Below, one piece after another: positions 1-64,000 of a DNA stretch of 64,000 bases. The notes under the pieces are model-generated. The model saw only the letters and a program-made list of their open reading frames with translations. It ran no database searches and was not told the origin of the DNA. Source of the stretch: Streptomonospora nanhaiensis (lineage in GTDB: Bacteria; Actinomycetota; Actinomycetes; Streptosporangiales; Streptosporangiaceae); assembly GCF_013410565.1 (NCBI RefSeq), contig NZ_JACCFO010000001.1, positions 1,798,001 through 1,862,000 of the forward strand. The letters are read 5' to 3'. Each line of letters opens with the position of its first letter. Within the stretch, counting starts at the first letter, position 1. Position numbers and translations under genes: made by a program.

Positions 1-681
1 GAGCCCGGGTGGGGCACCCACCGCACCGCCCGCGCCTGGGTGGAGCTGATGCGCCGCCTGGGCTACGAGACCTACGGCGCCGTGGGCAACGACGGCGGTT
101 CCATGGTCTCGCCCGAGGTCGGCCGGCTGGCGCCCGGCAACGTGGCGGGGGTCCACGTCACCCAGCTCTACGCGTTCCCCTCGGGCGACCCGGCCGAGAT
201 GGCCGACCTCAGCGAGGCCGACCAGGCCGCGCTCAAGGTGCTCCAGTGGTTCTACGAGAACAAGTTCGCGTTCAACGTGCTGCACAGCCAGCAGCCGCAG
301 ACGCTCGCGTTCGCGCTGGCCGACTCCCCCGTGGGGCTGCTCGCCTGGCAGGCCCAGCTCTTCGACGACACCCTCGACCCCGACTTCGTCGTGGCCAACG
401 TGGCGCTGTACTGGCTGACCGGGACTTCGGGCTCGGCCATGCGGTTCTACTTCGAGGACGCCCACAGCGAGGACAAGCCGACCGGGCCCACCACCGTCCC
501 CACGGCCCTGGCGATGTTCGAGGGCGACTTCGTCTCGATCCGCCGGTTCGCCGAGCGCGACCACGCCAACATCGTGCGGTGGAACTCCTACCCCGGGGGC
601 GGCCACTACGCCGCCCACGCGGTACCCGACGTGCTCGCCGGCGACATCCGCGCGTTCTTCGCGGCGCTTGCGCGCGGCTGA
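1..681 (+). CDS. Epoxide hydrolase (EphX type), C-terminal part
   Basis: The gene enters from the left edge, so only the last 226 residues are visible. They match the alpha/beta-hydrolase epoxide hydrolases that carry an N-terminal EHN domain, which would lie outside the window. The nucleophile elbow reads GNDGG, with the catalytic Asp at visible residue 31. The catalytic His sits in GGGHYAA at residue 202, followed by the usual DIRAFF ending. Such enzymes open epoxides to diols. The next gene is convergent, with two hairpin terminators between. The N-terminus and exact substrate cannot be judged. Confidence 0.85.
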   Translation, partial: EPGWGTHRTARAWVELMRRLGYETYGAVGNDGGSMVSPEVGRLAPGNVAGVHVTQLYAFPSGDPAEMADLSEADQAALKVLQWFYENKFAFNVLHSQQPQTLAFALADSPVGLLAWQAQLFDDTLDPDFVVANVALYWLTGTSGSAMRFYFEDAHSEDKPTGPTTVPTALAMFEGDFVSIRRFAERDHANIVRWNSYPGGGHYAAHAVPDVLAGDIRAFFAALARG

Positions 682-689
682 CACGCGGA

Positions 690-716
690 AGGGCCGGGCG
701 CCACGCGCCCGGCCCT
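690..716 (+). terminator. Hairpin terminator of the epoxide hydrolase
   Basis: A perfect 12-bp stem (AGGGCCGGGCGC with its complement) closes a 3-base loop, 8 bases after the stop codon. There is no T-tract, as is usual in high-GC actinomycetes. Confidence 0.75.
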
Positions 717-727
717 GCCCCCGATAC

Positions 728-760
728 GGGCGGCGCCGACCCCGGGGGCCGGCGCCGCCC
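728..760 (-). terminator. Hairpin terminator of the MFS exporter
   Basis: A perfect 11-bp stem (GGGCGGCGCCG) with an 11-base loop lies 6 bases beyond the stop codon of the leftward MFS gene. With the preceding hairpin it separates two convergent genes. Confidence 0.65.
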
Positions 761-766
761 GCGCCT

Positions 767-2074
767 CTAGGCGGCGGCCTCGGCCGCGCGGCGCCGGCGG
801 CGCTCCCCCAGGAGGGTGGCGCCGAGCGCGGCGAGGGCCACCGCCGAACCCCCGGTCATGGCCACGGCCATGGCGGGTCCGTCGTTGCCCAGCACCCCCA
901 CCACCGGGGCGATGAACGCGCCGAGCCCGAACTGCGCGGCGCCCAGCAGGGCCGCCGCCGTGCCCGCCGCCTCGCCGTGGCGCGACAGCGCCAGCGCGGG
1001 CGCGTTGGGCAGCACGAACCCCACCGCGGCCAGCACGAACCACAGCGGGACGATGAACCCGGCCATGCCGCCGACCCCGCTGTAGGCGAACGCGGTCAGC
1101 ACCGCGCCGAACGCCGTGGCCGCGACCAGCGCGTAGAGCACGATCTGGCGGGCGGTGAAGCGGTTGAGCAGCACGACGTTGAACTGCGAGGCGCCGATGA
1201 TGGCGACCGCGCCGACGCCGAAGGCGATGCCGAACTCCTGCTGGTTGAGCCCGTACTGCTCCTGCAGCACGAACGCCGAACCCGAGACGTAGGCGAACAG
1301 CGCCGACATCCCCAGCGCGGCCACCAGCGCCATCACCAGGAACTCGCGGTCGGTGAGCAGCGCGCCGTAGGTGCGCAGCACCGGCCGGATCTCGCCGGCG
1401 CGCCGCCGCTCGGGCGGCAGGGTCTCGCGCAGGGCCAGGACCGCCACGGCGAGCAGCAGCACCCCCAGCACGGCCAGCGCCGCGAAGACGGCGCGCCAGG
1501 ACCCCGCGAGCAGGACCGCGCTGCCCAGGGACGGCGCCAGGATCGGGGCGGCGCCCATGACCAGCATCAGCCGCGAGAGCACGGTGGCGGCCGAGCGGCC
1601 GGAGAACAGGTCGCGGACCACGGCCATGGCCACGACCATCGCCGCGGCGGCACCCGCGCCCTGCACGACGCGCAGCGCGCCCAGCACCGCGACGTTGGGG
1701 GCGAGCATGATCAGCAGGGACGACGCGATGTGCAGCACGGTCCCGGCGATCAGCGGGAGGCGGCGCCCCACGCTGTCCGACAGCGGGCCGACGACCAGCT
1801 GGCCCAGCCCGAGCCCGAGCAGGGTGCCGGTGAGGGTGAGCTGCACGGCCGAGGAGGAGGCACCGAGGTCCTCGCCGATGGCCGGCAGCGCCGGAAGGTA
1901 GAGGTCGATGGTGAGCGGCCCGAGGGCCACCAGGGCGCCGAGAACGAGGATGACGCGCAGCTTCTGCCAGCCGCTCGGCTCCACGGACGCACTCGCGCGC
2001 GCCGACGCGGGGCCGGAGGAGGATGTCGGTGGTGTGGGTGGGGAACCGGTGGTGGACGCGTTGGTAACCGCCAC
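767..2074 (-). CDS. Bcr/CflA-type multidrug MFS exporter
   Basis: A 435-residue membrane protein of the DHA1 (12-helix) drug:proton antiporters, Bcr/CflA subgroup. After a Ser/Pro-rich tail of about 35 residues, the first helix carries the typical motif LGPLTIDLYLPALP. MFS motif A appears as GPLSDSVGRR near residue 97. The C-terminus is Arg-rich and cytoplasmic. The start is set at a GTG because the upstream in-frame sequence does not look coding, and the next ATG (near 2214) would add about 45 unlikely residues. A GGAAAGG lies 13 bases upstream. It probably exports small hydrophobic drugs, but the substrate is unknown. Confidence 0.85.
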   Translation of the reverse strand: MAVTNASTTGSPPTPPTSSSGPASARASASVEPSGWQKLRVILVLGALVALGPLTIDLYLPALPAIGEDLGASSSAVQLTLTGTLLGLGLGQLVVGPLSDSVGRRLPLIAGTVLHIASSLLIMLAPNVAVLGALRVVQGAGAAAAMVVAMAVVRDLFSGRSAATVLSRLMLVMGAAPILAPSLGSAVLLAGSWRAVFAALAVLGVLLLAVAVLALRETLPPERRRAGEIRPVLRTYGALLTDREFLVMALVAALGMSALFAYVSGSAFVLQEQYGLNQQEFGIAFGVGAVAIIGASQFNVVLLNRFTARQIVLYALVAATAFGAVLTAFAYSGVGGMAGFIVPLWFVLAAVGFVLPNAPALALSRHGEAAGTAAALLGAAQFGLGAFIAPVVGVLGNDGPAMAVAMTGGSAVALAALGATLLGERRRRRAAEAAA

Positions 2075-2355
2075 TTCGCGAAACCGGCCTTTCCGTGTCT
2101 TCAGCAAGGGCGTGGGGGGAGTAGAGACAAGAACCTCCGGCTCCGTCCGGCGCAGGGGACGGGCGGGGACGACGGCGTGTTCAGCACGGCCGCGCGTCGA
2201 TGTGTTCCCCATTCGACGGTGTGACGCCGCCAACAGCACCCCAGCGCGATGTGACCACCCCGTGGCGCCACCGCCCGCCCCCCGGAGGCGCTGCGTCTCA
2301 CGTGGTGAACACGCTCCCCTCGGCGACTCACCGCGGGCCGCGTGCTCTCCAGGGC

Positions 2356-3813
2356 TCAGACCCCGCTGGGGTAGGTCTCCGGCTCGCGGGGCGCGGGCGG
2401 CTCGGTGCCGTGCAGGGGATGGAGCGCGGTGGTGCGGTCGACGTGGACGAACGCGTCGTAGCGCTGCCCGGCCACCGTGGGGACGTAGTTGCCCCGCGCC
2501 TCGCGCTCGGGGTGGTAGACGACGCCGATCGCCCGGTGGTCCAGCGTCTCGCCGAGCCAACCGGAGCCCCAGGCCGCCGCCTCCCCGGGCGCCGCCCCAG
2601 CCGCCTTCCCGGCTCCCTGCCCGGCCGCGTCCCCGCGGCCCTCCGCAGCCGCATCCCCCGCCACCTCGCCGCGGGACTCCCCCACCGCCTTCTCGGGGAA
2701 GACCGCGAGCGACGCCCCGCTGGGCAGCGCGCGGTGGAGCCGGTCCTCCAGGCTGCCCGCGCGGGCGGGCGGCACCTCCATCACCTCGGGGTCGCCGCCC
2801 CAGCGGCGCCCGGCCACCACGGTTCCGCTGTGGGTGCCGAACCCCACCGCCACCACGCCGTCGGCCGCGTGGCGCTCGCGCACGAGCTGGCCCAGGTTGA
2901 CCATGCCCGCCGCCGCCATGTCGGTGGCGCGCGCGTCGCCGATGTGGGTGTTGTGCGCCCACACCACGACCTTGGCGCCGGGCCCGCCGTGCTCGATCAG
3001 CCGGTCCAGCGTGGCGGCCATGTGGCGGTCGCGGATGTTCCACGCCTGCGGCCCGCCGCCCACCATCGCCCGGTAGTAGCCCTCCGCGTTGGCCACCACC
3101 TCGGCGTTCTGCACGGCGGCCAGGCGGGTGAGACCGCCGCCGCCGGAGATACCCGCGCCGGTGTCGTCGGCGGCGGCCCGCCGCTTAGTGCCGGCCAGCA
3201 GCGAGGCGACCTCCTCGGCGCAGCCCGGCGGCACCAGCGCGGTGGAGCGGGCATAGGCGCGCTCGTCGCCGGTGTAGGGCTCGAAGCAGCGGTAGGCCTC
3301 CAGTGCGGCGTCGACCTGGTCGGGGTGGTGGGCGCGCAGGTAGTCCAGGATCGCGCGCAGGGACTCCCACAGCGAGTACACGTCCAGGCCGAAGAACCCG
3401 ACGCGGTCGGCCGGCGGGCGACCGGCGTTGTGCCCGCGCAGGACCGCGAGCAGGTCGGCGACCTCCCGGTTGGCCCACATCCATCGCGGCCAGCGGGCGA
3501 ACCCGGCCAGCGCGTCGGCGGGGTCCTCGGGGGTGCGGGGGTCGTCGGTGAGGTGGCGGTGGACGTCCAGGCAGTCGGGCCAGTCGCCCTCGACCGCGAT
3601 CAGGGAGAACCCCTTCTCCCGCACCAGCCGCGCGGTGATGGCGGCGCGCCACCGGTAGAACTCCGAGGTGCCGTGGGAGGACTCCCCCAGCAGCACGAAC
3701 CGGGCGCCGCCCACCCGCTCCAGGAGCGGGTCCAGCGAGCGGGTGTCCTCCAGCGGCGTGAAGGCGTCGCGGATCGCGGTGTCACCGCCCATGGCATCCT
3801 CGTCGCCGTCCAT
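2356..3813 (-). CDS. Erythromycin esterase family protein
   Basis: A 485-residue protein of the erythromycin-esterase-like (EreA/EreB) superfamily. Family motifs are visible: GESSHGTSEF (residues 43-52), VEGDWPD (74-80) and WAHNTHIGDAR (about 278-288), which supply the His and Glu residues expected at the active site. Real macrolide esterase activity is proven for only a few members, so the substrate is open. Residues about 371-407 are an Ala/Gly/Glu-rich insertion unlike the rest. The start has GGAGGA 6 bases upstream. It may belong to the stress block to its right. Confidence 0.85.
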   Translation of the reverse strand: MDGDEDAMGGDTAIRDAFTPLEDTRSLDPLLERVGGARFVLLGESSHGTSEFYRWRAAITARLVREKGFSLIAVEGDWPDCLDVHRHLTDDPRTPEDPADALAGFARWPRWMWANREVADLLAVLRGHNAGRPPADRVGFFGLDVYSLWESLRAILDYLRAHHPDQVDAALEAYRCFEPYTGDERAYARSTALVPPGCAEEVASLLAGTKRRAAADDTGAGISGGGGLTRLAAVQNAEVVANAEGYYRAMVGGGPQAWNIRDRHMAATLDRLIEHGGPGAKVVVWAHNTHIGDARATDMAAAGMVNLGQLVRERHAADGVVAVGFGTHSGTVVAGRRWGGDPEVMEVPPARAGSLEDRLHRALPSGASLAVFPEKAVGESRGEVAGDAAAEGRGDAAGQGAGKAAGAAPGEAAAWGSGWLGETLDHRAIGVVYHPEREARGNYVPTVAGQRYDAFVHVDRTTALHPLHGTEPPAPREPETYPSGV

Positions 3814-3990
3814 GGCTTCCTCCGAACGCGCTCGTCGGTTCTCCCCGGGCCACTAACACCCGCGCCGCCCGCCCATGCGTACCGCCGCTCCGTCTTCGTC
3901 CCCGCGCCAAGCGCCCGCGTCCGCGCCCACCCCCACCCGGCACCCCGGACTCCGCGCCGACTCCGCGCCCGCACCACGGACCGCGCCGGC

Positions 3991-4833
3991 TCACCCTCGC
4001 CGCACGCGCACCACGCCGTCGCGCACCTCGGTCTCCAGCACCGGCTGCGCCGCCGTCGCCGGACCTCCCACGACCGCGCCGTCGGTCAGGCGGAACGTGC
4101 TGCCGTGCCAGGGGCAGGTGAGGCACGTGCCGTCGGTCTCCCCCTCCGACAGGGGGCCGCCCAGGTGCGTGCAGGTGTCGGCCAGGACATGCACCCGCTC
4201 ACCGCTGCGCACCACGACCAGGCCGACGTCGCCGAGGCGGGCGTGCACGGGCGTGTTCTCCTCGAAGTCGGCCGCCTGCCCGATCTCCTGCCAGTCCTCG
4301 GGCAGCCGGTCCACCGCGTAGTCGGCGTGGTTGGCGCCGCCCGCCAGGTGGTAGGCGATGTGGCCGCCCAGCATGCCGCCCGCGCCCACCGCGCCCATCC
4401 CGGCCACGGCCAGGGCCTTGCCCAGCCCGGTGCGCCCGCGCGCCCGGGCCAGCGCCGAGGCGGCGAACAGGACCGCACCGGCCCCGTTGGCCATGGCGTG
4501 CACGACGCCGGTCCGCTGGTGCCGCTCGTGCTGCTCCGACCAGTCCACGGCGCCGGCCACCGACGCCGGGACCGCCGCCGCCAGGCCCACCCCCACCAGC
4601 AGCCGCGCGGCGCGCTCGGTACCGGGGAACAGGTCCAGCACGACCGCCGAGGTCCAGGCGCCGATGGGTACCTGGACCAGGATCGGGTGGGCCGGGTGCC
4701 CCAGCGGCACGCCGTGCAGCAGGTCGCGCAGCCGTCCGGGCGGGATGCGGTCGACGAGGGGCTTGAGTCGCCCGACCACGGGGTCCAGTTCCTCGGCGGC
4801 CTCGATGCGGTGCATGGTCTTGACGATTCCCAT
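3991..4833 (-). CDS. DUF2231-Rieske (2Fe-2S) fusion protein
   Basis: A 280-residue protein with an N-terminal DUF2231 region of about four membrane segments (residues 35-160) and a C-terminal Rieske domain. The cluster ligands are CTHLGG (Cys/His near 222-224) and CPWHG (Cys/His near 240-243). The fusion is common in actinobacteria and is presumably a membrane-bound electron carrier; its partner is unknown. A SigB-like promoter ends about 10 bases before the ATG, so the message may be nearly leaderless. An ATG 18 bases downstream is the alternative start. Confidence 0.85.
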   Translation of the reverse strand: MGIVKTMHRIEAAEELDPVVGRLKPLVDRIPPGRLRDLLHGVPLGHPAHPILVQVPIGAWTSAVVLDLFPGTERAARLLVGVGLAAAVPASVAGAVDWSEQHERHQRTGVVHAMANGAGAVLFAASALARARGRTGLGKALAVAGMGAVGAGGMLGGHIAYHLAGGANHADYAVDRLPEDWQEIGQAADFEENTPVHARLGDVGLVVVRSGERVHVLADTCTHLGGPLSEGETDGTCLTCPWHGSTFRLTDGAVVGGPATAAQPVLETEVRDGVVRVRRG

Positions 4834-4843
4834 GCGGCGGTGG

Positions 4844-4867
4844 CTACCCCCCATGCGGACGGCGAAC
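4844..4867 (-). promoter_or_regulatory. SigB-type promoter candidate (leftward)
   Basis: On the minus strand GTTC, 14 bases, then GGGTAG. This fits the actinobacterial SigB-family pattern GNNT-N14/15-GGGTA. The inferred start site is close to the ATG of the Rieske gene. Confidence 0.45.
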
Positions 4868-5003
4868 CACCGCCCGCGCCCCGCCCGCAGGTCCGCCCCC
4901 GCTCCCAGGCCCACCCGCCCACACCGCCGGATCGCCCACCCGTCGCGCCCGCCCGCACCCCGCCCACCCCCATCCGCGCCCTGCCCCGCCCCGCCCTCAG
5001 CGG

Positions 5004-5028
5004 GCATGGACGCCGCCTTCGCGGGTAG
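5004..5028 (+). promoter_or_regulatory. SigB-type promoter candidate (rightward)
   Basis: GCAT, 15 bases, then GGGTAG, about 45 bases upstream of the DUF2795 gene. It is divergent to the matching element at 4844-4867. The -35 part is weakly defined. Confidence 0.4.
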
Positions 5029-5072
5029 CCCGGCCGGGTGTCCGGCCAGTCGACGCGAAGAGGAGGCCCGAC

Positions 5073-5282
5073 ATGGCACAGCCGACGTTCATCGAGGTGC
5101 AGAAGGCGCTGTCCGGCGTGGGGTACCCGTCCTCGCGCGACGACCTCGTCCAGCACGCGCGGCAGAACAAGGCCGGTGACGAGGTCGTGGACGCGCTGCG
5201 CAACCTGCCCCGGCAGAACTACGGCGGCCCGGACGAGGTCAGCCGCGACATCGCCGACGTCAGCGGGGAGTCCACCGGCTGA
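5073..5282 (+). CDS. DUF2795 small protein
   Basis: A 69-residue soluble protein of the DUF2795 family, which resembles a small helical domain. It starts with MAQPTFIEVQKALSG and contains the family pattern of a short helix followed by LVQHARQNKAGDEVVDALRN. The molecular function is unknown. Members are often found near stress and redox genes, as here. An excellent AGGAGG lies 6 bases before the ATG. It starts a rightward run with the SDR and hemerythrin genes. Confidence 0.85.
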   Translation: MAQPTFIEVQKALSGVGYPSSRDDLVQHARQNKAGDEVVDALRNLPRQNYGGPDEVSRDIADVSGESTG

Positions 5283-5428
5283 CCCGCCCGCCGGCCCGTC
5301 CGCGCGCCACCGCCCGCCCGGCGGTGGCGCACCCCGCGGGCGGAACGGCGGACGAACCCGCGGGGCGCCCGCGTCCGCCCCGCAGCAGTCGACAGCGTGA
5401 AGCCCGAAGAGCTTGGAGGGAGCCGGCC

Positions 5429-6277
5429 GTGACCAACCCGCCCGCCCAACAGCAGCCCTACCCCGGTGAGACCGGGCCCATGGACCCCCAGCCCCGCGAC
5501 GAGATGGCCAGCTACGTCGGCCGCGGCCTGCTGGAGGGCAAGACCGCGCTCATCACCGGCGGCGACTCCGGTATCGGGCGCGCGGTGTCGGTGGCCTTCG
5601 CCAAGGAGGGCGCCGACGTCGCCGTCGGCTATCTCAGCGAGGACGCCGACGCCGAGCACACCGCCGACCTGGTGCGGCGCGAGGGCCGCCGCTGCGAGCT
5701 CATCCGCGGCGACGTGGCCGACGAGGCGCACTGCACCGCGATGGTCGAGCGCACCGTGCGCGAACTCGGGACGATCGACGTCCTGGTGGCCCACGCCGCC
5801 ACGCAGGCGCCGGTGGACGACTTCGCCGAGCTGACCACCGAGCAGCTCCGCCGCACTTACGAGGTGAACGTCTTCGGCGTCTTCTGGACGCTGCGCGCGG
5901 CGGCGCCGCACCTGGCCTCCGACGCGTCGGTCATCGTCACCGGCTCGGTCAACGGCCTGCGCGGCAACAAGTCCCTCATCGACTACGCCACCAGCAAGGC
6001 GGCGGTCATGAACCTCGTGCACTCGCTGGCGCAGCACTACATGGACGACGGCATCCGGGTGAACTGCGTGGCGCCGGGGCCGGTGTGGACGCCGCTGATC
6101 CCGGCCACGCTGGAGAAGGACTCCGTCGAGGGCTTCGGCGGCCAGGCGCCCATGGGGCGCGCGGCCCAGCCCGACGAGATCGCGCCCTCCTACGTCTTCT
6201 TCGCCAGCAACAAGCTGTCGTCCTACTACACCGGGGAGGTGCTGGCGCCCACCGGCGGGGAGATCCAGGCCGGCTAG
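5429..6277 (+). CDS. SDR family oxidoreductase (YghA/GspDH-like)
   Basis: A 282-residue short-chain dehydrogenase with an N-terminal extension of about 40 residues typical of the general-stress SDRs such as YghA and YhdF. The cofactor motif TGGDSGIG follows ALI near residue 46. The usual NAG is replaced by AHAA, the catalytic Ser is in VTGSVNG, and Tyr/Lys are in DYATSKAA. The start is a GTG with GGAGGGAG 8 bases upstream. NAD(P)-dependent alcohol/carbonyl conversion is expected; the substrate is unknown. It lies 146 bases after the DUF2795 gene. Confidence 0.88.
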   Translation: MTNPPAQQQPYPGETGPMDPQPRDEMASYVGRGLLEGKTALITGGDSGIGRAVSVAFAKEGADVAVGYLSEDADAEHTADLVRREGRRCELIRGDVADEAHCTAMVERTVRELGTIDVLVAHAATQAPVDDFAELTTEQLRRTYEVNVFGVFWTLRAAAPHLASDASVIVTGSVNGLRGNKSLIDYATSKAAVMNLVHSLAQHYMDDGIRVNCVAPGPVWTPLIPATLEKDSVEGFGGQAPMGRAAQPDEIAPSYVFFASNKLSSYYTGEVLAPTGGEIQAG

Positions 6278-6373
6278 CTAGCGGGCCGCGCGCCCCGCGC
6301 AAGACGGGAGCGCGGAGGAGCAGGAGACCCTCAGACAGGCGAGAGCGGGAGACAGGCAGAAGAGGGGAGCGAC

Positions 6374-6943
6374 ATGGCAGGCACCGACGCCCGGGGCACC
6401 GACCTCATCGACGTCATCATCTCCGACCACCGCGCGGTCGAGGCGGTGTTCACCGAGCTGGAGCAAGGCGCGCCCGACCCCGAGCACCGCCGGCGGCTGG
6501 CGGACCACGTCATCACCGAACTGGTGCGGCACTCGGTCGCCGAGGAGCAGCACATGTACCCGGCGGCCCGCCGTGTGCTCGACGACGGCGACGAGATCGT
6601 CGACCACGAACTGGAGGAGCACGCCGAGGCCGAGCAGGTGATGAAGGACCTGGAGGGGTGCGCGGCGACCGACCCCCGTTTCGAGGAGCTGCTCTCCACG
6701 CTGATGTCCGACATCCGGCACCACATCAGCGACGAGGAGGAGGACCTGCTGCCCCGGCTGCGTGCGGCCTGCTCGCCCGAGGAGCTGGCGGAGCTGGGCG
6801 CCAAGGTCCTCAAGGCCAAGGAGTCGGCTCCCACGAGGCCGCACCCGCACGCGCCCGACAAGCCTCCCGCCAACCGGATCCTGGACCCGGGCGCGGGGAT
6901 GATCGACCGCATGCGCGACGCGCTGGCGGGCCGCAGCTCCTAG
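6374..6943 (+). CDS. Hemerythrin HHE domain protein
   Basis: A 189-residue cytoplasmic protein with a four-helix HHE cation-binding fold. Likely diiron ligands are His and Glu residues in ISDHRAVE, RHSVAEEQHMYP, DHELEEHAEAEQ and HHISDEEEDL. The C-terminal 45 residues are Pro/His-rich and probably disordered. Homologues bind di-iron and sense or scavenge oxygen, NO or peroxide. AGGGGAG precedes the ATG. It is the last gene of the rightward stress run; the next gene is convergent. Confidence 0.88.
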   Translation: MAGTDARGTDLIDVIISDHRAVEAVFTELEQGAPDPEHRRRLADHVITELVRHSVAEEQHMYPAARRVLDDGDEIVDHELEEHAEAEQVMKDLEGCAATDPRFEELLSTLMSDIRHHISDEEEDLLPRLRAACSPEELAELGAKVLKAKESAPTRPHPHAPDKPPANRILDPGAGMIDRMRDALAGRSS

Positions 6944-7040
6944 CGCGCCGCCCCGCACCGCCGGGCCGGTCCGGCGCACGCCGACGCGAGGGGCACACGG
7001 GCTGGAGGAGGCCCGCACACCGGCGCGGCACGGACGCGAG

Positions 7041-7102
7041 GCCCGCACACCGGCGGCGGCCGTCCCCGAGACCGCGGGTACGGCCGCCGCCGGTGTGCGG
7101 GC
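7041..7102. terminator. Long bidirectional hairpin terminator
   Basis: Perfect 23-bp arms (7041-7063 and 7080-7102) enclose a 16-base loop between two convergent genes. The left arm contains GAGGCCCGCACACCGGCG in part; that 18-mer is also present as an upstream direct copy at 7008-7025. Confidence 0.8.
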
Positions 7103-7166
7103 CCGCTCCTCTGCGCGGGCCCGCTCCTCATGCGGTGCGGGAGGCGCGGGCGCCCCCTGAAGGCTC

Positions 7167-8213
7167 TCAGCGCGCCTCGGGGCGCGGCATCTCCGCCTCC
7201 GGGCGCGGGCGCGGCACCTGGTTGAACCGCCGGCTCGCGGTGTCGTTGAGCCGGGTCAGCAGCCGCAGCACCGGCCCGGTGCGCTCGCGCGCCTGCTCGC
7301 CGGTCTCCAGCCGCCCCTCCGGGCCGCCCGGCAGCACCGCCCCGGTGGCGCGCAGCGCCGTCTGGACGAGTCCGGGGGCGACCCCCTTCGCCGCCATCGC
7401 CACCCGCGCGGCCGGGGTCAGCACGATGTAGCGCCGCCCCTGCCGCATCCCGCGCACGATGGCGCGGGCCGCGCGCTCGGCGTCCATGGACAGCACCGGC
7501 AGCCCCGACAGCAGTGCGAACCAGGCGTACTCCGCGCCGGGGCGGCCCGTGAACTCCGCGCCCATGTGCGACCCGGTGCGCATGAGGCCGGGGACCACGG
7601 TCGTGAAGCGCACGTCACCGGCGGTCTCGGCGTCCATGCCCTCGGCGAACGCCGCCTCGGCGAACTTGCCGACGGAGTAGGGCAGCAGGTGCGGCACGCT
7701 GACCTTGGCGCCGATCGAGGTGACGGTGACGACGCGGCCGGAGCGCTCGCGCAGCTCGGGCAGGAACGCGCGGGTCAGCCGGTAGGGCGCCCAGAACATC
7801 AGGTCCAGGGCCTCGGCGACGTCCTCGTCGCTCATGGTCGCGGCCGGCCCCACGCGGATGATCCCGGCGTTGTTGACCAGGATGTCCAGCGGCCCGAACT
7901 CGCCGCTGACGCGGGCGGTGAGCGCCGCGATCTCCCGTTCCACGCGCAGGTCGCAGGCCAGCCCGTGGGCGTCGATCCCGCGCCCGCGCAGGTCGTCGAC
8001 CGCGGTGTCCAGTTCGTCGCCGCTGCGGGCGCACACCAGCACCCGGCAGCCGGCGGTGCCCAGCTCGCGCGCGATGAGCAGGCCCAGTCCGCGCGATCCG
8101 CCGGTGACGAGGGCGGTGTGCCCGGTGAGGTCGGCGGGCCGGGGCAGGGCCCGCCACGCGGTCGCGGCCACCGCCGCGGTTCCGGCCGCCGCGGCGGCCA
8201 TGGTCCAGCGCAT
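7167..8213 (-). CDS. SDR family NAD(P)-dependent oxidoreductase, membrane-anchored
   Basis: A 348-residue classical short-chain dehydrogenase preceded by a hydrophobic segment (residues 4-22) that probably anchors it in the membrane. Motifs are TGGSRGLG near residue 38, NNAG, Ser in VTSIGAK and the YSVGK catalytic pair. The C-terminal extension of about 90 residues resembles the DltE/DUF4166-free SDRs common in actinomycetes. GGAGGG lies 4 bases before the ATG. Substrate unknown. Two direct repeats lie just upstream. Confidence 0.85.
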   Translation of the reverse strand: MRWTMAAAAAGTAAVAATAWRALPRPADLTGHTALVTGGSRGLGLLIARELGTAGCRVLVCARSGDELDTAVDDLRGRGIDAHGLACDLRVEREIAALTARVSGEFGPLDILVNNAGIIRVGPAATMSDEDVAEALDLMFWAPYRLTRAFLPELRERSGRVVTVTSIGAKVSVPHLLPYSVGKFAEAAFAEGMDAETAGDVRFTTVVPGLMRTGSHMGAEFTGRPGAEYAWFALLSGLPVLSMDAERAARAIVRGMRQGRRYIVLTPAARVAMAAKGVAPGLVQTALRATGAVLPGGPEGRLETGEQARERTGPVLRLLTRLNDTASRRFNQVPRPRPEAEMPRPEAR

Positions 8214-8240
8214 GTGCCCTCCACTGTGTTCGCGCTCTGG

Positions 8241-8271
8241 TCGCACTACTCGGACTGTTCGCACTACTCGG
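8241..8271 (-). repeat. Paired 13-bp direct repeats upstream of the SDR gene
   Basis: TCGCACTACTCGG occurs at 8241-8253 and again at 8259-8271, with an 18-base period, starting 28 bases upstream of the SDR start codon. Such spacing suits a regulator bound twice, but no regulator is identified. Confidence 0.4.
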
Positions 8272-8338
8272 CTCGGGCGGCGCACACCACACGGAGCCCG
8301 CGCCCGCCCGGCCGCGTCCGCCGCGCCGCCCGCCCGCG

Positions 8339-9538
8339 CTATGCCGCCGCCTGCGGCCGGAGCACCACCTTGACCGCGCCGTCGCGCTTGTGCTGGAACA
8401 TGTCGTAGGCCTCGGCGGCGCGGTCCAGCGGCATCACGTGGGTGGTGAAGTCGTCCACCCCCAGGGGGTCGGATTCGGGGTCGACCAGCAGCGGCAGGAT
8501 GTCGTCGGTCCAGCGCCGCACGTGCGCCTGGCCCATCCGGATCGTCACGCCCTTGTCGAAGAGGTCCATCATCGGCAGCGGATCGGTCTGCCCGCCGTAG
8601 ACGCCGCTGATGGACACCGTGCCGCAGCGGCGCACCACGTCGAAGGCCAGGTGCAGCGCCGAGAGCCGGTCCACCCCGGCGCGCTGCATGAGCCGCTCGG
8701 ACACCGCGTCGGGCAGCAGCCGCGCCGCCGTCTGGGCGGCCTTGCCCGCCGGCGCGCCGTGGGCCTCCATGCCGACAGCGTCGATCACCGAGTGCGGTCC
8801 GCGCCCCTCGGTGCGGTCGCGGATGACCGCCGCCGGGTCGTCCTCGGCGCCGCCGTCGACCACGCTGACCCCGTAGCGCTCGGCCATGGCCAGCCGCTCG
8901 GGCACCTCGTCGACGCCGAACACCTCTCCCGCGCCCTGGTGCAGGGCGATGCGCGCGCACATCTGGCCGATGGGGCCGAGCCCGATCACCGCCACCGAGC
9001 CGCCGGGCGGGATGTCGGCGTAGGCCACGGCCTGCCAGGCGGTGGGCAGCACGTCGGAGAGGAACAGGAAGCGGGTGTCGGGCGGCCCCTCGGGCACCCG
9101 GATCGGGCCGAAGTGGGCCTGGGGCACGCGCAGGTACTCCGCCTGCCCGCCGGGCACGTGCCCGTAGAGCTTGGTGTAGCCGAACAGCGCGGCGCCCTTG
9201 CCGAACTCCCGGACCTGCGTGGTCTCGCACTGGGCGTAGTAGCGGTCCCGGCACATGGCGCAGTGGCCGCAGGAGATGTTGAACGGCATCACCACGCGGT
9301 CGCCGGGGGCGATGCCGGTGACCTCGGGCCCCACCTCGCGCACCACGCCCATCGCCTCGTGGCCGAGGATGTCGCCGGGCTCCATGAACGTGCCCAGGGG
9401 CGAGTACAGGTGCAGGTCCGAACCGCAGATGGCGGTCGAGGTCACCTCGACGACCGCGTCGGTCGGCTCGCGGATCCCGGGGTCGGGGACCTCGCTGGTC
9501 CGGACGTCCTCGACGCCCTGCCACGTCACCGCTCGCAT
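8339..9538 (-). CDS. Zinc-dependent alcohol/formaldehyde dehydrogenase family
   Basis: A 399-residue medium-chain dehydrogenase. Catalytic zinc ligands lie in CGSDLH and GHEAMG. The structural zinc site is [15 protein letters not shown]. The Rossmann motif is GLGPIG. The family closest by eye is the glutathione-independent formaldehyde-dehydrogenase-like group (FdhA), which contains the long insertion near residues 230-270 also seen here. It oxidises an alcohol or aldehyde with NAD(P); the substrate is uncertain. GGGGAGGA precedes the ATG. It is divergent from the monooxygenase gene, with a palindrome in between. Confidence 0.88.
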
Positions 9539-9672
9539 GGGTCCTCCCCTCGTCGTCGGTCGGTGTTCGGGTCGATGTGCACCGGGTCGGTGGGTGTCCA
9601 CTGGCCCGGTGCGCGGGGCTGAAACCCGGCGGCGCGCCCGGCGCCGCGCCCGCGCACGGAACAAACCGGATG

Positions 9673-9684
9673 AACAGCGCTGTT
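9673..9684. promoter_or_regulatory. Palindromic operator candidate AACAGCGCTGTT
   Basis: A perfect 12-bp palindrome lies in the 253-bp divergent region between the dehydrogenase and the luciferase-like gene. Its form suits a TetR- or MarR-type dimer. No such regulator gene is adjacent. Confidence 0.45.
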
Positions 9685-9791
9685 GCCCCAAGGTGGGCGC
9701 GCGGCCGATCCGGTCCGCCCCGCCCGCACTCCCCGGCGCGGCGCCCGGCGGCGCCGCGCGTTCCCGTCCCGCCGTCGAAAGGCCGCACGCC

Positions 9792-10781
9792 GTGTCCGTC
9801 CCCGTCTCCCTGCTCGACCTGGCGCCCATCAACGAGGGCATGACCGCACGCGACAGCTTCGAAGCCAGCGCGGCCGTGGCCCGCAGCGCCGACGAACTGG
9901 GCTACCGGCGGATCTGGTACGCCGAGCACCACAACATGGCCACCATCGCGTCCTCGGCCACCAGCGTGCTGATCGCCCACATCGCCACCCTCACCCGCCG
10001 CATCCGCCTGGGCGCGGGCGGGGTGATGCTGCCCAACCACGCGCCGCTGACCATCGCCGAGCAGTTCGGCACCCTGGCCACGCTGCACCCCGACCGCATC
10101 GACCTGGGGCTGGGCCGCGCGCCCGGCAGCGACCAGAACACGATGCGGGCGCTGCGCCGCGACCCCGCCTCGGCCGACACCTTCCCCCAGGACGTGCTGG
10201 AGCTGCAGGGCTACCTCACCGGCAACTCCCGGATCCCCGGCGTGGACGCCATTCCCGGCAAGGGCACCAACGTGCCGCTGTACATCCTGGGGTCCTCCCT
10301 GTTCGGCGCCCGGCTCGCGGCGGCGCTGGGGCTGCCCTACTCCTTCGCCTCGCACTTCGCCCCGGCCGCGTTGCAGGAGGCCGTGGCGCTCTACCGGCGC
10401 GAGTTCAGCCCCTCCGACCAGCTCGCCGAGCCCTACGTGATCGCCGGCGTCAACGCCACCGCCGCCGACACCACCGAGCAGGCCAAGGAGCAGGCGCACC
10501 TGGCGCGGCGGCGCATGGCCGCCCAACTGCTGGCGCGCGGGCGGACGCTCACCCCCGAGGAGGCCGACGCCGCCCTCGACTCCCCGGCGGGCCGGCAGGT
10601 CATGCAGATGGCGACGTACTCGGCCGTGGGCACGCCCGGCGAGGTGCGCGAGTACCTCGCCTGGTTCGCCGGGCACGCCGAGGCCGACGAGCTGATCGTC
10701 GCGCCGCAGGCCGGGACCCTGGAGGGCCGGCTGCGGACCGTGGAACTCGTGGCCCAGGCCATGGAGGCCACGGCCGGCTGA
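9792..10781 (+). CDS. LLM class flavin-dependent oxidoreductase
   Basis: A 329-residue protein of the bacterial luciferase-like monooxygenase superfamily, in the MsnO8/YhbW-like branch. The N-terminus [11 protein letters not shown] and the [10 protein letters not shown] segment are diagnostic, as is [10 protein letters not shown] further on. Members use reduced FMN supplied by a separate reductase to oxidise small substrates. The start is a GTG 11 bases after GAAAGG; upstream in-frame sequence is antisense to other features and not conserved. It shares its promoter region with the divergent dehydrogenase. Confidence 0.88.
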
Positions 10782-10871
10782 CATCGCGCGGTGCCGCGCG
10801 GCACCGCGCCGCGCCGCCCGGGACCTACGGCGTTTTCGCAGGTCAGACAAATGTGAACACACGACTCGCGT

Positions 10872-10900
10872 TTGCCTTTGCGGGTCGGACGGGTCAGAGT
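10872..10900 (+). promoter_or_regulatory. Possible sigma-70-type promoter of the UvrA-like gene
   Basis: TTGCCT and CAGAGT are separated by 17 bases. This stretch is the least GC-rich part of the 209-bp gap, and its start site would lie about 85 bases before the ATG. Confidence 0.35.
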
Positions 10901-10990
10901 TGAGGCACTCCCGACCCGATCCGACCCCTGGCCTGTAGGGGTCTGCCGCCGCATGCCCGCGCGGCGGCGCCACCCCCTGAGAGGACCCAC

Positions 10991-13327
10991 ATGACCCGGT
11001 CAGCCCCCTCCCCCGACACCGAGGGCTCCCCGTCCGGCGGCGCGTCCACCGATGCGCCCGCCGCCGCGCCGCCGATCGTCATCCGCGGCGCGCGGGTGCA
11101 CAACCTCAAGGACGTCTCCGTCGAGATCCCCAAGAACCGGATCGTCGTGTTCACCGGCGTCTCCGGCTCGGGCAAGTCCTCGCTGGTGTTCGGCACCGTG
11201 GCCCAGGAGGCCCAGCGCCAGCTCAACGACACCTACCCGGCGTTCGTGCGCGGGTTCCTGCCCAAGTACGAGAAGCCCGAGGCCGACCACGTCGACAACC
11301 TCTCGGCGGCGATCGTGGTGGACCAGAAGCCGGTGGGCGGCAACTCCCGCTCCACGGTGGGCACCGCCACCGACATCCACCCCCAACTGCGGGTGCTGTT
11401 CTCGCGCATGGGCGAGCCCTCGGCCGGGATGTCCTCGGCCTACTCCTTCAACACCCCCGCCGGGGCCTGCCCCGAGTGCCAGGGCCTGGGCCGCAAGGTG
11501 GAGCTGGACCCCGACACGTTCTTCGACCTGTCCCGCTCCCTCAACGACGGCGGGGTGCGGTTCCGGCCGTTCGAGGGCGGCATTGCGGGCAGCATGTGGA
11601 CGGCGGTGCTCGACGGCGACAAGCCCCTGGGGGAGTTCACCGAGGAGGAGTGGCACACGCTGCTCCACGGCGGGCGCGACAAGACACTGAAGGTCCCGGT
11701 CGAGACCGGCAGCGGCACCTACAACATGACCTACGAGGGGATCGCCGACCGCTTCGAGCGCCTCTACCTCAAGCGCGACATCTCCGGTATGAGCAAGCGC
11801 AGCCGCGAGGCGGTGCAGGCGGTGATCCGCGAGGGGCGGTGCCCGGCGTGCGACGGTGCCCGGCTGGCACCGGCGGCGCTGGCCTCGCGCATCGACGGCC
11901 GCAACATCGCCAACTGGACCGCGATGGAGCTGGACGACCTCATCGGGGTGCTGGAGGGGATCGACCACCCCCAGGGCACTCCCATCGCGCGCTCGGCCGC
12001 CGCCGCGCTGCGCCGGCTCAGCGACATCGGCCTGGGCTACCTCAGCCTGGACCGCGAGACCACCACGCTGTCGGGGGGCGAGGCCCAGCGGCTGAAGATG
12101 GTGCGCTACCTGGGGTCGTCGCTGGTGGGCATGACCTATGTGTTCGACGAGCCCAGCACCGGACTGCACCCCCACGACGTGGGGCGGCTCAACCGCCTGC
12201 TGAAGGCGCTGCGCGACCGGGGCAACACGGTGCTGGTGGTCGAGCACGACCGCGACGTGATCGCGATCGCCGACCACGTCATCGACATGGGGCCGCTGGC
12301 GGGCGCCAACGGCGGCCAGGTGGTGTACGCGGGGCCGCCCGAGGGGCTGCGCGCCGGCGACACCCTCACCGGGCGGTGCCTGCGGCGGACCACCGGGCTG
12401 AAGGAGGCTGTGCGCGAGCCGCGCGGCTGGCTGCGCGTGGACAACGCCCGGCGGCACAACCTCAAGGACGTGTCGGTGGCGGTGCCCACCGGCGTGCTGA
12501 CCGTGTTCACGGGGGTGGCGGGCTCGGGCAAGAGCACGCTGGTCACCGACGTGTTCGCCGCCGCCCACCCCGATGCGGTGCTGATCGGGCAGCAGGCCAT
12601 CACCGCCTCCAGCCGCTCCACCCCCGCGTCGTTCCTGGGCATCATGGACCCGCTGCGCAAGAGCTTCGCCGACGCCAACCGGGTGGACCCGGGCATGTTC
12701 AGCTTCAACTCCAAGGGCGCCTGCTCCGCCTGCGGGGGGCGGGGCGAGATCACCGCCGAGATGTCGTTCATGGACCCGGTGACCATGGTGTGCGAGGCGT
12801 GCGAGGGGCGGCGCTACGACACCTCGGTGCTGGCCTACCGGCTGCGCGGCCGCACCATCGCCGAGGTCATGGCGATGACCGCGGAGGAGGCCGCGGGGTT
12901 CCTCACCGAGCCGAGGATCGCGGCGCAGCTGCGGCAGCTGATCGAGGTGGGGCTGGGCTACCTCACGCTGGGCCAGGAGCTGAGCTCGCTGTCGGGCGGC
13001 GAGCGGCGGCGGCTGAAGCTGGCCACCCACCTCACCAAGCGCGGCGGGCTCTACATCATCGACGAGCCCACCAACGGGCTGCACATGGCCGACGTCGACA
13101 CCCTGCTGGCGCTGCTGGACCGGCTGGTGGACGCGCGCAACACCGTGGTCGTGATCGAGCACGACCTCGACGTGGTCAAGCACGCGGACTGGGTGATCGA
13201 CCTCGGTCCGCACGGCGGCAAGGACGGCGGCCGGATCATGTTCGAGGGCACTCCGCACGACCTGGTCAAGGACGAGCACTCGCTGACGGCCCGCCACCTG
13301 CGGGCGGACCTGGCGGCCGCCGGGTAG
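10991..13327 (+). CDS. UvrA-like ABC ATPase (short UvrA paralogue)
   Basis: A 778-residue twin-ABC protein of the UvrA family, shorter than true UvrA (about 950). Walker A motifs are GVSGSGKSS (56-64) and GVAGSGKST (about 507). Signatures LSGGEAQR (about 360) and LSGGERRR (about 669) and both Walker B motifs (DEPSTGLHP, DEPTNGLH) are present. Zinc-finger cysteines are visible (CPECQG, CPACDG, CSACGG, CEACEG). The insertion that binds UvrB appears reduced. Relatives include UvrA2 and the DrrC drug-resistance protein, so DNA-damage or drug tolerance is likely. ATG is preceded by GAGAGGA. Confidence 0.88.
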   Translation: MTRSAPSPDTEGSPSGGASTDAPAAAPPIVIRGARVHNLKDVSVEIPKNRIVVFTGVSGSGKSSLVFGTVAQEAQRQLNDTYPAFVRGFLPKYEKPEADHVDNLSAAIVVDQKPVGGNSRSTVGTATDIHPQLRVLFSRMGEPSAGMSSAYSFNTPAGACPECQGLGRKVELDPDTFFDLSRSLNDGGVRFRPFEGGIAGSMWTAVLDGDKPLGEFTEEEWHTLLHGGRDKTLKVPVETGSGTYNMTYEGIADRFERLYLKRDISGMSKRSREAVQAVIREGRCPACDGARLAPAALASRIDGRNIANWTAMELDDLIGVLEGIDHPQGTPIARSAAAALRRLSDIGLGYLSLDRETTTLSGGEAQRLKMVRYLGSSLVGMTYVFDEPSTGLHPHDVGRLNRLLKALRDRGNTVLVVEHDRDVIAIADHVIDMGPLAGANGGQVVYAGPPEGLRAGDTLTGRCLRRTTGLKEAVREPRGWLRVDNARRHNLKDVSVAVPTGVLTVFTGVAGSGKSTLVTDVFAAAHPDAVLIGQQAITASSRSTPASFLGIMDPLRKSFADANRVDPGMFSFNSKGACSACGGRGEITAEMSFMDPVTMVCEACEGRRYDTSVLAYRLRGRTIAEVMAMTAEEAAGFLTEPRIAAQLRQLIEVGLGYLTLGQELSSLSGGERRRLKLATHLTKRGGLYIIDEPTNGLHMADVDTLLALLDRLVDARNTVVVIEHDLDVVKHADWVIDLGPHGGKDGGRIMFEGTPHDLVKDEHSLTARHLRADLAAAG

Positions 13328-13354
13328 GCCCCGGCGGCGCGGTGGAGGCGCGCC

Positions 13355-13400
13355 GGGCGGGCCCGCGGGCGGGGCGGTCGGCCGCCCGGCGGGCCCGCCC
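13355..13400 (+). terminator. Hairpin terminator of the UvrA-like gene
   Basis: An 18-bp stem with one bulged G (13355-13372 with 13382-13400) lies 28 bases after the stop codon. Confidence 0.7.
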
Positions 13401-13525
13401 CGCTCCGGCCCGGCCGCCACGGAGGGGTGCGCGGGCCGGAGGGAGAGGGCGCCGACCGGTCTGGGACCCCGTGGCGGGAGGCGGTGGCGGGCCGCCGTGC
13501 ACAGACCCTTGCCGCAACCCGCGGA

Positions 13526-13541
13526 TCGAATGTATGTTCGA
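13526..13541. promoter_or_regulatory. LexA SOS box
   Basis: TCGAATGTATGTTCGA matches the actinobacterial SOS box TCGAAC-RNRY-GTTYGA at every position except one (T for C at position 6). It lies 33 bases before the start codon of the NmrA-like gene, where a repressor would block transcription. Confidence 0.65.
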
Positions 13542-13573
13542 ACAAGTCGTCCGGTCCGAGGTGAGGGGGAACC

Positions 13574-14560
13574 ATGCCGCCGTCCCGCTCCGCCGCCCGC
13601 AGCGCCCTCCGCGCCGCCGCGGGCTCCACCGCCTCAGCGCGCCCGGTGCTGGTCACCGGCGCCGCCGGCGGCTCCCCCGGTGCCACCGGCGGCCTGGTCA
13701 CCCGGTTGCTGCTGGAGCGCGGGGTGCCCGTGCGCGCCCTCGTGCGCGCCGACGACCACCGCGCCGCCGCGCTGCGCCGCGCGGGCGCCGAGGTGGCCGT
13801 GGCCGACCTCCGCGAGGTCGGCGACCTCCTCCCCGCTCTGCGCGGTGTTCGGCGGGCGTTCTTCACCTACCCGGTCGCCGCCGGTCTGCTCGACGCCGCC
13901 GCCGCGTTCGCCGAGGCCGCGGCCGCCGGCGGCCTCGACCGCGTGGTCGCCGTGTCCCAGCTCGCCGCCTCGCCGCAGGCCCCCGCTCCGCACGCGCGCC
14001 GCCACTGGCTGGCCGAGCGGGTCCTGGACCGCGCGGGGCTGAACCCCGTGCACCTGCGCGCGGGCGTGCTCTTCGAGGACCTCGCCGTGGTGCTGGCCGC
14101 CGGCGACGAACGCCGGCTGGCCCTGCCGCTGGGCTCGCCCTGCACCGTGCTCCCGCTCGTGGCGGCCGCCGACGTCGCCCGGGTGGCGGCCGCGCTGCTC
14201 GCCGACCCCACCGCCGATCCCGGCTCCATCCCCGACCCCGACCCCGTGTGCCTGCTCACCGGCCAGGTCAGCAGCGTCGCCGAGATCGTCACCGCCTTCG
14301 ACTCCGCCGCCGCCCACGGGGTCTCCTACACCGACCTCCCCGAGGACCGCTGGGAGCGCCAGGCCCACCTGCTCTACCGCGACCCGGTGGCCGTCGAGCA
14401 CCTGCGCCACCTGTGGGAGTCCTTCCGGCGGGTGGGCTCACGCCGCGAGCCCTACCCGGTCACCGACGACATCCAGCGCTACGGCGGCGCACCGCCCACC
14501 ACCCTGGCGGAGTTCGCCCGGGCCCGCGCCCGGGCGGCCGAGTTCGCAACCGCCGTGTGA
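13574..14560 (+). CDS. NmrA-like NAD(P)-binding protein
   Basis: A 328-residue protein with an atypical SDR (NmrA/TMR) fold. A Rossmann glycine motif (GAAGGSPGATGG) lies near residues 29-40, after an Ala/Arg-rich tail. It lacks an obvious catalytic Tyr-x3-Lys. Such proteins act as NAD(P)-sensing regulators or as quinone/azo reductases. GAGGGGGA precedes the ATG. An SOS box directly upstream suggests induction by DNA damage, and the preceding gene is a UvrA paralogue, although a terminator separates them. Confidence 0.8.
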   Translation: MPPSRSAARSALRAAAGSTASARPVLVTGAAGGSPGATGGLVTRLLLERGVPVRALVRADDHRAAALRRAGAEVAVADLREVGDLLPALRGVRRAFFTYPVAAGLLDAAAAFAEAAAAGGLDRVVAVSQLAASPQAPAPHARRHWLAERVLDRAGLNPVHLRAGVLFEDLAVVLAAGDERRLALPLGSPCTVLPLVAAADVARVAAALLADPTADPGSIPDPDPVCLLTGQVSSVAEIVTAFDSAAAHGVSYTDLPEDRWERQAHLLYRDPVAVEHLRHLWESFRRVGSRREPYPVTDDIQRYGGAPPTTLAEFARARARAAEFATAV

Positions 14561-14643
14561 ACGCGCGGTCGCCGGGGCCCGCTCACGGCACGCCGGCCCC
14601 CCGGTGCGCACCCGGCGACCGCGCCCCCAGCACAATGGGCGCC

Positions 14644-14937
14644 ATGGCCACCACCCGACACCCCCGGCTGGAGATCGAGTACTGCACCCAGTGCCGCTGG
14701 CTGCTGCGCGCGGCCTGGACGGCGCAGGAGCTGCTGACGACCTTCCGCACCGAACTCGGCGAGGTCGCCCTGATCCCGGGCACGGGCGGGGTCTTCGAGG
14801 TCCGCCTGGACCAGGAGCGGCTGTGGTCGCGCGCCGACGACGGCGGGTTCCCCGACCTCGCCGCCCTCAAGCGCGCGGTCCGCGACCGCGTCGCTCCGCA
14901 CCGGTCGCTGGGCCACTCCGAGCAGCGGCGCGAGTAG
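14644..14937 (+). CDS. SelT/SelW/SelH-like (Rdx) protein
   Basis: A 97-residue thioredoxin-like protein of the Rdx family. The redox motif is CTQC at residues 14-17, directly after the first strand (LEIEYC), in the place where animal SelW carries selenocysteine. The ending with repeated polar residues is normal. A redox role is inferred from the family; partners are unknown. An ATG nine bases upstream (14635) is also possible. No clear operon partner. Confidence 0.85.
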   Translation: MATTRHPRLEIEYCTQCRWLLRAAWTAQELLTTFRTELGEVALIPGTGGVFEVRLDQERLWSRADDGGFPDLAALKRAVRDRVAPHRSLGHSEQRRE

Positions 14938-15197
14938 GCCCGGGAACGGGGACGGCGGTCCGGCCGCCGCGCGGGCCCCGTGTCCGCTCGCGGCCGGGCG
15001 TCCGCCCTGCGCAGCGGGGCCGGTGTGTGCTTGAATCACCACAGCGCACGCCTTGCACCGCGCCGCCGCGGCCGGCGGGCCGCCACGCGTCTTCGCCCGC
15101 TTGTGCCGCCCACCGCCAGTCACCTCGTAAAGCCCACGGCCGGAGCCGCGATCAGCCGGCGGCCGGCGCACGGCCCGCTCTCGCGTACAGGGGCGCC

Positions 15198-15515
15198 ATG
15201 GTCAGGAACACGGTCCGGCGGCTGTTCGCCGCGTTCGTCCTCATCGCGATCGGCTGGGCGGCGGGCATGCTCGTGATCGGCTCCGACGGCCTGCTCAGCG
15301 ACCTGGCCCTGCGGGTGCTGCCGCTGGGCTGCGTGCGGGCGTTCGCCAGCTACCCGGCCCAGTACGACTGCGAGGACATCGGCTTCGTCGGCGTCTTCGC
15401 GTTCTGGGGGCTGGCGGCCTCGGCCCTCACCCTGCTCGTGTGCGCCGTGGCCACCTGGAACGGTCGGGCCGCGGGCCCCCGGCGCGAGGCGGCCCGGCCC
15501 GACCCCGACGACTGA
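15198..15515 (+). CDS. Small two-helix membrane protein
   Basis: A 105-residue protein I do not recognise. Two hydrophobic segments are visible (about residues 9-28 and 63-86) joined by an extracytoplasmic loop with two cysteines (GCVRAF and YDCED) that could form a disulphide. The C-terminal tail is charged. AGGGG lies 6 bases before the ATG. It sits alone between the SelW-like gene and the penicillin acylase gene in the same direction. Confidence 0.7.
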   Translation: MVRNTVRRLFAAFVLIAIGWAAGMLVIGSDGLLSDLALRVLPLGCVRAFASYPAQYDCEDIGFVGVFAFWGLAASALTLLVCAVATWNGRAAGPRREAARPDPDD

Positions 15516-15624
15516 GCCGCGCGCCGGCGCTCCCCGCCCCGGCGTGAGTGCGGTTCCCGCCCGCGCGGGCCGGAGCGCCGACCCCGTGACCGGGGGGTGT
15601 GGCGCGCCCCACTAGAGTCTCCCC

Positions 15625-18198
15625 ATGGCCGGGACTAGAACACGTTTCAAACGGTGGGCCGTGGGCGCGCTCTGCGTCGTGACCGGCCTGGCGCTGCTGG
15701 CCGCCGCGGCCGGGTTCTGGTCCGTGCGGCGCGCCTTCCCCCAGACCCAGGGCGAGCTGGCGCTGCCCGCCCTTGAGGGCGAGGCCACCGTCTACCGCGA
15801 CGGCCGCGGGGTGCCGCACGTCTACGCCGCCACCGCCGAGGACCTGTTCCGGGCGCAGGGGTTCGTGCACGCCCAGGACCGGTTCTGGCAGATGCACTTC
15901 AACCGCATGACCACCGCCGGGCGGCTGGCCGAGCTGTTCGGGCCCGACCAGGTGGGCACCGACGTCTACCTGCGCACCATGGGCTGGCGGCGCGTGGCCG
16001 AGCGGGAGTACGACCTGCTGGAGCCCGACACCCGCGCCTACCTCGACGCCTACGCCGAGGGGGTCAACGCCTACCTGGACCAGCGGGGCGGCGGGGAGCT
16101 GGGCCTGGAGTTCACCGTGCTGGGCGTGCTCAGCCCCGACCACGAGGTGGAGCCCTGGACCGCCGTGGACAGCCTGGCCTGGCTCAAGGCCATGGCCTGG
16201 GACCTGCGCGGCAACATGGCCGAGGAGATCGAGCGGGCGGGGCTGGTGGCCGACGGGCTCACCCGCGAGCAGGTGGAGGAGCTGTACCCGGCCTACCCCG
16301 AGGAGGAGCACGCGCCGATCGTCTCCGGCGGGCGGGTCCGCGACGGCGCGTTCGAGCCGGACCCCGGCCCGGGCGCCGGTGACGGCGGCGACACCGCCCT
16401 CCCCCCGGCCGACGCCGCACCCGCGCTGGCCGAGGTCGGCGCGGGCCTGGCCGCCGTCCCGCCGCTGGTGGGCCCGCACTCCTCGGGGCTGGGCTCCAAC
16501 TCCTGGGTGGTCTCGGGCGAGCACACCGCCTCGGGCCTGCCGCTGCTGGCCAACGACCCCCACCTGGGGGCGCAGATGCCCTCGGTGTGGCACCAGACCG
16601 GTCTGCACTGCACCGAGGTCACCGACGCGTGCCCTTTCGACGTCACCGGGTTCGGCTTCGCCGGGCTGCCGGGCGTGGTCATCGGCCACAACGCCGACAT
16701 CGCGTGGGGGTTCACCAACCTGGGGCCCGACGTCGCCGACCTCTACCTGGAGCGGATCGAGGGCGACGCCGCCGTGGTCGACGGCGAGCACGAGCCGCTG
16801 CGGACCCGCGAGGAGACGGTGCGGGTGGCCGGGGGCGCCGACGTCACCTTCACCGTCCGCTCCACCCGCCACGGCCCGCTGCTCTCGGACGCGGCCAGCG
16901 CCCTGGACCTGCGCGACATCGGCGAGGCCCCGCCCGTGGACGCCGAGGGCCGCCCCGCCGAGCAGGCCGCCGCCGCACCCGAGGGCGGCTACGGGGTGGC
17001 GCTGAGCTGGACCGCGCTGGAGCCGGGCACCACGGCCGACGCGATCTTCGCGATGAACGCCGCCGAGGACTTCGCGTCCTTCCGCGAGGCGGCCCGCTCC
17101 TTCGCCGTGCCCGCGCAGAACCTCGTCTACGCCGACACCGAGGGCACCATCGGCTACCAGGCTCCGGGCACGATCCCGGTGCGCGGCGCCGGGGACGGCC
17201 GCTGGCCGGCGCCCGGCTGGGACTCCGACTACGACTGGAGGGGCTACCTCGACTTCGACGAACTGCCCACCGTGACCGACCCGGAGTCGGGGTTCATCGT
17301 CACCGCCAACCAGGCCGCCGTCGGGTCGGACTACCCCCACCTGCTCACCGCCGACTGGGACTACGGCTACCGCTCCGAGCGGATCCGCACCCTGCTCGCC
17401 GACGCCGTGGGGCGCGGCGGGCTGACAACGGCCGACATGGGCGAGATCCAACTGGACAACGAGAACAGCGGCGCCCGCGCGATCGTCCCCTACCTGCTCG
17501 ACGCCCCGGCCGAGGGCACCGCCGCCGAGGGGCGCCGGCTACTGGCCGAGTGGGACTTCCAGCAGGACGCCGACTTCGCGGCGGCGGCCTTCTACAACGC
17601 GGTCTGGCACCACCTGCTCGACCTCACGTTCGACGAACTGGGCAGCGGCTACCCCATGGACGGCGGCTCGCGCGGCTGGCTGGTGGTCAGCCGGCTGCTG
17701 GAGGACCCCGGCTCGCCGTGGTGGCGGGGCACGGTGGCCGACGGCCGCGACGCGGTCCTGGCCGAGGCGATGGAGCGCGCCGCCGAGGAGCTGGCCCAGA
17801 CCCTGGGCGAGGACCCGCGGTCGTGGCGCTGGGGTGACCTGCACACCCTCACCGCGGGCCACCCGTCGCTGGGGTCGTCGGGGATCGCCCCGCTGGAGTG
17901 GGTGTTCAACGGCTCCACGGTGGAGTCGGGGGGCGGCACCAGCGTCGTCAACGCCACGGGCTGGGACCTGGCGGAGGGCTACGCGGTGACGACGGTGCCG
18001 TCGATGCGCATGACGGTCGATTTGGCCGACTTCGACCGGTCCCGCTGGATCGACCTCACCGGCCCCTCGGGCCACGCATTCCACCCCCACCGCGAGGACC
18101 AGACCCCGCTGTGGGCCGCGGGCGAGACCATCCCCATGCGCTTCACCCGCCCGGCCGTTGAGGAGGCGGCCGTGGACGTCCTCACCCTGCGCCCCTGA
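15625..18198 (+). CDS. Penicillin acylase family protein
   Basis: An 857-residue Ntn-hydrolase precursor. An N-terminal hydrophobic segment (about residues 12-32) exports or anchors it. The alpha-chain region contains YAATAEDLFRAQGFVHAQDRFWQM. The autoproteolytic junction is LG-SNSWVVSG, making Ser291 the catalytic N-terminal nucleophile of the beta chain. NDPHLGAQMPSVWHQ and the Asn/Arg residues of the family follow. It hydrolyses amide bonds of beta-lactams or acyl-homoserine lactones; the substrate cannot be told from sequence. Expressed alone, with a weak ribosome site. Confidence 0.9.
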   Translation: MAGTRTRFKRWAVGALCVVTGLALLAAAAGFWSVRRAFPQTQGELALPALEGEATVYRDGRGVPHVYAATAEDLFRAQGFVHAQDRFWQMHFNRMTTAGRLAELFGPDQVGTDVYLRTMGWRRVAEREYDLLEPDTRAYLDAYAEGVNAYLDQRGGGELGLEFTVLGVLSPDHEVEPWTAVDSLAWLKAMAWDLRGNMAEEIERAGLVADGLTREQVEELYPAYPEEEHAPIVSGGRVRDGAFEPDPGPGAGDGGDTALPPADAAPALAEVGAGLAAVPPLVGPHSSGLGSNSWVVSGEHTASGLPLLANDPHLGAQMPSVWHQTGLHCTEVTDACPFDVTGFGFAGLPGVVIGHNADIAWGFTNLGPDVADLYLERIEGDAAVVDGEHEPLRTREETVRVAGGADVTFTVRSTRHGPLLSDAASALDLRDIGEAPPVDAEGRPAEQAAAAPEGGYGVALSWTALEPGTTADAIFAMNAAEDFASFREAARSFAVPAQNLVYADTEGTIGYQAPGTIPVRGAGDGRWPAPGWDSDYDWRGYLDFDELPTVTDPESGFIVTANQAAVGSDYPHLLTADWDYGYRSERIRTLLADAVGRGGLTTADMGEIQLDNENSGARAIVPYLLDAPAEGTAAEGRRLLAEWDFQQDADFAAAAFYNAVWHHLLDLTFDELGSGYPMDGGSRGWLVVSRLLEDPGSPWWRGTVADGRDAVLAEAMERAAEELAQTLGEDPRSWRWGDLHTLTAGHPSLGSSGIAPLEWVFNGSTVESGGGTSVVNATGWDLAEGYAVTTVPSMRMTVDLADFDRSRWIDLTGPSGHAFHPHREDQTPLWAAGETIPMRFTRPAVEEAAVDVLTLRP

Positions 18199-18291
18199 CC
18201 GCCCCGGCGCCGCGCACGCCGCAATCCCCTGACACGCGGAAGGCCCCCGCCCTAGGCTGTTGATGCGAGTCGACCGACCTGGAGCGTGGCA

Positions 18292-19482
18292 ATGGACGAT
18301 TCCCCCCGAACCCCCTCCATCGGTGAGCGCGTGCGTGCGGCCCGGCGTGCCAAGGGCATGAACCTCGACGTCCTGGCGGGACTCGTCGGGAAGTCCAAAG
18401 GCTGGATGTCGATGGTCGAGAACGGGCGGATACCGCTCGACAAGCGCGCGGACATCGCCGCCATCGCCGAGGTGCTGGAGGTCTCGGCGGACACCATCCT
18501 CGGCGGGCCCGCCGACGACGTCCACGCCCGTCTCCCCGGCATCAACCTCGTCCGGCTGCGCGAGGTCCTGCACGAGTACTCCCTGGACGACCCGCCGGAC
18601 GTGCCCGTGCGCCCGCTCGACCAGACCGCGGCCGACCTCCGCACACTCGACACCCGGTTGCGCCGCACCGACTACGACGCCATGATGCGGACCCTGCCGG
18701 GGGTGCTGTCCGAACTGCACGCCGGAGCGCACCTGGCCGAGCCCGACCGCTCCGAGGCCCTGCGCCAGCTCATCACCGCCTGCGGCCTCGCCGTCATCGT
18801 CATGCGGCACTTCGGACACAGCGACCTCGCGTGGATCAGCGCCGACCGGGCCCGGCAGGCGGCGGTGTGGCTGGCGGACCCCGTGTGGAGCGCGGCGGCG
18901 GCCTACCACAGCGCGCACGCCCGCCCCTCGGCGAACCGGTCGCGGGCGCTGCTGGCCACCCCCCGGATCGCCGACGAACTGGAGCCGCACATCGGCGACG
19001 ACCCGATGGCCCACCAGGTCTACGGCATGCTGCGGTTGAGCGCGGCGCTGGCGCACCAGGTGTCCGGTGAGCACGACGCGGCGCGCCGCCAGGCGGATGA
19101 GGCGGCGCGGCTGGCGGAGCGATTCGACACCGGCGACGACCCCCAGGCGTGGGAGCTGTTCGGGGTCTCGAACGTGGGCGTGTGGCGGACCATGCTCGCG
19201 GTCGAGGCCGAGGACCCCGGCGAGGCCATGCGCATCAGCGACCGTGTCGACACCGGCGCCTTGGCGTCGAGGAACCGCAGGGCGGCCCTCCACATGGACC
19301 GGTTTCGGGCCCTGCACATGCTCGGCCGGGACAAGGCGGCGGCCCGCGAACTCCAGAAGGCCGAACGCCTCTCCCCGGCCCAGGTGCGGCACTCGCCCCT
19401 GATCCGCGAGACGGTCCGCGACATGGCCCGGGTCAAGGACCCGGTGTTGCGGGGCCTCGCCTGGCGGATGGGCGTCATCTGA
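18292..19482 (+). CDS. XRE family transcriptional regulator
   Basis: A 396-residue regulator with an N-terminal helix-turn-helix (about residues 10-70; GERVRAARRAKGMNLDVLAG, SKGWMSMVENGR) and a long helical TPR-like C-terminal part, the layout of the abundant actinomycete XRE regulators that usually pair with a small DUF397 gene. The ATG is chosen over the GTG two codons earlier because GGAG lies 7 bases before the ATG. Two inverted repeats follow the gene, then two coupled small genes that are not DUF397. Confidence 0.88.
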   Translation: MDDSPRTPSIGERVRAARRAKGMNLDVLAGLVGKSKGWMSMVENGRIPLDKRADIAAIAEVLEVSADTILGGPADDVHARLPGINLVRLREVLHEYSLDDPPDVPVRPLDQTAADLRTLDTRLRRTDYDAMMRTLPGVLSELHAGAHLAEPDRSEALRQLITACGLAVIVMRHFGHSDLAWISADRARQAAVWLADPVWSAAAAYHSAHARPSANRSRALLATPRIADELEPHIGDDPMAHQVYGMLRLSAALAHQVSGEHDAARRQADEAARLAERFDTGDDPQAWELFGVSNVGVWRTMLAVEAEDPGEAMRISDRVDTGALASRNRRAALHMDRFRALHMLGRDKAAARELQKAERLSPAQVRHSPLIRETVRDMARVKDPVLRGLAWRMGVI

Positions 19483-19494
19483 CCAGCGAAACCG

Positions 19495-19512
19495 GGTTCA
19501 ATTCACTGAACC
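19495..19512. repeat. Inverted repeat GGTTCA-N6-TGAACC
   Basis: A perfect 6-bp inverted repeat begins 13 bases after the stop codon of the XRE gene. It could be an operator or a weak hairpin. Confidence 0.4.
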
Positions 19513-19517
19513 TCTGA

Positions 19518-19549
19518 TGCGTACCGCACACCTACGGTCACGGTATGCA
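19518..19549. promoter_or_regulatory. Inverted repeat, operator candidate before the small genes
   Basis: TGCGTACCG and CGGTATGCA are complementary with one mismatch and are 14 bases apart. They lie in a locally AT-richer stretch that is the likely promoter for the two small downstream genes. Confidence 0.4.
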
Positions 19550-19787
19550 CAGGCCACATCCTGGCGAGGGCGCCCCCGGGCAGTGGGGCGCGGGGCACGC
19601 CCGCCCGCAGCGGGCGCGGCACGCGACCGGCGAACACGGGCGCCCTCCCGAACCCGAGAAGACGGCGGCCGCGCGGCGGCCGCGCCCGCTCATGCGCGGT
19701 GACGGGCTCGACGACGTCCCGCGCCGCCCTCCAGCCGCTCGTACGCCGGTGGATCGAGTGCCGCCGGGCGTCCGGGGAGGGGCCGCG

Positions 19788-20024
19788 ATGACCCCCCTCC
19801 CCTCCCGCGAGTACACACCGCGCCCGCTGGACCGCGACACCTACGAGCGGTTCGTCGCCGTCACCCTGGCGCACCGGGGCTGGTGCGCGCGGTACTCCGC
19901 CGACGAGTCCGGTGACGTCTACTACCAGGCGGTGCACCACGGCTCCGGCGACACCGTCGGGTCCTACGACCTGGACAGGTTCGCCCTCCTGCTGGCCGCC
20001 GCCGACGCGGCGGCCGCCCGGTGA
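19788..20024 (+). CDS. Small protein of unknown function
   Basis: A 78-residue soluble protein I do not recognise. It begins MTPLPSREYTPRPLDRD and contains aromatic-rich strands (ARYSADESGDVYYQAVHH) followed by a short Ala-rich helix, suggesting a compact alpha/beta fold. GGGGAGGGG sits 5 bases before the ATG. Its last codon overlaps the GTG of the next gene (GTGA), so the two are translationally coupled. Its place behind an XRE regulator is where a DUF397 gene usually lies. Confidence 0.7.
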   Translation: MTPLPSREYTPRPLDRDTYERFVAVTLAHRGWCARYSADESGDVYYQAVHHGSGDTVGSYDLDRFALLLAAADAAAAR

Positions 20025-20251
20025 ACCTCGACCCGGGCGTGCGCGACCTCCTCTCGGCGGTGGTGGAGTCGCTGAGCGTCGAGCCGCCGCACCGCGTCGA
20101 GGACATCGCCGCCTACCGGAGGGAACTGGCCGCCCGCGCGATCCGCACCCGCGCGGTCCTGCTGGTCCTGCCGGCCCTGGGCCCCGAACCGCCGGGGATC
20201 GTGGCCGCCACGACGGAGGCGCTGCGCGGCACCGCCCGGCAGCGCCGGTGA
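20021..20251 (+). CDS. Small helical protein of unknown function
   Basis: A 76-residue protein starting at a GTG that overlaps the stop of the preceding gene by 4 bases. It is mostly helical, with a hydrophobic stretch VLLVLPALG near residue 45 that is too short for a clear membrane anchor. No family is recognised. Coupling implies that it acts with the 78-residue protein. Confidence 0.6.
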   Translation: MNLDPGVRDLLSAVVESLSVEPPHRVEDIAAYRRELAARAIRTRAVLLVLPALGPEPPGIVAATTEALRGTARQRR

Positions 20252-20592
20252 CCGCGGCCGCCCCCGACACGCCGCCCCCGCCCCCTGCTCCCGGGCGGGG
20301 GCGGCCTCCCCGGCCCGCCCCTACCGGCCTCGACCGGACTCGACCGGACTCGACCGTCTCCGGACCGCCTAGCCCGGACGGACCGCCGGGCACGCTGGGT
20401 CACCGGGGAGCGTCCCGGCGGCCCAAAGCGCCGCGGCAGCCGAATTCTCGTGACCTGGGACTCTCGCGCGCATGATCGTCTGGGGCTACCATGTCCGCCG
20501 ATCTTCGGCCCGGCCCCCGTGCTCCCGCCCGGGCACCCCTCTACCCCCACCCCGCCACTCTCCGCGACTACCGGATTACTGGAAACGCGCCT
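20252..20592. other. Intergenic region upstream of the P450 pair, 341 bp
   Basis: It contains 2.7 tandem copies of the decamer CGACCGGACT at about 20331-20357 and is otherwise GC-rich. The AT-richer part near 20440-20590 probably carries the P450 promoter, but no convincing -35/-10 pair was found. Confidence 0.5.
20331..20357. repeat. Tandem decamer CGACCGGACT
   Basis: About 2.7 direct copies in a row, one helical turn apart, upstream of the P450 genes. Function unknown. Confidence 0.6.
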
Positions 20593-22020
20593 ATGAGCCC
20601 CAGCCACAGTCAGGACGGGCCGCCCGCCGGCTGCCCCCTCCACGACAACGCCGTCCCCCTCCCCGACTTCACCGCCGACGGCGTCGACCCCGCCGACTAC
20701 CTGGAAGGGCTCCGCGCCACCTACGGCGCCCTGGCGCCCGTGGACTTCGAGGCGGGCGTGGCGGCCTGGCTCGTGCTCGACTACTCCGCGCTGGCCGAGG
20801 TCCTCAAGGACCCGCACCGCTTCCCCCGAGCCTCCGGGCACTGGCGCGAGCAGGTCGAGGGCCGCTTCCACCCCGGCATGGCGATCCACACCCTGTTCAG
20901 CGACCGCGGCGGCCTCAACGCCCTCTGCCTTGACGGCGAGCGCCACCGCCGCCGCCGGGCCGCCATCAAGTGGGCGCTGGACACCCTCGGCGGCGCCCGG
21001 GTGCGCATCGACGCCGCGCAGCTCGCCGACATCGCCGTCGACGGCTTCTGCGCCGAGGGCCGGGCCGACATCGTCACCGACTTCGCCGCCGTGGTGCCCG
21101 CGCTGATGCTCAACCGGTGGTTCGGCATGACCCAGGAGGAGTTCGGCGACCTGGTGGAGTGCATGGCCCGCCAGTGGGAGGTCGACGCCGACTCCATCCA
21201 GGCCCAGCAGCGGCTCGTCAAGCACGGCACCCGCGTCGCCGAGGCCAAGCGCGCCGCGCTGAAGGCGGGTGAGATCGGGCCCGGCCACGACCTGGTGGCG
21301 GCGCTGGTGTCGGCGCCGCAGAACCTCACCGACATCGAGATCGCCTTCGACCTCGAACTGCTCATCGCCGCCTCGGTCGACCCGGTGAAGAACCTCATCG
21401 CCAGCACCGTGCGCCTCCTGCTCACCGACCGCGCCATCGCCAGCGAGGTCGCCGGCGCGCGGGTCAGCGTGTCCGACGCGGTGGACCGGGTGCTGTGGAC
21501 CGATCCGCCCATCGCCACCCTGCCGGGCCGCTTCCCCACCGCCGACGTCGTGATCGAGGGCCGCACCGTCCGCGCGGGCGAGGGGCTGGTGCCCTGCTAC
21601 CTGGCCGCCAACCGCGACCCCAAGCTGGGCGCCCAGACCCTGGGCTCGGGCAACCAGTCCTACCTGTCCTTCGGCGCGGGGGCGCACGCCTGCCCCGCGC
21701 GCGGCATGGGCATCGGCGCGGTCGCCACCGCCGTCGAGACGCTGCGCCGCCGGCTGCCCGACATGCGGTTGGCCGTGGCCGCCGACGACATCCGCCCCCT
21801 GCCCACCGTCTACCGGCGCGGCCCGCAGAGCCTGCCGGTCACCTTCACCCCCGCACCCGTCCAGGCCACCGCGAACGGAGGCGCCCCGTGGAACCCGTCG
21901 AACTCCCCGTCCGGCTCGACCCCCGAGCCGCCGACGTCCACGGACAGGCCCGGCTCCTCCGTGGGATCGGCCCCCTTGTCCAGGTTCGTCTCCCGGGTGA
22001 TGTCGTTGTTTGGGCGGTGA
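20593..22020 (+). CDS. CYP157-like cytochrome P450 lacking ExxR
   Basis: A 475-residue P450. The heme-binding loop FGAGAHACPARG is intact with the cysteine ligand at residue 367. The K-helix reads VDRVLW-TDPP (297-302 plus), so the normally invariant ExxR is replaced by R299-x-x-W302. The I-helix has AASVDP instead of the oxygen-activating A/GGxDT. Loss of ExxR is known in the actinomycete CYP157 family, which typically sits beside CYP154, as here. Its last 43 codons overlap the next gene. Catalytic ability is doubtful; a redox or partner role is possible. Confidence 0.85.
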   Translation: MSPSHSQDGPPAGCPLHDNAVPLPDFTADGVDPADYLEGLRATYGALAPVDFEAGVAAWLVLDYSALAEVLKDPHRFPRASGHWREQVEGRFHPGMAIHTLFSDRGGLNALCLDGERHRRRRAAIKWALDTLGGARVRIDAAQLADIAVDGFCAEGRADIVTDFAAVVPALMLNRWFGMTQEEFGDLVECMARQWEVDADSIQAQQRLVKHGTRVAEAKRAALKAGEIGPGHDLVAALVSAPQNLTDIEIAFDLELLIAASVDPVKNLIASTVRLLLTDRAIASEVAGARVSVSDAVDRVLWTDPPIATLPGRFPTADVVIEGRTVRAGEGLVPCYLAANRDPKLGAQTLGSGNQSYLSFGAGAHACPARGMGIGAVATAVETLRRRLPDMRLAVAADDIRPLPTVYRRGPQSLPVTFTPAPVQATANGGAPWNPSNSPSGSTPEPPTSTDRPGSSVGSAPLSRFVSRVMSLFGR

Positions 22021-23150
22021 CGCGGCACGCCGAACTCCAGGAGATCTTGACCTCGCGCGACTTCTCGCGCTCGGGGCACAACTGGCGGGCGCTGCGCGAC
22101 GGCGAGGTCCCCGACGACTGGCCCATGATGAGCAACGTCCTGCTGCGGAACATGCTCACCGCCGACGGCGCCGACCACCGGCGCATGCGGTCGCTGGTGT
22201 CGCGCGCCTTCACCCCGCGCCGCGTCGCCGGGCTGCGCCCGCGGGTGGAGGCGATCGTGGCCGACCTGCTGGCGGGTCTCGACGCCACCGGCGGGCGCGC
22301 CGACCTGCGCGAGGCGTTCGCCTTCCCGCTGCCCATGCGGGTGCTCGCCGAGCTGTTCGGGATCGCCGAGGAGGACCGCCCGCGCCTGGTCGACCTGGTG
22401 CGCCGCGGGTTCGGCTCCAGCGTCATGACCCCGGAGGAGGGCGCCGCCTTCTACCAGGAGATCCACGAGGTGCTGGGCACCCTCATCGAGGAGCGCCGCG
22501 CCGCCCCCGCCGACGACCTCGCCAGCGCGCTCATCGCCGCGCGCGACGGCGGCGACCGCCTCAGCGACACCGAACTGGTCGACATGCTCTACCTGTTCCT
22601 CGCCGCCGGGTTCGAGACCACCGAGGGCGTGCTGGTCAACGCCGTGCGCGCGCTGCTGGCCCACCCCGTGCACCTGGAGTTCCTGGCGCACGGCGCGGCC
22701 ACGTGGGAGGGCGTCGTCGAGGAGGTCCTGCGCTGGGACACCTCCCTGTTCGCGCTGCCGTTCGCCTACGCGCTGCGCGACGTCGAGGTCGGCGGCACCG
22801 CGCTGCGCGCGGGCGACGCTGTCCTGCTGTGCTACGGCGCGGCCGGGCGCGACGCGACCTGGCACGGGTCCACCGCCGAGCGCTTCGACCCCACCCGCGA
22901 GCAGCGCGGGCACCTGGCCTTCGGCTGGGGCCCGCACCACTGCATGGGCGCGCCGCTGGCGCGGATGGAGGCGGCCATCGCCCTGCGGGAGCTGTTCACC
23001 GCGTTCCCCGACCTGCGCCTGGACGCCGACCCCGCCGCCCTGGAGCCGGTGCCCTCGCTCATGGCCAACACCGTCGAGCGCCTGCCGGTGGCGTTCACCC
23101 CGCGCGCGGAGCGGGCCCGCCGCACCCGCGAGGCCCTGGGCGAGGGCTGA
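21888..23150 (+). CDS. CYP154-like cytochrome P450
   Basis: A 420-residue P450 with all canonical motifs: AAGFETT in the I-helix (about 239-245), EEVLR in the K-helix (about 278-282) and FGWGPHHCMGAPLAR with the heme cysteine at 352. The N-terminus (EPVELPVRLDP then LPGDVVVWAVTRH) is CYP154-like. The start is a GTG with ACGGAG 8 bases upstream, 133 bases inside the preceding gene. CYP154 enzymes hydroxylate small polycyclic or steroid-like molecules. No ferredoxin or conservon genes are adjacent, so redox partners come from elsewhere. Confidence 0.88.
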   Translation: MEPVELPVRLDPRAADVHGQARLLRGIGPLVQVRLPGDVVVWAVTRHAELQEILTSRDFSRSGHNWRALRDGEVPDDWPMMSNVLLRNMLTADGADHRRMRSLVSRAFTPRRVAGLRPRVEAIVADLLAGLDATGGRADLREAFAFPLPMRVLAELFGIAEEDRPRLVDLVRRGFGSSVMTPEEGAAFYQEIHEVLGTLIEERRAAPADDLASALIAARDGGDRLSDTELVDMLYLFLAAGFETTEGVLVNAVRALLAHPVHLEFLAHGAATWEGVVEEVLRWDTSLFALPFAYALRDVEVGGTALRAGDAVLLCYGAAGRDATWHGSTAERFDPTREQRGHLAFGWGPHHCMGAPLARMEAAIALRELFTAFPDLRLDADPAALEPVPSLMANTVERLPVAFTPRAERARRTREALGEG

Positions 23151-23206
23151 GGGCGCTTGCGCCATAATCGGTGCCGCCCCCCGAACCGCGGCGAGAGGAC
23201 GGCGGC

Positions 23207-23929
23207 ATGGCGGCACCCCTGGAGGACCTCCGCCGGGAGCTGGCGGAGCTGGCCCCGCTCGCCGACGACCTCACGCCCGCCAACCTCGCGCGGCTGCGGG
23301 AGCGCCTGCCCGCCCTGGTCGAGGACCTGGAAGCGCACCTGGTCGAGCGGCGCCGGGGCCCGGCGCGGATGCACGCGCTGCGCGCCAACCGCCTGCTGGG
23401 CGACGCCCTGTACCGCGAGGGCGTCCAGGCGCTGCGCGCCCGCGACCACGGCCGGGCCGAGCGCCTGCTGCTCGCCGCGGGCGAGGAGCGCGTGGCCGCC
23501 GCCCTGCGCCTGATCGGGTGGAGCGCCCGGGTCGCGGTGCCGTCCCTGGACAACGAGGCCGGGGAGGCGGTGCGCGAGGGCTGGCAGGCGTGCTGGGAGC
23601 TGACCAAGGCCCAGCGCGGCAACGGCCGCTGGCGGGCGGCCGAGCAGGCGCTGAAGGCGGTGGCCGCGCGGGTCGCGGCCGACGGGCCCTACGAGGCCGT
23701 CGCCCAGGACCTGAAAGCGGTCCAGGCGAAGCTGGAGCAGGTGGACCTCAAGGACAGCGGCCACCCGGTGCGCGCCGCGCTGCGGGGCCTGCGGCCCGAC
23801 GTCCGCCGGGCCGCCCGGCCCGCTCCCACGGTCTCGGGCCACACCGCCGCCACGGGCGGACCGCCCGGTCCGCCGCAAGCGCCGTTCTTCTCCAGCGGCA
23901 ACTACGAGCGGCGCACCCGGGGGCGCTGA
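23207..23929 (+). CDS. Helical protein of unknown function
   Basis: A 240-residue protein that I cannot assign. The first 190 residues are predicted almost entirely helical, with heptad-like Leu/Ala spacing (EDLRRELAELAPLADDL and later) and several basic patches. The last 45 residues are Pro/Gly-rich and disordered, ending SSGNYERRTRGR. GAGAGGA precedes the ATG. It follows the P450 pair by 56 bases and is convergent with another orphan gene only 23 bases away. Confidence 0.65.
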   Translation: MAAPLEDLRRELAELAPLADDLTPANLARLRERLPALVEDLEAHLVERRRGPARMHALRANRLLGDALYREGVQALRARDHGRAERLLLAAGEERVAAALRLIGWSARVAVPSLDNEAGEAVREGWQACWELTKAQRGNGRWRAAEQALKAVAARVAADGPYEAVAQDLKAVQAKLEQVDLKDSGHPVRAALRGLRPDVRRAARPAPTVSGHTAATGGPPGPPQAPFFSSGNYERRTRGR

Positions 23930-23952
23930 GGCGCCGGGCGGCCGGACCGGGG

Positions 23953-25062
23953 TCAGCCCCGGCGGGCGCCCCGGGGGGCCGGCAGGGCCGGGGTGGTGTG
24001 CGCCCGGCGGCCCGGGGACACGCCTTGCGCGGCCTTGACGACGGCCCTGCGCACGCCGCCGGGCGGACCGCTGATCCCGCGCTCGCCGCCCAGGTAGCCC
24101 GATTCGTTCGGGTCGGTCGGCGCCGAGACCACGCGCGCCCGCTGGACCCGCTGCTCCAGCGCGGCGAGCGGGGCGCCGACGCGCTCGCGGTACTGGGCGC
24201 GGGTCTCGTCGGCGCGGCGCAGGAGGTCCCGGCCCGTGTTCCGGCCGGCCTTCCTGATCCGGTCGAGGGCGTCCCGGCCGAAGCGGTACGCGTCCAGGTG
24301 CTTCCCCATGTCGTGCAGGACCTCGACCAGGCGCCGCGCGGCCGACACGGCACGGGCGTGCAGCGGGCCGTACTCCGCGGTGGTGCGCTCGTACAGCTCC
24401 CGGCGCGCCGCCGTCAGCTCGGACTCCCATCCGCCGCTGCCTGGGGTGATCCGCATCCGGCGGCCGACGGCGCTGTTGAAGGCCACGGGGTCGTCGGCGG
24501 ACGCGGACGCGGCGCGGACGTCGTCCTGCCTGGCCTCCAGGTGGCGGACAAGGCGGTCGAGCACCCGAAGCCGGGTGCGGCCCGCCGCGCGGGCCTCGGT
24601 GTGCTCGCCCGCGGCCGCGAGGAAGTCCTGGGCCGCGCGGTACTTGAGGGCCGCGCCGCCGAGGTGGCCGGCCCGCACCAGCAGGGATCCGATCCGCTCG
24701 GAGATCCGGCCGCGCTCGGCCAGGTGGTCGCGGCTCTGGGGGTCGTAGCGGCGCAGCCGCTCCTCCTCGACCGCCGCGGCGGCCAGCGGGCTGGTCTTGG
24801 CGACCTCGGCCGCGAGCGCGGCGAGGTCGCGGGGCACGAGGATGCTGTGGGTGCGGATGCCCTTCTTGGAGTCGGTGTTGTAGGCGAGCGAGGCGGTGGT
24901 GCCGGTCCAGCGGCGGTGGGCCTCGGCGAGGACCGCGCGGGTGTCGAGGTCGGCGAAGGCGAAGTCCTGGGGCGCGTGGTCGGCGAACTCCCGCAGGTAG
25001 ATCTCGGCGAACACCGCGAGGGAGCGGGCGTCGTGTGCCGCCTTGTCCGTGCTGTCGGCCAT
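23953..25062 (-). CDS. Helical-repeat protein of unknown function
   Basis: A 369-residue soluble protein without a recognised domain. It appears to be built from antiparallel helices of TPR-like length, with a short strand-rich part near residues 50-75 (TASLAYNTDSKKGIRTHS). The last 60 residues are Arg/Gly/Pro-rich. GGAAGGG is 9 bases before the ATG. It is convergent with the preceding orphan, and hairpin-forming GC runs cover both stop codons. Confidence 0.65.
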   Translation of the reverse strand: MADSTDKAAHDARSLAVFAEIYLREFADHAPQDFAFADLDTRAVLAEAHRRWTGTTASLAYNTDSKKGIRTHSILVPRDLAALAAEVAKTSPLAAAAVEEERLRRYDPQSRDHLAERGRISERIGSLLVRAGHLGGAALKYRAAQDFLAAAGEHTEARAAGRTRLRVLDRLVRHLEARQDDVRAASASADDPVAFNSAVGRRMRITPGSGGWESELTAARRELYERTTAEYGPLHARAVSAARRLVEVLHDMGKHLDAYRFGRDALDRIRKAGRNTGRDLLRRADETRAQYRERVGAPLAALEQRVQRARVVSAPTDPNESGYLGGERGISGPPGGVRRAVVKAAQGVSPGRRAHTTPALPAPRGARRG

Positions 25063-25098
25063 GGTGTGAGCCCTTCCGCTCGACCGGCCGCGCCCGGG

Positions 25099-25128
25099 CG
25101 CCGGCGCCGGTGCCGGTGCCGGTGCCGG
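25099..25128. repeat. Hexamer microsatellite (YGCCGG)5
   Basis: Five tandem hexamers (two CGCCGG then three TGCCGG) lie about 40 bases upstream of the leftward orphan gene. Slippage here could alter its promoter spacing. Confidence 0.7.
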
Positions 25129-25193
25129 TGGTGACCGGTGATCTTACCGGCCCGCTGCGACAGGCGCCACGCGCGGCCGCGCGGCCGGCGGCG

Positions 25194-25913
25194 TCAGTAC
25201 GCCGCGCCGGGGCGCCCCGGCGGCGGGGCCGCGCCCGCGCCGCGCACGGTGATCACCCGGGTGCCGACCGCCTTGTCGTGCACGGCCTGCTGGTAGGGCT
25301 GGTCCCACAGCGGCCACAGCACGTCGATCAGCCAGCCGACGCAGGTGACCGAGGCCATGCCGATGTGCACCAGCTGGCGCCCGGCCGACAGCCCCAGCGA
25401 CGGGGGCTCGCCCGTCTTCATCGAGACGACCTTGATGCCGAACAGCCGCTTGCCGAGGGTCCGCCCGCTGCGGGCGTGGGGGAACCAGAAGTAGCTGAAC
25501 GACAGGAACGCCCCCAGGGCGCCGAAGAGGAGCGTGGTGGGGATCCCGATCGCCGCCTCCTGGTCCTCGGGCAGGTTCTGGCCTTCGAGGATGAAGATGA
25601 TCAGGCCCAGGCCGCCGTAGAAGCAGACCAGGAAGATCGGCAGCGCGATCAGCGTGTCGACGATGTAGGCGCCGACCCGCGCGCCCCAGCCCGCCGGCGG
25701 CGGCCACACCTGGTCGGCGTGCTCCGGCGGGGGCGGCGGCAGGCCCGGGCCCGGCGCGCCGTAGCCGCCGGCGTGGGGCACGGCGTAGCCCCCGGGCGCC
25801 GGGGCGGCGTATCCCGGCGGCGCCGGGTGCCCCCCGTGCGGCGCGTAGTCGGGGCCGGTGGGCGGGGCGCCGTACGGCGGGCCGTAGGGCTGGGGGCTGT
25901 AGGGGTCGCTCAT
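25194..25913 (-). CDS. RDD family membrane protein
   Basis: A 239-residue protein with a Pro/Gly/Tyr-rich cytoplasmic N-terminus of about 70 residues and an RDD domain. GWGARVGAYIVDTL is the RDD-type first helix start (Arg and Asp), then a second helix pair and GRTLGKRLFGIKVV, the family hallmark before the third segment. RDD proteins are small membrane proteins proposed to help transport or ion homeostasis; the role here is unknown. It is upstream of a strong terminator belonging to the transporter genes. Confidence 0.85.
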   Translation of the reverse strand: MSDPYSPQPYGPPYGAPPTGPDYAPHGGHPAPPGYAAPAPGGYAVPHAGGYGAPGPGLPPPPPEHADQVWPPPAGWGARVGAYIVDTLIALPIFLVCFYGGLGLIIFILEGQNLPEDQEAAIGIPTTLLFGALGAFLSFSYFWFPHARSGRTLGKRLFGIKVVSMKTGEPPSLGLSAGRQLVHIGMASVTCVGWLIDVLWPLWDQPYQQAVHDKAVGTRVITVRGAGAAPPPGRPGAAY

Positions 25914-26035
25914 GGGGGGCCGGTCCTCGGTGACGGGGGCGGGCGGCGGCCGGGGCGGGCGCGCGCGGGCCGCATGGCGGCGGCTCTCATTCTGGCACAG
26001 CGCGCCGACGGCGCCGCGGGGCGCGAAAAGGCGCG

Positions 26036-26075
26036 CGGGGGTGTTTCGGACCCGTACGGGTCCGAAACACCCCCG
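26036..26075 (-). terminator. 40-bp perfect palindrome, terminator of metPS
   Basis: The two 20-base halves are exactly complementary with no loop (left half ends GGACCCGT, right half begins ACGGGTCC). It lies 28 bases beyond the stop codon of the leftward metS-like gene and before the RDD gene start. Extruded RNA would give an exceptionally strong hairpin. There is no T-tract immediately after it. Confidence 0.7.
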
Positions 26076-26103
26076 TGTTCCGCCTCGGTGCGCCCTCAGC
26101 CCG

Positions 26104-26223
26104 TCACGCGTCGGGGCCGGGGTCGGGGTCGGGGTGGCGGGCGAGGTGGATGATCGCCGCGATCAGACCGCCCCAGACGATCACGATGGCGAGGACCATC
26201 ATCACGATGGCTCCGACGGACAT
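26104..26223 (-). CDS. metS: MetS-type small subunit of NSS transporter
   Basis: A 39-residue single-span membrane peptide: a hydrophobic helix at residues 3-26 (VGAIVMMVLAIVIVWGG) and a short acidic/Pro tail. It matches the tiny MetS subunits that accompany MetP methionine symporters in actinobacteria such as Corynebacterium. Its ATG shares one base with the stop codon of the transporter gene (TGATG), so the two are coupled. MetS is required for MetP activity in the studied case. Confidence 0.8.
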   Translation of the reverse strand: MSVGAIVMMVLAIVIVWGGLIAAIIHLARHPDPDPGPDA

Positions 26224-27782
26224 CAGCGCCCCCTCTCGGCGTCGTCGGCCGCGGCGGCGGTCCCGGGTTCGGGGTCGTCGGGGTCGGCCGTCGCACTCGG
26301 CAGGTTCTTCCACGGGAGAAGCGAGATCAGGATGCCGAGCACCAGGGCGGCCCCGGCCACACCCCATCCCGCCGTGAGCAGGAACCACGTCGGGTAGTCC
26401 TCGTAGTTGGACGCCAGCTCCGCGCGCAGGCTGTCGTACATCATGAAGCCGAGGACGATCGGCGTGACCACGCTCAGGGTGATGCGCCACCACCAGGTGA
26501 GGGCGACCACGGAGGTCTTGGCGGCGTGCGCCTCCAGCATGGGCAGGCGCCGCACGATCCAGGCCACCACGACGACCGACACCAGGCCCGCCAGCACGAT
26601 GCCGTACTGGTTGATGAAGTGGTCGGCGGCGTCGAGGATGTAGAGGCCCTGGTTGGTGGGGAAGAGCAGGATCGACACCGCGGCGGTCACACCGCCCACC
26701 AGCAGGGCGGCGGGCACACGGCGCATGCCCAGGCGGTCCTGCACCGCCGACACCACGACCTGCACGATGCTGATCAGCGAGGTCAGGCCGGCGATCACCA
26801 GCGACACGAAGAACAGCACGCCGAACAGCGCGGCGCCGAACGGCAGGTTGGAGATGATCTGCGGGAAGGCGACGAACGCCAGGCCGATGCCGCTGGTGGC
26901 GACCTCGTCCACCGGCACCCCGCTGGCCACGGCCATGAAGCCCAGGGTGGCGAACACACCGATGCCGGCGAGGATCTCGAACGAGCTGTTGGCGAACCCG
27001 GCCACCATGGCCGACCCGGTGAGGTCGGATCGGCGGCGCAGGTAGGACGAGTAGGTGATCATGATGCCGAACCCGACCGACAGCGAGAAGAAGATCTGGC
27101 CGTAGGCGGCCACCCACACGCTGCCGTCGGTGATGGCCGACCAGTCGGGCGCGAACAGCGCGTCGAGGCCCACCTCAGCGCCGTCCAGGAACAGGGCCTG
27201 CACCACCAGGATCGCGAACAGCACGCCCAGCAGCGGGATGAAGATGCGGTTGGCCCATTCGATGCCGCGCCGCACACCCAGCACCAGGATGACCAGGACG
27301 ACGATCCACACCCCCACCAGCGGCCACAGCACGCCGGGGACGTAGCCGGTGATGGCGCCGGGGGCCTCCGAGACCTGGAGGAAGTCCTGGAACAGGAACG
27401 CGTCGGGGTCCTCGCCCCACGCCTGGGTCAGGGAGAACCAGGCGTAGCAGGCGCCCCACGCGACGATGACGGCGTAGTACACCGCGATCACGAAGGAGAT
27501 GGCGACCTGCCACCAGCCCAGCGCCTCGGTGGGCCGCGACATCCGGCGGAACGACGCCGGCGCCGAGCCGCGGAAGCGGTGCCCGATCGCGTATTCCATG
27601 ATGAGCAGCGGGATGCCGGCGGTCAGCAGTGCCACGAGGTAGGGCACCAGGAAGGCGCCGCCGCCGTTCTCGTAGGCGATGTAGGGGAACCGCCAGATGT
27701 TGCCCAGTCCCACAGCGGATCCGATCGCCGCGAGCAGGAAGCCCGTGCGGGACCCCCACTGCTCGCGGTGCTCTTGTGCCAT
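26223..27782 (-). CDS. metP: MetP-type sodium:neurotransmitter symporter family
   Basis: A 519-residue membrane protein of the NSS (LeuT-fold) family with about 11-12 helices. The first helix carries the hallmark GFLLAAIGSAVGLGNIWRFP that binds sodium and substrate, and GGGAFLVPYL follows. The small partner gene overlapping its end makes a MetPS-type methionine/alanine uptake system the best call, though the substrate is inferred. AGGAG lies 7 bases before the ATG. Its leader contains two hairpins. Confidence 0.85.
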   Translation of the reverse strand: MAQEHREQWGSRTGFLLAAIGSAVGLGNIWRFPYIAYENGGGAFLVPYLVALLTAGIPLLIMEYAIGHRFRGSAPASFRRMSRPTEALGWWQVAISFVIAVYYAVIVAWGACYAWFSLTQAWGEDPDAFLFQDFLQVSEAPGAITGYVPGVLWPLVGVWIVVLVILVLGVRRGIEWANRIFIPLLGVLFAILVVQALFLDGAEVGLDALFAPDWSAITDGSVWVAAYGQIFFSLSVGFGIMITYSSYLRRRSDLTGSAMVAGFANSSFEILAGIGVFATLGFMAVASGVPVDEVATSGIGLAFVAFPQIISNLPFGAALFGVLFFVSLVIAGLTSLISIVQVVVSAVQDRLGMRRVPAALLVGGVTAAVSILLFPTNQGLYILDAADHFINQYGIVLAGLVSVVVVAWIVRRLPMLEAHAAKTSVVALTWWWRITLSVVTPIVLGFMMYDSLRAELASNYEDYPTWFLLTAGWGVAGAALVLGILISLLPWKNLPSATADPDDPEPGTAAAADDAERGR

Positions 27783-28268
27783 CTGAAGCTCCTGCCTTTC
27801 TGGCCCGGGGGCGGTCGGGCGGGCCAAACCGGCCCATTAACCGCGCCGCAACACGGATGCGGCGCGATCGGACACGTTAGCGGACACACCGTGCTCGGCG
27901 CGCCCCCACCTGCGGGCTTGCGATCGTGCCCCGCCCCCTACCCCGGTCCAGGCGTTTGGCACCGACCGCAACGGGCGGCCGCGACCGCGCCGAAACCACC
28001 GAGGGAACGGAGGCGGACGCGGTGCCGCGGGCGTTTGGCTCGATTCGCGGCGCCGTCCGGAGGGCGGCTGAGGAGGCCGGGGAGCGCGCGGGTGGACGAC
28101 GCGCACCAGGCGTTCGCCCCGGCGCGCGGGCGCCGCCGCGGCCTGGCAGAAACCCGGCGGCATCTGGCCGTCCGGCCACTCCCCCGGTCGCGGGCCGCGC
28201 TTCTACGGTCGTGACCCACGGGGGCGCGAGCGCGTCCCGCGACCGTTCGAAGGAGGCCGGACTCCACC
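27783..28268. other. Divergent intergenic region, 486 bp
   Basis: Leftward it holds the metP leader with two hairpins: GGGCC-N5-GGCCC (27821-27835) and an 8-bp stem with a 7-base loop (27843-27865). No known SAM riboswitch consensus was found. The remainder up to the DUF6010 gene is GC-rich with no coding signature on either strand. Confidence 0.5.
27843..27865 (-). promoter_or_regulatory. Leader hairpin of metP
   Basis: GCGCCGCA and TGCGGCGC form a perfect 8-bp stem about 60 bases upstream of the metP start. With the smaller hairpin at 27821-27835 it could control read-through; evidence is structural only. Confidence 0.3.
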
Positions 28269-28790
28269 ATGTTGACCGTCGTCGCCCCGATCGTGATCGG
28301 GCTGGTCTACGCCGCCCTGAACTCCCTCATCGCCGAGCCGCACCGCAGGCGCTTCAACGCGGTGTTCGTCGCCGGCGCCGGGGCCGCCTACCTGAGCGGC
28401 GGCGGGTTCGGCCCGCTGGAGCTGGCGTTCACGGCGGTGGCGACCTACTGCGCCTACCGGGGCCTGGACTCCTGGGCGTGGATCGGGGTCGCCTGGCTGC
28501 TGCACACGGTGTGGGACGCCCTGCACCACCTCTACGGCAACCCGATCCTGCCGTTCGCCGAGCACTCCTCGCTGGGCTGCGCGATCTGCGATCCGGTCAT
28601 CGCCCTGTGGTGCTTCGCCGGAGGTCCCTCAGTGGCCGACCTCGCGCGCTCGGCCGCGGCGCGGCTGCGTCCGCGCGCCCGCCGGGGCGGCTCGCCCGGC
28701 GGCGCCGGCGCCTCCGGCGCGCCCGGTGCGGCCGCGCCGGAGGCCGGCGGCGCCCCCGGCGCCGAGCACCCGGCCGGCGCCGCCGGGTAG
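28269..28790 (+). CDS. DUF6010 family membrane protein
   Basis: A 173-residue protein whose first 115 residues hold three to four membrane helices with the DUF6010 pattern (LTVVAPIVIGLVYAALNSL, then ELAFTAVATYCAYRGLDSW and HTVWDALHHLYGNPILPF). The His residues near HHLYG and the CAICD pair could bind a metal. The last 50 residues are Ala/Gly/Pro low complexity. GAAGGAGG precedes the ATG. Function unknown. Confidence 0.8.
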   Translation: MLTVVAPIVIGLVYAALNSLIAEPHRRRFNAVFVAGAGAAYLSGGGFGPLELAFTAVATYCAYRGLDSWAWIGVAWLLHTVWDALHHLYGNPILPFAEHSSLGCAICDPVIALWCFAGGPSVADLARSAAARLRPRARRGGSPGGAGASGAPGAAAPEAGGAPGAEHPAGAAG

Positions 28791-28814
28791 CGCCGCTCCG
28801 CGCGGCCGGCCGCC

Positions 28815-29576
28815 TCAGCCCTCGGCCAGCGCCTCGACCACCGCCCGCTCCACCGGGGTGGGCTCGGCCGCCTCCAGGTCGAGTTCGCCCACGGGCAGCA
28901 GCGGCGGCTGGGCCAGGAACCGGGGCGTGGTGCCCCGGTGCGGCTGGGCCGCGTGCACCAGGAACGGGTGGCACAGGAAGACGTCGCCGGCCTCGCCCGT
29001 GGCCAGCGCCTCGGGACGGCCCTCGCCGGCCGCGACCGCCGCCCCGCACAGCTCGAACCACTCGCGGCCCTCGTCGCCGGCCTCGGCCAGCAGCGGCGGG
29101 ACGTCGCGGTGGGAGCCCACCCGGATCCGGGTGGGCGCGTCGTCGGGGCCGACATCGGAGAACAGGAAGAGCATCAGCAGCGCCCGCCCGCGCGAGCGCA
29201 GGTTGACGCGGCCCTCCCCCCGGGCGCCGCCGAACGAGGCGTCCAGGTGCCAGCCGTCGTCGCCGGGCGGCTCGTCGCTGGGGAAGCGCACCGGGAAGGT
29301 GCCCAGTCCCAGGGGCGCGCGCCAGCGGCCCGCTCCCACCAGCCGGTCGTAGGCGGCGTGCAGCGCGGGGGTGTTGGCGGCCTCCACGAACGGGGCGCTG
29401 TGGTAGCCGCCCAGCCGCACCACGGGGCGGGTCCAGGTGGCGGGGTCGTCGGGGTCGCAGCCGGTGTCGGCCCACAGTTCGGCCCGGCCGCGGTCGGCGA
29501 GGGCGCGGGGGAACGCACCCCGCACCGCGACGAACCCGTCCGCCACGAACGACGCGATCTCGCGCTCGGTCAGCAC
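28815..29576 (-). CDS. Phytanoyl-CoA dioxygenase (PhyH) family protein
   Basis: A 253-residue Fe(II)/2-oxoglutarate dioxygenase. The iron triad is visible as WHLDASF (His-x-Asp) and the distal His in HPFLVHAAQPHRG. An Arg nearby would hold the 2-oxoglutarate. The N-terminus LTEREIASFVADGFVAVRGAFP is typical of PhyH-like hydroxylases. The start is a GTG immediately after GGAGGAGGG; an overlapping ATG two bases earlier is out of frame. The substrate is unknown. Convergent with the DUF6010 gene. Confidence 0.85.
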   Translation of the reverse strand: MLTEREIASFVADGFVAVRGAFPRALADRGRAELWADTGCDPDDPATWTRPVVRLGGYHSAPFVEAANTPALHAAYDRLVGAGRWRAPLGLGTFPVRFPSDEPPGDDGWHLDASFGGARGEGRVNLRSRGRALLMLFLFSDVGPDDAPTRIRVGSHRDVPPLLAEAGDEGREWFELCGAAVAAGEGRPEALATGEAGDVFLCHPFLVHAAQPHRGTTPRFLAQPPLLPVGELDLEAAEPTPVERAVVEALAEG

Positions 29577-29851
29577 ATGCCCTCCTCCTCGGGCGCCTGG
29601 GCGCGCCCGCTCCACGGCCGTGGGACGCCGCCCACCCTCGCCAACGCGCGCGGCGGCCCGCAACGGGTTTTCGCGCCCGGCCCGGCGGCGGGCGCGGCGG
29701 CCGGGTGCCCGTCCGCGCGGTGGTGAAAGGCGCGGAACCGGTGCGCTGCGGCGCGTCCAGGTGGGCTAACGTGGTTCGGCCCGATCTGTGCCTGGTTCGT
29801 ACCGCCCGCCCGGCGGTCCCGGCCGCGGGCGGAAGCGGTGCGGAGGAGTCC

Positions 29852-30946
29852 ATGGGAGCGGACAGGGAGCCCGGAGCCGAGTACGAGCGGATCTACTCGG
29901 CCGCGGCCCGCATGCTGTGGGCGCAGCCCACCATGCGCTGGCACGGCGCGGACTGGCCCGCCGAGCGCCGCGCGGCCTGGCGCGACCTGGAGGCCGAACT
30001 CCGCGCCCTGCCGCCCGCCCCCGAGGAGCCCGGCGCGCCCTCCGACCCGGCCCGCCACCTGCTGGTCCGGCGGACCGCCGACGACCGGCCGCTGCCGCTC
30101 GCCGCCGCCGCGCGGGAGTGGCGGGAGCGGCTGCGCGCCGGAGGCCACGTCCGCCACCCCCAGGACCTCCTGCTCGACGTGCCCGAACTGCGGGACACCC
30201 CGGTGTTCCCGCCGGGGGTCGGCCTGCTGTGCGCGTCGGGCTGGGTCACCGGGCCGGCCTCCCTCCTGGCGGAGCTGGACCACCGGCTGGCCCCGGGCAC
30301 CCCGGCCTGCGTGGTCGGCCCCGAGGCGCGGGAGCTGTCGTCGGCCCTGCACGCGGCGGCCGACCGCCTGCGGGCGCCCTTCGGCGCCCCGGCCGTCACC
30401 CCCCACCCCGCCGACGCGCCCTGGATCGGCGGCGCGCCCGCCGCCGCGGAACCCCCGGCCCCCCACCGGCTCGACCGCCTGCGCCGGGCCGCCCGGCGCG
30501 CCGCCGAGGAGGTCCCCACCCGCGAGCGCTGGCGCGCCGAGCGGGAGGTCGCCGTGGACCCCGACGTGGTCGACGCGGCGGAGGCGCTGGTGCGCGTCCT
30601 CGACGGCGACCCCGCGGCGGCGCGCGACCCGCGCCCCGACCCGGGGCGGTCGCTGCTGTGCCGGGGGGAGCCGGCGCCCTTCGGCGAGGAGGCGCGCGCC
30701 TGGCGCGCCCTCCTGGAGGCCGAGCCCGCGCCGCGCGCCCCCGAGCCGGGCGAGGTGTTCCAGCCGCCCACGGCCGAGCGGCGCTGGAAGGCGATGTCGC
30801 GCGCGGTGGCCGAGGTCGCGGCCGAGATGCTGGACGAGCTGGCCGCCCGCCTGGCCCCGGGCCGGGCCGCGGACGCCGTGCGCTTCGACGCCTACCCCTT
30901 CGCGCTGACGGTCCGGGAGTTCACCGTCCTCCTCCGGCGCCTGTGA
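29852..30946 (+). CDS. Protein of unknown function (364 residues)
   Basis: I recognise no domain. The protein is rich in Ala, Arg, Pro and Glu; residues 1-90 are mainly helical. A segment near residues 120-165 (GVGLLCASGWVTGPASLLAELDH in part) looks like alternating strands and helices. The last 60 residues form a helical part ending in YPFALTVREFTVLLRRL. CGGAGGAG is 5 bases before the ATG. A glycosyltransferase gene begins 52 bases downstream in the same direction, so they may form an operon. Confidence 0.65.
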   Translation: MGADREPGAEYERIYSAAARMLWAQPTMRWHGADWPAERRAAWRDLEAELRALPPAPEEPGAPSDPARHLLVRRTADDRPLPLAAAAREWRERLRAGGHVRHPQDLLLDVPELRDTPVFPPGVGLLCASGWVTGPASLLAELDHRLAPGTPACVVGPEARELSSALHAAADRLRAPFGAPAVTPHPADAPWIGGAPAAAEPPAPHRLDRLRRAARRAAEEVPTRERWRAEREVAVDPDVVDAAEALVRVLDGDPAAARDPRPDPGRSLLCRGEPAPFGEEARAWRALLEAEPAPRAPEPGEVFQPPTAERRWKAMSRAVAEVAAEMLDELAARLAPGRAADAVRFDAYPFALTVREFTVLLRRL

Positions 30947-30998
30947 CCGCAGGCGTGCTCCCCACCCACCCCATCGGCACCGAACGGACGACACCACA

Positions 30999-32570
30999 GT
31001 GGCGAGGTTCCTCTTCCTCCTGCATGTCGGAGGGCCCTACGACGGAGGGGTCATCACCAACATCCGTCTGACCGAGAGCCTGGCGGCCCAGGGCCACGAG
31101 GTCACGGTGCTGTGCCCCGAACCGACCGTGGAGCACAAGGGGGTGCGGGTCGTCGAGCTCACCCCCGACCGGCTTCCCGCGGAGGTCGCGGCGGGCATCG
31201 CCGCCCTCGAACCCCCGGTCAACCGGTTCTCGCCCGCCATCGTGGAGCACTTCCGGGACCGCTCGCCGGCGGACCTCGGGCTGCCCGAGGGCGAGGACGC
31301 CTTCGACGCCATCGTCGGCTACGCCGACATGACCGGTCCGGCGGCCGCCGAGCTGCGCGACCGCTTCTACCGCTCGGCGAAGGTCGTCAACCACATCACA
31401 TTCGATCCGCTGCCGGTCCTGCGCGCGGCCGGGAACGAGGAACTCGGCCTCCACCGGGCGCAGCGCCACGCGGTGTCCTTCGCCGCCGCCGACCTGGTCC
31501 TCGGCCAGGGGCCGAAGGCCGCCGCCGACGCGCGGCGCCTCATGACCGGAGCCCGCGGCGCGGCGATGCTGCCGCCCACCCACCAGTACATCCCCGGAAT
31601 GGCGGTCAGCCGAGCGGCGCACACGCCGCCGCGCGCCGGCGAACCGCTCCGCCTGCTGATGCTGGGGCGCACGGCCGACCCCAACAAGGGCGCCGCCGAG
31701 GTGGCCGCGGCCCTGCGCCTCATGCACGCGATGGGCTACCGCGAGGTCCACCTCACCCTTATGGGGGTCCAGGAGGGCGAGCGCGCGGAGGTCGAGGAGG
31801 CGATGCGCCTCCACTACGGGCCGTCCTGGGAGGCGGCCATCGAGGTGAAGGACTTCACCACGGACCGGCGCGAGGTGGAGCGCGCGATCGCCGAGTCCCA
31901 CGTCCTGGTGGTGGCCACCCGCAACGAGTCGCTGGGGCTGGTGAGCGCGGAGTACGCCGCTGTGGGCAAGCCCCTGGTCATCGCCCCGGGCGACGGCAAC
32001 GGGTTCGCCGCGTTCCTCCAGGACACCGCGCGCGTCCCGCGCGCGCTCGGCGCCTACGCGGTCGTCGACGACTCCGGGAGCATCGACCTGAGCGGTGCGG
32101 TCATGGGCGCGGCGCCGCCCACGGGAGCCATGCGCCACGAGGTGATCGCCGAGCGCCTGATGGCCGTCGCCGACAACTACCCGGCCTACCTGGGGGCCTC
32201 CCTCCGCGTGCGCGACGTCCTGGCGCACTACACCTCCGAGCACGCCGCGCTCAGTGTGGCGGACGCGGTGGAGCGCCTCCGCGCCGGCGACCTGCGGCAC
32301 ACCAAGCAGGGCGCCGACGCGGCGGTGCTGGCCGTGTCCGAGGCCGAGATCCTGACGGGGGTCCCCGTGGACCGCAGGGGCAGGGCGCTGCTGCTCTCCC
32401 CGGGGCGGCCCGCCGCCGACGCGCCGGATGCGGCCGATCCGGCCCTGGGCGCCGCGCGGGGCGTGCGCGCCGGGCTCGGGCGAAGGCCCAAGGTGTCGCT
32501 GGTGAAGCCCGAACGCCGCGCCCCGTCGAACCGCCCGCCGGGGCGGCGGCCGGGCCAGGGTGCGGGGTAG
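30999..32570 (+). CDS. Glycosyltransferase family 4-like protein
   Basis: A 523-residue GT-B glycosyltransferase. The acceptor domain starts FLFLLHVGGPYDGGVITNIR, with the GG loop typical of GT4. The donor domain begins RLLMLGRTADPNKG near residue 225 and contains ATRNESLGLVSAEYAA, the E-x7-E motif, near 310. The C-terminal 90 residues are Pro/Arg/Ala-rich and probably unstructured. Donor and acceptor are unknown. The start is a GTG with only a weak GGAC upstream; coupling to the preceding gene is possible. Confidence 0.8.
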   Translation: MARFLFLLHVGGPYDGGVITNIRLTESLAAQGHEVTVLCPEPTVEHKGVRVVELTPDRLPAEVAAGIAALEPPVNRFSPAIVEHFRDRSPADLGLPEGEDAFDAIVGYADMTGPAAAELRDRFYRSAKVVNHITFDPLPVLRAAGNEELGLHRAQRHAVSFAAADLVLGQGPKAAADARRLMTGARGAAMLPPTHQYIPGMAVSRAAHTPPRAGEPLRLLMLGRTADPNKGAAEVAAALRLMHAMGYREVHLTLMGVQEGERAEVEEAMRLHYGPSWEAAIEVKDFTTDRREVERAIAESHVLVVATRNESLGLVSAEYAAVGKPLVIAPGDGNGFAAFLQDTARVPRALGAYAVVDDSGSIDLSGAVMGAAPPTGAMRHEVIAERLMAVADNYPAYLGASLRVRDVLAHYTSEHAALSVADAVERLRAGDLRHTKQGADAAVLAVSEAEILTGVPVDRRGRALLLSPGRPAADAPDAADPALGAARGVRAGLGRRPKVSLVKPERRAPSNRPPGRRPGQGAG

Positions 32571-32873
32571 GGGCGCCGGGCGGGCTCGCACGGGGCGAGG
32601 GGGACGCGCGCCCCGCGCGGAAAACAGGAAACACCCCTTGCGGATCTTCCGGACAAATAAGTAAGGTTGCTTCCCATTACCAAGGGTGACGAAGCATGGC
32701 CAGATCCGTCATCGTGCACGCCGGGTCCGCGTCCTCCGCCCTCCGCCTCCGCGCGGACGGCCGCGGCGGCTCGGGCCGGGTCCGCACCCGTCCAGCAGGG
32801 CACCGGCTGTCCCGTGTCACCCCCGCTGCGGTCCCACCGCATGCGGGGCAACCGGCGCCCGGAACGGTCCCCC
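32571..32873. other. Intergenic region before the GH16 gene, 303 bp
   Basis: The AT-richer stretch 32630-32690 holds the promoter listed separately. An open frame beginning ATG at 32696 runs into the GH16 gene in another frame, but it has weak codon bias and I treat it as leader. Confidence 0.5.
32638..32667 (+). promoter_or_regulatory. Sigma-70-type promoter of the GH16 gene
   Basis: TTGCGG and TAAGGT with an 18-base spacer, in the only AT-rich stretch upstream. The implied leader is about 200 bases. Confidence 0.5.
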
Positions 32874-33785
32874 ATGAGTACAATGCCCCCCGGCTCCCTC
32901 CCCCGGCACCGCCGACGCGGACTCCGCGCCGCGGCCCTGGCCTGCGCGGCGGCGACCGCCGCCGCCGGACTGGCGGCCTCCGGCACACCCGCCGCACCCG
33001 CAGCGGCCCAGCCCGTCTCCGCCTTCGACGCCGACTCCGCCGCGCTCGTGTGGTCCGACGAGTTCAACGCGCCCGCCGGCACCGCGCCCGACCCCGGCAA
33101 GTGGACCGTCGAGGTCAACGGCGACGGCGGCGGCAACCAGGAACTCCAGTACTACGCCGACTCCCGCGACAACCTCGCCCACGACGGCGCGGGCAACATG
33201 GTGATCACCGCCCGCCAGGGCAACCCCGCCGGGTACCGGTGCCACTACGGCCCCTGCCAGTACACCTCGGGCCGGATGAACACCTCCGGGAAGTTCACCC
33301 ACGCCTACGGCCGGTTCGAGGCCCGCATCAAGATCCCCACCGGGCAGGGCGTCTGGCCGGCGTTCTGGATGCTGGGCGACGACCTCGGCCAGGTCGGCTG
33401 GCCCAACAGCGGCGAGATCGACATCATGGAGAACGTCGGCCACGAGCCCGCCACGGTCCACGGGTCCCTGCACGGCCCCGGCTACTCCGGCGGCAGCGCG
33501 GTGACCGGCTCCTACCACCACCCCCAGGGCTGGGCGTTCACCGACACCTTCCACACCTTCGCCGTGGAGTGGCGCCCCGACAGCATCACCTGGTTCGTCG
33601 ACGGGGTGGCCTACCAGACGTTCACCCCGGCCGACACCCGCGGCAACCCGTGGGTGTACGACCACCCGTTCTTCCTGATCCTCAACGTCGCCGTGGGCGG
33701 GCAGTGGCCCGGCCCGCCCGACGCGAGCACGCGGTTCCCGCAGGAGATGAAGATCGACTACGTGCGCGTCTACGACCTCGCCTGA
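32874..33785 (+). CDS. Secreted GH16 endo-beta-1,3-glucanase
   Basis: A 303-residue glycoside hydrolase family 16 enzyme (laminarinase type). Residues 1-45 are a signal peptide with an RHRRRGLR n-region, possibly Tat-type, and an AAAQP cleavage area. The mature part begins LVWSDEFN. Catalytic residues sit in SGEIDIMENVG (E-x-D-x-x-E), preceded by GVWPAFWMLG. It would hydrolyse beta-1,3-glucans such as laminarin or fungal wall glucan outside the cell. No carbohydrate-binding module is attached. A hairpin terminator follows. Confidence 0.92.
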   Translation: MSTMPPGSLPRHRRRGLRAAALACAAATAAAGLAASGTPAAPAAAQPVSAFDADSAALVWSDEFNAPAGTAPDPGKWTVEVNGDGGGNQELQYYADSRDNLAHDGAGNMVITARQGNPAGYRCHYGPCQYTSGRMNTSGKFTHAYGRFEARIKIPTGQGVWPAFWMLGDDLGQVGWPNSGEIDIMENVGHEPATVHGSLHGPGYSGGSAVTGSYHHPQGWAFTDTFHTFAVEWRPDSITWFVDGVAYQTFTPADTRGNPWVYDHPFFLILNVAVGGQWPGPPDASTRFPQEMKIDYVRVYDLA

Positions 33786-33797
33786 CGCCGCGCGCGG

Positions 33798-33827
33798 CCC
33801 GCCCCTCTCCCTGCCGGGAGGGGCGGG
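33798..33827 (+). terminator. Hairpin terminator of the GH16 gene
   Basis: CCCGCCCCTC and its complement are 10 bases apart, starting 13 bases after the stop codon. Confidence 0.65.
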
Positions 33828-33915
33828 TCCGAAGGACGGCGTCGGCGGGGGTGTGGCCGGGCCCCGCGCGGGTAGCGGGCCGCCCGACACCGCCGCCGAG
33901 ACCCGCGAGGCCGCC

Positions 33916-34419
33916 ATGACCGCTTCCCTCACCCGCCGACCCCCGTCGCGAGGCCGCGCGCTCGCCGGGCTCGCCGTCTTCCTGCTGGCCGTCGCGGCCG
34001 CCGCGCTGGTCGGCGTGCTCTCCGCGGCCGGCACCGCGCAGGAGTACGCGGCGCTGCGCCGGCCGGCCTGGGCACCGCCGTCGTGGGTCTTCGGCCCGGT
34101 CTGGACGGTGCTGTACGTGCTGATCGCGCTGGCCGGGTGGGACGTGTGGCGCCGGCGCGGCCTGCGCGGCGCGCCGCTGGCGCTGGGCCTGTTCGCGGCG
34201 CAACTGGTGCTCAACGCGGCCTGGACGCCGCTGTTCTTCGCCGCCGACCGGCGCGGCGCCGCGTTCGCGGTCATCGCGGCGCTGCTGGTGGTGCTGACCG
34301 CCACCGTCGCGGCCTTCTACCGCCGCAGCCGAATCGCGGCGCTGCTGCTGGTGCCCTACTGGGCGTGGACGGCGTTCGCCGCCGCGCTCAACCTGGCGGT
34401 GTGGCGGCTCAACGCCTGA
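33916..34419 (+). CDS. TspO/MBR family tryptophan-rich sensory protein
   Basis: A 167-residue membrane protein with five helices and the tryptophan-rich pattern of TspO. Visible motifs are RRPAWAPPSWVFGPVWT, GWDVWRRRG, QLVLNAAWTPLFF and YWAWTAFAAALNLAVWRLN. TspO proteins bind porphyrins and cholesterol-like ligands and take part in stress responses. The ATG is chosen because GAGG precedes it; a GTG 63 bases upstream is in frame but lacks a ribosome site. A TetR gene follows. Confidence 0.88.
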   Translation: MTASLTRRPPSRGRALAGLAVFLLAVAAAALVGVLSAAGTAQEYAALRRPAWAPPSWVFGPVWTVLYVLIALAGWDVWRRRGLRGAPLALGLFAAQLVLNAAWTPLFFAADRRGAAFAVIAALLVVLTATVAAFYRRSRIAALLLVPYWAWTAFAAALNLAVWRLNA

Positions 34420-34506
34420 GACGGGCCCCGCTCGGGCCCGTCCCCGCGCGGCGGGCCTGCGGGCGCCCTCATGTTCACCATCCGGTTAGGGTGTATGGTC
34501 GGCCGG

Positions 34507-35106
34507 GTGAGCACGCAGCCCCGCCGCACCAGCAAGGCCGAGCAGTCGGCGGCCACCCGGCGGCGGCTGCTCGACGCCGCCTTCGAGGAGTTCCACCGCC
34601 ATGGCCTGGCGGGCGGCCGTGTCGACCGGATCGCCGAACGGGCCGGTGCCAACAAGCGGCTCATCTACATCTACTTCGGCGACAAGGACGGCCTCTTCGA
34701 CGCCGTGGTGGCGCGCGACCTGGCGGGCCTGCTCGACGCCGTGCCGTTCACCCCCCGCGACCTGCCCGGCTACGCCGCCGCGCTGTTCGACCACCTGCAC
34801 GAGCGGCCCGCGGTGCTGCGGCTGCTGGCCTGGCGCAACCTGGAGCGCGGCGCGGCCGCCCCCGCCGAGGAGGAGTCCTACGGGCGCGCGGCGGCCGGAA
34901 TCGCCGGGGCCGCCGAGGCCGGGGACGTCGGCGGCGCCTTCGCGCCGGCCGACGTGCTCGCCTTCGTCCTCGCCCTGCTCCAGTCCTGGACGTGGGCGTC
35001 GCCGGCCCTGCGCCGCCTGGCCGGCCCCGACGACGACCCCGCGGTGCGCGACCGGCGCCGCCGCGCCCTGCGCGCGGCCGTGGCCCGGCTCACCGCCCCC
35101 GGCTGA
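34507..35106 (+). CDS. TetR family transcriptional regulator
   Basis: A 199-residue regulator with a TetR helix-turn-helix in residues 8-55 (RRRLLDAAFEEFHRHGLAGGRVDRIAERAGANKRLIYIYFGDKDGL in pieces) and a helical ligand domain with a TetR_C-like pattern. The start is set at a GTG; an ATG four codons earlier (34495) is possible and would be nearly leaderless after the local TAGGGT. Target unknown; the TspO gene is 87 bases upstream. Confidence 0.85.
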   Translation: MSTQPRRTSKAEQSAATRRRLLDAAFEEFHRHGLAGGRVDRIAERAGANKRLIYIYFGDKDGLFDAVVARDLAGLLDAVPFTPRDLPGYAAALFDHLHERPAVLRLLAWRNLERGAAAPAEEESYGRAAAGIAGAAEAGDVGGAFAPADVLAFVLALLQSWTWASPALRRLAGPDDDPAVRDRRRRALRAAVARLTAPG

Positions 35107-35109
35107 CCC

Positions 35110-35142
35110 GCGGCCCGGCGGACCGGGGGTCCGGGGGGCCGC
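35110..35142. terminator. Nested hairpin terminator between convergent genes
   Basis: An outer stem GCGGCCC/GGGCCGC encloses an inner perfect stem CGGACC-GGG-GGTCCG. It lies between the stop codons of the TetR gene and the leftward tctA gene. Confidence 0.6.
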
Positions 35143-35153
35143 CGCAGTCCGGC

Positions 35154-36710
35154 TCAGGCGCGGGTGGCGGGCGGCGGGCCCCCCTCCTCCTGCTCCGGCC
35201 GCTCCGGGTCGGCCTCGGCGGCGCGGCCGACGTCGCGGCGCACCGCCTTGGCCACCAGCGGCAGCGCCAGGGCCAGGGCCATCAGCACCCACAGCACGAC
35301 GGTCAGCGGGCTGGAGACCAGGATCATCGGGTCCCCCTGCGACAGCGCCAGCGCCCGCCGCAGCTCCTGCTCCAGCAGCGGGCCCAGGATCAGGCCCACC
35401 ACCGCCGGGGCGATCGGCACGTCCGCGGCGTGCATGAGCAGCGCCAGCAGGCCGAGCGCGTAGAGGATCAGCAGGTCGGCGGTGGTGCCGCCCGAGGCGA
35501 ACGTGCCCAGGGTGGCGAACACCAGCACCGCGGCGTAGATGGCGTAGGCGGGGATGGTCAGCAGCCGCGCCCACATCCGCACCAGCGGCAGGTTGAGGAC
35601 GAGCAGCATCACGTTGCCGATGTAGAGGCTGGCGATCAGCGTCCACAGCAGCGGACCCGACTCGCTGAAGAGCTGCGGCCCCGGCTGCAGCCCGTAGGAC
35701 TGGAACGCCGTGAGGATGACGGCCGCCGTGGCCGAGGTGGGCAGGCCGATGGTCAGCAGCGGCACCAGCACCCCGGCAGCCGCCGCGTTGTTGGCGGCCT
35801 CGGGTCCGGCCACGCCCTCGATCGCGCCGTGGCCGAACTCCTCGCGGCGCTTGGACAGCCGCTTCTCCACGCTGTAGCTGAGGAACGTGGGGACCTCGGC
35901 GCCGCCCGCGGGCAGGCTGCCGATCGGGAAGCCCAGGGCCGAGCCGCGCAGCCACGCCGGCCAGGAGCGCCGCCAGTCCGAGCGCGACAGCACGGCGCGG
36001 TCGCGCACGGGCTCCACGGTCTCGCCGCCGGTGCCGTGCATGAGGCGGCTGAAGGTCTCCCCCAGCGCGAACAGCGCCACGACCACCACCACGACGTCGA
36101 TCCCGTCCAGCAGCGAGGGCAGGCCGAAGGCCAGGCGGGCGTCGCCGCTCTGCTGGTCGATCCCGACCAGGCCGATGGTCACGCCGATCAGCAGGCTGGC
36201 GGCGCCGCGCAGGATGCTGCGGCCCAGCAGCGCGCTGACGGTGACGAACGCCAGCGCCATCAGCGCGACGTACTCGGGCGGGCCGAACCCGACCGCGAAG
36301 TCGGCGACGACGGGCGCCAGGAAGGTCAGCCCGACCGTGCCGATGGTGCCGGCCACGAAGCTGCCGATGGCCGCCGCCGCCAGCGCCGCCGCCCCGCGCC
36401 CGGCGCGGGCCATCTTGTTGCCCTCCAGCGCCGAGACCATCGACGCGCTCTCGCCGGGGGTGTTGAGCAGGATGGAGGTGGTGGAGCCGCCGTACATGCC
36501 GCCGTAGTAGATGCCGGCGAACATGATCAGCGACGCGGCGGGGTCCAGCCGGAAGGTCAGCGGCAGCAGCAGGGCCACCGTCAGCGCCGGGCCGATGCCC
36601 GGCAGGACGCCCACGGCGGTGCCGATGGTGACGCCCAGCAGCGCCCACAGCAGGTTGACCGGCGACAGCGCCGCGCCGAACCCGTCGATCAGGGCGGAGA
36701 TCTCGGTCAT
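35154..36710 (-). CDS. tctA: Tripartite tricarboxylate transporter, TctA subunit
   Basis: A 518-residue permease with about 12 helices. Family motifs include [20 protein letters not shown] (residues 34 onward, in part), [23 protein letters not shown] in pieces, and a repeated half near residue 300 ([15 protein letters not shown]). It forms the channel with TctB, fed by the TctC binding protein. The ATG follows directly on the stop codon of tctB, so translation is coupled. The C-terminal tail is acidic/Pro-rich. Substrates of this family are citrate-like carboxylates, but many members carry other acids. Confidence 0.92.
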
Positions 36711-37337
36711 TCAGAACCCCCAGGGGCCGCCGGGCAGGGACAGCCCGATCAGCACGTCGAAGAGCAGGAACAGCACGCCGGCCAGGGTCCAGCCGTAGGC
36801 GGCCGTGCGCCAGGGGTGGGGCGCGCCCAGCAGGAGCGCGGCGGCGGTGAACAGCAGTGCCGAGGACAGGGTGAACCCGGCGTAGGGCAGGACCACCGCG
36901 AAGACGACGAGCGCGCCCACCAGCGCGGCCAGCCGCAGGAACCGGCCCTTGAGTTCGGCGGCGGGTGCGGCGGCGGGCGCGGTGCGCAGCGCCAGGAGCG
37001 CACGGACGGCCAGGGCGGCGCCCACGGCGACGAGCAGCACGCCCACGACCGTGGGGAACCCGCCGGGGCCCACGAGCGCGGCGCCGACGCCGTCGCCCAG
37101 GCTCGCGGCGTCGACGAGGACGACGACACCGAAGACGGCCATGAGCGCGCCGAGGGCGGCGGCGGCCTGGTGGCCTTGCCGGTCGGAACCGGCCTCGGGG
37201 GCGGGCGCGGGTGCGGCGGGCGGGCGCCCCGGGGTGCCGGGTGATGCGGCGGGGCGGGGGGTGCCGGGTTCGGCGGCGGAGCCGGCCGCCTCGGCGTCGG
37301 GGGTGCGGGGCCCGGGGGTGTCGGCGGTGGCGCTCAT
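36711..37337 (-). CDS. tctB: Tripartite tricarboxylate transporter, TctB subunit
   Basis: A 208-residue small permease subunit. After a Pro/Ala-rich cytoplasmic tail of about 55 residues come four predicted helices with the TctB pattern GPGGFPTVVGVLLVAVG near residue 92 and a final LFDVLIGLSLPGG. Its start overlaps the tctC stop by 4 bases (ATGA), and its stop abuts the tctA start. All three genes are one operon. Confidence 0.88.
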   Translation of the reverse strand: MSATADTPGPRTPDAEAAGSAAEPGTPRPAASPGTPGRPPAAPAPAPEAGSDRQGHQAAAALGALMAVFGVVVLVDAASLGDGVGAALVGPGGFPTVVGVLLVAVGAALAVRALLALRTAPAAAPAAELKGRFLRLAALVGALVVFAVVLPYAGFTLSSALLFTAAALLLGAPHPWRTAAYGWTLAGVLFLLFDVLIGLSLPGGPWGF

Positions 37338-38374
37338 GTCAACCCGATCTGCTCAAGCACCTCGGCGGTGCGGTCGCGCTCGGAGGCGATGAAGCTCTCG
37401 AACTCGGGGCCGGCCAGGGCGGCGTCCTCCCAGCCGCGCCGCTGGAGCGCCTCCTGCCAGCCGGGGGATTCGGCCATCGTCATCAGCAGCTCCTCCAGGC
37501 GGCGCTCCTCCTCGTCGGTGATCCCCGCGGGGGCGACCACGCCGCGCCAGTTGGACAGCTCCACGTCCACGCCCTCCTCCATGAGGGTGGGGACGTCGGG
37601 CAGGGCGGGCAGCCGCTCGGTGCTGGAGACCGCGATGGGGCGCAGCCGGCCGGCCTCGATCTGCGGCAGGATCTCCGAGACCCCGGAGATGGCGGCCGTG
37701 GCGCGGCCGGAGAGCACGGTGGCCAGTGCCTCGCCGCCTCCGGCGTGGGCGATGTAGTTGACCTCGGCGGGGTCGGCGCCGATGTCCTGGGCCACGAGCC
37801 CGGCCAGGATCTGCTCCACGCCGCCGGCCGAGCCGCCCGCGATGGAGACCGCGCCGACGTCCTCGCGCATGAGGTCCACGAGGTCGCCGGTGTCCTGAAC
37901 GGGCGAGTCGTTGGGGACGACGATGATCTCGTAGTCCGTGGTGAGGCGGACCAGCGGCGTGACGTCGTCCATGGTGACCGCCGAGCCGCTGGTCTCGATC
38001 GCGCCGACCATGATCAGGCCGGTGACCATCAGCTCGGTGGGGTCGGCGGGCAGCTGCGCGTACTGGTTGAGGCCGATGGTGCCGCCCGCGCCGCCGACGT
38101 TGTAGACCTCCACGCGGCCCACCTGGTCGCGCAGCGCCGACTGCATCTCGCGGGCGGTCTGGTCCCAGCCGCCGCCGGGATCGGCGGGGGCCAGCAGGCG
38201 GAACTGCTCGCCCTGGGCGAAGCCGTGGGCCTCCTCGTCGTCGGCGCCGGCCACGGCCGCTCCGGCCAGGAGCACGGTGACCACCGCGGCGGCCACGAAG
38301 GGGCCGGTGCGCAGGGCGGCCCTGCGCCAGGGCGGCCCCTCGGCGTCGGCGGAGGGGGGCTTGGGGTCTGTCAT
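37334..38374 (-). CDS. tctC: Tripartite tricarboxylate transporter, TctC binding protein
   Basis: A 346-residue Bug-family solute-binding protein with a hydrophobic N-terminal segment (residues 24-44) but no lipobox cysteine, so it is secreted or membrane-anchored rather than a lipoprotein. The mature domain has the family pattern LLAPADPGGGWDQTAREM, VYNVGGAGGTIGLNQYA and GGSAGGVEQILAG. GAGGAGG precedes the ATG. It leads the operon, whose promoter carries two palindromes. Confidence 0.9.
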   Translation of the reverse strand: MTDPKPPSADAEGPPWRRAALRTGPFVAAAVVTVLLAGAAVAGADDEEAHGFAQGEQFRLLAPADPGGGWDQTAREMQSALRDQVGRVEVYNVGGAGGTIGLNQYAQLPADPTELMVTGLIMVGAIETSGSAVTMDDVTPLVRLTTDYEIIVVPNDSPVQDTGDLVDLMREDVGAVSIAGGSAGGVEQILAGLVAQDIGADPAEVNYIAHAGGGEALATVLSGRATAAISGVSEILPQIEAGRLRPIAVSSTERLPALPDVPTLMEEGVDVELSNWRGVVAPAGITDEEERRLEELLMTMAESPGWQEALQRRGWEDAALAGPEFESFIASERDRTAEVLEQIGLT

Positions 38375-38434
38375 CGCGCGCCTCCTCGTCCACCCGTACC
38401 CGCTGGTGGACTTGTCGTGCTGTGGTGTGTTTGT

Positions 38435-38444
38435 CTGTATACAG
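38435..38444. promoter_or_regulatory. Operator CTGTATACAG over the -10 box
   Basis: A perfect 10-bp palindrome covering the -10 box of the tctC promoter. The TGTATACA core is typical of GntR-family operators. No GntR gene is in the window. Confidence 0.55.
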
Positions 38445-38464
38445 TGAAATACATCGGTGTTCAA
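38436..38464 (-). promoter_or_regulatory. Promoter of the tctCBA operon
   Basis: On the minus strand TTGAAC, 17 bases, TATACA, about 60 bases before the tctC start. Both hexamers are embedded in palindromes (listed next), so the promoter looks repressible. Confidence 0.65.
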
Positions 38465-38468
38465 CACC
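38456..38468. promoter_or_regulatory. Operator GGTGTT-C-AACACC over the -35 box
   Basis: A perfect 6-bp inverted repeat with a single central base, covering the -35 box of the tctC promoter. Confidence 0.45.
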
Positions 38469-38644
38469 ACAGCGGGGGGTGTCCATGGTCACCGAGCCGG
38501 TCGCCGATCGACAACCCCCGGCCGGAGGCGGGGCGCGGGGGCGGGACCGGGCGGGCCGCGGCGCACGCGGGCGGGGACCCGCCCGTGGGCGGGCCCCCGC
38601 TGTTTTCTCGTGTTCCGCGCGGGCCGCGCGCGGCGGCCGCGCGG

Positions 38645-39631
38645 TCAGATGTTGCCGGGCCCGGCGCCGGCGGAGACGATCTGCGGCACCCGCGCGCAGT
38701 CGTCCAGCACGTAGGGGTAGGGCGGGTCGTCGACCGACCCGGCGGTCTCCAGCGGGCCGGAGTCGACCAGCACGTTGCCTCGGGCCTCGATGCGGCCGGG
38801 GTCGGAGTCGGCGTAGCCCACGTGCGTGGGGTTCTCGACGTTCTCGAAGTAGTTGCACTCCACCAGCACGCCGGCGTCCATGGTGGAGGCCACGCCGTAG
38901 GCCGAGACGTCGCGGTAGTAGTTGTTGTAGACGTGCACCGGGTCGCCGTAGCGCACGCGCGGGTGCCGCTGGTCGGAGCCGTCGAAGAAGTTGTGGTGGT
39001 AGCTCACCCGCAGGTGGCCGCGGTCGGCGGTGTGGTCGTCGTCGTGGCCGAGCAGCATCGACTTGCTGTGGTCGTAGATGTGGTTCCACGACACGGTGAC
39101 GAAGTCGGACTCCCGCTTGACGTCGATGGCGCCGTCGTAGCCGTTGGTGAAGCTGTTGTGGTCGATCCAGACGTTGGTCGAGCCGCGCTGGACGTTGACG
39201 GCGTCGTCGCCCCAGTCGGAGAACGCGATGTTCTGCACGATGACGTTGTGGGCCTCGGAGATGTTGAGCCCGCCGCCGGTGATCTCGGCGGTGGAGCCCA
39301 GGCCCACCACGGTCTTGTCGGAGGTCACGTCGTTCATGCCCGACAGTTCGATGCTGCCGGAGACCTGGATGGTCAGCGGGCCGTCGCTCTCCATGGCATC
39401 GACCAGGGCGTCGGCGCCGCTCACGGTGACCGTGGGGCCGGCGGCGCCGCCGGTCGTGCCGCCGTTCATGCTCGCCCAGCCCTCGGGCGAGCCGCCGGCG
39501 TGGGCGGCGGTGGGGAAGGCCAGGGCTCCGGCGGCGGCCAGGGTGGCCGCGCCCAGCGCGAGCGCCGCGCAGGCCGCGAACCCGCGGCGGGCGCCCGGCG
39601 CCGCGACCGCGCGCACAATGGAATTCGACAT
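38645..39631 (-). CDS. Secreted pectate lyase (PL1)
   Basis: A 328-residue polysaccharide lyase family 1 enzyme with a long signal peptide (residues 1-46, cleavage after AHA). The parallel beta-helix shows NVWIDHNSF, the calcium-site strand GAIDVKRESDFVTVSWN and the catalytic Arg region DQRHPRVRYG. It cleaves polygalacturonate by beta-elimination, outside the cell. An almost perfect ribosome site, GAGGAGGT, lies 9 bases before the ATG. The gene has a consensus promoter with a LacI-type operator at the start site. Confidence 0.92.
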   Translation of the reverse strand: MSNSIVRAVAAPGARRGFAACAALALGAATLAAAGALAFPTAAHAGGSPEGWASMNGGTTGGAAGPTVTVSGADALVDAMESDGPLTIQVSGSIELSGMNDVTSDKTVVGLGSTAEITGGGLNISEAHNVIVQNIAFSDWGDDAVNVQRGSTNVWIDHNSFTNGYDGAIDVKRESDFVTVSWNHIYDHSKSMLLGHDDDHTADRGHLRVSYHHNFFDGSDQRHPRVRYGDPVHVYNNYYRDVSAYGVASTMDAGVLVECNYFENVENPTHVGYADSDPGRIEARGNVLVDSGPLETAGSVDDPPYPYVLDDCARVPQIVSAGAGPGNI

Positions 39632-39826
39632 GGGGGAATTACCTCCTCGGATATTCCGCCGCCGCGGTGCGGGCCGCCCAACCGGCCCGCCGGGGGACCG
39701 CGGCGGCGGATATCGGGCCTGCGTGACGGCACCTTCACGCAGGCCCGGGGCAGCGGAGAGGAAACCGCCCCAGGAGCCGGGAGCGGTCGGAGCGGGAAAG
39801 TGATCTCCTTTCTTCCCGCCACCCAG

Positions 39827-39838
39827 GAAAGCGCTTTC
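39827..39838. promoter_or_regulatory. LacI-type operator GAAAGCGCTTTC
   Basis: A perfect 12-bp palindrome of the LacI/CcpA-like class (A/T arms around a central CG). It starts about 4 bases downstream of the inferred start site of pectate lyase transcription, where a repressor would block elongation. Confidence 0.7.
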
Positions 39839-39848
39839 AATTGTTTGG

Positions 39849-39877
39849 AGATTATGTGAGAACAAACACTCTGTCAA
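39849..39877 (-). promoter_or_regulatory. Consensus promoter of the pectate lyase gene
   Basis: On the minus strand a perfect TTGACA, a 17-base spacer and TAATCT. The region is far more AT-rich than its surroundings. Confidence 0.8.
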
Positions 39878-40001
39878 TACGTGGACACGCGGAATTCCGG
39901 CGGCGGCGGGCGGCGCGCGGGGCCGCGGCGCGGGGGTCCGGCCGGGCCGCGCCGACCCGCCCGAACCCCGTGCCGCCATCCGCGCCGGTCCGCGCGCCCG
40001 G

Positions 40002-41630
40002 TCAGCCCGCCTGGCGGCGCGGACCCGCCGTCGGCGCCGACGCCGCCCGCGGGAACCAGCGGTCGAGGTGGCCGCGCAGCGCGGCGGTGTCGCCGAGCGC
40101 GCCCACCACCGCGATGTAGCCGTCCGGCCGCACCAGGGCGTAGCCCCCGGCGGTCAGGCCGAAGCGGCGGTGCGCCTCCAGCGAGGCGTCGTGGCGCACA
40201 CCGGGCAGCCCGTCGTCGCCCTCGGGGGCCGCCACCTCCACCGCCACGCCCGGGCGGGCCTGGGCCAGCGCCGTCAGCTCGCCCACCCCCGCGCGCACCT
40301 CGGGGTCGGCGGCGCCCCGGTAGCCGGTGAACACCAGCAGCGTGCAGCCCGGGCCGGCGGCCGGGCCGAACAGGCCGGTGTAGGGCGCGCGCTCACCGGG
40401 CGCGGGACCGCCCGAGGGCGCGGCCCCGGCGTTGAGCGCGGAGTCGGGGTAGGCCACGTCCAACTGCGAGATCGCCCGCGTGAGCCGCTGCTGCACCGGC
40501 CCCCGGCCCAGCACGCGCGGCGCCACGGCCCGCCGCACCATCGTGGTGACGGTGCCGTGCAGCAGGGTCAGCCGGGTGAAGCGGGTGGTGCCGGCGACCA
40601 GGCGGCGGGCGACGGCCCCGCGCTCCTGGTGGTAGGTGTCGAGCAGGTCGCGGGGGGCGCCGCCGGTGATGTGGGCGGCCAGCTTCCAGGCGAGGTTGAC
40701 GGCGTCCTGGATGCCGGTGTTCATGCCCTGGGCGCCCACCGGCGAGTGGATGTGGGCGGCGTCGCCGGTGAGGAAGACCCGGCCCGCGGAGTGCCGGGCG
40801 CTCAGCCGCTGGTTGACGCGGAAGCGGGCCGACCAGCCGAAGTCGGTGACGCGCGCGCCGGGCACGCCCAGCCGGTCCAACTGGGCCTGCATCTCGGCGC
40901 GGGTGACCTCGCCGCCGGGGTCGGCGCCGGGCGGGTAGGCGATCACCATGCGGTAGCGGCCCTCGGGCAGCGGGAAGAAGGCGGCCGGCCGGCCCCGGTC
41001 GAGGAAGGCGAAGCCGTCGCCGAAGCCGAGCGGCCAGTCCAGGCCGATGTCGGCGGTGGCGAAGTTCTCCTCCAGCGCGGTGCCCTCGAAGGGGATGCCG
41101 AGCAGGTGGCGCACGGTGCTGTGGGCGCCGTCGGCGCCCGCGAGCCAGCCCGCGCGCACCGTCTCCGTCCGGCCGTCGGCGTGGCGCAGCACGGCCGCCA
41201 CGTGCGCGCCGGTGTCGGTGAACCCGGTCAGCTCCACGCCGTGCTCGACCGCCACGCCGTCCTCGGCCAGGCGGTCGGCCAGGATCCGCTCGACGGCGCT
41301 CTGCGGCAGCATCAGCAGGTAGGGGTAGCCGCTGTCGATGAGGGAGAGGTCGACGTCGGCCACGGGGCGGCGCTCGCTGCGGATGTGCATGGCGGTCATG
41401 GGCAGGCCCTCGGCGACCATGCGCGGCACCACCCCGAGGTCCTCCAGGACCTCCAGGGTGCGTGCCTGCACGCCCAGGGCCTTGGGCACCGGCGAGAGGG
41501 CCGGCGCCTTCTCCACGACGCGCACCCGCACGCCGCGCCGGGCGAGTCCGGCGGCCAGGGCCAGGCCCGTGCCGCCCGCGCCGACGACGAGGACGTCGGT
41601 GCCGGTTTCGGTGCTGCTGTGCTCGCTCAT
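40002..41630 (-). CDS. FAD-dependent aromatic monooxygenase (PheA/TetX-like)
   Basis: A 542-residue group A flavoprotein hydroxylase. The FAD motif VVGAGGTGLALA is at residues 14-25, the DG motif is GADGAHSTVR, and the second FAD motif is FLTGDAAHIHSPVGAQGMNTG. The C-terminal thioredoxin-like domain is typical of polyketide and rifampicin-type hydroxylases (about 540 residues). It may hydroxylate a phenolic compound or an antibiotic. AAAGGA precedes the ATG. A TetR gene lies 15 bases upstream in the same operon, suggesting substrate-induced expression. Confidence 0.88.
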   Translation of the reverse strand: MSEHSSTETGTDVLVVGAGGTGLALAAGLARRGVRVRVVEKAPALSPVPKALGVQARTLEVLEDLGVVPRMVAEGLPMTAMHIRSERRPVADVDLSLIDSGYPYLLMLPQSAVERILADRLAEDGVAVEHGVELTGFTDTGAHVAAVLRHADGRTETVRAGWLAGADGAHSTVRHLLGIPFEGTALEENFATADIGLDWPLGFGDGFAFLDRGRPAAFFPLPEGRYRMVIAYPPGADPGGEVTRAEMQAQLDRLGVPGARVTDFGWSARFRVNQRLSARHSAGRVFLTGDAAHIHSPVGAQGMNTGIQDAVNLAWKLAAHITGGAPRDLLDTYHQERGAVARRLVAGTTRFTRLTLLHGTVTTMVRRAVAPRVLGRGPVQQRLTRAISQLDVAYPDSALNAGAAPSGGPAPGERAPYTGLFGPAAGPGCTLLVFTGYRGAADPEVRAGVGELTALAQARPGVAVEVAAPEGDDGLPGVRHDASLEAHRRFGLTAGGYALVRPDGYIAVVGALGDTAALRGHLDRWFPRAASAPTAGPRRQAG

Positions 41631-41645
41631 GGGGGGTCCTTTCGG

Positions 41646-42275
41646 TCAGGCGGACGGGCGCACGGCGGCGAGGAAGAGGTCGACGTGGGTCGGGATGTCC
41701 AGGCGGCCCAGGGGACGGTTCTCGTCGGGGTCTGTCAGCAGGTGGTTCATGAGCAGGTGGATGAGCAGCGGCCCCATGAAGAGACGAGCCGCGGCGGCGG
41801 GGTCGGCGTCGGGCAGCGCGATGACGCCGGCGCCCTCGGCGGCGCGGAGCATGTCGGAGACGCGGGTGAGCGCGCGCACGGGCACGGCGGCGCGGAACCG
41901 CTCGCCGACCTCGGGCACGCGGTGGCGCTCGGCGATGACCATGCGCGCGAGGGCGAGGTAGTCGGGCCGGGTGAGCTGGGCCAGCAGGCGCTCGGCGAAG
42001 GTCGTCAGCAGCCCGCGCAACTCCTCCTCGGTCGCCGGCGCCGCGAGCTCGCCCGCCGGGGCGGCGGCCGCGAGGGACCGCGCGATGTAGGACTCAAGCA
42101 CGTCGCCGAGCAGTTCGTCCTTGCCCCGGTAGCGCGAGTACAGCGTCTCCTTGGACACCCCCGCCTTTTTGGCCACCTCGGCGGTGGAGGTCCCCGCGTA
42201 CCCGCGCTCCAGGAACAGCTCGCCGGCCGCGGCCCGGATCTGCTCCCGCTTGGGATCGGTACCGGCCTCGCTCAT
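41646..42275 (-). CDS. TetR family regulator of the monooxygenase
   Basis: A 209-residue TetR protein; the helix-turn-helix spans residues 10-55 (GTSTAEVAKKAGVSKETLYSRY in part). The C-terminal helical domain is of the TetR_C_33/AefR-like kind. GGGGAAGGGGAG lies before the ATG. The 25-bp palindrome at its promoter makes autoregulation likely, and because the monooxygenase follows after 15 bases, both would be induced together. Confidence 0.88.
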   Translation of the reverse strand: MSEAGTDPKREQIRAAAGELFLERGYAGTSTAEVAKKAGVSKETLYSRYRGKDELLGDVLESYIARSLAAAAPAGELAAPATEEELRGLLTTFAERLLAQLTRPDYLALARMVIAERHRVPEVGERFRAAVPVRALTRVSDMLRAAEGAGVIALPDADPAAAARLFMGPLLIHLLMNHLLTDPDENRPLGRLDIPTHVDLFLAAVRPSA

Positions 42276-42290
42276 GGCTCCCCTTCCCCA

Positions 42291-42315
42291 ACCGTACCGA
42301 ACGGTTCGGTACGGT
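42291..42315. promoter_or_regulatory. TetR operator, perfect 12-bp arms
   Basis: ACCGTACCGAAC and its exact complement flank one central G, 15 bases upstream of the tetR start. The size and position match autorepressor operators of TetR proteins. Confidence 0.8.
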
Positions 42316-42467
42316 ACTGGCGAGTGTAGCCCTCACGCGGGGCGGCGGCAAGGACGGCGCGGCGACCGGGGCGGACGCGAGAGGAGGCGGGGCGGGGCCG
42401 GGGGATCAGAAGGCGGCAAAGGCCGCCGGAGGCGCGGCGGTGGGCGGTGCGGGCGGGCCCGGGCGGC

Positions 42468-43307
42468 TCACCGGACCTCGGCCACCTCGGCATCCACGGG
42501 CAGCGGGTCCACCTGGACGAGGCTCGCCAGCGCCCGCGCCTCGTCGCCGGTGAACCGCCCCGACAGGACGGTGGCCGCGTCGGTGAGGCCGACGTCGCAG
42601 GCGGTCTCGGGCCCCACCTCCGGCGCGGAGACGACCTCCTCGTCCACCACGATGGCGACGCGGCGCCGGGCGTCGCCCGCCGGCCGGCACGCGGCCTCAC
42701 CGGTCAGCCGGGCCCACGCCTCGCGGCCGCCGTCGGTGAAGGTGACGTTCACCGTCCACTGGCCGCTGCGCTCGTCCAGCGCGGCCTCGGCGGCGGAGAC
42801 CTCGGCGTTGCCGAGCCGGGCCGGACCGAGGTGCAGGTCCTGGCCGGTGTCCGGATCGGGCAGGGACAGCTCCGCGTCGGCGGGGTCGCCGGCCTGCGCC
42901 CCGGTCCCCACCACCGGCCGGAACGCCAGCACCCCGCGCCGCCCGAGCAGGTCCGCGGCGGCCTCGGAGTCGGCACCGCGGGGCAGCTCCACGGCGACCA
43001 CGCCCGGGTCGGCGGTCACGACCGGATCGCCCTCCCCCATCTCGCGCACGCGCTCCGCCAGGATCTCGGCCACCTCGGCGACCTCGTCCCGCGAGGCCCC
43101 CGAGTCCACCCGCACGACCACGGTCTCCCCGCCCCCGGCCCGCCCGGGCCACAGCAGCCACACGGCCGCCCCGGCGGCGACCAGCACGAGCACCAGGGCC
43201 GGGACCGCGATCAGCAGCACCAGCCCCACACGGCTTTGCCTCGGGGATGGAGCGGGAGCGGGAGGAGAAAAGGAGGAGGGCGCGGATGTCGGATCGAAAG
43301 GCTGCAC
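42468..43307 (-). CDS. SecD head-domain (SecDF P1) protein with one anchor
   Basis: A 279-residue protein: a Pro/Ser-rich start, one membrane helix (about residues 26-48) and an extracytoplasmic domain like the P1 head of SecD. Recognisable pieces are LGRRGVLAFRPVV, NVTFTDGGREAWARLTGEA, RVAIVVDEEVVSAPEV and LSGRFTGDEARALA. The SecD membrane channel part is absent, so it is not a translocase itself. It may assist folding or bind exported proteins. The start is a GTG after AAGGGAG. Confidence 0.82.
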   Translation of the reverse strand: MQPFDPTSAPSSFSPPAPAPSPRQSRVGLVLLIAVPALVLVLVAAGAAVWLLWPGRAGGGETVVVRVDSGASRDEVAEVAEILAERVREMGEGDPVVTADPGVVAVELPRGADSEAAADLLGRRGVLAFRPVVGTGAQAGDPADAELSLPDPDTGQDLHLGPARLGNAEVSAAEAALDERSGQWTVNVTFTDGGREAWARLTGEAACRPAGDARRRVAIVVDEEVVSAPEVGPETACDVGLTDAATVLSGRFTGDEARALASLVQVDPLPVDAEVAEVR

Positions 43308-43551
43308 GGGGGGCTCCCTTTCGGCGGCGGCCGGGCAGACCAAGTATCGCAGCGGGGTCCGGCCGCGCACCATTGCGTTCCGGCCCCACCAGCCGACGAT
43401 CGCCGCAGACGCGAGACGAGAGTCCGCACCGCCGCCCCGATACGGCTACCGCCCCGCCGGCCCCATGGAGTTGTCACCTCTCGGACAATTGCCCGTCGGC
43501 CCGGGCTGCCTGACGATTGCCTCAACCGCCGGTTCCAGCCGCGGAGGAGCC

Positions 43552-44163
43552 ATGGCCTGGGTTCACGAAGGCGAACAAGCGGTCCGCCGCCTCCACGACC
43601 TCTCCCTCACCCTGGACGACCTCGCCCACGCCCTGGCGGCCGGGGACCGCGAGTCCCGCCGCTACCTGACCAAGCACGACCCGCCGAACATGCCGGGGCT
43701 CGCCCGATGGGCCGGAACGGTGCGGGGGTTGCGCGACCGCCTGGCACCTGCGGGATGGGGGATCGACAACCCCGGGAACCTGCCCGTGACCCTTTCTCCG
43801 GACCGCACCGTCGGCATTGTGGCGGTGACCGGCGACGAGCACACCGGTTTTCGGAGTTTCTCCTCTCCCAGCACCCGCCGACCACGAGGGATCGTGACTC
43901 TCAAGGCCATCGAACGGAACCGTGACCGCTACGAATCCCAACTTCCGCTCTTTTTCGCGGATGAGTTGATCGAAGAACCCGTCGCGGACGTGGCACACGG
44001 GGTCGGGGCCGGGACCCTGTGGATCCTCCTGTACAGGGAGGACGGGTACAAGGTCTGGTCGGAACTGTCCCTGCCCTTGACAGTGCGCAAGGACGGCACG
44101 GTAAACCGCTGGCACGAGCGGATCCTGCTCCCCGCCTACAGTCCGCCCGCACCTGGCGGGTAG
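43552..44163 (+). CDS. Unknown protein, actinomycete family, next to tRNA-Met
   Basis: A 203-residue soluble protein beginning MAWVHEGEQAVRRLHDLS. I have seen similar proteins in streptomycetes but know no function. The middle is strand-rich (RTVGIVAVTGDEHTGF), and the C-terminal half ends with a polar beta region (KVWSELSLPLTV). Codon use is less GC-biased than its neighbours, especially near 43900-44000, hinting at acquisition. GCGGAGGAG precedes the ATG. It stands alone beside the 3' end of tRNA-Met. Confidence 0.7.
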   Translation: MAWVHEGEQAVRRLHDLSLTLDDLAHALAAGDRESRRYLTKHDPPNMPGLARWAGTVRGLRDRLAPAGWGIDNPGNLPVTLSPDRTVGIVAVTGDEHTGFRSFSSPSTRRPRGIVTLKAIERNRDRYESQLPLFFADELIEEPVADVAHGVGAGTLWILLYREDGYKVWSELSLPLTVRKDGTVNRWHERILLPAYSPPAPGG

Positions 44164-44271
44164 AGCGGCAACCCGGCCGCAACCGGCGTGCGGGCCGTTG
44201 GCCGGCGGATTGGCCGGCGCCGGACGCGCTCAGCGGCCACTGGCGCGGGTGTCCGCGCAGGTGGGGGTGGG

Positions 44272-44345
44272 TAGGGCGGGCGGGGCTCGAACCCGCGACC
44301 CAAGGATTATGAGTCCTCTGCTCTGACCAGCTGAGCTACCGCCCC
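44272..44345 (-). tRNA. tRNA-Met (CAT)
   Basis: A full cloverleaf can be drawn: acceptor stem GGGGCGG/CCGCCCT (first pair G-U), D-arm GCTC/GAGC, anticodon stem GAGGA/TCCTT with loop CTCATAA (anticodon CAT), and T-arm GCGGG-TTCGAGC-CCCGC. The 3' CCA is not encoded. The loop and D-arm fit elongator tRNA-Met; a CAT-anticodon tRNA-Ile is less likely but cannot be excluded without comparison. Confidence 0.9.
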
Positions 44346-44497
44346 GCCATCACGCCCCCTCACCAGGGGCGCAGGTACGGGGGACCACTCTACCGAATTC
44401 GCACATCGTTCGTTCACCGCAGGATCGACGAACACGGACCCCGGCCTTGTCCAGGGCGGTCGGGGCGGGGCGGAGGGTGCGGGACCGTGCGCGGGGG

Positions 44498-45109
44498 TCA
44501 GGTGCGGGCGGCGCGGGCGAGGAGGGCGACGACCTCGGGGGCGGCGGTGGCGAGCGCGAAGCCGCGGTCCTCCATCGACTCGGCGACCACCGCGTCGATC
44601 GCGCCGTTGACCACGAGGGCGAGGGTGCGCGCGTCGATCTCCGCGCGGTACTCCCCCGCCTCCTGGGCGCGGACCACGAGGTCGGCGAGCGGGCGCCAGC
44701 GCGCCTCCGACGACGGGGAGTCGGCCACGCCGATCCGCTCCCCCTGCCGCAGCGCCTCGGTGATGACGCGGCCGTGGCCGGGGTGCTCGGCCAGGTAGCC
44801 GATCATCGCCGTCACGTACGCCTCGACCGCCGCGCCGGGGCCCGGGGCGGCGTCCACCGCCGCGCCCACGTGGCCGACCAGGGCGTCCAGGACGGCGCGG
44901 TAGGCGGCCTCCACGACCGCGTTCTTGGAGGTGAAGTGGTAGAGCACGGCCGCCTTGGAGATCTCGGCCGCCTCGGCGATGCGGGCCAGGGAGGTGGCGG
45001 CGTAGCCGTGCTCGGCGATCAGCGCGATGGTCACCTCGACCAGCTGCTCGCGGCGGGCGCGCTCGGTGATGGTGGGCCGCCGGGACTCGGCGGCGGGGCG
45101 GCGGGGCAG
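44498..45109 (-). CDS. TetR family regulator with probable CTG start
   Basis: A 203-residue TetR protein with a clear helix-turn-helix (EHGYAATSLARIAEAAEISK) at residues about 33-52, followed by VLYHFTSKN. There is no in-frame ATG or GTG at a sensible place upstream; the nearest ATG would lie inside the preceding gene. A CTG preceded by AGAGGAG gives an N-terminus of normal length. It follows the hydrolase gene by 130 bases and probably controls it through the operator at 46335-46364. Confidence 0.78.
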   Translation of the reverse strand: MPRRPAAESRRPTITERARREQLVEVTIALIAEHGYAATSLARIAEAAEISKAAVLYHFTSKNAVVEAAYRAVLDALVGHVGAAVDAAPGPGAAVEAYVTAMIGYLAEHPGHGRVITEALRQGERIGVADSPSSEARWRPLADLVVRAQEAGEYRAEIDARTLALVVNGAIDAVVAESMEDRGFALATAAPEVVALLARAART

Positions 45110-45239
45110 CTCGGCTCCTCTCGCACGGACCCCGGCCCGGTTCGCGGGCCGGGGTCCGAATCGGCTCTGAACGGGCGTTCGGCCGGATCCCGTCCGGACG
45201 CACGCTCCCCTGGGCTGCGGCCCGGGGGTCGGCCGCGGA

Positions 45240-46289
45240 CTACTCCACGGCGTCGAGGAACGCGCCGACGTCGGCCGCGACCTCCTCGGGGTACTCGCCG
45301 TTGATGGCGTGGGAGGCATCAGGGTAGACCTTCACGCGGTCGTCCGGCAGCGCCCGGCGGGCGGCGGCCTCGGCGGTGGCGGGGTCGTGCATCACCGACT
45401 CCCCCGCCAGGACCGCCAGCACCGGCGGGCGCAGCCCGGCCAGCCGCTCCTCGGGGATTTGGCCGGGCTGGGGCAGCCGCAGCGCGTAGGTGCGCATGCC
45501 CGCCTCGATCAGCGCGCCCTGCGGGGAGTCGTCCGCCGGCGCGCCCCCGGCCGTGTAGGAGTTGAAGCTCTCGCGCCAACTCCGGGGCAGCCAGGGGACC
45601 GACGCGGGCACCGACCGCACCACCGTCTCCAGCGGCATGCCGTCGAACACGTACACCGGGTCGACCAGGGCCACGCCGGCGATCCCGGCGGGTTCGCGCA
45701 TCGCGAGGTTGACCGCCGTCCACCCGCCGATGGACAGCCCCAGCAGGTGCACGCGCTCCTCCGGCAGCGCGCGCACCGCCTGGTGCAGCCAGCGCGCCTG
45801 GTCGGCGTCGGAGGTGATGGGCCGGTCCTGCACGCTCATGCCGGGCTCGCCCAGCAGGTCCACGGTGTAGACGTCGCGGTGGCGCAGGAGCGACGGCAGG
45901 TTGTCGGCCCACACCGGCGACGCGGCGGCCCGGCCCGGCAGGAGCACCAGCGGGACGCCGTCGGCGGGGCCGTCGAAGTGGTAGGCGCGCACGACACCGA
46001 AGTCGGTGCGCAGGTCGTGCACGGCGTCGGGCTCGGGCAGCTCGGCCATGGCGGTGCGGTAGGCCGCCGCGAACTCGGTCTTGGCCGGCCCCGAGGTGAA
46101 GTGGCCGACCGGAGCGGGCTGGCGCACGACGAGCGCGGCGGCGAGCAGGGCGATCACCGCGACAGCGGCGATGGCGAGCGTGCGGGTGCGCGGGCGCCTC
46201 CTCCACCGCCGCTCGCGGCGGCCGTCCTGGCCGCTCCGGGCGACCGGGTCGCGCTGACGGCGCGGCGTAGGGCGCGGGTTCTCGGCCAT
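45240..46289 (-). CDS. Membrane-anchored alpha/beta hydrolase
   Basis: A 349-residue hydrolase. An Arg-rich N-terminus and one hydrophobic helix (about residues 36-55) anchor it facing outward. The nucleophile elbow is GLSIGGW (Ser), an acidic residue lies in VLAGESVMHDP, and the catalytic His is in DASHAINGEYP. GGGGGAGGA precedes the ATG. The likely substrates are small esters; nothing more can be said. It precedes a TetR gene in the same direction. Confidence 0.85.
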   Translation of the reverse strand: MAENPRPTPRRQRDPVARSGQDGRRERRWRRRPRTRTLAIAAVAVIALLAAALVVRQPAPVGHFTSGPAKTEFAAAYRTAMAELPEPDAVHDLRTDFGVVRAYHFDGPADGVPLVLLPGRAAASPVWADNLPSLLRHRDVYTVDLLGEPGMSVQDRPITSDADQARWLHQAVRALPEERVHLLGLSIGGWTAVNLAMREPAGIAGVALVDPVYVFDGMPLETVVRSVPASVPWLPRSWRESFNSYTAGGAPADDSPQGALIEAGMRTYALRLPQPGQIPEERLAGLRPPVLAVLAGESVMHDPATAEAAARRALPDDRVKVYPDASHAINGEYPEEVAADVGAFLDAVE

Positions 46290-46334
46290 GGTTCCTCCCC
46301 CGGATGCAGCGGGCCGCCGCACGGCGGCCGACTG

Positions 46335-46364
46335 ACCGCTTGGTTAACAAACTAACCGCGCGGT
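46335..46364. promoter_or_regulatory. TetR-type operator upstream of the hydrolase
   Basis: ACCGCTTGGTTA and TAACCGCGCGGT are complementary at 10 of 12 positions and 6 bases apart. They begin 46 bases before the hydrolase start codon in the AT-rich part of the gap. Confidence 0.6.
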
Positions 46365-46385
46365 AAGTCGAGGTCAAGCGGCGGC

Positions 46386-46411
46386 CCGGGACCGGCCCGG
46401 GCCGGTCCCGG
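46386..46411. repeat. 26-bp perfect palindrome
   Basis: Two exact 13-base halves (CCGGGACCGGCCC and its complement), with no loop. It could be a terminator-like structure or an operator; it is not next to any gene end. Confidence 0.5.
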
Positions 46412-46637
46412 TCGGACGCCCGCGCGAACAGCGGGGGGACAGCCGTCTCTGGACCGGGCCCGGGCGGCGGCGGGCGGCCTGCGCCCCGCCGCCCCGGGCG
46501 GCGGGCATTCTGGCGGGTCCGCCGCGCCCGGCCGGGACGGCGCGGCTAGGGTTGGGGGTCGCGGCGCCGGTCACCTGCGCCTGCGGGGGCGCGCCATCCT
46601 CGGGGTGGTCCGGGATGGGCGCGGGGCGGGGCGATAG

Positions 46638-47666
<1,029 letters not shown>

Positions 47667-47697
47667 CGGCTCCCGCCTCCGACGAGGTCCGCCCCCG

Positions 47698-47721
47698 CGG
47701 GTCCCGCTCCGGCGGGACCCG
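47698..47721 (+). terminator. Hairpin terminator of mdh
   Basis: CGGGTCCCGC and its exact complement with a 4-base loop, 31 bases after the mdh stop codon. Confidence 0.75.
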
Positions 47722-47787
47722 GCTGGGCGGAACCCGGTCCTGCCCGGCCGTCTCCCCGTCCCTTCGGCGGCGCGCCGCCTGGACGAG

Positions 47788-47856
47788 GTGACGCCGCCCT
47801 CCACCTGCCAGGCGGTCTACAACGCCTACGCCGTCGACGAGGCAGGGCGGTCATGA
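47788..47856 (+). CDS. Doubtful 22-codon reading frame
   Basis: A GTG-started frame (VTPPSTCQAVYNAYAVDEAG in part) with a codon pattern more gene-like than its surroundings. It could be a short leader peptide or the remnant of a lost gene. No family is known. Confidence 0.2.
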   Translation: MTPPSTCQAVYNAYAVDEAGRS

Positions 47857-47971
47857 GGAGGGGTGGGGGCAGGGTCCTGGGGGCGGAACCGCGGCCGGAG
47901 CGGGCGCCGCCGCGTCCCGGGCGGAGGGGCCTGTGGACGAATGGACCGGGGAGTCGCCGGGAGCAGGCAGT

Positions 47972-50494
47972 ATGGAATGCGTGAGTCTCATTGATCGTCT
48001 TCCCGCCCACCCCGAACCCGATTCCCTGTACGAGGCGTTCGCCTCGTGGGCCGAGGACCGCGGGCTCACGCTCTACCCCCACCAGGAGGAAGCCCTCATC
48101 GAGGTCGTCTCGGGGTCCAACGTCATCCTGAGCACCCCCACCGGCTCGGGCAAGAGCCTGGTGGCCGCCGGCGCCCTGTTCGCCGCCCTGGGCCGCGATG
48201 AGTGCGCGTTCTACACCGCGCCGATCAAGGCCCTGGTCTCGGAGAAGTTCTTCGAGCTGTGCGCCGTCTTCGGCCACGACAACGTCGGCATGATGACCGG
48301 CGACGCCAGCGTCAACGCCGACGCCCCCATCGTCTGCTGCACCGCCGAGGTCCTGGCCAACATCGCGCTGCGCGACGGCGCCGACGCCGACATCGGCACC
48401 GTGGTCATGGACGAGTTCCACTTCTACGGCGACCCCGACCGCGGCTGGGCCTGGCAGGTGCCGCTGCTCGAACTCCCCCACGTGCAGTTCCTGTTGATGT
48501 CGGCCACCCTCGGCGACGTCACCCGGTTCGAGGACGACCTCACCCGCCGCACCGGCCGCGCCACCAGCGTCGTCTCCTCGGCCGAACGCCCGGTCCCGCT
48601 GTACTACTCCTACCGCACCACCCCGCTGCACGAGACCCTTGAGGAGCTGCTGGAGACCCGCGAGGCCCCGGTCTACATCGTGCACTTCACCCAGGCGCAG
48701 GCGGTCGAGCGCGCGCAGTCGCTCACCAGCATCAACATGTGCTCCCGGGCCGAGAAGGACGCCATCGCCGCCGAGATCGGCCGGTTCCGGTTCACCACCC
48801 GCTTCGGCCGCAACCTGTCGCGCTACGTCCGCCACGGCATCGGTGTCCACCACGCGGGCATGCTGCCCAAATACCGCCGCCTGGTCGAACGCCTGGCCCA
48901 GCGCGGCCTGCTCAAGGTCATCTGCGGCACCGACACCCTGGGCGTGGGCGTCAACGTCCCCATCCGCACGGTGCTGTTCACCGCGCTGAGCAAGTACGAC
49001 GGCTCGCGGGTGCGGCGCCTGGGCGCGCGCGAGTTCCACCAGATCGCCGGCCGCGCCGGGCGTGCCGGGTTCGACACCGTCGGCAACGTGGTGGCCCAGG
49101 CGCCCGAGCACGTCATCGAGAACGAGAAGGCGCTGGCCAAGGCCGGCGACGACCCCAAGAAGCGGCGCAAGGTCGTGCGCAAGAAGGCGCCCGAGGGCTT
49201 CGTCAGCTGGGACCAGAGCACCTTCGAGAAGCTGATCGCCGCCGAACCCGAACCCCTGAAGTCGCGGTTCCGGGTCAGCAACGCCATGCTGCTGAGCGTC
49301 ATCGCCCGCCCCGGCGACTGCTTCGCGGGCATGCGCCACCTGCTCACCGACAACCACGACGACCGCGCCACCCAGCGCCGGCACATCCGCGAGGCGATCG
49401 CCATCTACCGGTCGCTGATCGACGGCGGAATCGTGGAGCGGCTGCCCGAACCCGACTCCAACGGCCGCATCGCCCGCCTCACCGTCGACCTCCAGCCCGA
49501 CTTCGCGCTGAACCAGCCGCTGTCCACCTTCGCGCTGGCGGCCCTGGAACTCCTCGACCCCGCCTCGCCCACCTACGCGCTGGACGTCCTCACGGTGGTC
49601 GAGTCCACCCTGGACGACCCCCGCCAGATCCTGGCCGCGCAGCTCAACAAGGCCCGTGGCGAGGCCGTGGCGCAGATGAAGGCCGACGGCATCGAGTACG
49701 ACGAGCGCATGGAGCGGCTGGAGGAGATCGACTACCCCAAGCCGCTGGAGGACCTGCTCGACCACGCCTACGAGGTCTACCGGCGCGGCCACCCGTGGGT
49801 CGGCGACCACCCGCTGCGGCCCAAGTCGGTGGCGCGCGACCTCTACGAGCGGGCCATGACCTTCTCCGACTACGTCGGCTTCTACGAGCTCGCGCGGTCC
49901 GAGGGCCTGGTGCTGCGCTACCTGGCCGGCGCCTACAAGGCGGTCAGCCAGACCGTGCCCGAGGACGCCAAGACCGAGGAGCTGCGCGACCTCATCGAGT
50001 GGCTGGGCGAACTCGTCCGCCAGGTCGACTCCAGCCTGCTCGACGAGTGGGAGGAGCTGACCAACCCCAGCGCCGCCCGCACGGGAGAGGGCGACACCGC
50101 CGAGGCCGAGGAGCGCGTCAAGCCGGTCACCGCCAACCAGCGGGCCTTCCGGGTGCTGGTGCGCAACGCCCTGTTCCGCCGGGTCGAACTCGCGGCGCTG
50201 GGCCGCTACGCCGAACTGGGCGCGCTGGACGCCGAGGACGGCTGGGACGCCGAGGCGTGGGAGGAGGCCATGGACGCCTACTTCGCCGAGCACGACGACC
50301 TCGGTATCGGCCCCGACGCCCGCGGCCCGGCCATGCTGCAGATCACCGAGAACCCCGGTGTGTGGGAGGTCCGCCAGGTCTTCGACGACCCTGCCGGGCA
50401 CCGCGACTGGGGCATCACCGCCGAGGTCGACCTCGCGGCCTCCGACGAGGCGGGGTACGCGGTGGTGCGCGTGGTCGACGTCAACCGGATGTAG
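47972..50494 (+). CDS. Ski2-like DEAD/DEAH helicase with DUF3516
   Basis: An 840-residue superfamily 2 helicase. Walker A lies in STPTGSGKS (about 54-62), the DEFH box is at 147-150, LMSATLGD is motif III, and REFHQIAGRAGRAGFDTVG is motif VI. The C-terminal half is the DUF3516 region specific to actinobacterial members. It is expected to unwind RNA or DNA; the biological role is not established. The ATG is favoured over a GTG three codons later and an earlier GTG at 47933 because GGGAGCAGG lies just upstream. Confidence 0.9.
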   Translation: MECVSLIDRLPAHPEPDSLYEAFASWAEDRGLTLYPHQEEALIEVVSGSNVILSTPTGSGKSLVAAGALFAALGRDECAFYTAPIKALVSEKFFELCAVFGHDNVGMMTGDASVNADAPIVCCTAEVLANIALRDGADADIGTVVMDEFHFYGDPDRGWAWQVPLLELPHVQFLLMSATLGDVTRFEDDLTRRTGRATSVVSSAERPVPLYYSYRTTPLHETLEELLETREAPVYIVHFTQAQAVERAQSLTSINMCSRAEKDAIAAEIGRFRFTTRFGRNLSRYVRHGIGVHHAGMLPKYRRLVERLAQRGLLKVICGTDTLGVGVNVPIRTVLFTALSKYDGSRVRRLGAREFHQIAGRAGRAGFDTVGNVVAQAPEHVIENEKALAKAGDDPKKRRKVVRKKAPEGFVSWDQSTFEKLIAAEPEPLKSRFRVSNAMLLSVIARPGDCFAGMRHLLTDNHDDRATQRRHIREAIAIYRSLIDGGIVERLPEPDSNGRIARLTVDLQPDFALNQPLSTFALAALELLDPASPTYALDVLTVVESTLDDPRQILAAQLNKARGEAVAQMKADGIEYDERMERLEEIDYPKPLEDLLDHAYEVYRRGHPWVGDHPLRPKSVARDLYERAMTFSDYVGFYELARSEGLVLRYLAGAYKAVSQTVPEDAKTEELRDLIEWLGELVRQVDSSLLDEWEELTNPSAARTGEGDTAEAEERVKPVTANQRAFRVLVRNALFRRVELAALGRYAELGALDAEDGWDAEAWEEAMDAYFAEHDDLGIGPDARGPAMLQITENPGVWEVRQVFDDPAGHRDWGITAEVDLAASDEAGYAVVRVVDVNRM

Positions 50495-50562
50495 GGCGCG
50501 CGGGCCGCGCGGAGGCGCCGCCGCCGCAGGTGGGGCGGACCGACCGCGGCAGCCGCGGGCGG

Positions 50563-50580
50563 CGGAGCGCGGGCGCTCCG
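50563..50580. terminator. Hairpin between the helicase and deaminase genes
   Basis: CGGAGCGC and GCGCTCCG enclose two bases, between convergent genes. Confidence 0.55.
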
Positions 50581-50595
50581 CTCCCTCGGCCCGGC

Positions 50596-51165
50596 TCAGC
50601 GCAGCAGGTGCTCGTTCACCTCGCGCACGCGGTGGGCGAGGTCCGGGACCTCCACCACGGTGCGGCCCGCCAGGCGGAGCTCCTCCGCGCCCTCGCCGTT
50701 CACGAAGATCTCGGGCTCGCGCCAGGCGAACACCACGCGGCTGATGCGCGTGTCCAGGATGAGCCGGGTGCAGGAGCGCACCCGCGAGGCGCGCCGGGTG
50801 CAGGGCTCCAGCGAACTGTAGACGGTGGCGCCCACCAGCCGGGGGTCGCCGGGGTCCACGGCGCGCAGCGCAGCCTCCTCGGCGTGGTCGTGGGGGTCGT
50901 CGCGGCGGGAGTACCCGTCGGTCACGACCGCGCCTCGGACGTCCACGACGATCGCGCCGACCGAGAACGCCGTCTGCGAGGGAGGGCACTTCCACGACAG
51001 CGCGATGGCGCGCTCCAGCCACTCGCGGTCGGCGGCGGTGGCCTCGGCGCCGGTGCCCGGGACCGGCGCCGGTGCGGGGCCGGGAGGCGGGCTTGGGGGC
51101 GCGGCCGGGGACGGAGGCGGGGAGGGGGACGGCTCCGACCGGTGTGGGGGTCTGGGCCGGTTCAC
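50596..51165 (-). CDS. CMP/dCMP-deaminase (RibD N-terminal type) protein
   Basis: A 189-residue zinc deaminase. The zinc ligands are HAEEAALR (His and catalytic Glu) and PCTRRASRVRSC (two Cys). The first 45 residues are a Pro/Ser tail. Its start overlaps the stop codon of the reductase gene by 4 bases (ATGA), so the pair works together, like the two halves of RibD in reversed order. The substrate may be a riboflavin-type pyrimidine or a nucleobase; no other riboflavin genes are here. Confidence 0.85.
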   Translation of the reverse strand: MNRPRPPHRSEPSPSPPPSPAAPPSPPPGPAPAPVPGTGAEATAADREWLERAIALSWKCPPSQTAFSVGAIVVDVRGAVVTDGYSRRDDPHDHAEEAALRAVDPGDPRLVGATVYSSLEPCTRRASRVRSCTRLILDTRISRVVFAWREPEIFVNGEGAEELRLAGRTVVEVPDLAHRVREVNEHLLR

Positions 51166-52118
51166 CGGTCTCTCCCGGTGGGGGTGGTGAAGGCGGGCGC
51201 CGCGGCATCGGGGGCGGGCGCGGAGTCGGAGGCGGACGCGGAAGCGGCGGGCGCGGAGTCGGACGCGGAAGCGGCGTTCGGCGCGGAACCGGGCTCAGCG
51301 GGGGACGCGGTTCGCGGGACGTAGCGCAGCACGACCATGTCGCCGAGGGCGCGGGCCTCGGCGAGCCGCATGGGGTGGCGGGGGTCGTTGGCGAAGTCGC
51401 CCGCGCCGACGAAGCGCGGGGCGCCGGGGTCGCCCACGAAGAACGGCGCGATGGCCACGCGGATCTCGTCGGCCAGCCCGGCGGTGAGGAACCGCGTGTG
51501 CACCCCGGTGCCGCCCTCCACCAGGAGGCGCCTGACACCGCGTTCGGCGAGGTCGGCCAGGATTCCGGCGAGGTCGCAGTCCGGCCCCGCGTCCACCACG
51601 ACCACGTCCGCGTCCGCGGCACCGGGCCGGTCCGCCGGGGGCGGCAGAGGGGCCGGGTGCACTGAGGACGCCGGGTGGTCCGGCCGCGCCGGATCGGCCC
51701 CGCCGGGGGCGCGGGGGGTGTCGCCGGGAGCCCGCGCGGCGGCGAACCGGCGGGCGGTGTCGGCGTGCGCTGCGCTGCCCACGTAGACCAGCTTGGCCGC
51801 GTCGCCGGTGGTGAAGACCCGCGCCGCGGGGTCCAGACCGCCCCGCTCGCTGAGGACCACCTTGACGATGTCGCCGGTCTTGCCCTGCGCCAACCGCTCC
51901 TCACGCCGCCGCGCCGACCGGACCAGCAGCCGGGGGTTGTCGCTGCGGACGGTCCCCGCACCCACCAGGATCGCGTCGCACTCCGCGCGAAGCGCGTCGA
52001 TCTCGTCGAAGTCGGCCTCCGAGGACAGCCGCAGCCGTTCCGGGCTGGTGTCATCGATGTAGCCGTCGAGCGACATCGCACAGCTCAGAATGGTGTGGGG
52101 CAGCGATCGGTCGGGCAT
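51162..52118 (-). CDS. RibD C-terminal-like reductase (dihydrofolate reductase family)
   Basis: A 318-residue NADPH-dependent reductase of the RibD C-terminal family. It begins TILSCAMSLDGYIDD, has DAILVGAGTVRSDNP near 49-62 and RRLLVEGGTGVHTRFL, the family hallmark, near 205. An Ala/Pro-rich insertion (about residues 140-175) and a Ser/Ala/Asp tail of 45 residues are unusual. No strong ribosome site precedes the ATG. Together with the deaminase it makes a split RibD. Confidence 0.85.
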   Translation of the reverse strand: MPDRSLPHTILSCAMSLDGYIDDTSPERLRLSSEADFDEIDALRAECDAILVGAGTVRSDNPRLLVRSARRREERLAQGKTGDIVKVVLSERGGLDPAARVFTTGDAAKLVYVGSAAHADTARRFAAARAPGDTPRAPGGADPARPDHPASSVHPAPLPPPADRPGAADADVVVVDAGPDCDLAGILADLAERGVRRLLVEGGTGVHTRFLTAGLADEIRVAIAPFFVGDPGAPRFVGAGDFANDPRHPMRLAEARALGDMVVLRYVPRTASPAEPGSAPNAASASDSAPAASASASDSAPAPDAAAPAFTTPTGRDR

Positions 52119-52305
52119 GCCGCCAGCCTAGCGGCCGGCGCCGGGAGCGACCGGACCCGCTCGTCCGCGCTCCCCGCCGAACGGCCGGCGCCGCGGAAGG
52201 GCGAGAAGCCGCCGGGGACGGGAACACGGTCAACGCCAAGCCCGGCGGAGGGCCACCGTGGCGACGAGGCACCGAGGCGGCCGGGGTCCAGGAGCGCAGT
52301 CGGGG

Positions 52306-52322
52306 CTAGATCGTTGATGGGG
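52306..52322 (+). repeat. Left terminal inverted repeat of the IS
   Basis: CTAGATCGTTGATGGGG, exactly complementary to 53292-53308. Confidence 0.92.
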
Positions 52323-52371
52323 GTTTTCTGAATCTCCTGCGGACATGGCGAAGGGCGTCGAGGATCGGTGT

Positions 52372-53277
52372 GTGACGACCAACCTTGACGCCCTTCTGAC
52401 CGCACTCTACGTCCACCTGGACGACCACGTCCTGCCTTCGCGCGAACAACCCGTCAAACGCGGCCCCAACCGGCTTCTCACCGACGCCGAACTCGTCTGC
52501 GTCGCGGTGGCCCAGGTCCTGCTGCGCCATGACTCCGAACGTCACTGGATGCGCGCTGCCCCCGCCCGTATCGGCCACCTCTTCCCCCGCTTGCCCGGCC
52601 AGTCCGAGTACAACCGCCACCTGCGCGATCTGGGACCGGCCCTGCTCACAGCAGCGAGGTGGCTGGCCCGGGCCGTGCCCACCTGGTGGGAGCGCCTGCG
52701 GCTGATGGACGGCACCCCGGTGCGCTGCGGCGCCTCCCGCGTCACCGTCAACCGCTCCGGCCTGGGTGAGATCGCCGGGTACGGGATGGACAAGTCCCAC
52801 CACGCCTTCTACTGGGGCGCCAAGCTCATGCTCATCACCACCGCTGAGGGGGCCGTCACCGCCTTCTCCCTGGCCCACCCCAAGGAGCTGGACGAACGCA
52901 AGCAGGCCCTGCACCTGCTCCACGTCCACGACTGCGCCCCCGGCCCAGGGCCAGTGCCGATCGTATGTGACAAGGGCTTCGCCGGAGCCGGCATCGAGAC
53001 CGCCGCGGAGGAGGTGGGCCATCTGCTCATCCGCCCGGTCCGCCAGGACGAGCCCGAACCCGAGGTGAAGGTGTTCCCCTCCCGGCTGCGCCAGCGGATC
53101 GAGGCCGTCATCTGGACGCTGAAGAACCAGCTCGGCCTGGAGCGCCACGCCGCCCGCACCACCGAGGGCCTGTGGGCGCGCACCTGCCAGCGGGTGTGCG
53201 CGCTCAACGCCGCGATCTGGCACAACTGGCTGATCGGGGCCCCGGTCAAGCGGTCATTGATCGCTTACGACCACTGA
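52372..53277 (+). CDS. IS982-family transposase
   Basis: A 301-residue DDE transposase. It begins TTNLDALLTALYVHLDDH, with LLTDAELVCVAVAQVLL near residue 30. The catalytic acids are seen as Asp in LMDGTPV, Asp in VCDKGFAG and Glu in QRIEAVIWTLK. A GTG after GAGGAT is chosen as start; an ATG nine codons earlier (52345) is also possible. The reading frame is intact, so the element may still move. Confidence 0.9.
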   Translation: MTTNLDALLTALYVHLDDHVLPSREQPVKRGPNRLLTDAELVCVAVAQVLLRHDSERHWMRAAPARIGHLFPRLPGQSEYNRHLRDLGPALLTAARWLARAVPTWWERLRLMDGTPVRCGASRVTVNRSGLGEIAGYGMDKSHHAFYWGAKLMLITTAEGAVTAFSLAHPKELDERKQALHLLHVHDCAPGPGPVPIVCDKGFAGAGIETAAEEVGHLLIRPVRQDEPEPEVKVFPSRLRQRIEAVIWTLKNQLGLERHAARTTEGLWARTCQRVCALNAAIWHNWLIGAPVKRSLIAYDH

Positions 53278-53291
53278 CCAGGGCACCAATT

Positions 53292-53308
53292 CCCCATCAA
53301 CGATCTAG
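53292..53308 (-). repeat. Right terminal inverted repeat of the IS
   Basis: Exact complement of the left repeat, 14 bases after the transposase stop codon. Confidence 0.92.
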
Positions 53309-53790
53309 GCGGGGCCGACGCCTTGGGCCCGGACGGAGCACCGACGCCGGCCAGGGTGCTTCCGTCTCACCAGGTGCGAGATGCGGGGCCGCGCGCCCCA
53401 TTCGCCCGTTTCGCGCACCGGCGAGCCTCGCGCGTCGCGTGGGCGGCCAACGCCGGGCGGCCCCGGCGACCGCGCGCCCCGAGTCCTCGCCGCCCCGTCG
53501 CCACCTCACCCACCCGCCCGGCGGCCCGGAAGGCGCTTGCCCCTACCCCGGACCGCCTCGGCGCCCCCGTCGCCCACCCCACCCACCACTCCCGAACCGA
53601 TCACCGCGCACCTCCACCCTCCGCCGCCGTCGCCGCCCCGGCCCTCACCCACCGCCTTGCCGCCGCCCCATCCCCGACTGACGGCGGTCACGGCGCCCGG
53701 CACCCGAGCAAGGGAACAAACGGCAAGGCGGCCCACCGGAGTGGACCGCCGCCTTTCCGTCGGCGATTCGCCGTACCCGGCCGCGCGCCG
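53309..53790. other. Intergenic region between the IS and the ALDH operon, 482 bp
   Basis: GC-rich, with pyrimidine-rich runs near 53500-53660. No gene or gene fragment can be supported on either strand. The hairpin at 53725-53755 ends the leftward operon. Confidence 0.5.
53725..53755 (-). terminator. Hairpin terminator of the six-gene catabolic operon
   Basis: AAGGCGG and CCGCCTT close an inner CCAC/GTGG pair, 36 bases beyond the aldehyde dehydrogenase stop codon. Confidence 0.55.
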
Positions 53791-55251
53791 CTAGAACGGG
53801 TACCGCTTGATCTCGCTCTGCATTGTCACCCACTGCGTCTCGGTGAACGCCTCCAGGTTGGCGCGGGTGCCGCCGAAGCGGGCGCCGGTGCCCGACGCGC
53901 CCACGCCGCCGAAGGGGGCCACGGCCTCGTCGTCGACCGTCTGGTCGTTGATGTGCACGATCCCGCTGGGGATCCGGTCCGCCAGCTCCATCCCCCGCAT
54001 GGGGTTGCCGGTGAGGATGCCCAGGGACAGCCCGTAGTCGCTGGCGGCCGCGATCTCCGCCGCCTCGTCCAGGGTCGAGAACCGGATGACCGGCGCAACC
54101 GGCCCGAAGACCTCCTCCGAGTAGGCCGGGGTCTCGGGCGTCACCCGGTCCAGCACCGTGGGCCGGTAGAACTGCGCGTCGTAGGTGCCCCCGGCGCGCA
54201 GCTCCGCCCCCGCCTCCACGCTGCGGGTGACGAGGTCGTGGATGCGGTCGCGCTGGCCGATGTCGATGATCGGACCCAGCGCCGTGCCCTCCTGCTCGGG
54301 GTCGCCCACGGTGAGGGCCTCGGCCTTGGCCGCCAGGCGCTCCACGTAGGCGTCGGCCAGCGACTCGTGCACGATGTGCCGACCGGTGGTCATGCAGATC
54401 TGCCCCTGGTGCAGGAACGACCCCCACGCGCCCACCGACGCCGCGCGCTCGACGTCGGCGTCCTCCAGCACGATGAGCGGGGAGTTGCCGCCCAGCTCCA
54501 GATGCGCCCGCTTGAGGTGGCGGCCGGCGGCCTCGCCGACCTTGCGGCCCGCCGCCGTGGAGCCGGTGAAGGAGACGACCCGCACGTGCCGGTCGGCCAC
54601 CAGCGCCTCCCCCGCCTCGGCGCCGCCGGGGAGCATCTGCAGCAGCCCCTCGGGCAGGCCGGCCTCGCGGAAGACCTCCGCGATCACCGCGCCGCCCGAG
54701 ACCGCCGTGCGGGGGTCGGGCTTGAGCAGCACCGCGTTGCCCAGGGCCAGCGCGGGCGCCACCGAGCGCATGCCCAGGATCAGCGGGAAGTTGAACGGCG
54801 CGATGACCCCGACCACGCCCGCCGGCACCCGCCGGGCCAGGCTGAGCCGGGGCTGGGCGCTGCGCAGCACCTCGCCGGTGGGCTGGGAGGCGAGGGCGGC
54901 GCACTCGTAGGACTCGGTCACGGCGAGGTGGACCTCGAACCCGGCCTTGCCGCGCGCCGAGCCGGCCTCGCGCATCAGCCATTCGGCGATCTCGTCGGCC
55001 TCCTCCTCGAACTTCGCGCCCGCCCGGCGCAGCACGGCGGCCCGCTCCTCGAACGACGCCGCCGCCCAGTGCCGCTGGGCCTCGGCCGCGTTCTCGGCGG
55101 CCTCGGCGACGTCGGCGGCGTTGGCCACGCCGATCCGGCCCAGTTCCGAGCCGGTGGTGGGCGAGACGACCGGCGCGTCGCCGCCCTTGGCGGGGCGCCA
55201 GGCGCCGGTGAAGACGTTGCCGCGCCACTCGCGGTCGTTGAGAAGGGTCAT
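53791..55251 (-). CDS. Aldehyde dehydrogenase (benzaldehyde/vanillin type)
   Basis: A 486-residue NAD(P)-dependent aldehyde dehydrogenase. The catalytic Cys286 lies in GQICMTT, and the general base Glu252 is in LELGGNSP. FTGSTAAGRKVG is the cofactor loop. By eye it is closest to the benzaldehyde and vanillin dehydrogenase branch (PFGGVGASGTGARFGG near the end). It would oxidise an aromatic aldehyde to the acid. It is the last gene of the leftward operon, 45 bases behind the ABC ATPase. Confidence 0.9.
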   Translation of the reverse strand: MTLLNDREWRGNVFTGAWRPAKGGDAPVVSPTTGSELGRIGVANAADVAEAAENAAEAQRHWAAASFEERAAVLRRAGAKFEEEADEIAEWLMREAGSARGKAGFEVHLAVTESYECAALASQPTGEVLRSAQPRLSLARRVPAGVVGVIAPFNFPLILGMRSVAPALALGNAVLLKPDPRTAVSGGAVIAEVFREAGLPEGLLQMLPGGAEAGEALVADRHVRVVSFTGSTAAGRKVGEAAGRHLKRAHLELGGNSPLIVLEDADVERAASVGAWGSFLHQGQICMTTGRHIVHESLADAYVERLAAKAEALTVGDPEQEGTALGPIIDIGQRDRIHDLVTRSVEAGAELRAGGTYDAQFYRPTVLDRVTPETPAYSEEVFGPVAPVIRFSTLDEAAEIAAASDYGLSLGILTGNPMRGMELADRIPSGIVHINDQTVDDEAVAPFGGVGASGTGARFGGTRANLEAFTETQWVTMQSEIKRYPF

Positions 55252-55296
55252 GTGCTGCTCCCGGGCGGTTGGGCGGGGCGCGCGGCGCGCCCCGAG

Positions 55297-56145
55297 TCAG
55301 TCGGCGGTGGCCGCGGCCTGCGGGCGAGCGGCGTTGCGGATCTCGGCGTAGATGTGCGAGCGCAGCTCGGCGAACCGGTGCTCAGCGCGGGTGCCGATCT
55401 GGTCGCGCTCGTCGGGCAGGTCCACGGCGACGTCGTCCTGGATCACCGTGGGCGAGGACGACATCACCAGCACCCGCTGGCCCAGGTACACCGCCTCGTC
55501 GATGTCGTGGGTGACGAACAGGACGGTCATGTTGAACCGCTTCCACAGCGCCCGGATCAGGTCCTCCAGGTCGGCGCGGGTCTGGGCGTCCACGGCGGCG
55601 AACGGCTCGTCCATGAGCAGCACGCGCGGCTCGTAGGCGATGGCGCGCGCGATGGCCACGCGCTGCTGCATGCCGCCGGAGAGCTGCCAGGGGTAGGCGC
55701 CGGCGAACTTGGTGAGCCCCACCGCCTCCAGCGCCTCGTCGGACAGCTCGCGGCGGCGCGCCGGCGCGAGCCGCTTCTCCTTCAGCGGCAGCTCGACGTT
55801 GTCGCGCACGCTCAGCCACGGGAACAGGCTGCGGCCGTACTCCTGGAACACCACGGCCATGTCCGGCGGCGGCCCGGCCACCGGCGTGCCGGCCAGCGTC
55901 ACGGTGCCGGAGGTGGGCTGCATGAGCCCGGCCACGCACTTGAGCAGGGTGGTCTTGCCGCAGCCGGAGGGCCCGACCAGGCAGGCCAGCTCGCCGTCGC
56001 CGAGTTTGAAGGTGAGGTCGCGCAGGGCCTCGACGGAGCCGTGCTGGCCTGGGTAGATCTTCTTCAGTCCGGAGACGTCGAGCATGGGTGCCTTCTCGTG
56101 CGGGGCGGTGGATCGGGTCGGGGAAGGCGCCGGGGACGCGGCCAT
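55297..56145 (-). CDS. ABC transporter ATPase (NMT1/SsuB/TauB type)
   Basis: A 282-residue ATPase. Walker A GPSGCGKTT is at residues 58-66, the Q-loop is FQEYGRSLFPW, the signature is LSGGMQQRV and Walker B LLMDEPFAAVD. The family serves nitrate, sulphonate, taurine and aromatic acid importers. GGGGGAG lies 8 bases before the ATG; a GTG three codons earlier overlaps the permease stop. It drives the two permeases encoded upstream. Confidence 0.9.
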   Translation of the reverse strand: MAASPAPSPTRSTAPHEKAPMLDVSGLKKIYPGQHGSVEALRDLTFKLGDGELACLVGPSGCGKTTLLKCVAGLMQPTSGTVTLAGTPVAGPPPDMAVVFQEYGRSLFPWLSVRDNVELPLKEKRLAPARRRELSDEALEAVGLTKFAGAYPWQLSGGMQQRVAIARAIAYEPRVLLMDEPFAAVDAQTRADLEDLIRALWKRFNMTVLFVTHDIDEAVYLGQRVLVMSSSPTVIQDDVAVDLPDERDQIGTRAEHRFAELRSHIYAEIRNAARPQAAATAD

Positions 56146-56150
56146 GGCGC

Positions 56151-56975
56151 TCACTCCCCCTTGGCCGCGGCGCGCACGCCGTGGTACCAGTTCAGGACGC
56201 GCCGCTCGACCAGGCCGAACAGCAGCGCCAGCAGGAACCCGAGGAGGCCGAGCAGCACGATGCCGCTCCACATCTCGGGGATGGCGAAGCCGCGCTGGAA
56301 CTGGATGATGCTGTAGCCCAGGCCGCTGGAGCTGGCGAACATCTCGCTGATGACCATGAGGATGATCGCGATGGACAGCCCCTGGCGCAGCCCGGCCATG
56401 ATCTGCGGGCTGGCCGAGCGCAGCACCAGCGTGGTCAGCCAGCGCCGGCCGCGGACGCCGTAGCAGCGGCAGGTGTCGACGAGCACGGGGTCGACGGCGC
56501 GCACGCCCTCGATGGTGTTGAGCAGGATGGGCCAGACCGCGCCGGAGACGATGACGGCGAGCTTCATCGAGGTGTTGACACCGACGAGCAGCATCAGCAG
56601 CGGCACCAGCACGGGCGGCGGGATGGCCCGGAAGAACTCCAGGACCGGCTCGACCACCGCCCGCAGGCGCGGCGAGAGCCCGAGGACGATCCCCAGCCCG
56701 ACCCCGAGCACGCCGGCCAGGGCGAACCCGCCCAGCAGCCGCGCCACGCTGGGCAGCACGTCCTCGAAGAAGCGCTCGGAGAACCACAGCTCGGCGAACG
56801 TGGCCGCGATCTCGCCGGGTGTGGGCAGGTAGTACAGCCCCGAGGTGACGCTGGCGACCCACCACACCGCGATGAGCACGGCGGGCAGCAGGACGACCTC
56901 AAGGACGCGCAGGCCGGCGCGCAGGAGGCCGCCGCCCGCCGTGGCCCCCGCGGGGCGGGTGGTTGGGGCGCTCAC
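56151..56975 (-). CDS. ABC transporter permease (second)
   Basis: A 274-residue permease with about six helices. The EAA-type loop is at YGVRGRRWLTTLVLRSASPQI in part. The start is a GTG that overlaps the stop of the preceding permease gene by 4 bases, with GGAGAGGAG upstream. It pairs with the first permease as a heterodimeric channel of the SsuC/TauC kind. Confidence 0.9.
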   Translation of the reverse strand: MSAPTTRPAGATAGGGLLRAGLRVLEVVLLPAVLIAVWWVASVTSGLYYLPTPGEIAATFAELWFSERFFEDVLPSVARLLGGFALAGVLGVGLGIVLGLSPRLRAVVEPVLEFFRAIPPPVLVPLLMLLVGVNTSMKLAVIVSGAVWPILLNTIEGVRAVDPVLVDTCRCYGVRGRRWLTTLVLRSASPQIMAGLRQGLSIAIILMVISEMFASSSGLGYSIIQFQRGFAIPEMWSGIVLLGLLGFLLALLFGLVERRVLNWYHGVRAAAKGE

Positions 56976-57820
56976 GCGTTCTCCTCTCCGCGGACCGAGA
57001 CGTGCCAGCGCAGCGCGCGCCGCTCCAGGGCGCGCAGGCCGACGTTGACGGCGACACCCAGGGCGCCGGTGGCGATGATCAGCGCGTAGACCAGGGCGGT
57101 GGCGCCGCTGGCCTGGGCGACGGCGATCTGCTCGCCGAGCCCGGGGGTGCCGATGATGAGCTGGCCGGTGACGGCGAGGATCAGCGCGACGGAGGCGCCC
57201 AGCCGCAGCCCGGTCATCAGGTAGGGCAGCGCCGAGGGCCAGGCCACGTAGCGCAGCCGCGCGAACCGGCCCAGCCCGTAGGAGCGCGCGGTCTGCTCGG
57301 CCACGGGGTCGATGTCGCCGACCCCGTAGAGCACCTGGATGTAGATCTGCCAGAAGGCGGCGTAGATGACCAGCATCAGTGTGGACGCCAGGTCGGTGCC
57401 GTAGAGCAGGATGGCCAGCGGGATCAGCGCCACCGAGGGGATGGGCCGCAAGAACTCCACCGTGGAGGAGGTGAACCGGCGCAGCGCCGGCACCGCGCCC
57501 ACGACGAACCCGAGGACGACCGCGGCGGCGAACGCGATGGCCAGGCCCAGGCCCCAGGCGATGAGGGTGTCCAGCACCGCGATCCAGAACTCGGGCAGCA
57601 GGACCCGCTCGCCCAGGGTGGCCAGGACCTCGGTGGCGGGCGGCAGGAACCGGCCGGGGATGATGCCCAGGCGGGGCACGGCCTCCCACAGCAGCAGGAA
57701 GGCCGCGACGCCCGCGGCGCCCAGCAGGAGGCGGTTGGGGGCCCGCTTGGGGGCGGGGGGCCCGCCCTCCGCCGCGGCGGCGGCGGAAGGACGGGCCGGA
57801 TCGGCGATGTCGGTGCTCAT
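56972..57820 (-). CDS. ABC transporter permease (first)
   Basis: A 282-residue permease of the binding-protein-dependent family, with six helices after a Pro/Ala-rich start. The coupling loop contains SYGLGRFARLRYVAWPSALP. Its ATG overlaps the stop codon of the binding-protein gene by 4 bases. Forms the membrane channel with the next permease. Confidence 0.9.
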   Translation of the reverse strand: MSTDIADPARPSAAAAAEGGPPAPKRAPNRLLLGAAGVAAFLLLWEAVPRLGIIPGRFLPPATEVLATLGERVLLPEFWIAVLDTLIAWGLGLAIAFAAAVVLGFVVGAVPALRRFTSSTVEFLRPIPSVALIPLAILLYGTDLASTLMLVIYAAFWQIYIQVLYGVGDIDPVAEQTARSYGLGRFARLRYVAWPSALPYLMTGLRLGASVALILAVTGQLIIGTPGLGEQIAVAQASGATALVYALIIATGALGVAVNVGLRALERRALRWHVSVRGEENA

Positions 57821-58773
57821 CGGTACAGTTCGTCCAGGTCGGGCTTGTCCTCAAGGACACCGTCGTGCACCATCAGGTCGGCCACGGCCTGGGTCGACTC
57901 CCGGTTGAGGTCGGTCGGCCAGGTCGGCAGCACGATCTCCTGCGCCACCGACTCCTCGATCTCGGTGTACTCGCCGAGGATCCGGCGCACCTCGTCGGGG
58001 TTGTCGTTGGCGTAGGCCAGCGACTCCTCCATGGCGGCGGTGAAGTTGTCCACCAGTTCGGGGTCCTCCTGGATGACCTGCTCGGTGGTGAAGTAGTAGG
58101 CCACCGACAGCGACTCGTGGGCGTCCACGAAGTTCGAGGCGATCTCGGTGGCGCCGCCGGCCTTGGCCGACGTCAGGAACGGCTCGACCACCCAGGCGGC
58201 GTCGACGTCGCCCCGCTCGAGCGCGGCGGGCATCTCCGGGAACGGCAGCTCGACGAACTCGATGGTGTCGGAGTCGCCGCCGGCCTGGCGCACCGTGTTG
58301 CGCACGGTGGTGTCGCCGATGTTCTCCAGGTTGTTCACCGCGATGGTGGCGTCCTCCAGGTCCCGCGGCTCGGCGATGTCGCTGCCCTCGGGGACCACGA
58401 CGCCGCCGAAGTCGTTGCCCTCCTCGCCGGTGCTGGTGACGCCGTTGGCGACGATCCGCACGGGCAGGTCCTGCTCCTGGGCGACCAGCAGGGAGGTGGT
58501 GTTGCCGAAGGCGAAGTCGAACTCGCCGCTGACGACGCTGGGCACGGCCTGGGCGCCGCCCGTGGTGTTCTCGATCGTCAACTCGATGCCGTGCTTTTCG
58601 AAGATGCCCTGGTCCACACCGAGGTGCAGGGGCGCGACGTCGACGATCGGGATGGCGCCGACGGTGATGCTTTGCGGCCCGTCGCCGTCGCCACCGCCTT
58701 CACCGCCCCCGCCGCAGGCGGCGGTGGCGAGCAGTGTGACCGTGGCGGCCACGGGGAGGATCATCCGGCGCAT
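57817..58773 (-). CDS. NMT1/THI5-like ABC substrate-binding lipoprotein
   Basis: A 318-residue binding protein. The lipobox LLATAACGG places the lipid on Cys20. The mature domain shows VGAIPIVDVAPLHLGVDQGIFEKHGI and FAFGNTTSLLVAQE, typical of the NMT1/SsuA-like fold that binds small anions or aromatics. Phthalate importers of some actinobacteria belong to this type, which would suit the neighbouring pca genes, but the ligand is inferred. GGAGAA precedes the ATG. Confidence 0.9.
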   Translation of the reverse strand: MRRMILPVAATVTLLATAACGGGGEGGGDGDGPQSITVGAIPIVDVAPLHLGVDQGIFEKHGIELTIENTTGGAQAVPSVVSGEFDFAFGNTTSLLVAQEQDLPVRIVANGVTSTGEEGNDFGGVVVPEGSDIAEPRDLEDATIAVNNLENIGDTTVRNTVRQAGGDSDTIEFVELPFPEMPAALERGDVDAAWVVEPFLTSAKAGGATEIASNFVDAHESLSVAYYFTTEQVIQEDPELVDNFTAAMEESLAYANDNPDEVRRILGEYTEIEESVAQEIVLPTWPTDLNRESTQAVADLMVHDGVLEDKPDLDELYR

Positions 58774-58859
58774 GGTGGTTCTCCAGTGGTGAGTGGGGGT
58801 GAGGGGGTAGGTGGGAATAGCGGGTCGGGGATGCCCCGCGGGGTGAGCGGGGATGCGGG

Positions 58860-59990
58860 TCAACCCCACACCTCGGCCGCGGTCTCGACGATCAGCCGCA
58901 GCTTCGCGAACTGCTCGTCGTGGCTGAGCCGGTTGCCCTCCAGCGTGCTGGAGAAACCGCACTGCGGCGCGAGGCAGAGCTGCTCCAGCGGGACGTACCT
59001 GCTCGCCTCGTCGATGCGGCGCTTGAGGTCGTCCTTGCTTTCCAGGTCGCCACGCTTGGTGGTGACCAGGCCCAAAACGACCTGCTTGCCGGGCGGGACG
59101 AAGCGCAGTGGTGCGAACCCGCCGGACCGGGCGTCGTCGAACTCCAGGAAGAACCCGTCGACGCCGAGGGTGCCGAAGAGTTCCTCGGCGACGAAATCGT
59201 AGCCGCCTTCGGCCACCCAGGACGAGCGGAAGTTCCCGCGGCACAGGTGGGTGGTGACCCGCATGCCCTCGGGCCGTCCGGCCAGTGCCGCGTTGATCTG
59301 CGCGATGTAGCGTTTGTGCAGGTCGGTGCCGTTGTCACCGCGCTCCTGGATCATCGCGCGCTGGCGCGGGTCGTTGAGGTAGGCCAGGCTGGTGTCGTCC
59401 AGTTGCAGGTAGGTGCAGCCCAGGTCGCCCAGGCGGCGGATCTGCTCGGCGTAGGCCGCCGACAGGTCGCTCCAGAACTCCTCAAGGTCGGGGTAGACCG
59501 AGCGGTCGATCGCGGCCTGTCCGCCCCGGTAGTGGACCATGCTGGGCGAGGGGATGGTCAGCTTGGGCGTGGCCGTGGTGACCGTGTCCCGCAGGAAGGA
59601 GAACGCGTCGGCGAAGATCGTGTGCTCCAGCCCGATCCGGCCGGTCACCTGGAGGGCGGCGGGGGTGAAGCTGATGTCGCCCTGCTCGTTGTGGAACGTG
59701 ACCTGAATCTCGTCCTGGGCGCGGGAGATTCCGCCAAGCTGGTAGATGAAGTCCATGTGCCAGGAGGCGCGGCGGAACTCCCCGTCGGTGGCCGAGGCCA
59801 GGCCGATCTCCTCCTGGGCGCGGACCGCCTCGCGTACGGCGGAGTCCTCGGCGGCGCGCAGCTCGTCGTCGCCGATCAGGCCCTGGGCGTGGCGGTCGCG
59901 GGCCTCCCGCAGGGCGGCGGGGCGCAGAAGGCTGCCGACGTGGTCGGCGCGGAACGGCGGGGTCTGCCGCCGGAGCGCGGGCTGGGTCAT
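58860..59990 (-). CDS. MetE-like cobalamin-independent methyltransferase family
   Basis: A 376-residue protein matching the C-terminal catalytic half of cobalamin-independent methionine synthase (YxjG/YxjH-like length). Zinc ligands appear as HLC in THLCRGN and the Cys in LAPQCGFSS, with an acidic ligand between. The N-terminus is PPFRADHVGSLLRP. Family members transfer methyl groups between thiols and folate or other donors. As first gene of an operon with an importer and an aldehyde dehydrogenase it could handle a methylated substrate. GGGGAG precedes the ATG. Confidence 0.85.
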   Translation of the reverse strand: MTQPALRRQTPPFRADHVGSLLRPAALREARDRHAQGLIGDDELRAAEDSAVREAVRAQEEIGLASATDGEFRRASWHMDFIYQLGGISRAQDEIQVTFHNEQGDISFTPAALQVTGRIGLEHTIFADAFSFLRDTVTTATPKLTIPSPSMVHYRGGQAAIDRSVYPDLEEFWSDLSAAYAEQIRRLGDLGCTYLQLDDTSLAYLNDPRQRAMIQERGDNGTDLHKRYIAQINAALAGRPEGMRVTTHLCRGNFRSSWVAEGGYDFVAEELFGTLGVDGFFLEFDDARSGGFAPLRFVPPGKQVVLGLVTTKRGDLESKDDLKRRIDEASRYVPLEQLCLAPQCGFSSTLEGNRLSHDEQFAKLRLIVETAAEVWG

Positions 59991-60226
59991 GGTCTCCCCG
60001 GGTCTTCTCTTCGTCCTGGTCCCGCCGCGCGCACCGGCTTCGGCGCGTCCGGCCGCCGCGGGTCGGATGGCGGGCGGCCGGCGCGGACCCCGGCCGCGGC
60101 CGTGCGGCCCGGCACCGCCGAGGCGCGCCAGGCGGCGGCCGCCCGGCCCGGCGGCGCGGTGCCGCGGGCGGTCGGGCGGGCGCACACGCGGGCGGCGCGC
60201 CTACCGCGAACCCGTGTACGAAGTAC

Positions 60227-60238
60227 GAACGAGCGTTC
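60227..60238. promoter_or_regulatory. Operator GAACGAGCGTTC of the catabolic operon
   Basis: A perfect inverted repeat (GAACG-AG-CGTTC) about 9 bases downstream of the -10 box of the leftward operon. Its sister motif lies at 61352-61363. Confidence 0.6.
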
Positions 60239-60246
60239 TTTGAGCG

Positions 60247-60276
60247 AACTTAGGTGACCGCGATCACCGGCGTCAA
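60247..60276 (-). promoter_or_regulatory. Promoter of the six-gene catabolic operon
   Basis: On the minus strand TTGACG, 18 bases, TAAGTT. The inferred leader to the MetE-like gene is about 250 bases. Confidence 0.6.
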
Positions 60277-60315
60277 CCCCCCGCGCCCGGCAATGTCCGC
60301 CGGTCCTGGTACGGA

Positions 60316-60346
60316 TTGACACCACCGCAGCCCTGTGCGGTATGAG
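60316..60346 (+). promoter_or_regulatory. Promoter of the IclR gene
   Basis: A perfect TTGACA followed after 19 bases by TATGAG (or after 17 by GGTATG). It is divergent to the operon promoter, with the -35 boxes 40 bases apart. Confidence 0.5.
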
Positions 60347-60465
60347 AACATCGCCCCGAGGACCGGCGGCGGAGGGCGCACCCCCGCCGCCCGCGCGGCG
60401 CCCCCGCCGCGCCGGCGCGCGCACCGCGCCGCGTCCGCCACCCGCGCACCGCATGTGGGGAGACC

Positions 60466-61275
60466 ATGAGCACGGACCCGACCGCCGTCCAGCCCAAGCC
60501 CGAGCACTTCGTGCAGTCGCTGGAGCGCGGCCTCGCCGTCATCCGGGCGTTCACCGCCCAGCAGCCGTCCATGACCCTCAGCGACGTCGCCCGGGTGACG
60601 GGCCTGACCCGGGCCGCCGCCCGGAGGTTCCTGCTCACCCTGACCGACATGGGCTACGTGCGCACCGACGGCCGGATGTTCGCGCTGACCCCCAGGGTGC
60701 TGGAACTGGGTTACGCCTACCTGTCCTCGGCCGGACTTCCCGAGGTCGCCCAGCCGCACCTGGAGCGGCTGGCCGCCGAACTGCGGGAGTCGTCGTCGGT
60801 CTCGGTGCTCGACGGCGACGACGTCGTCTACGTGGCGCGCGTGCCCACCTCGCGCATCATGCACGTGGCCATCAGCGTGGGCACCCGCTTCCCCGCCTAC
60901 GCCACCTCGATGGGCCGGGTGCTGCTGGCCGGCCTGCCCGAGAACGAGATCGACGCCTACCTGCGGCGGGTGGAGATGCGCCGGCTCACCGCCTTCACGC
61001 TGACCACGCCGGCGCGGCTGCGCGCCGAACTGGAGCGGGTGGCCGCCCAGGGCTGGGCGCTGGTGGACCAGGAGTTGGAGGAGGGCCTGCGCTCGGTGGC
61101 GGCGCCCATCCGCGACCGCGACGGGCGGGTCGTGGCCTCGGTGAACGTCTCGGCGCACGCCAGCCGGTCCTCGGTGGAGGACATCCGGCGCGACCTGCTG
61201 CCGCCGCTGCTGGCCACGGCCTCGCGCATCGAGGCCGACCTCGACATCGCGCGGCGGGCCTCCGGGCTGGGCTGA
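60466..61275 (+). CDS. IclR family regulator (PcaR/PobR type)
   Basis: A 269-residue regulator. The winged helix-turn-helix lies at residues 15-75 (SLERGLAVIRAF, LSDVARVTGLTRAAARRFL). The ligand domain has the IclR pattern RIMHVAISVGTRFPAYATSMGRVLLA. It is of the PcaR/PobR/PcaU group, which activate or repress beta-ketoadipate genes in response to aromatic intermediates. It sits between the two operons whose promoters carry the shared motif. Confidence 0.88.
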   Translation: MSTDPTAVQPKPEHFVQSLERGLAVIRAFTAQQPSMTLSDVARVTGLTRAAARRFLLTLTDMGYVRTDGRMFALTPRVLELGYAYLSSAGLPEVAQPHLERLAAELRESSSVSVLDGDDVVYVARVPTSRIMHVAISVGTRFPAYATSMGRVLLAGLPENEIDAYLRRVEMRRLTAFTLTTPARLRAELERVAAQGWALVDQELEEGLRSVAAPIRDRDGRVVASVNVSAHASRSSVEDIRRDLLPPLLATASRIEADLDIARRASGLG

Positions 61276-61310
61276 GGCGCGGCACCGCCCCCGCGCCGGG
61301 TTCGGGACTC

Positions 61311-61340
61311 TTGACCCTCGGGTCGGGCGTCGGCAATGAT
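61311..61340 (+). promoter_or_regulatory. Promoter of pcaIJF
   Basis: TTGACC and AATGAT with an 18-base spacer, in the gap between the IclR gene and pcaI. The operator immediately follows. Confidence 0.55.
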
Positions 61341-61342
61341 GT

Positions 61343-61365
61343 GCGAATTGAGAACACGCATTCGC
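61343..61365. promoter_or_regulatory. Operator region of pcaIJF
   Basis: An inverted repeat GCGAAT/ATTCGC with 11 bases between. It also contains GAACACGCATTC (61352-61363), which matches the operator of the leftward operon at 9 of 12 positions. It begins 3 bases after the -10 box. Confidence 0.6.
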
Positions 61366-61388
61366 CATCCGAACAGTTTGGACCGCTC

Positions 61389-62213
61389 ATGATCGTGCCG
61401 TTGGACGAGGGGGTCCGCGAACTCGTCCACGACGGGGACACGGTCGCGCTGGAGGGATTCACCCACCTGATCCCCGTGGCCGCCGGCCACGAGATCATCC
61501 GGCAGGGCCGGCGCGACCTCACCCTGGTCCGGATGACCCCCGACGTGGTCTACGACCAGCTCATCGGCGCCGGCTGCGCCGCCCGGCTGGTGTTCTCCTG
61601 GGGCGGCAACCCCGGCGTCGGCTCGCTGCACCGCTTCCGCGACGCCATCCAGAACGGCTGGCCGCGCCCGCTGGAGATCGAGGAGCACAGCCACGCCGGC
61701 ATGGCCAACCGCTACGTCGCGGGGGCCTCGGGCGTGCCGTTCGCGGTGCTGCGCGGCTACGCCGGCACCGACCTGGTCGAACAGACCCCCACTATCAAGA
61801 CCGTCGAGTGCCCCTTCACCGGCGAGCGGCTGGCCGCCGTGCCCGCGCTCAACCCCGACGTCACCGTCATCCACGCCCAGCGCGCCGACCGCGCCGGGAA
61901 CGTGCAGCTGTGGGGCATCACCGGCATCCAGAAGGAGGCCGTGCTGGCCGCGCGCCGCTCCCTTGTCACCGTCGAGGAGGTCGTGGACCGGCTGGATCCG
62001 GTGCCCGGCGAGGTGGTCCTGCCCTCCCGGGTGGTCACCGCGGTCGCGGTGGTGCCCGGCGGCGCCCGCCCCTCCTACGCCCACGGCTACTACGCCCGCG
62101 ACAACGGCGCCTACCAGGCGTGGGACGCCGTCAGCCGGGACCGCGACGCGTTCGCCCGGTGGCTGACCGACGAGATCGGCGCGCAGGCACCGCTGCCCGG
62201 AAAGGCAGGATGA
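61389..62213 (+). CDS. pcaI: 3-oxoadipate CoA-transferase subunit A
   Basis: A 274-residue family I CoA-transferase alpha subunit. GDTVALEGFTHLIPVAAGHEIIRQG and ARLVFSWGGNPGVGSLHRF are diagnostic of the 3-oxoadipate (CatI/PcaI) branch. With the beta subunit it moves CoA from succinyl-CoA to 3-oxoadipate. The next gene starts one base after its stop codon. Weak ribosome site. Confidence 0.9.
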   Translation: MIVPLDEGVRELVHDGDTVALEGFTHLIPVAAGHEIIRQGRRDLTLVRMTPDVVYDQLIGAGCAARLVFSWGGNPGVGSLHRFRDAIQNGWPRPLEIEEHSHAGMANRYVAGASGVPFAVLRGYAGTDLVEQTPTIKTVECPFTGERLAAVPALNPDVTVIHAQRADRAGNVQLWGITGIQKEAVLAARRSLVTVEEVVDRLDPVPGEVVLPSRVVTAVAVVPGGARPSYAHGYYARDNGAYQAWDAVSRDRDAFARWLTDEIGAQAPLPGKAG

Positions 62214-62214
62214 C

Positions 62215-62973
62215 ATGACGACCGGGTACACCTCCGACGAGATCATGACGGTCGCCGCCGCCCGCGCCCTCACCTCCGAGACCGCCTGCTTCGTGGGGAT
62301 CGGCCTGCCCAGCACCGCCGCCAACCTGGCCGTGCGCACCCACGCGCCCGGCCTGTGGATGATCTACGAGTCCGGCACCCTGGGCACCCGGCCCGACACG
62401 CTGCCGCTGTCCATCGGCGACGGCGTGCTCGCCGAGACCGCCGACACCGTGGTGTCGGTCCCCGAGGTCTTCAACTACTGGCTGCAGCCCGGCCGGATCG
62501 ACGTCGGGTTTCTCGGCGCCGCCCAGATCGACCGCTACGCCAACATCAACACCACCGTCATCGGCGACTACGCCGACCCCGCGGTGCGGCTGCCCGGCGC
62601 CGGCGGCGCCCCCGAGATCGCCGCCTCCTGCCGCGAGGTCGTCGTGATCGTCCGGCAGAGCCGGCGGACCTTCGTCGAGAAGATCGACTTCGTGACCTCG
62701 GTGGGCCACGGCTCGGGCCCCGGCGACCGCGAGCGGCTGGGCCTGCGCGGCGCCGGCCCCACCCGCGTCATCACCGACCTGGGGGTGCTGCAGCCCGACC
62801 CCGCCACCCGCGAGCTGACCCTGGTCCAGGTCCACCCCGGGGTCACCGCTGAGGACGCCCGCGCCGCCACCGGCTGGGACCTGGCCGTGGCCCCCGACCT
62901 CGCCACCACCCCCGAGCCCACCTCCGAGGAGCTGGCGGTGCTGCGCTCGCTCACCGGCCGGGGCGGGGTGTAG
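62215..62973 (+). CDS. pcaJ: 3-oxoadipate CoA-transferase subunit B
   Basis: A 252-residue beta subunit. The catalytic Glu lies in MIYESGTLG, the family motif. The N-terminus TSDEIMTVAAARALTSE and QIDRYANINTTVIG are also typical. It forms a heteromer with the A subunit and acts in the step before the thiolase encoded next. AGGATG overlaps the stop of pcaI. Confidence 0.92.
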   Translation: MTTGYTSDEIMTVAAARALTSETACFVGIGLPSTAANLAVRTHAPGLWMIYESGTLGTRPDTLPLSIGDGVLAETADTVVSVPEVFNYWLQPGRIDVGFLGAAQIDRYANINTTVIGDYADPAVRLPGAGGAPEIAASCREVVVIVRQSRRTFVEKIDFVTSVGHGSGPGDRERLGLRGAGPTRVITDLGVLQPDPATRELTLVQVHPGVTAEDARAATGWDLAVAPDLATTPEPTSEELAVLRSLTGRGGV

Positions 62974-63082
62974 AAGTGGCAGCGGCGCCGGCCGCGCCCG
63001 CCCGCACCGGCCGCCACCCACGGGGCCGCCCGCGCGAGCGCGCCGGGCGGCGCCCCACCACCGCACAGAGAAGGCAGTGGAC

Positions 63083-64000
<918 letters not shown>

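Follow-up and report, generated by a model that had tools for sequence, protein, structure and literature searches.

Cytochrome P450s carry an ExxR motif in the K-helix, and its charge network is a feature of these enzymes. The loss of this motif in CYP157, a family that pairs with CYP154, is said to have been described by Rupasinghe in 2006, and what ExxR-less P450s do has been asked ever since. The 64-kb stretch of DNA analysed here (the window), from a soil actinobacterium, contains such a pair of genes. P1 (20593–22020, + strand; ATG at 20593, TGA at 22020) encodes a CYP157-like P450-fold protein of 475 aa that keeps the heme cysteine, and P2 (21888–23150, + strand) encodes a CYP154-type P450 of 420 aa. 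What does a P450-like protein without ExxR do together with a canonical P450? We analysed its motifs, its gene overlap with P2, its C-terminal tail and its relationship to conservons.

Heme site, K-helix and I-helix of P1

P1 escapes the Pfam p450 model (PF00067), and surveys that rely on domain models may therefore overlook it. When the PDB was searched with phmmer, P1 matched 350 distinct chain sequences at E ≤ 0.01, with CYP154C2 as the top match. The AlphaFold model of P1, built from 32 sequences, had a mean pLDDT of 85.9 and a pTM of 0.86, and Foldseek ranked CYP154C1 first for this predicted fold (TM-score 0.89 by target). The heme-ligand loop FGAGAHAC (F360 to Cys367; 21670–21693, + strand) is intact, as the first-pass annotation had stated. 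P1 is a member of the cytochrome P450 fold superfamily with a Cys heme-ligand loop.

To place these residues in the family, 120 aligned rows were used: 75 come from named genomes, and 45 were collected from the window and by searching the genus and the family. The family search covered 200 family genomes at E ≤ 1e-70, with at most 8 candidates scored in each, and flanks were obtained for 20 of the 22 matches outside the genus. The named set is biased because it was picked as the best 80 among the matches listed to P1's own alignment; three duplicate fetched loci were removed, and two loci (L186 and L189) gave no row after the length and score filters, which left 75. The heme Cys is kept in all 120 rows, the window included. 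In the P1 alignments made, H118 is invariant, and R120 and R122 are at least 90% conserved.

The K-helix of P1 (D298-R-V-L-W302; 21484–21498, + strand) was located by the family alignment and reads V-D298-R299-V-L-W302. The E and R positions of ExxR are occupied by R299 and W302, so the earlier claim of R299-x-x-W302 in place of ExxR agrees with the alignments. No intact ExxR was found at this place or elsewhere in the K-helix in any of the 120 rows. Trp stands at the Arg position in 117 of 120 rows, and N, D or E stands one residue before the E position in 119; the E position itself holds E in 55 rows and R in 5. Across the family, the K-helix follows the pattern [N/D/E]-x-x-[L/I/V]-W, in which the acid precedes the E position of ExxR by one residue. 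R299 is therefore a variable site, and D298 and W302 form the conserved pair. PMC3599690 gives EVLW for CYP157A and EQSLW for CYP157C, both with Trp at the Arg position. Because these fit the same pattern (for CYP157A with the residue before E read by ourselves from LNEVLW rows), the DRVLW of the window is of the family type, with Arg at a free position. A sequencing error in the K-helix is unlikely, since the 89%-identical P1 ortholog in a separate genome (locus L082 of genome G003) has the same VDRVLW. The ExxR loss is a trait of the whole P1 family.

The I-helix of P1 (A260-S-V-D263-P264; 21370–21384, + strand) was located by the phmmer alignment to CYP154C2 and by the family alignment. It had been described as lacking both members of the acid/Thr pair. 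The loss of Thr stands, with P264 at its position, and the loss of the acid does not, as D263 is kept. Across the family, the Thr position holds Pro in 99 and Thr in 8 of 120 rows, so Thr is absent from 112. The FDxxR stretch ahead of the heme loop corresponds to a 6-residue gap in P1 in the alignment to CYP154C2, and an FxxR-like pattern at this place was found in 6 of 120 P1 rows versus 34 of the 36 P2 rows tested. P1 is thus without the ExxR and the acid-plus-Thr pair of canonical enzymes, and it differs from CYP154s in lacking ExxR, Thr and the FDxxR stretch. Surveys that require both EXXR and CXG class single-motif proteins as pseudo-P450s, according to PMC7369989. CYP157-type proteins might still catalyse.

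An out-of-frame overlap between P1 and P2

P2 carries the canonical motifs EEVLR, AAGFETT and FGWGPHHC, and it is 46% identical (181/397 positions) to CYP154C1, the nearest fold to the P1 model. More than 40% identity is the convention for a P450 family (PMC3599690). P2 is a CYP154 by identity above 40% to a named member and by its canonical motifs.

P2 had been described as lying beside P1, which has to be corrected: it starts 133 nt inside P1. A GGAGG (21877–21881, + strand) within P1, six bases before the GTG at 21888, is the probable P2 ribosome-binding site. The overlap (21888–22020, + strand) is out of frame and encodes the linker and tail of P1 together with the N-terminus of P2, and the P1 stop falls in the WAVT codons of P2. 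With positions extrapolated from the alignment to the window P2, an overlap of 106–136 nt was found in 37 rows (the window and 36 further ones), with 133 nt in 14 of them. Its length is always 1 modulo 3, one phase in all 37 rows. According to PMC2542354, long same-strand overlaps have this phase less often than the other (7,465 of 29,015). Close to where P2 should begin, 29 of 37 pairs have a ribosome-binding motif with a start codon; at control places within P2, the same rule was satisfied in 93 of 925 cases.

In the overlap, P2 is identical to CYP154C1 at 20 of 40 positions, which marks this segment as real P450 sequence. A P2 start further downstream at GTG 22017, which overlaps the P1 stop, is disfavoured because of this segment and because of the ribosome-binding motif ahead of GTG 21888. 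A fused P1-P2 protein was also considered and rejected: 18 ORFs of more than 750 aa had a P450 match, and each match lay in a single stretch. In one locus (L094, G004:C1:2031000-2049000) the P1 frame extends 424 residues past the P450 core through the P2 region; since near relatives differ, this long frame is probably a frameshift in that copy.

Synonymous changes in P2 were rarer in the overlap than in the remainder of the gene. Pooled odds ratios from 200 random draws of disjoint near pairs were 0.55–0.83 (median 0.67), and the median p was 0.006, with p < 0.05 in 86% of the sets, p > 0.05 in 14%, and 0.22 at worst. We prefer these figures to a first pooled test with 12 pairs chosen after the per-pair results (odds ratios 0.53, p = 0.0018, and 0.60, p = 0.013), which the random sets do not fully match in strength. 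For the pair of the window and L082 alone, the depletion was absent in the overlap (5/40 versus 44/316), and the L106-L107 pair showed the opposite trend (6/32 in the overlap versus 7/342). A long dual-coding overlap in 37 rows is a useful case for the study of overlapping-gene evolution.

The C-terminal tail of P1

Residues 460–474 of P1 (21970–22014, + strand) are predicted from the sequence and the AlphaFold model to form a cationic amphipathic helix. In the model, this helix has a pLDDT of about 60 and follows a linker mostly below 50; the tail helix modelled for a Streptomyces relative (L135) is shorter, with a pLDDT of about 40. A tail past the P450 core is present in 70 of the 120 family rows. 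It is 38–109 residues long, has a cationic end and is often rich in Trp and Leu.

A HeliQuest-type factor, which combines amphipathicity and charge, was calculated. It exceeded 0.68 in 69 of 70 tailed rows; the counts were 31/50 for the other P1 rows and 24/45 for P2 C-termini. Values above 1.34 were reached in 46/70, 1/50 and 4/45, respectively. The mean charge of the last 18 residues was +3.5 for tailed rows, +0.8 for other P1 rows and +1.6 for P2 C-termini. Positive charge alone is no discriminator, since a net positive end was observed in 38/50 other P1 rows and 37/45 P2 C-termini as well as in 70/70 tailed rows.

Where the tail is encoded over P2, its amphipathicity was compared with a null in which the P2 N-terminus was recoded synonymously 500 times per pair (36 of the 37 overlapped rows; L111 was dropped). 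The mean moment was 0.60 versus 0.39 for the null, with p < 0.05 in 23 of 36 rows, which are related and so do not make 36 independent tests. The other 13 tails fail to beat the null, and those of L115, L116 and L120 do not look amphipathic. On average the tail is more amphipathic than the P2 protein sequence forces. Shuffles of the same composition gave a further comparison: non-overlapping tails reached 0.70 versus 0.46 (Wilcoxon p = 1.8e-7, 24 rows), overlapped tails 0.59 versus 0.44 (p = 5.5e-5, 27 non-redundant rows, 12 of which beat the shuffles singly), and tail-less P1 rows were hardly amphipathic (p = 0.054, 17 rows).

The same kind of tail is carried by non-overlapping relatives (KGTFWSGFLSWWKG and similar). 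Two loci, L086 and L087, are nested among overlapped relatives; their adjacent P2 is gone and the frame is no longer CYP154-like, and the tail helix persists. They keep TLSDLLSMLRR(R/K)R where their sister L084 has SLSAFLAMFRRGR, and tested singly against shuffles these two tails gave p = 0.054 and p = 0.082. A CYP154-like gene about 4.5 kb from P1 in L086 is not the lost P2, because it is 39% identical to the P2 of L084, versus 85% for the P2 of L085. In 8 tailed family rows no P2 lies downstream of P1 (in one of them, L101, an opposite-strand CYP154-like gene adjoins), which shows that P1 can be kept without an adjacent P2.

FtsA has a C-terminal membrane-targeting helix. The C-terminal amphipathic helix of MinD is also a membrane-targeting sequence (PMC6803595). 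The predicted P1 tail would resemble both as a short C-terminal amphipathic helix, but it is set on a P450 fold and is known as a helix by prediction from sequence, and the resemblance is drawn without a claim of homology. Judged from sequence and model, the P1 tail is probably membrane-binding. If it is a membrane anchor, it offers a simple first handle on function, and relatives of the L086/L087 type separate the tail from P2. No report of the P1 tail or of the P1/P2 gene overlap was found in the openly accessible part of the literature on CYP157/CYP154, CvnE-type P450s and amphipathic-helix P450s. The overlap and the amphipathic tail are new here; the ExxR loss in CYP157 was already published.

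Relationship to conservons and the possible role of P1

P1 had been called CYP157-like. This holds for its K-helix type, with no ExxR and with Trp at the Arg position, and for its pairing with a CYP154; pairs of this kind are also present in the Streptomyces loci examined. The support falls short of strict CYP157 membership: the best identity was 37%, below 40%, to the nearest conservon-linked relative examined, the comparison partner being this relative and not a named CYP157 sequence. P1 further differs from CYP157 of Streptomyces in the Arg at the E position, the 133-nt overlap with P2 and the missing conservon. Its long tail is absent from those LNEVLW-type genes that directly follow a conservon GTPase and have no P2 after them. 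By sequence, relatives adjoining conservon GTPases, the CvnE-type accessory P450s, belong to the same protein family as P1, but P1 lacks the synteny with CvnA-D. A sensory or modulating role has been proposed for CvnE-type accessory P450s, and the function of CvnE accessory proteins is called unknown, in the conservon literature (PMC13343842).

Seeds and profiles were derived from the conservons of this genome and from relatives, and with them no conservon gene was found in the 64-kb window, which confirms the earlier observation that none lies near the pair. In the genome, DUF742 matches exceed the cut-off at 8 loci. The nearest match is about 398 kb away, and no P450 match lies within 20 kb of any of these loci. 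The pair had also been presented as special in standing alone, and this was not supported by the relatives. A P1 gene was counted as embedded when a same-strand conservon GTPase lies within 3 kb upstream, in fetched stretches of about 8 kb on each side. Among 26 P1-like places (E ≤ 1e-40) in six genomes of the genus, 4 were embedded and 22 were not, 3 of the latter sharing their fetched stretch with a conservon. The flanked family loci gave 2 of 20 embedded. In the rows from named genomes, which are mostly Streptomyces, a conservon GTPase stands directly upstream in 59 of 75.

A tree of 68 of the 120 rows was built by a quick method after an 85% identity filter, with SH-aLRT as its only support measure. 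It placed the window on the 25-row side of a split (SH-aLRT 99). On this branch, 19 of 25 rows overlap a P2, and embedding in a conservon was seen in none: the position directly upstream never holds a conservon GTPase in these 25 rows. Standing apart from conservons is therefore a property of the lineage, not an oddity of this genome. The branch nevertheless bears traces of conservons. In L096, a divergent conservon lies about 1.5 kb away and carries its own tail-less P1. In L114, a lone roadblock-type gene (10670–11035, 137 bits) was found directly behind P2, with no other conservon genes found in that stretch; L112 and L119 gave weak isolated conservon-gene hits. Two further loci, L120 and L150, have a conservon followed by a tailed P1 with an overlapping CYP154, directly behind the conservon GTPase. 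This arrangement is a possible ancestral state joining the conservon and the CYP154 overlap, and if so the overlap would have arisen before the lineage parted from conservons.

With two P450 hallmarks lost and a probable membrane tail present, P1 looks more like a partner or sensor than like a hydroxylase. The first-pass annotation had proposed a partner or regulator, which fits the evidence; we infer the partnership of P1 with P2 from the gene architecture. Our leading proposal, which we hold tentatively and at a little under an even chance, is that P1 is a heme-thiolate, CYP157/CvnE-like and membrane-docked partner or sensor, probably non-hydroxylating and co-translated with the CYP154-type P2. 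In P1, ordinary hydroxylation has probably been lost, with the ExxR charge network gone and the oxygen-activating Thr replaced by Pro. The flexible linker and the cationic amphipathic helix would dock P1 on the cytoplasmic side of the membrane. Because the P1 helix is encoded out of frame over the P2 start, a single mRNA would yield both proteins, and their amounts would be linked. The heme pocket of P1 may bind a lipophilic ligand, which P1 could present to P2 at the membrane; alternatively, P1 could recruit or modulate P2 there. The chemistry would be done by P2 as a normal CYP154-type monooxygenase. What the sequence shows is the loss of motifs, the predicted fold, the overlap, the conserved tail and its amphipathicity above that imposed by P2; membrane binding, hydroxylase loss, the shared mRNA and P1-P2 cooperation are what we infer. 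A broader reading, which we regard as doubtful, is that in a widespread actinobacterial heme-protein lineage the P450 fold became a non-oxygenating ligand sensor or substrate presenter docked on the membrane; the lineage would have left the conservon G-protein system and become wired to a CYP154 by an overlap encoding both the anchor and the enzyme start.

The main rival to a membrane-docked partner of P2 is a CvnE-like ligand sensor that serves as a kinase input. Here the partner of P1 would be a histidine kinase or membrane regulator elsewhere in the genome, the CYP154 would make or destroy the ligand, and the tail would bring P1 to its membrane partner. It is consistent with the conservon GTPase found directly upstream in 59 of the 75 rows from named genomes, with the 8 DUF742 loci of this genome and with the occurrence of P1 without an adjacent P2. 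So is PMC13343842, where accessory proteins, P450-type ones included, are proposed as inputs or modulators of sensor-less histidine kinases and one P450-type protein is modelled on the kinase ATPase domains. Yet no branch row has a conservon GTPase directly upstream, though L096 lies about 1.5 kb from one conservon, 19 of 25 overlap a P2, and a kinase was not found among the ten scanned neighbours of the window pair; we consider this explanation unlikely. P1 could also be a competent P450 with unusual chemistry, in which ExxR is dispensable, heme is bound through the retained Cys and His-Arg residues, and the I-helix Pro favours peroxide- or substrate-assisted reactions. The universal heme Cys, the invariant H118 with the conserved R120 and R122, and the retained I-helix acid argue for it, but with Thr, E, R and FDxxR all missing in P1 and Thr absent from 112 of 120 rows, we find it improbable.

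Another explanation concerns the tail, which might be a functionless by-product of the overlap, namely the conserved N-terminus of P2 in another frame. The P1 stop and the Gly-Arg with which the tail frequently ends do come from the WAVT codons of P2, and the 13 of 36 tails that do not beat the recoding null also speak for it. The same tail type, however, occurs without overlap, and L086 and L087 keep it with the adjacent P2 gone, so that we give this explanation little credence. It is more improbable still that P1 is a heme-free scaffold and allosteric activator of a neighbour, as EryCII and DesVIII are for glycosyltransferases. P1 weakly matches the TIGR04515 model of P450-derived activators (66 bits, versus a cut-off of 343), and EryCII is a P450 fold used as a partner protein (PMC3391682). 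But EryCII and DesVIII lack the heme Cys, which is present in all 120 family rows, and no glycosyltransferase was seen among the ten scanned neighbours. With its heme Cys and its score below the cut-off, P1 falls outside the class of P450-derived glycosyltransferase activators. A membrane-docked partner or sensor working with P2 is still the reading we prefer.

Other features of the surrounding genes were also recorded. Between a penicillin amidase gene (15625–18198) and P1 lie a regulator gene with an XRE-type HTH domain (Pfam HTH_31; 18286–19482, + strand) and two small ORFs (19545–20251, + strand). The regulator has no match in the ortholog stretch of G003 (L082) and so is not an integral part of the locus; there, the penicillin amidase gene is directly upstream of the P1/P2 pair. 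Two convergent genes follow the pair (23171–23929, + strand, and 23953–25062, − strand). They belong to no clear Pfam family, with one weak below-cut-off match to DUF6092, and among the fetched stretches compared their matches were solely in L082. In L135 (5029–6303) and similar Streptomyces loci, a canonical-ExxR P450 stands about 116–198 nt behind a conservon-linked tailed P1. These P450s are far from CYP154 (74–121 bits to P2), so the family of the partner enzyme differs by lineage. Recurrent neighbours, considered as clues and set aside, were identified by eye as methyltransferase-like genes in 12 of 52 loci and kinase-like genes in 9 of 52, much of which is synteny of near relatives.
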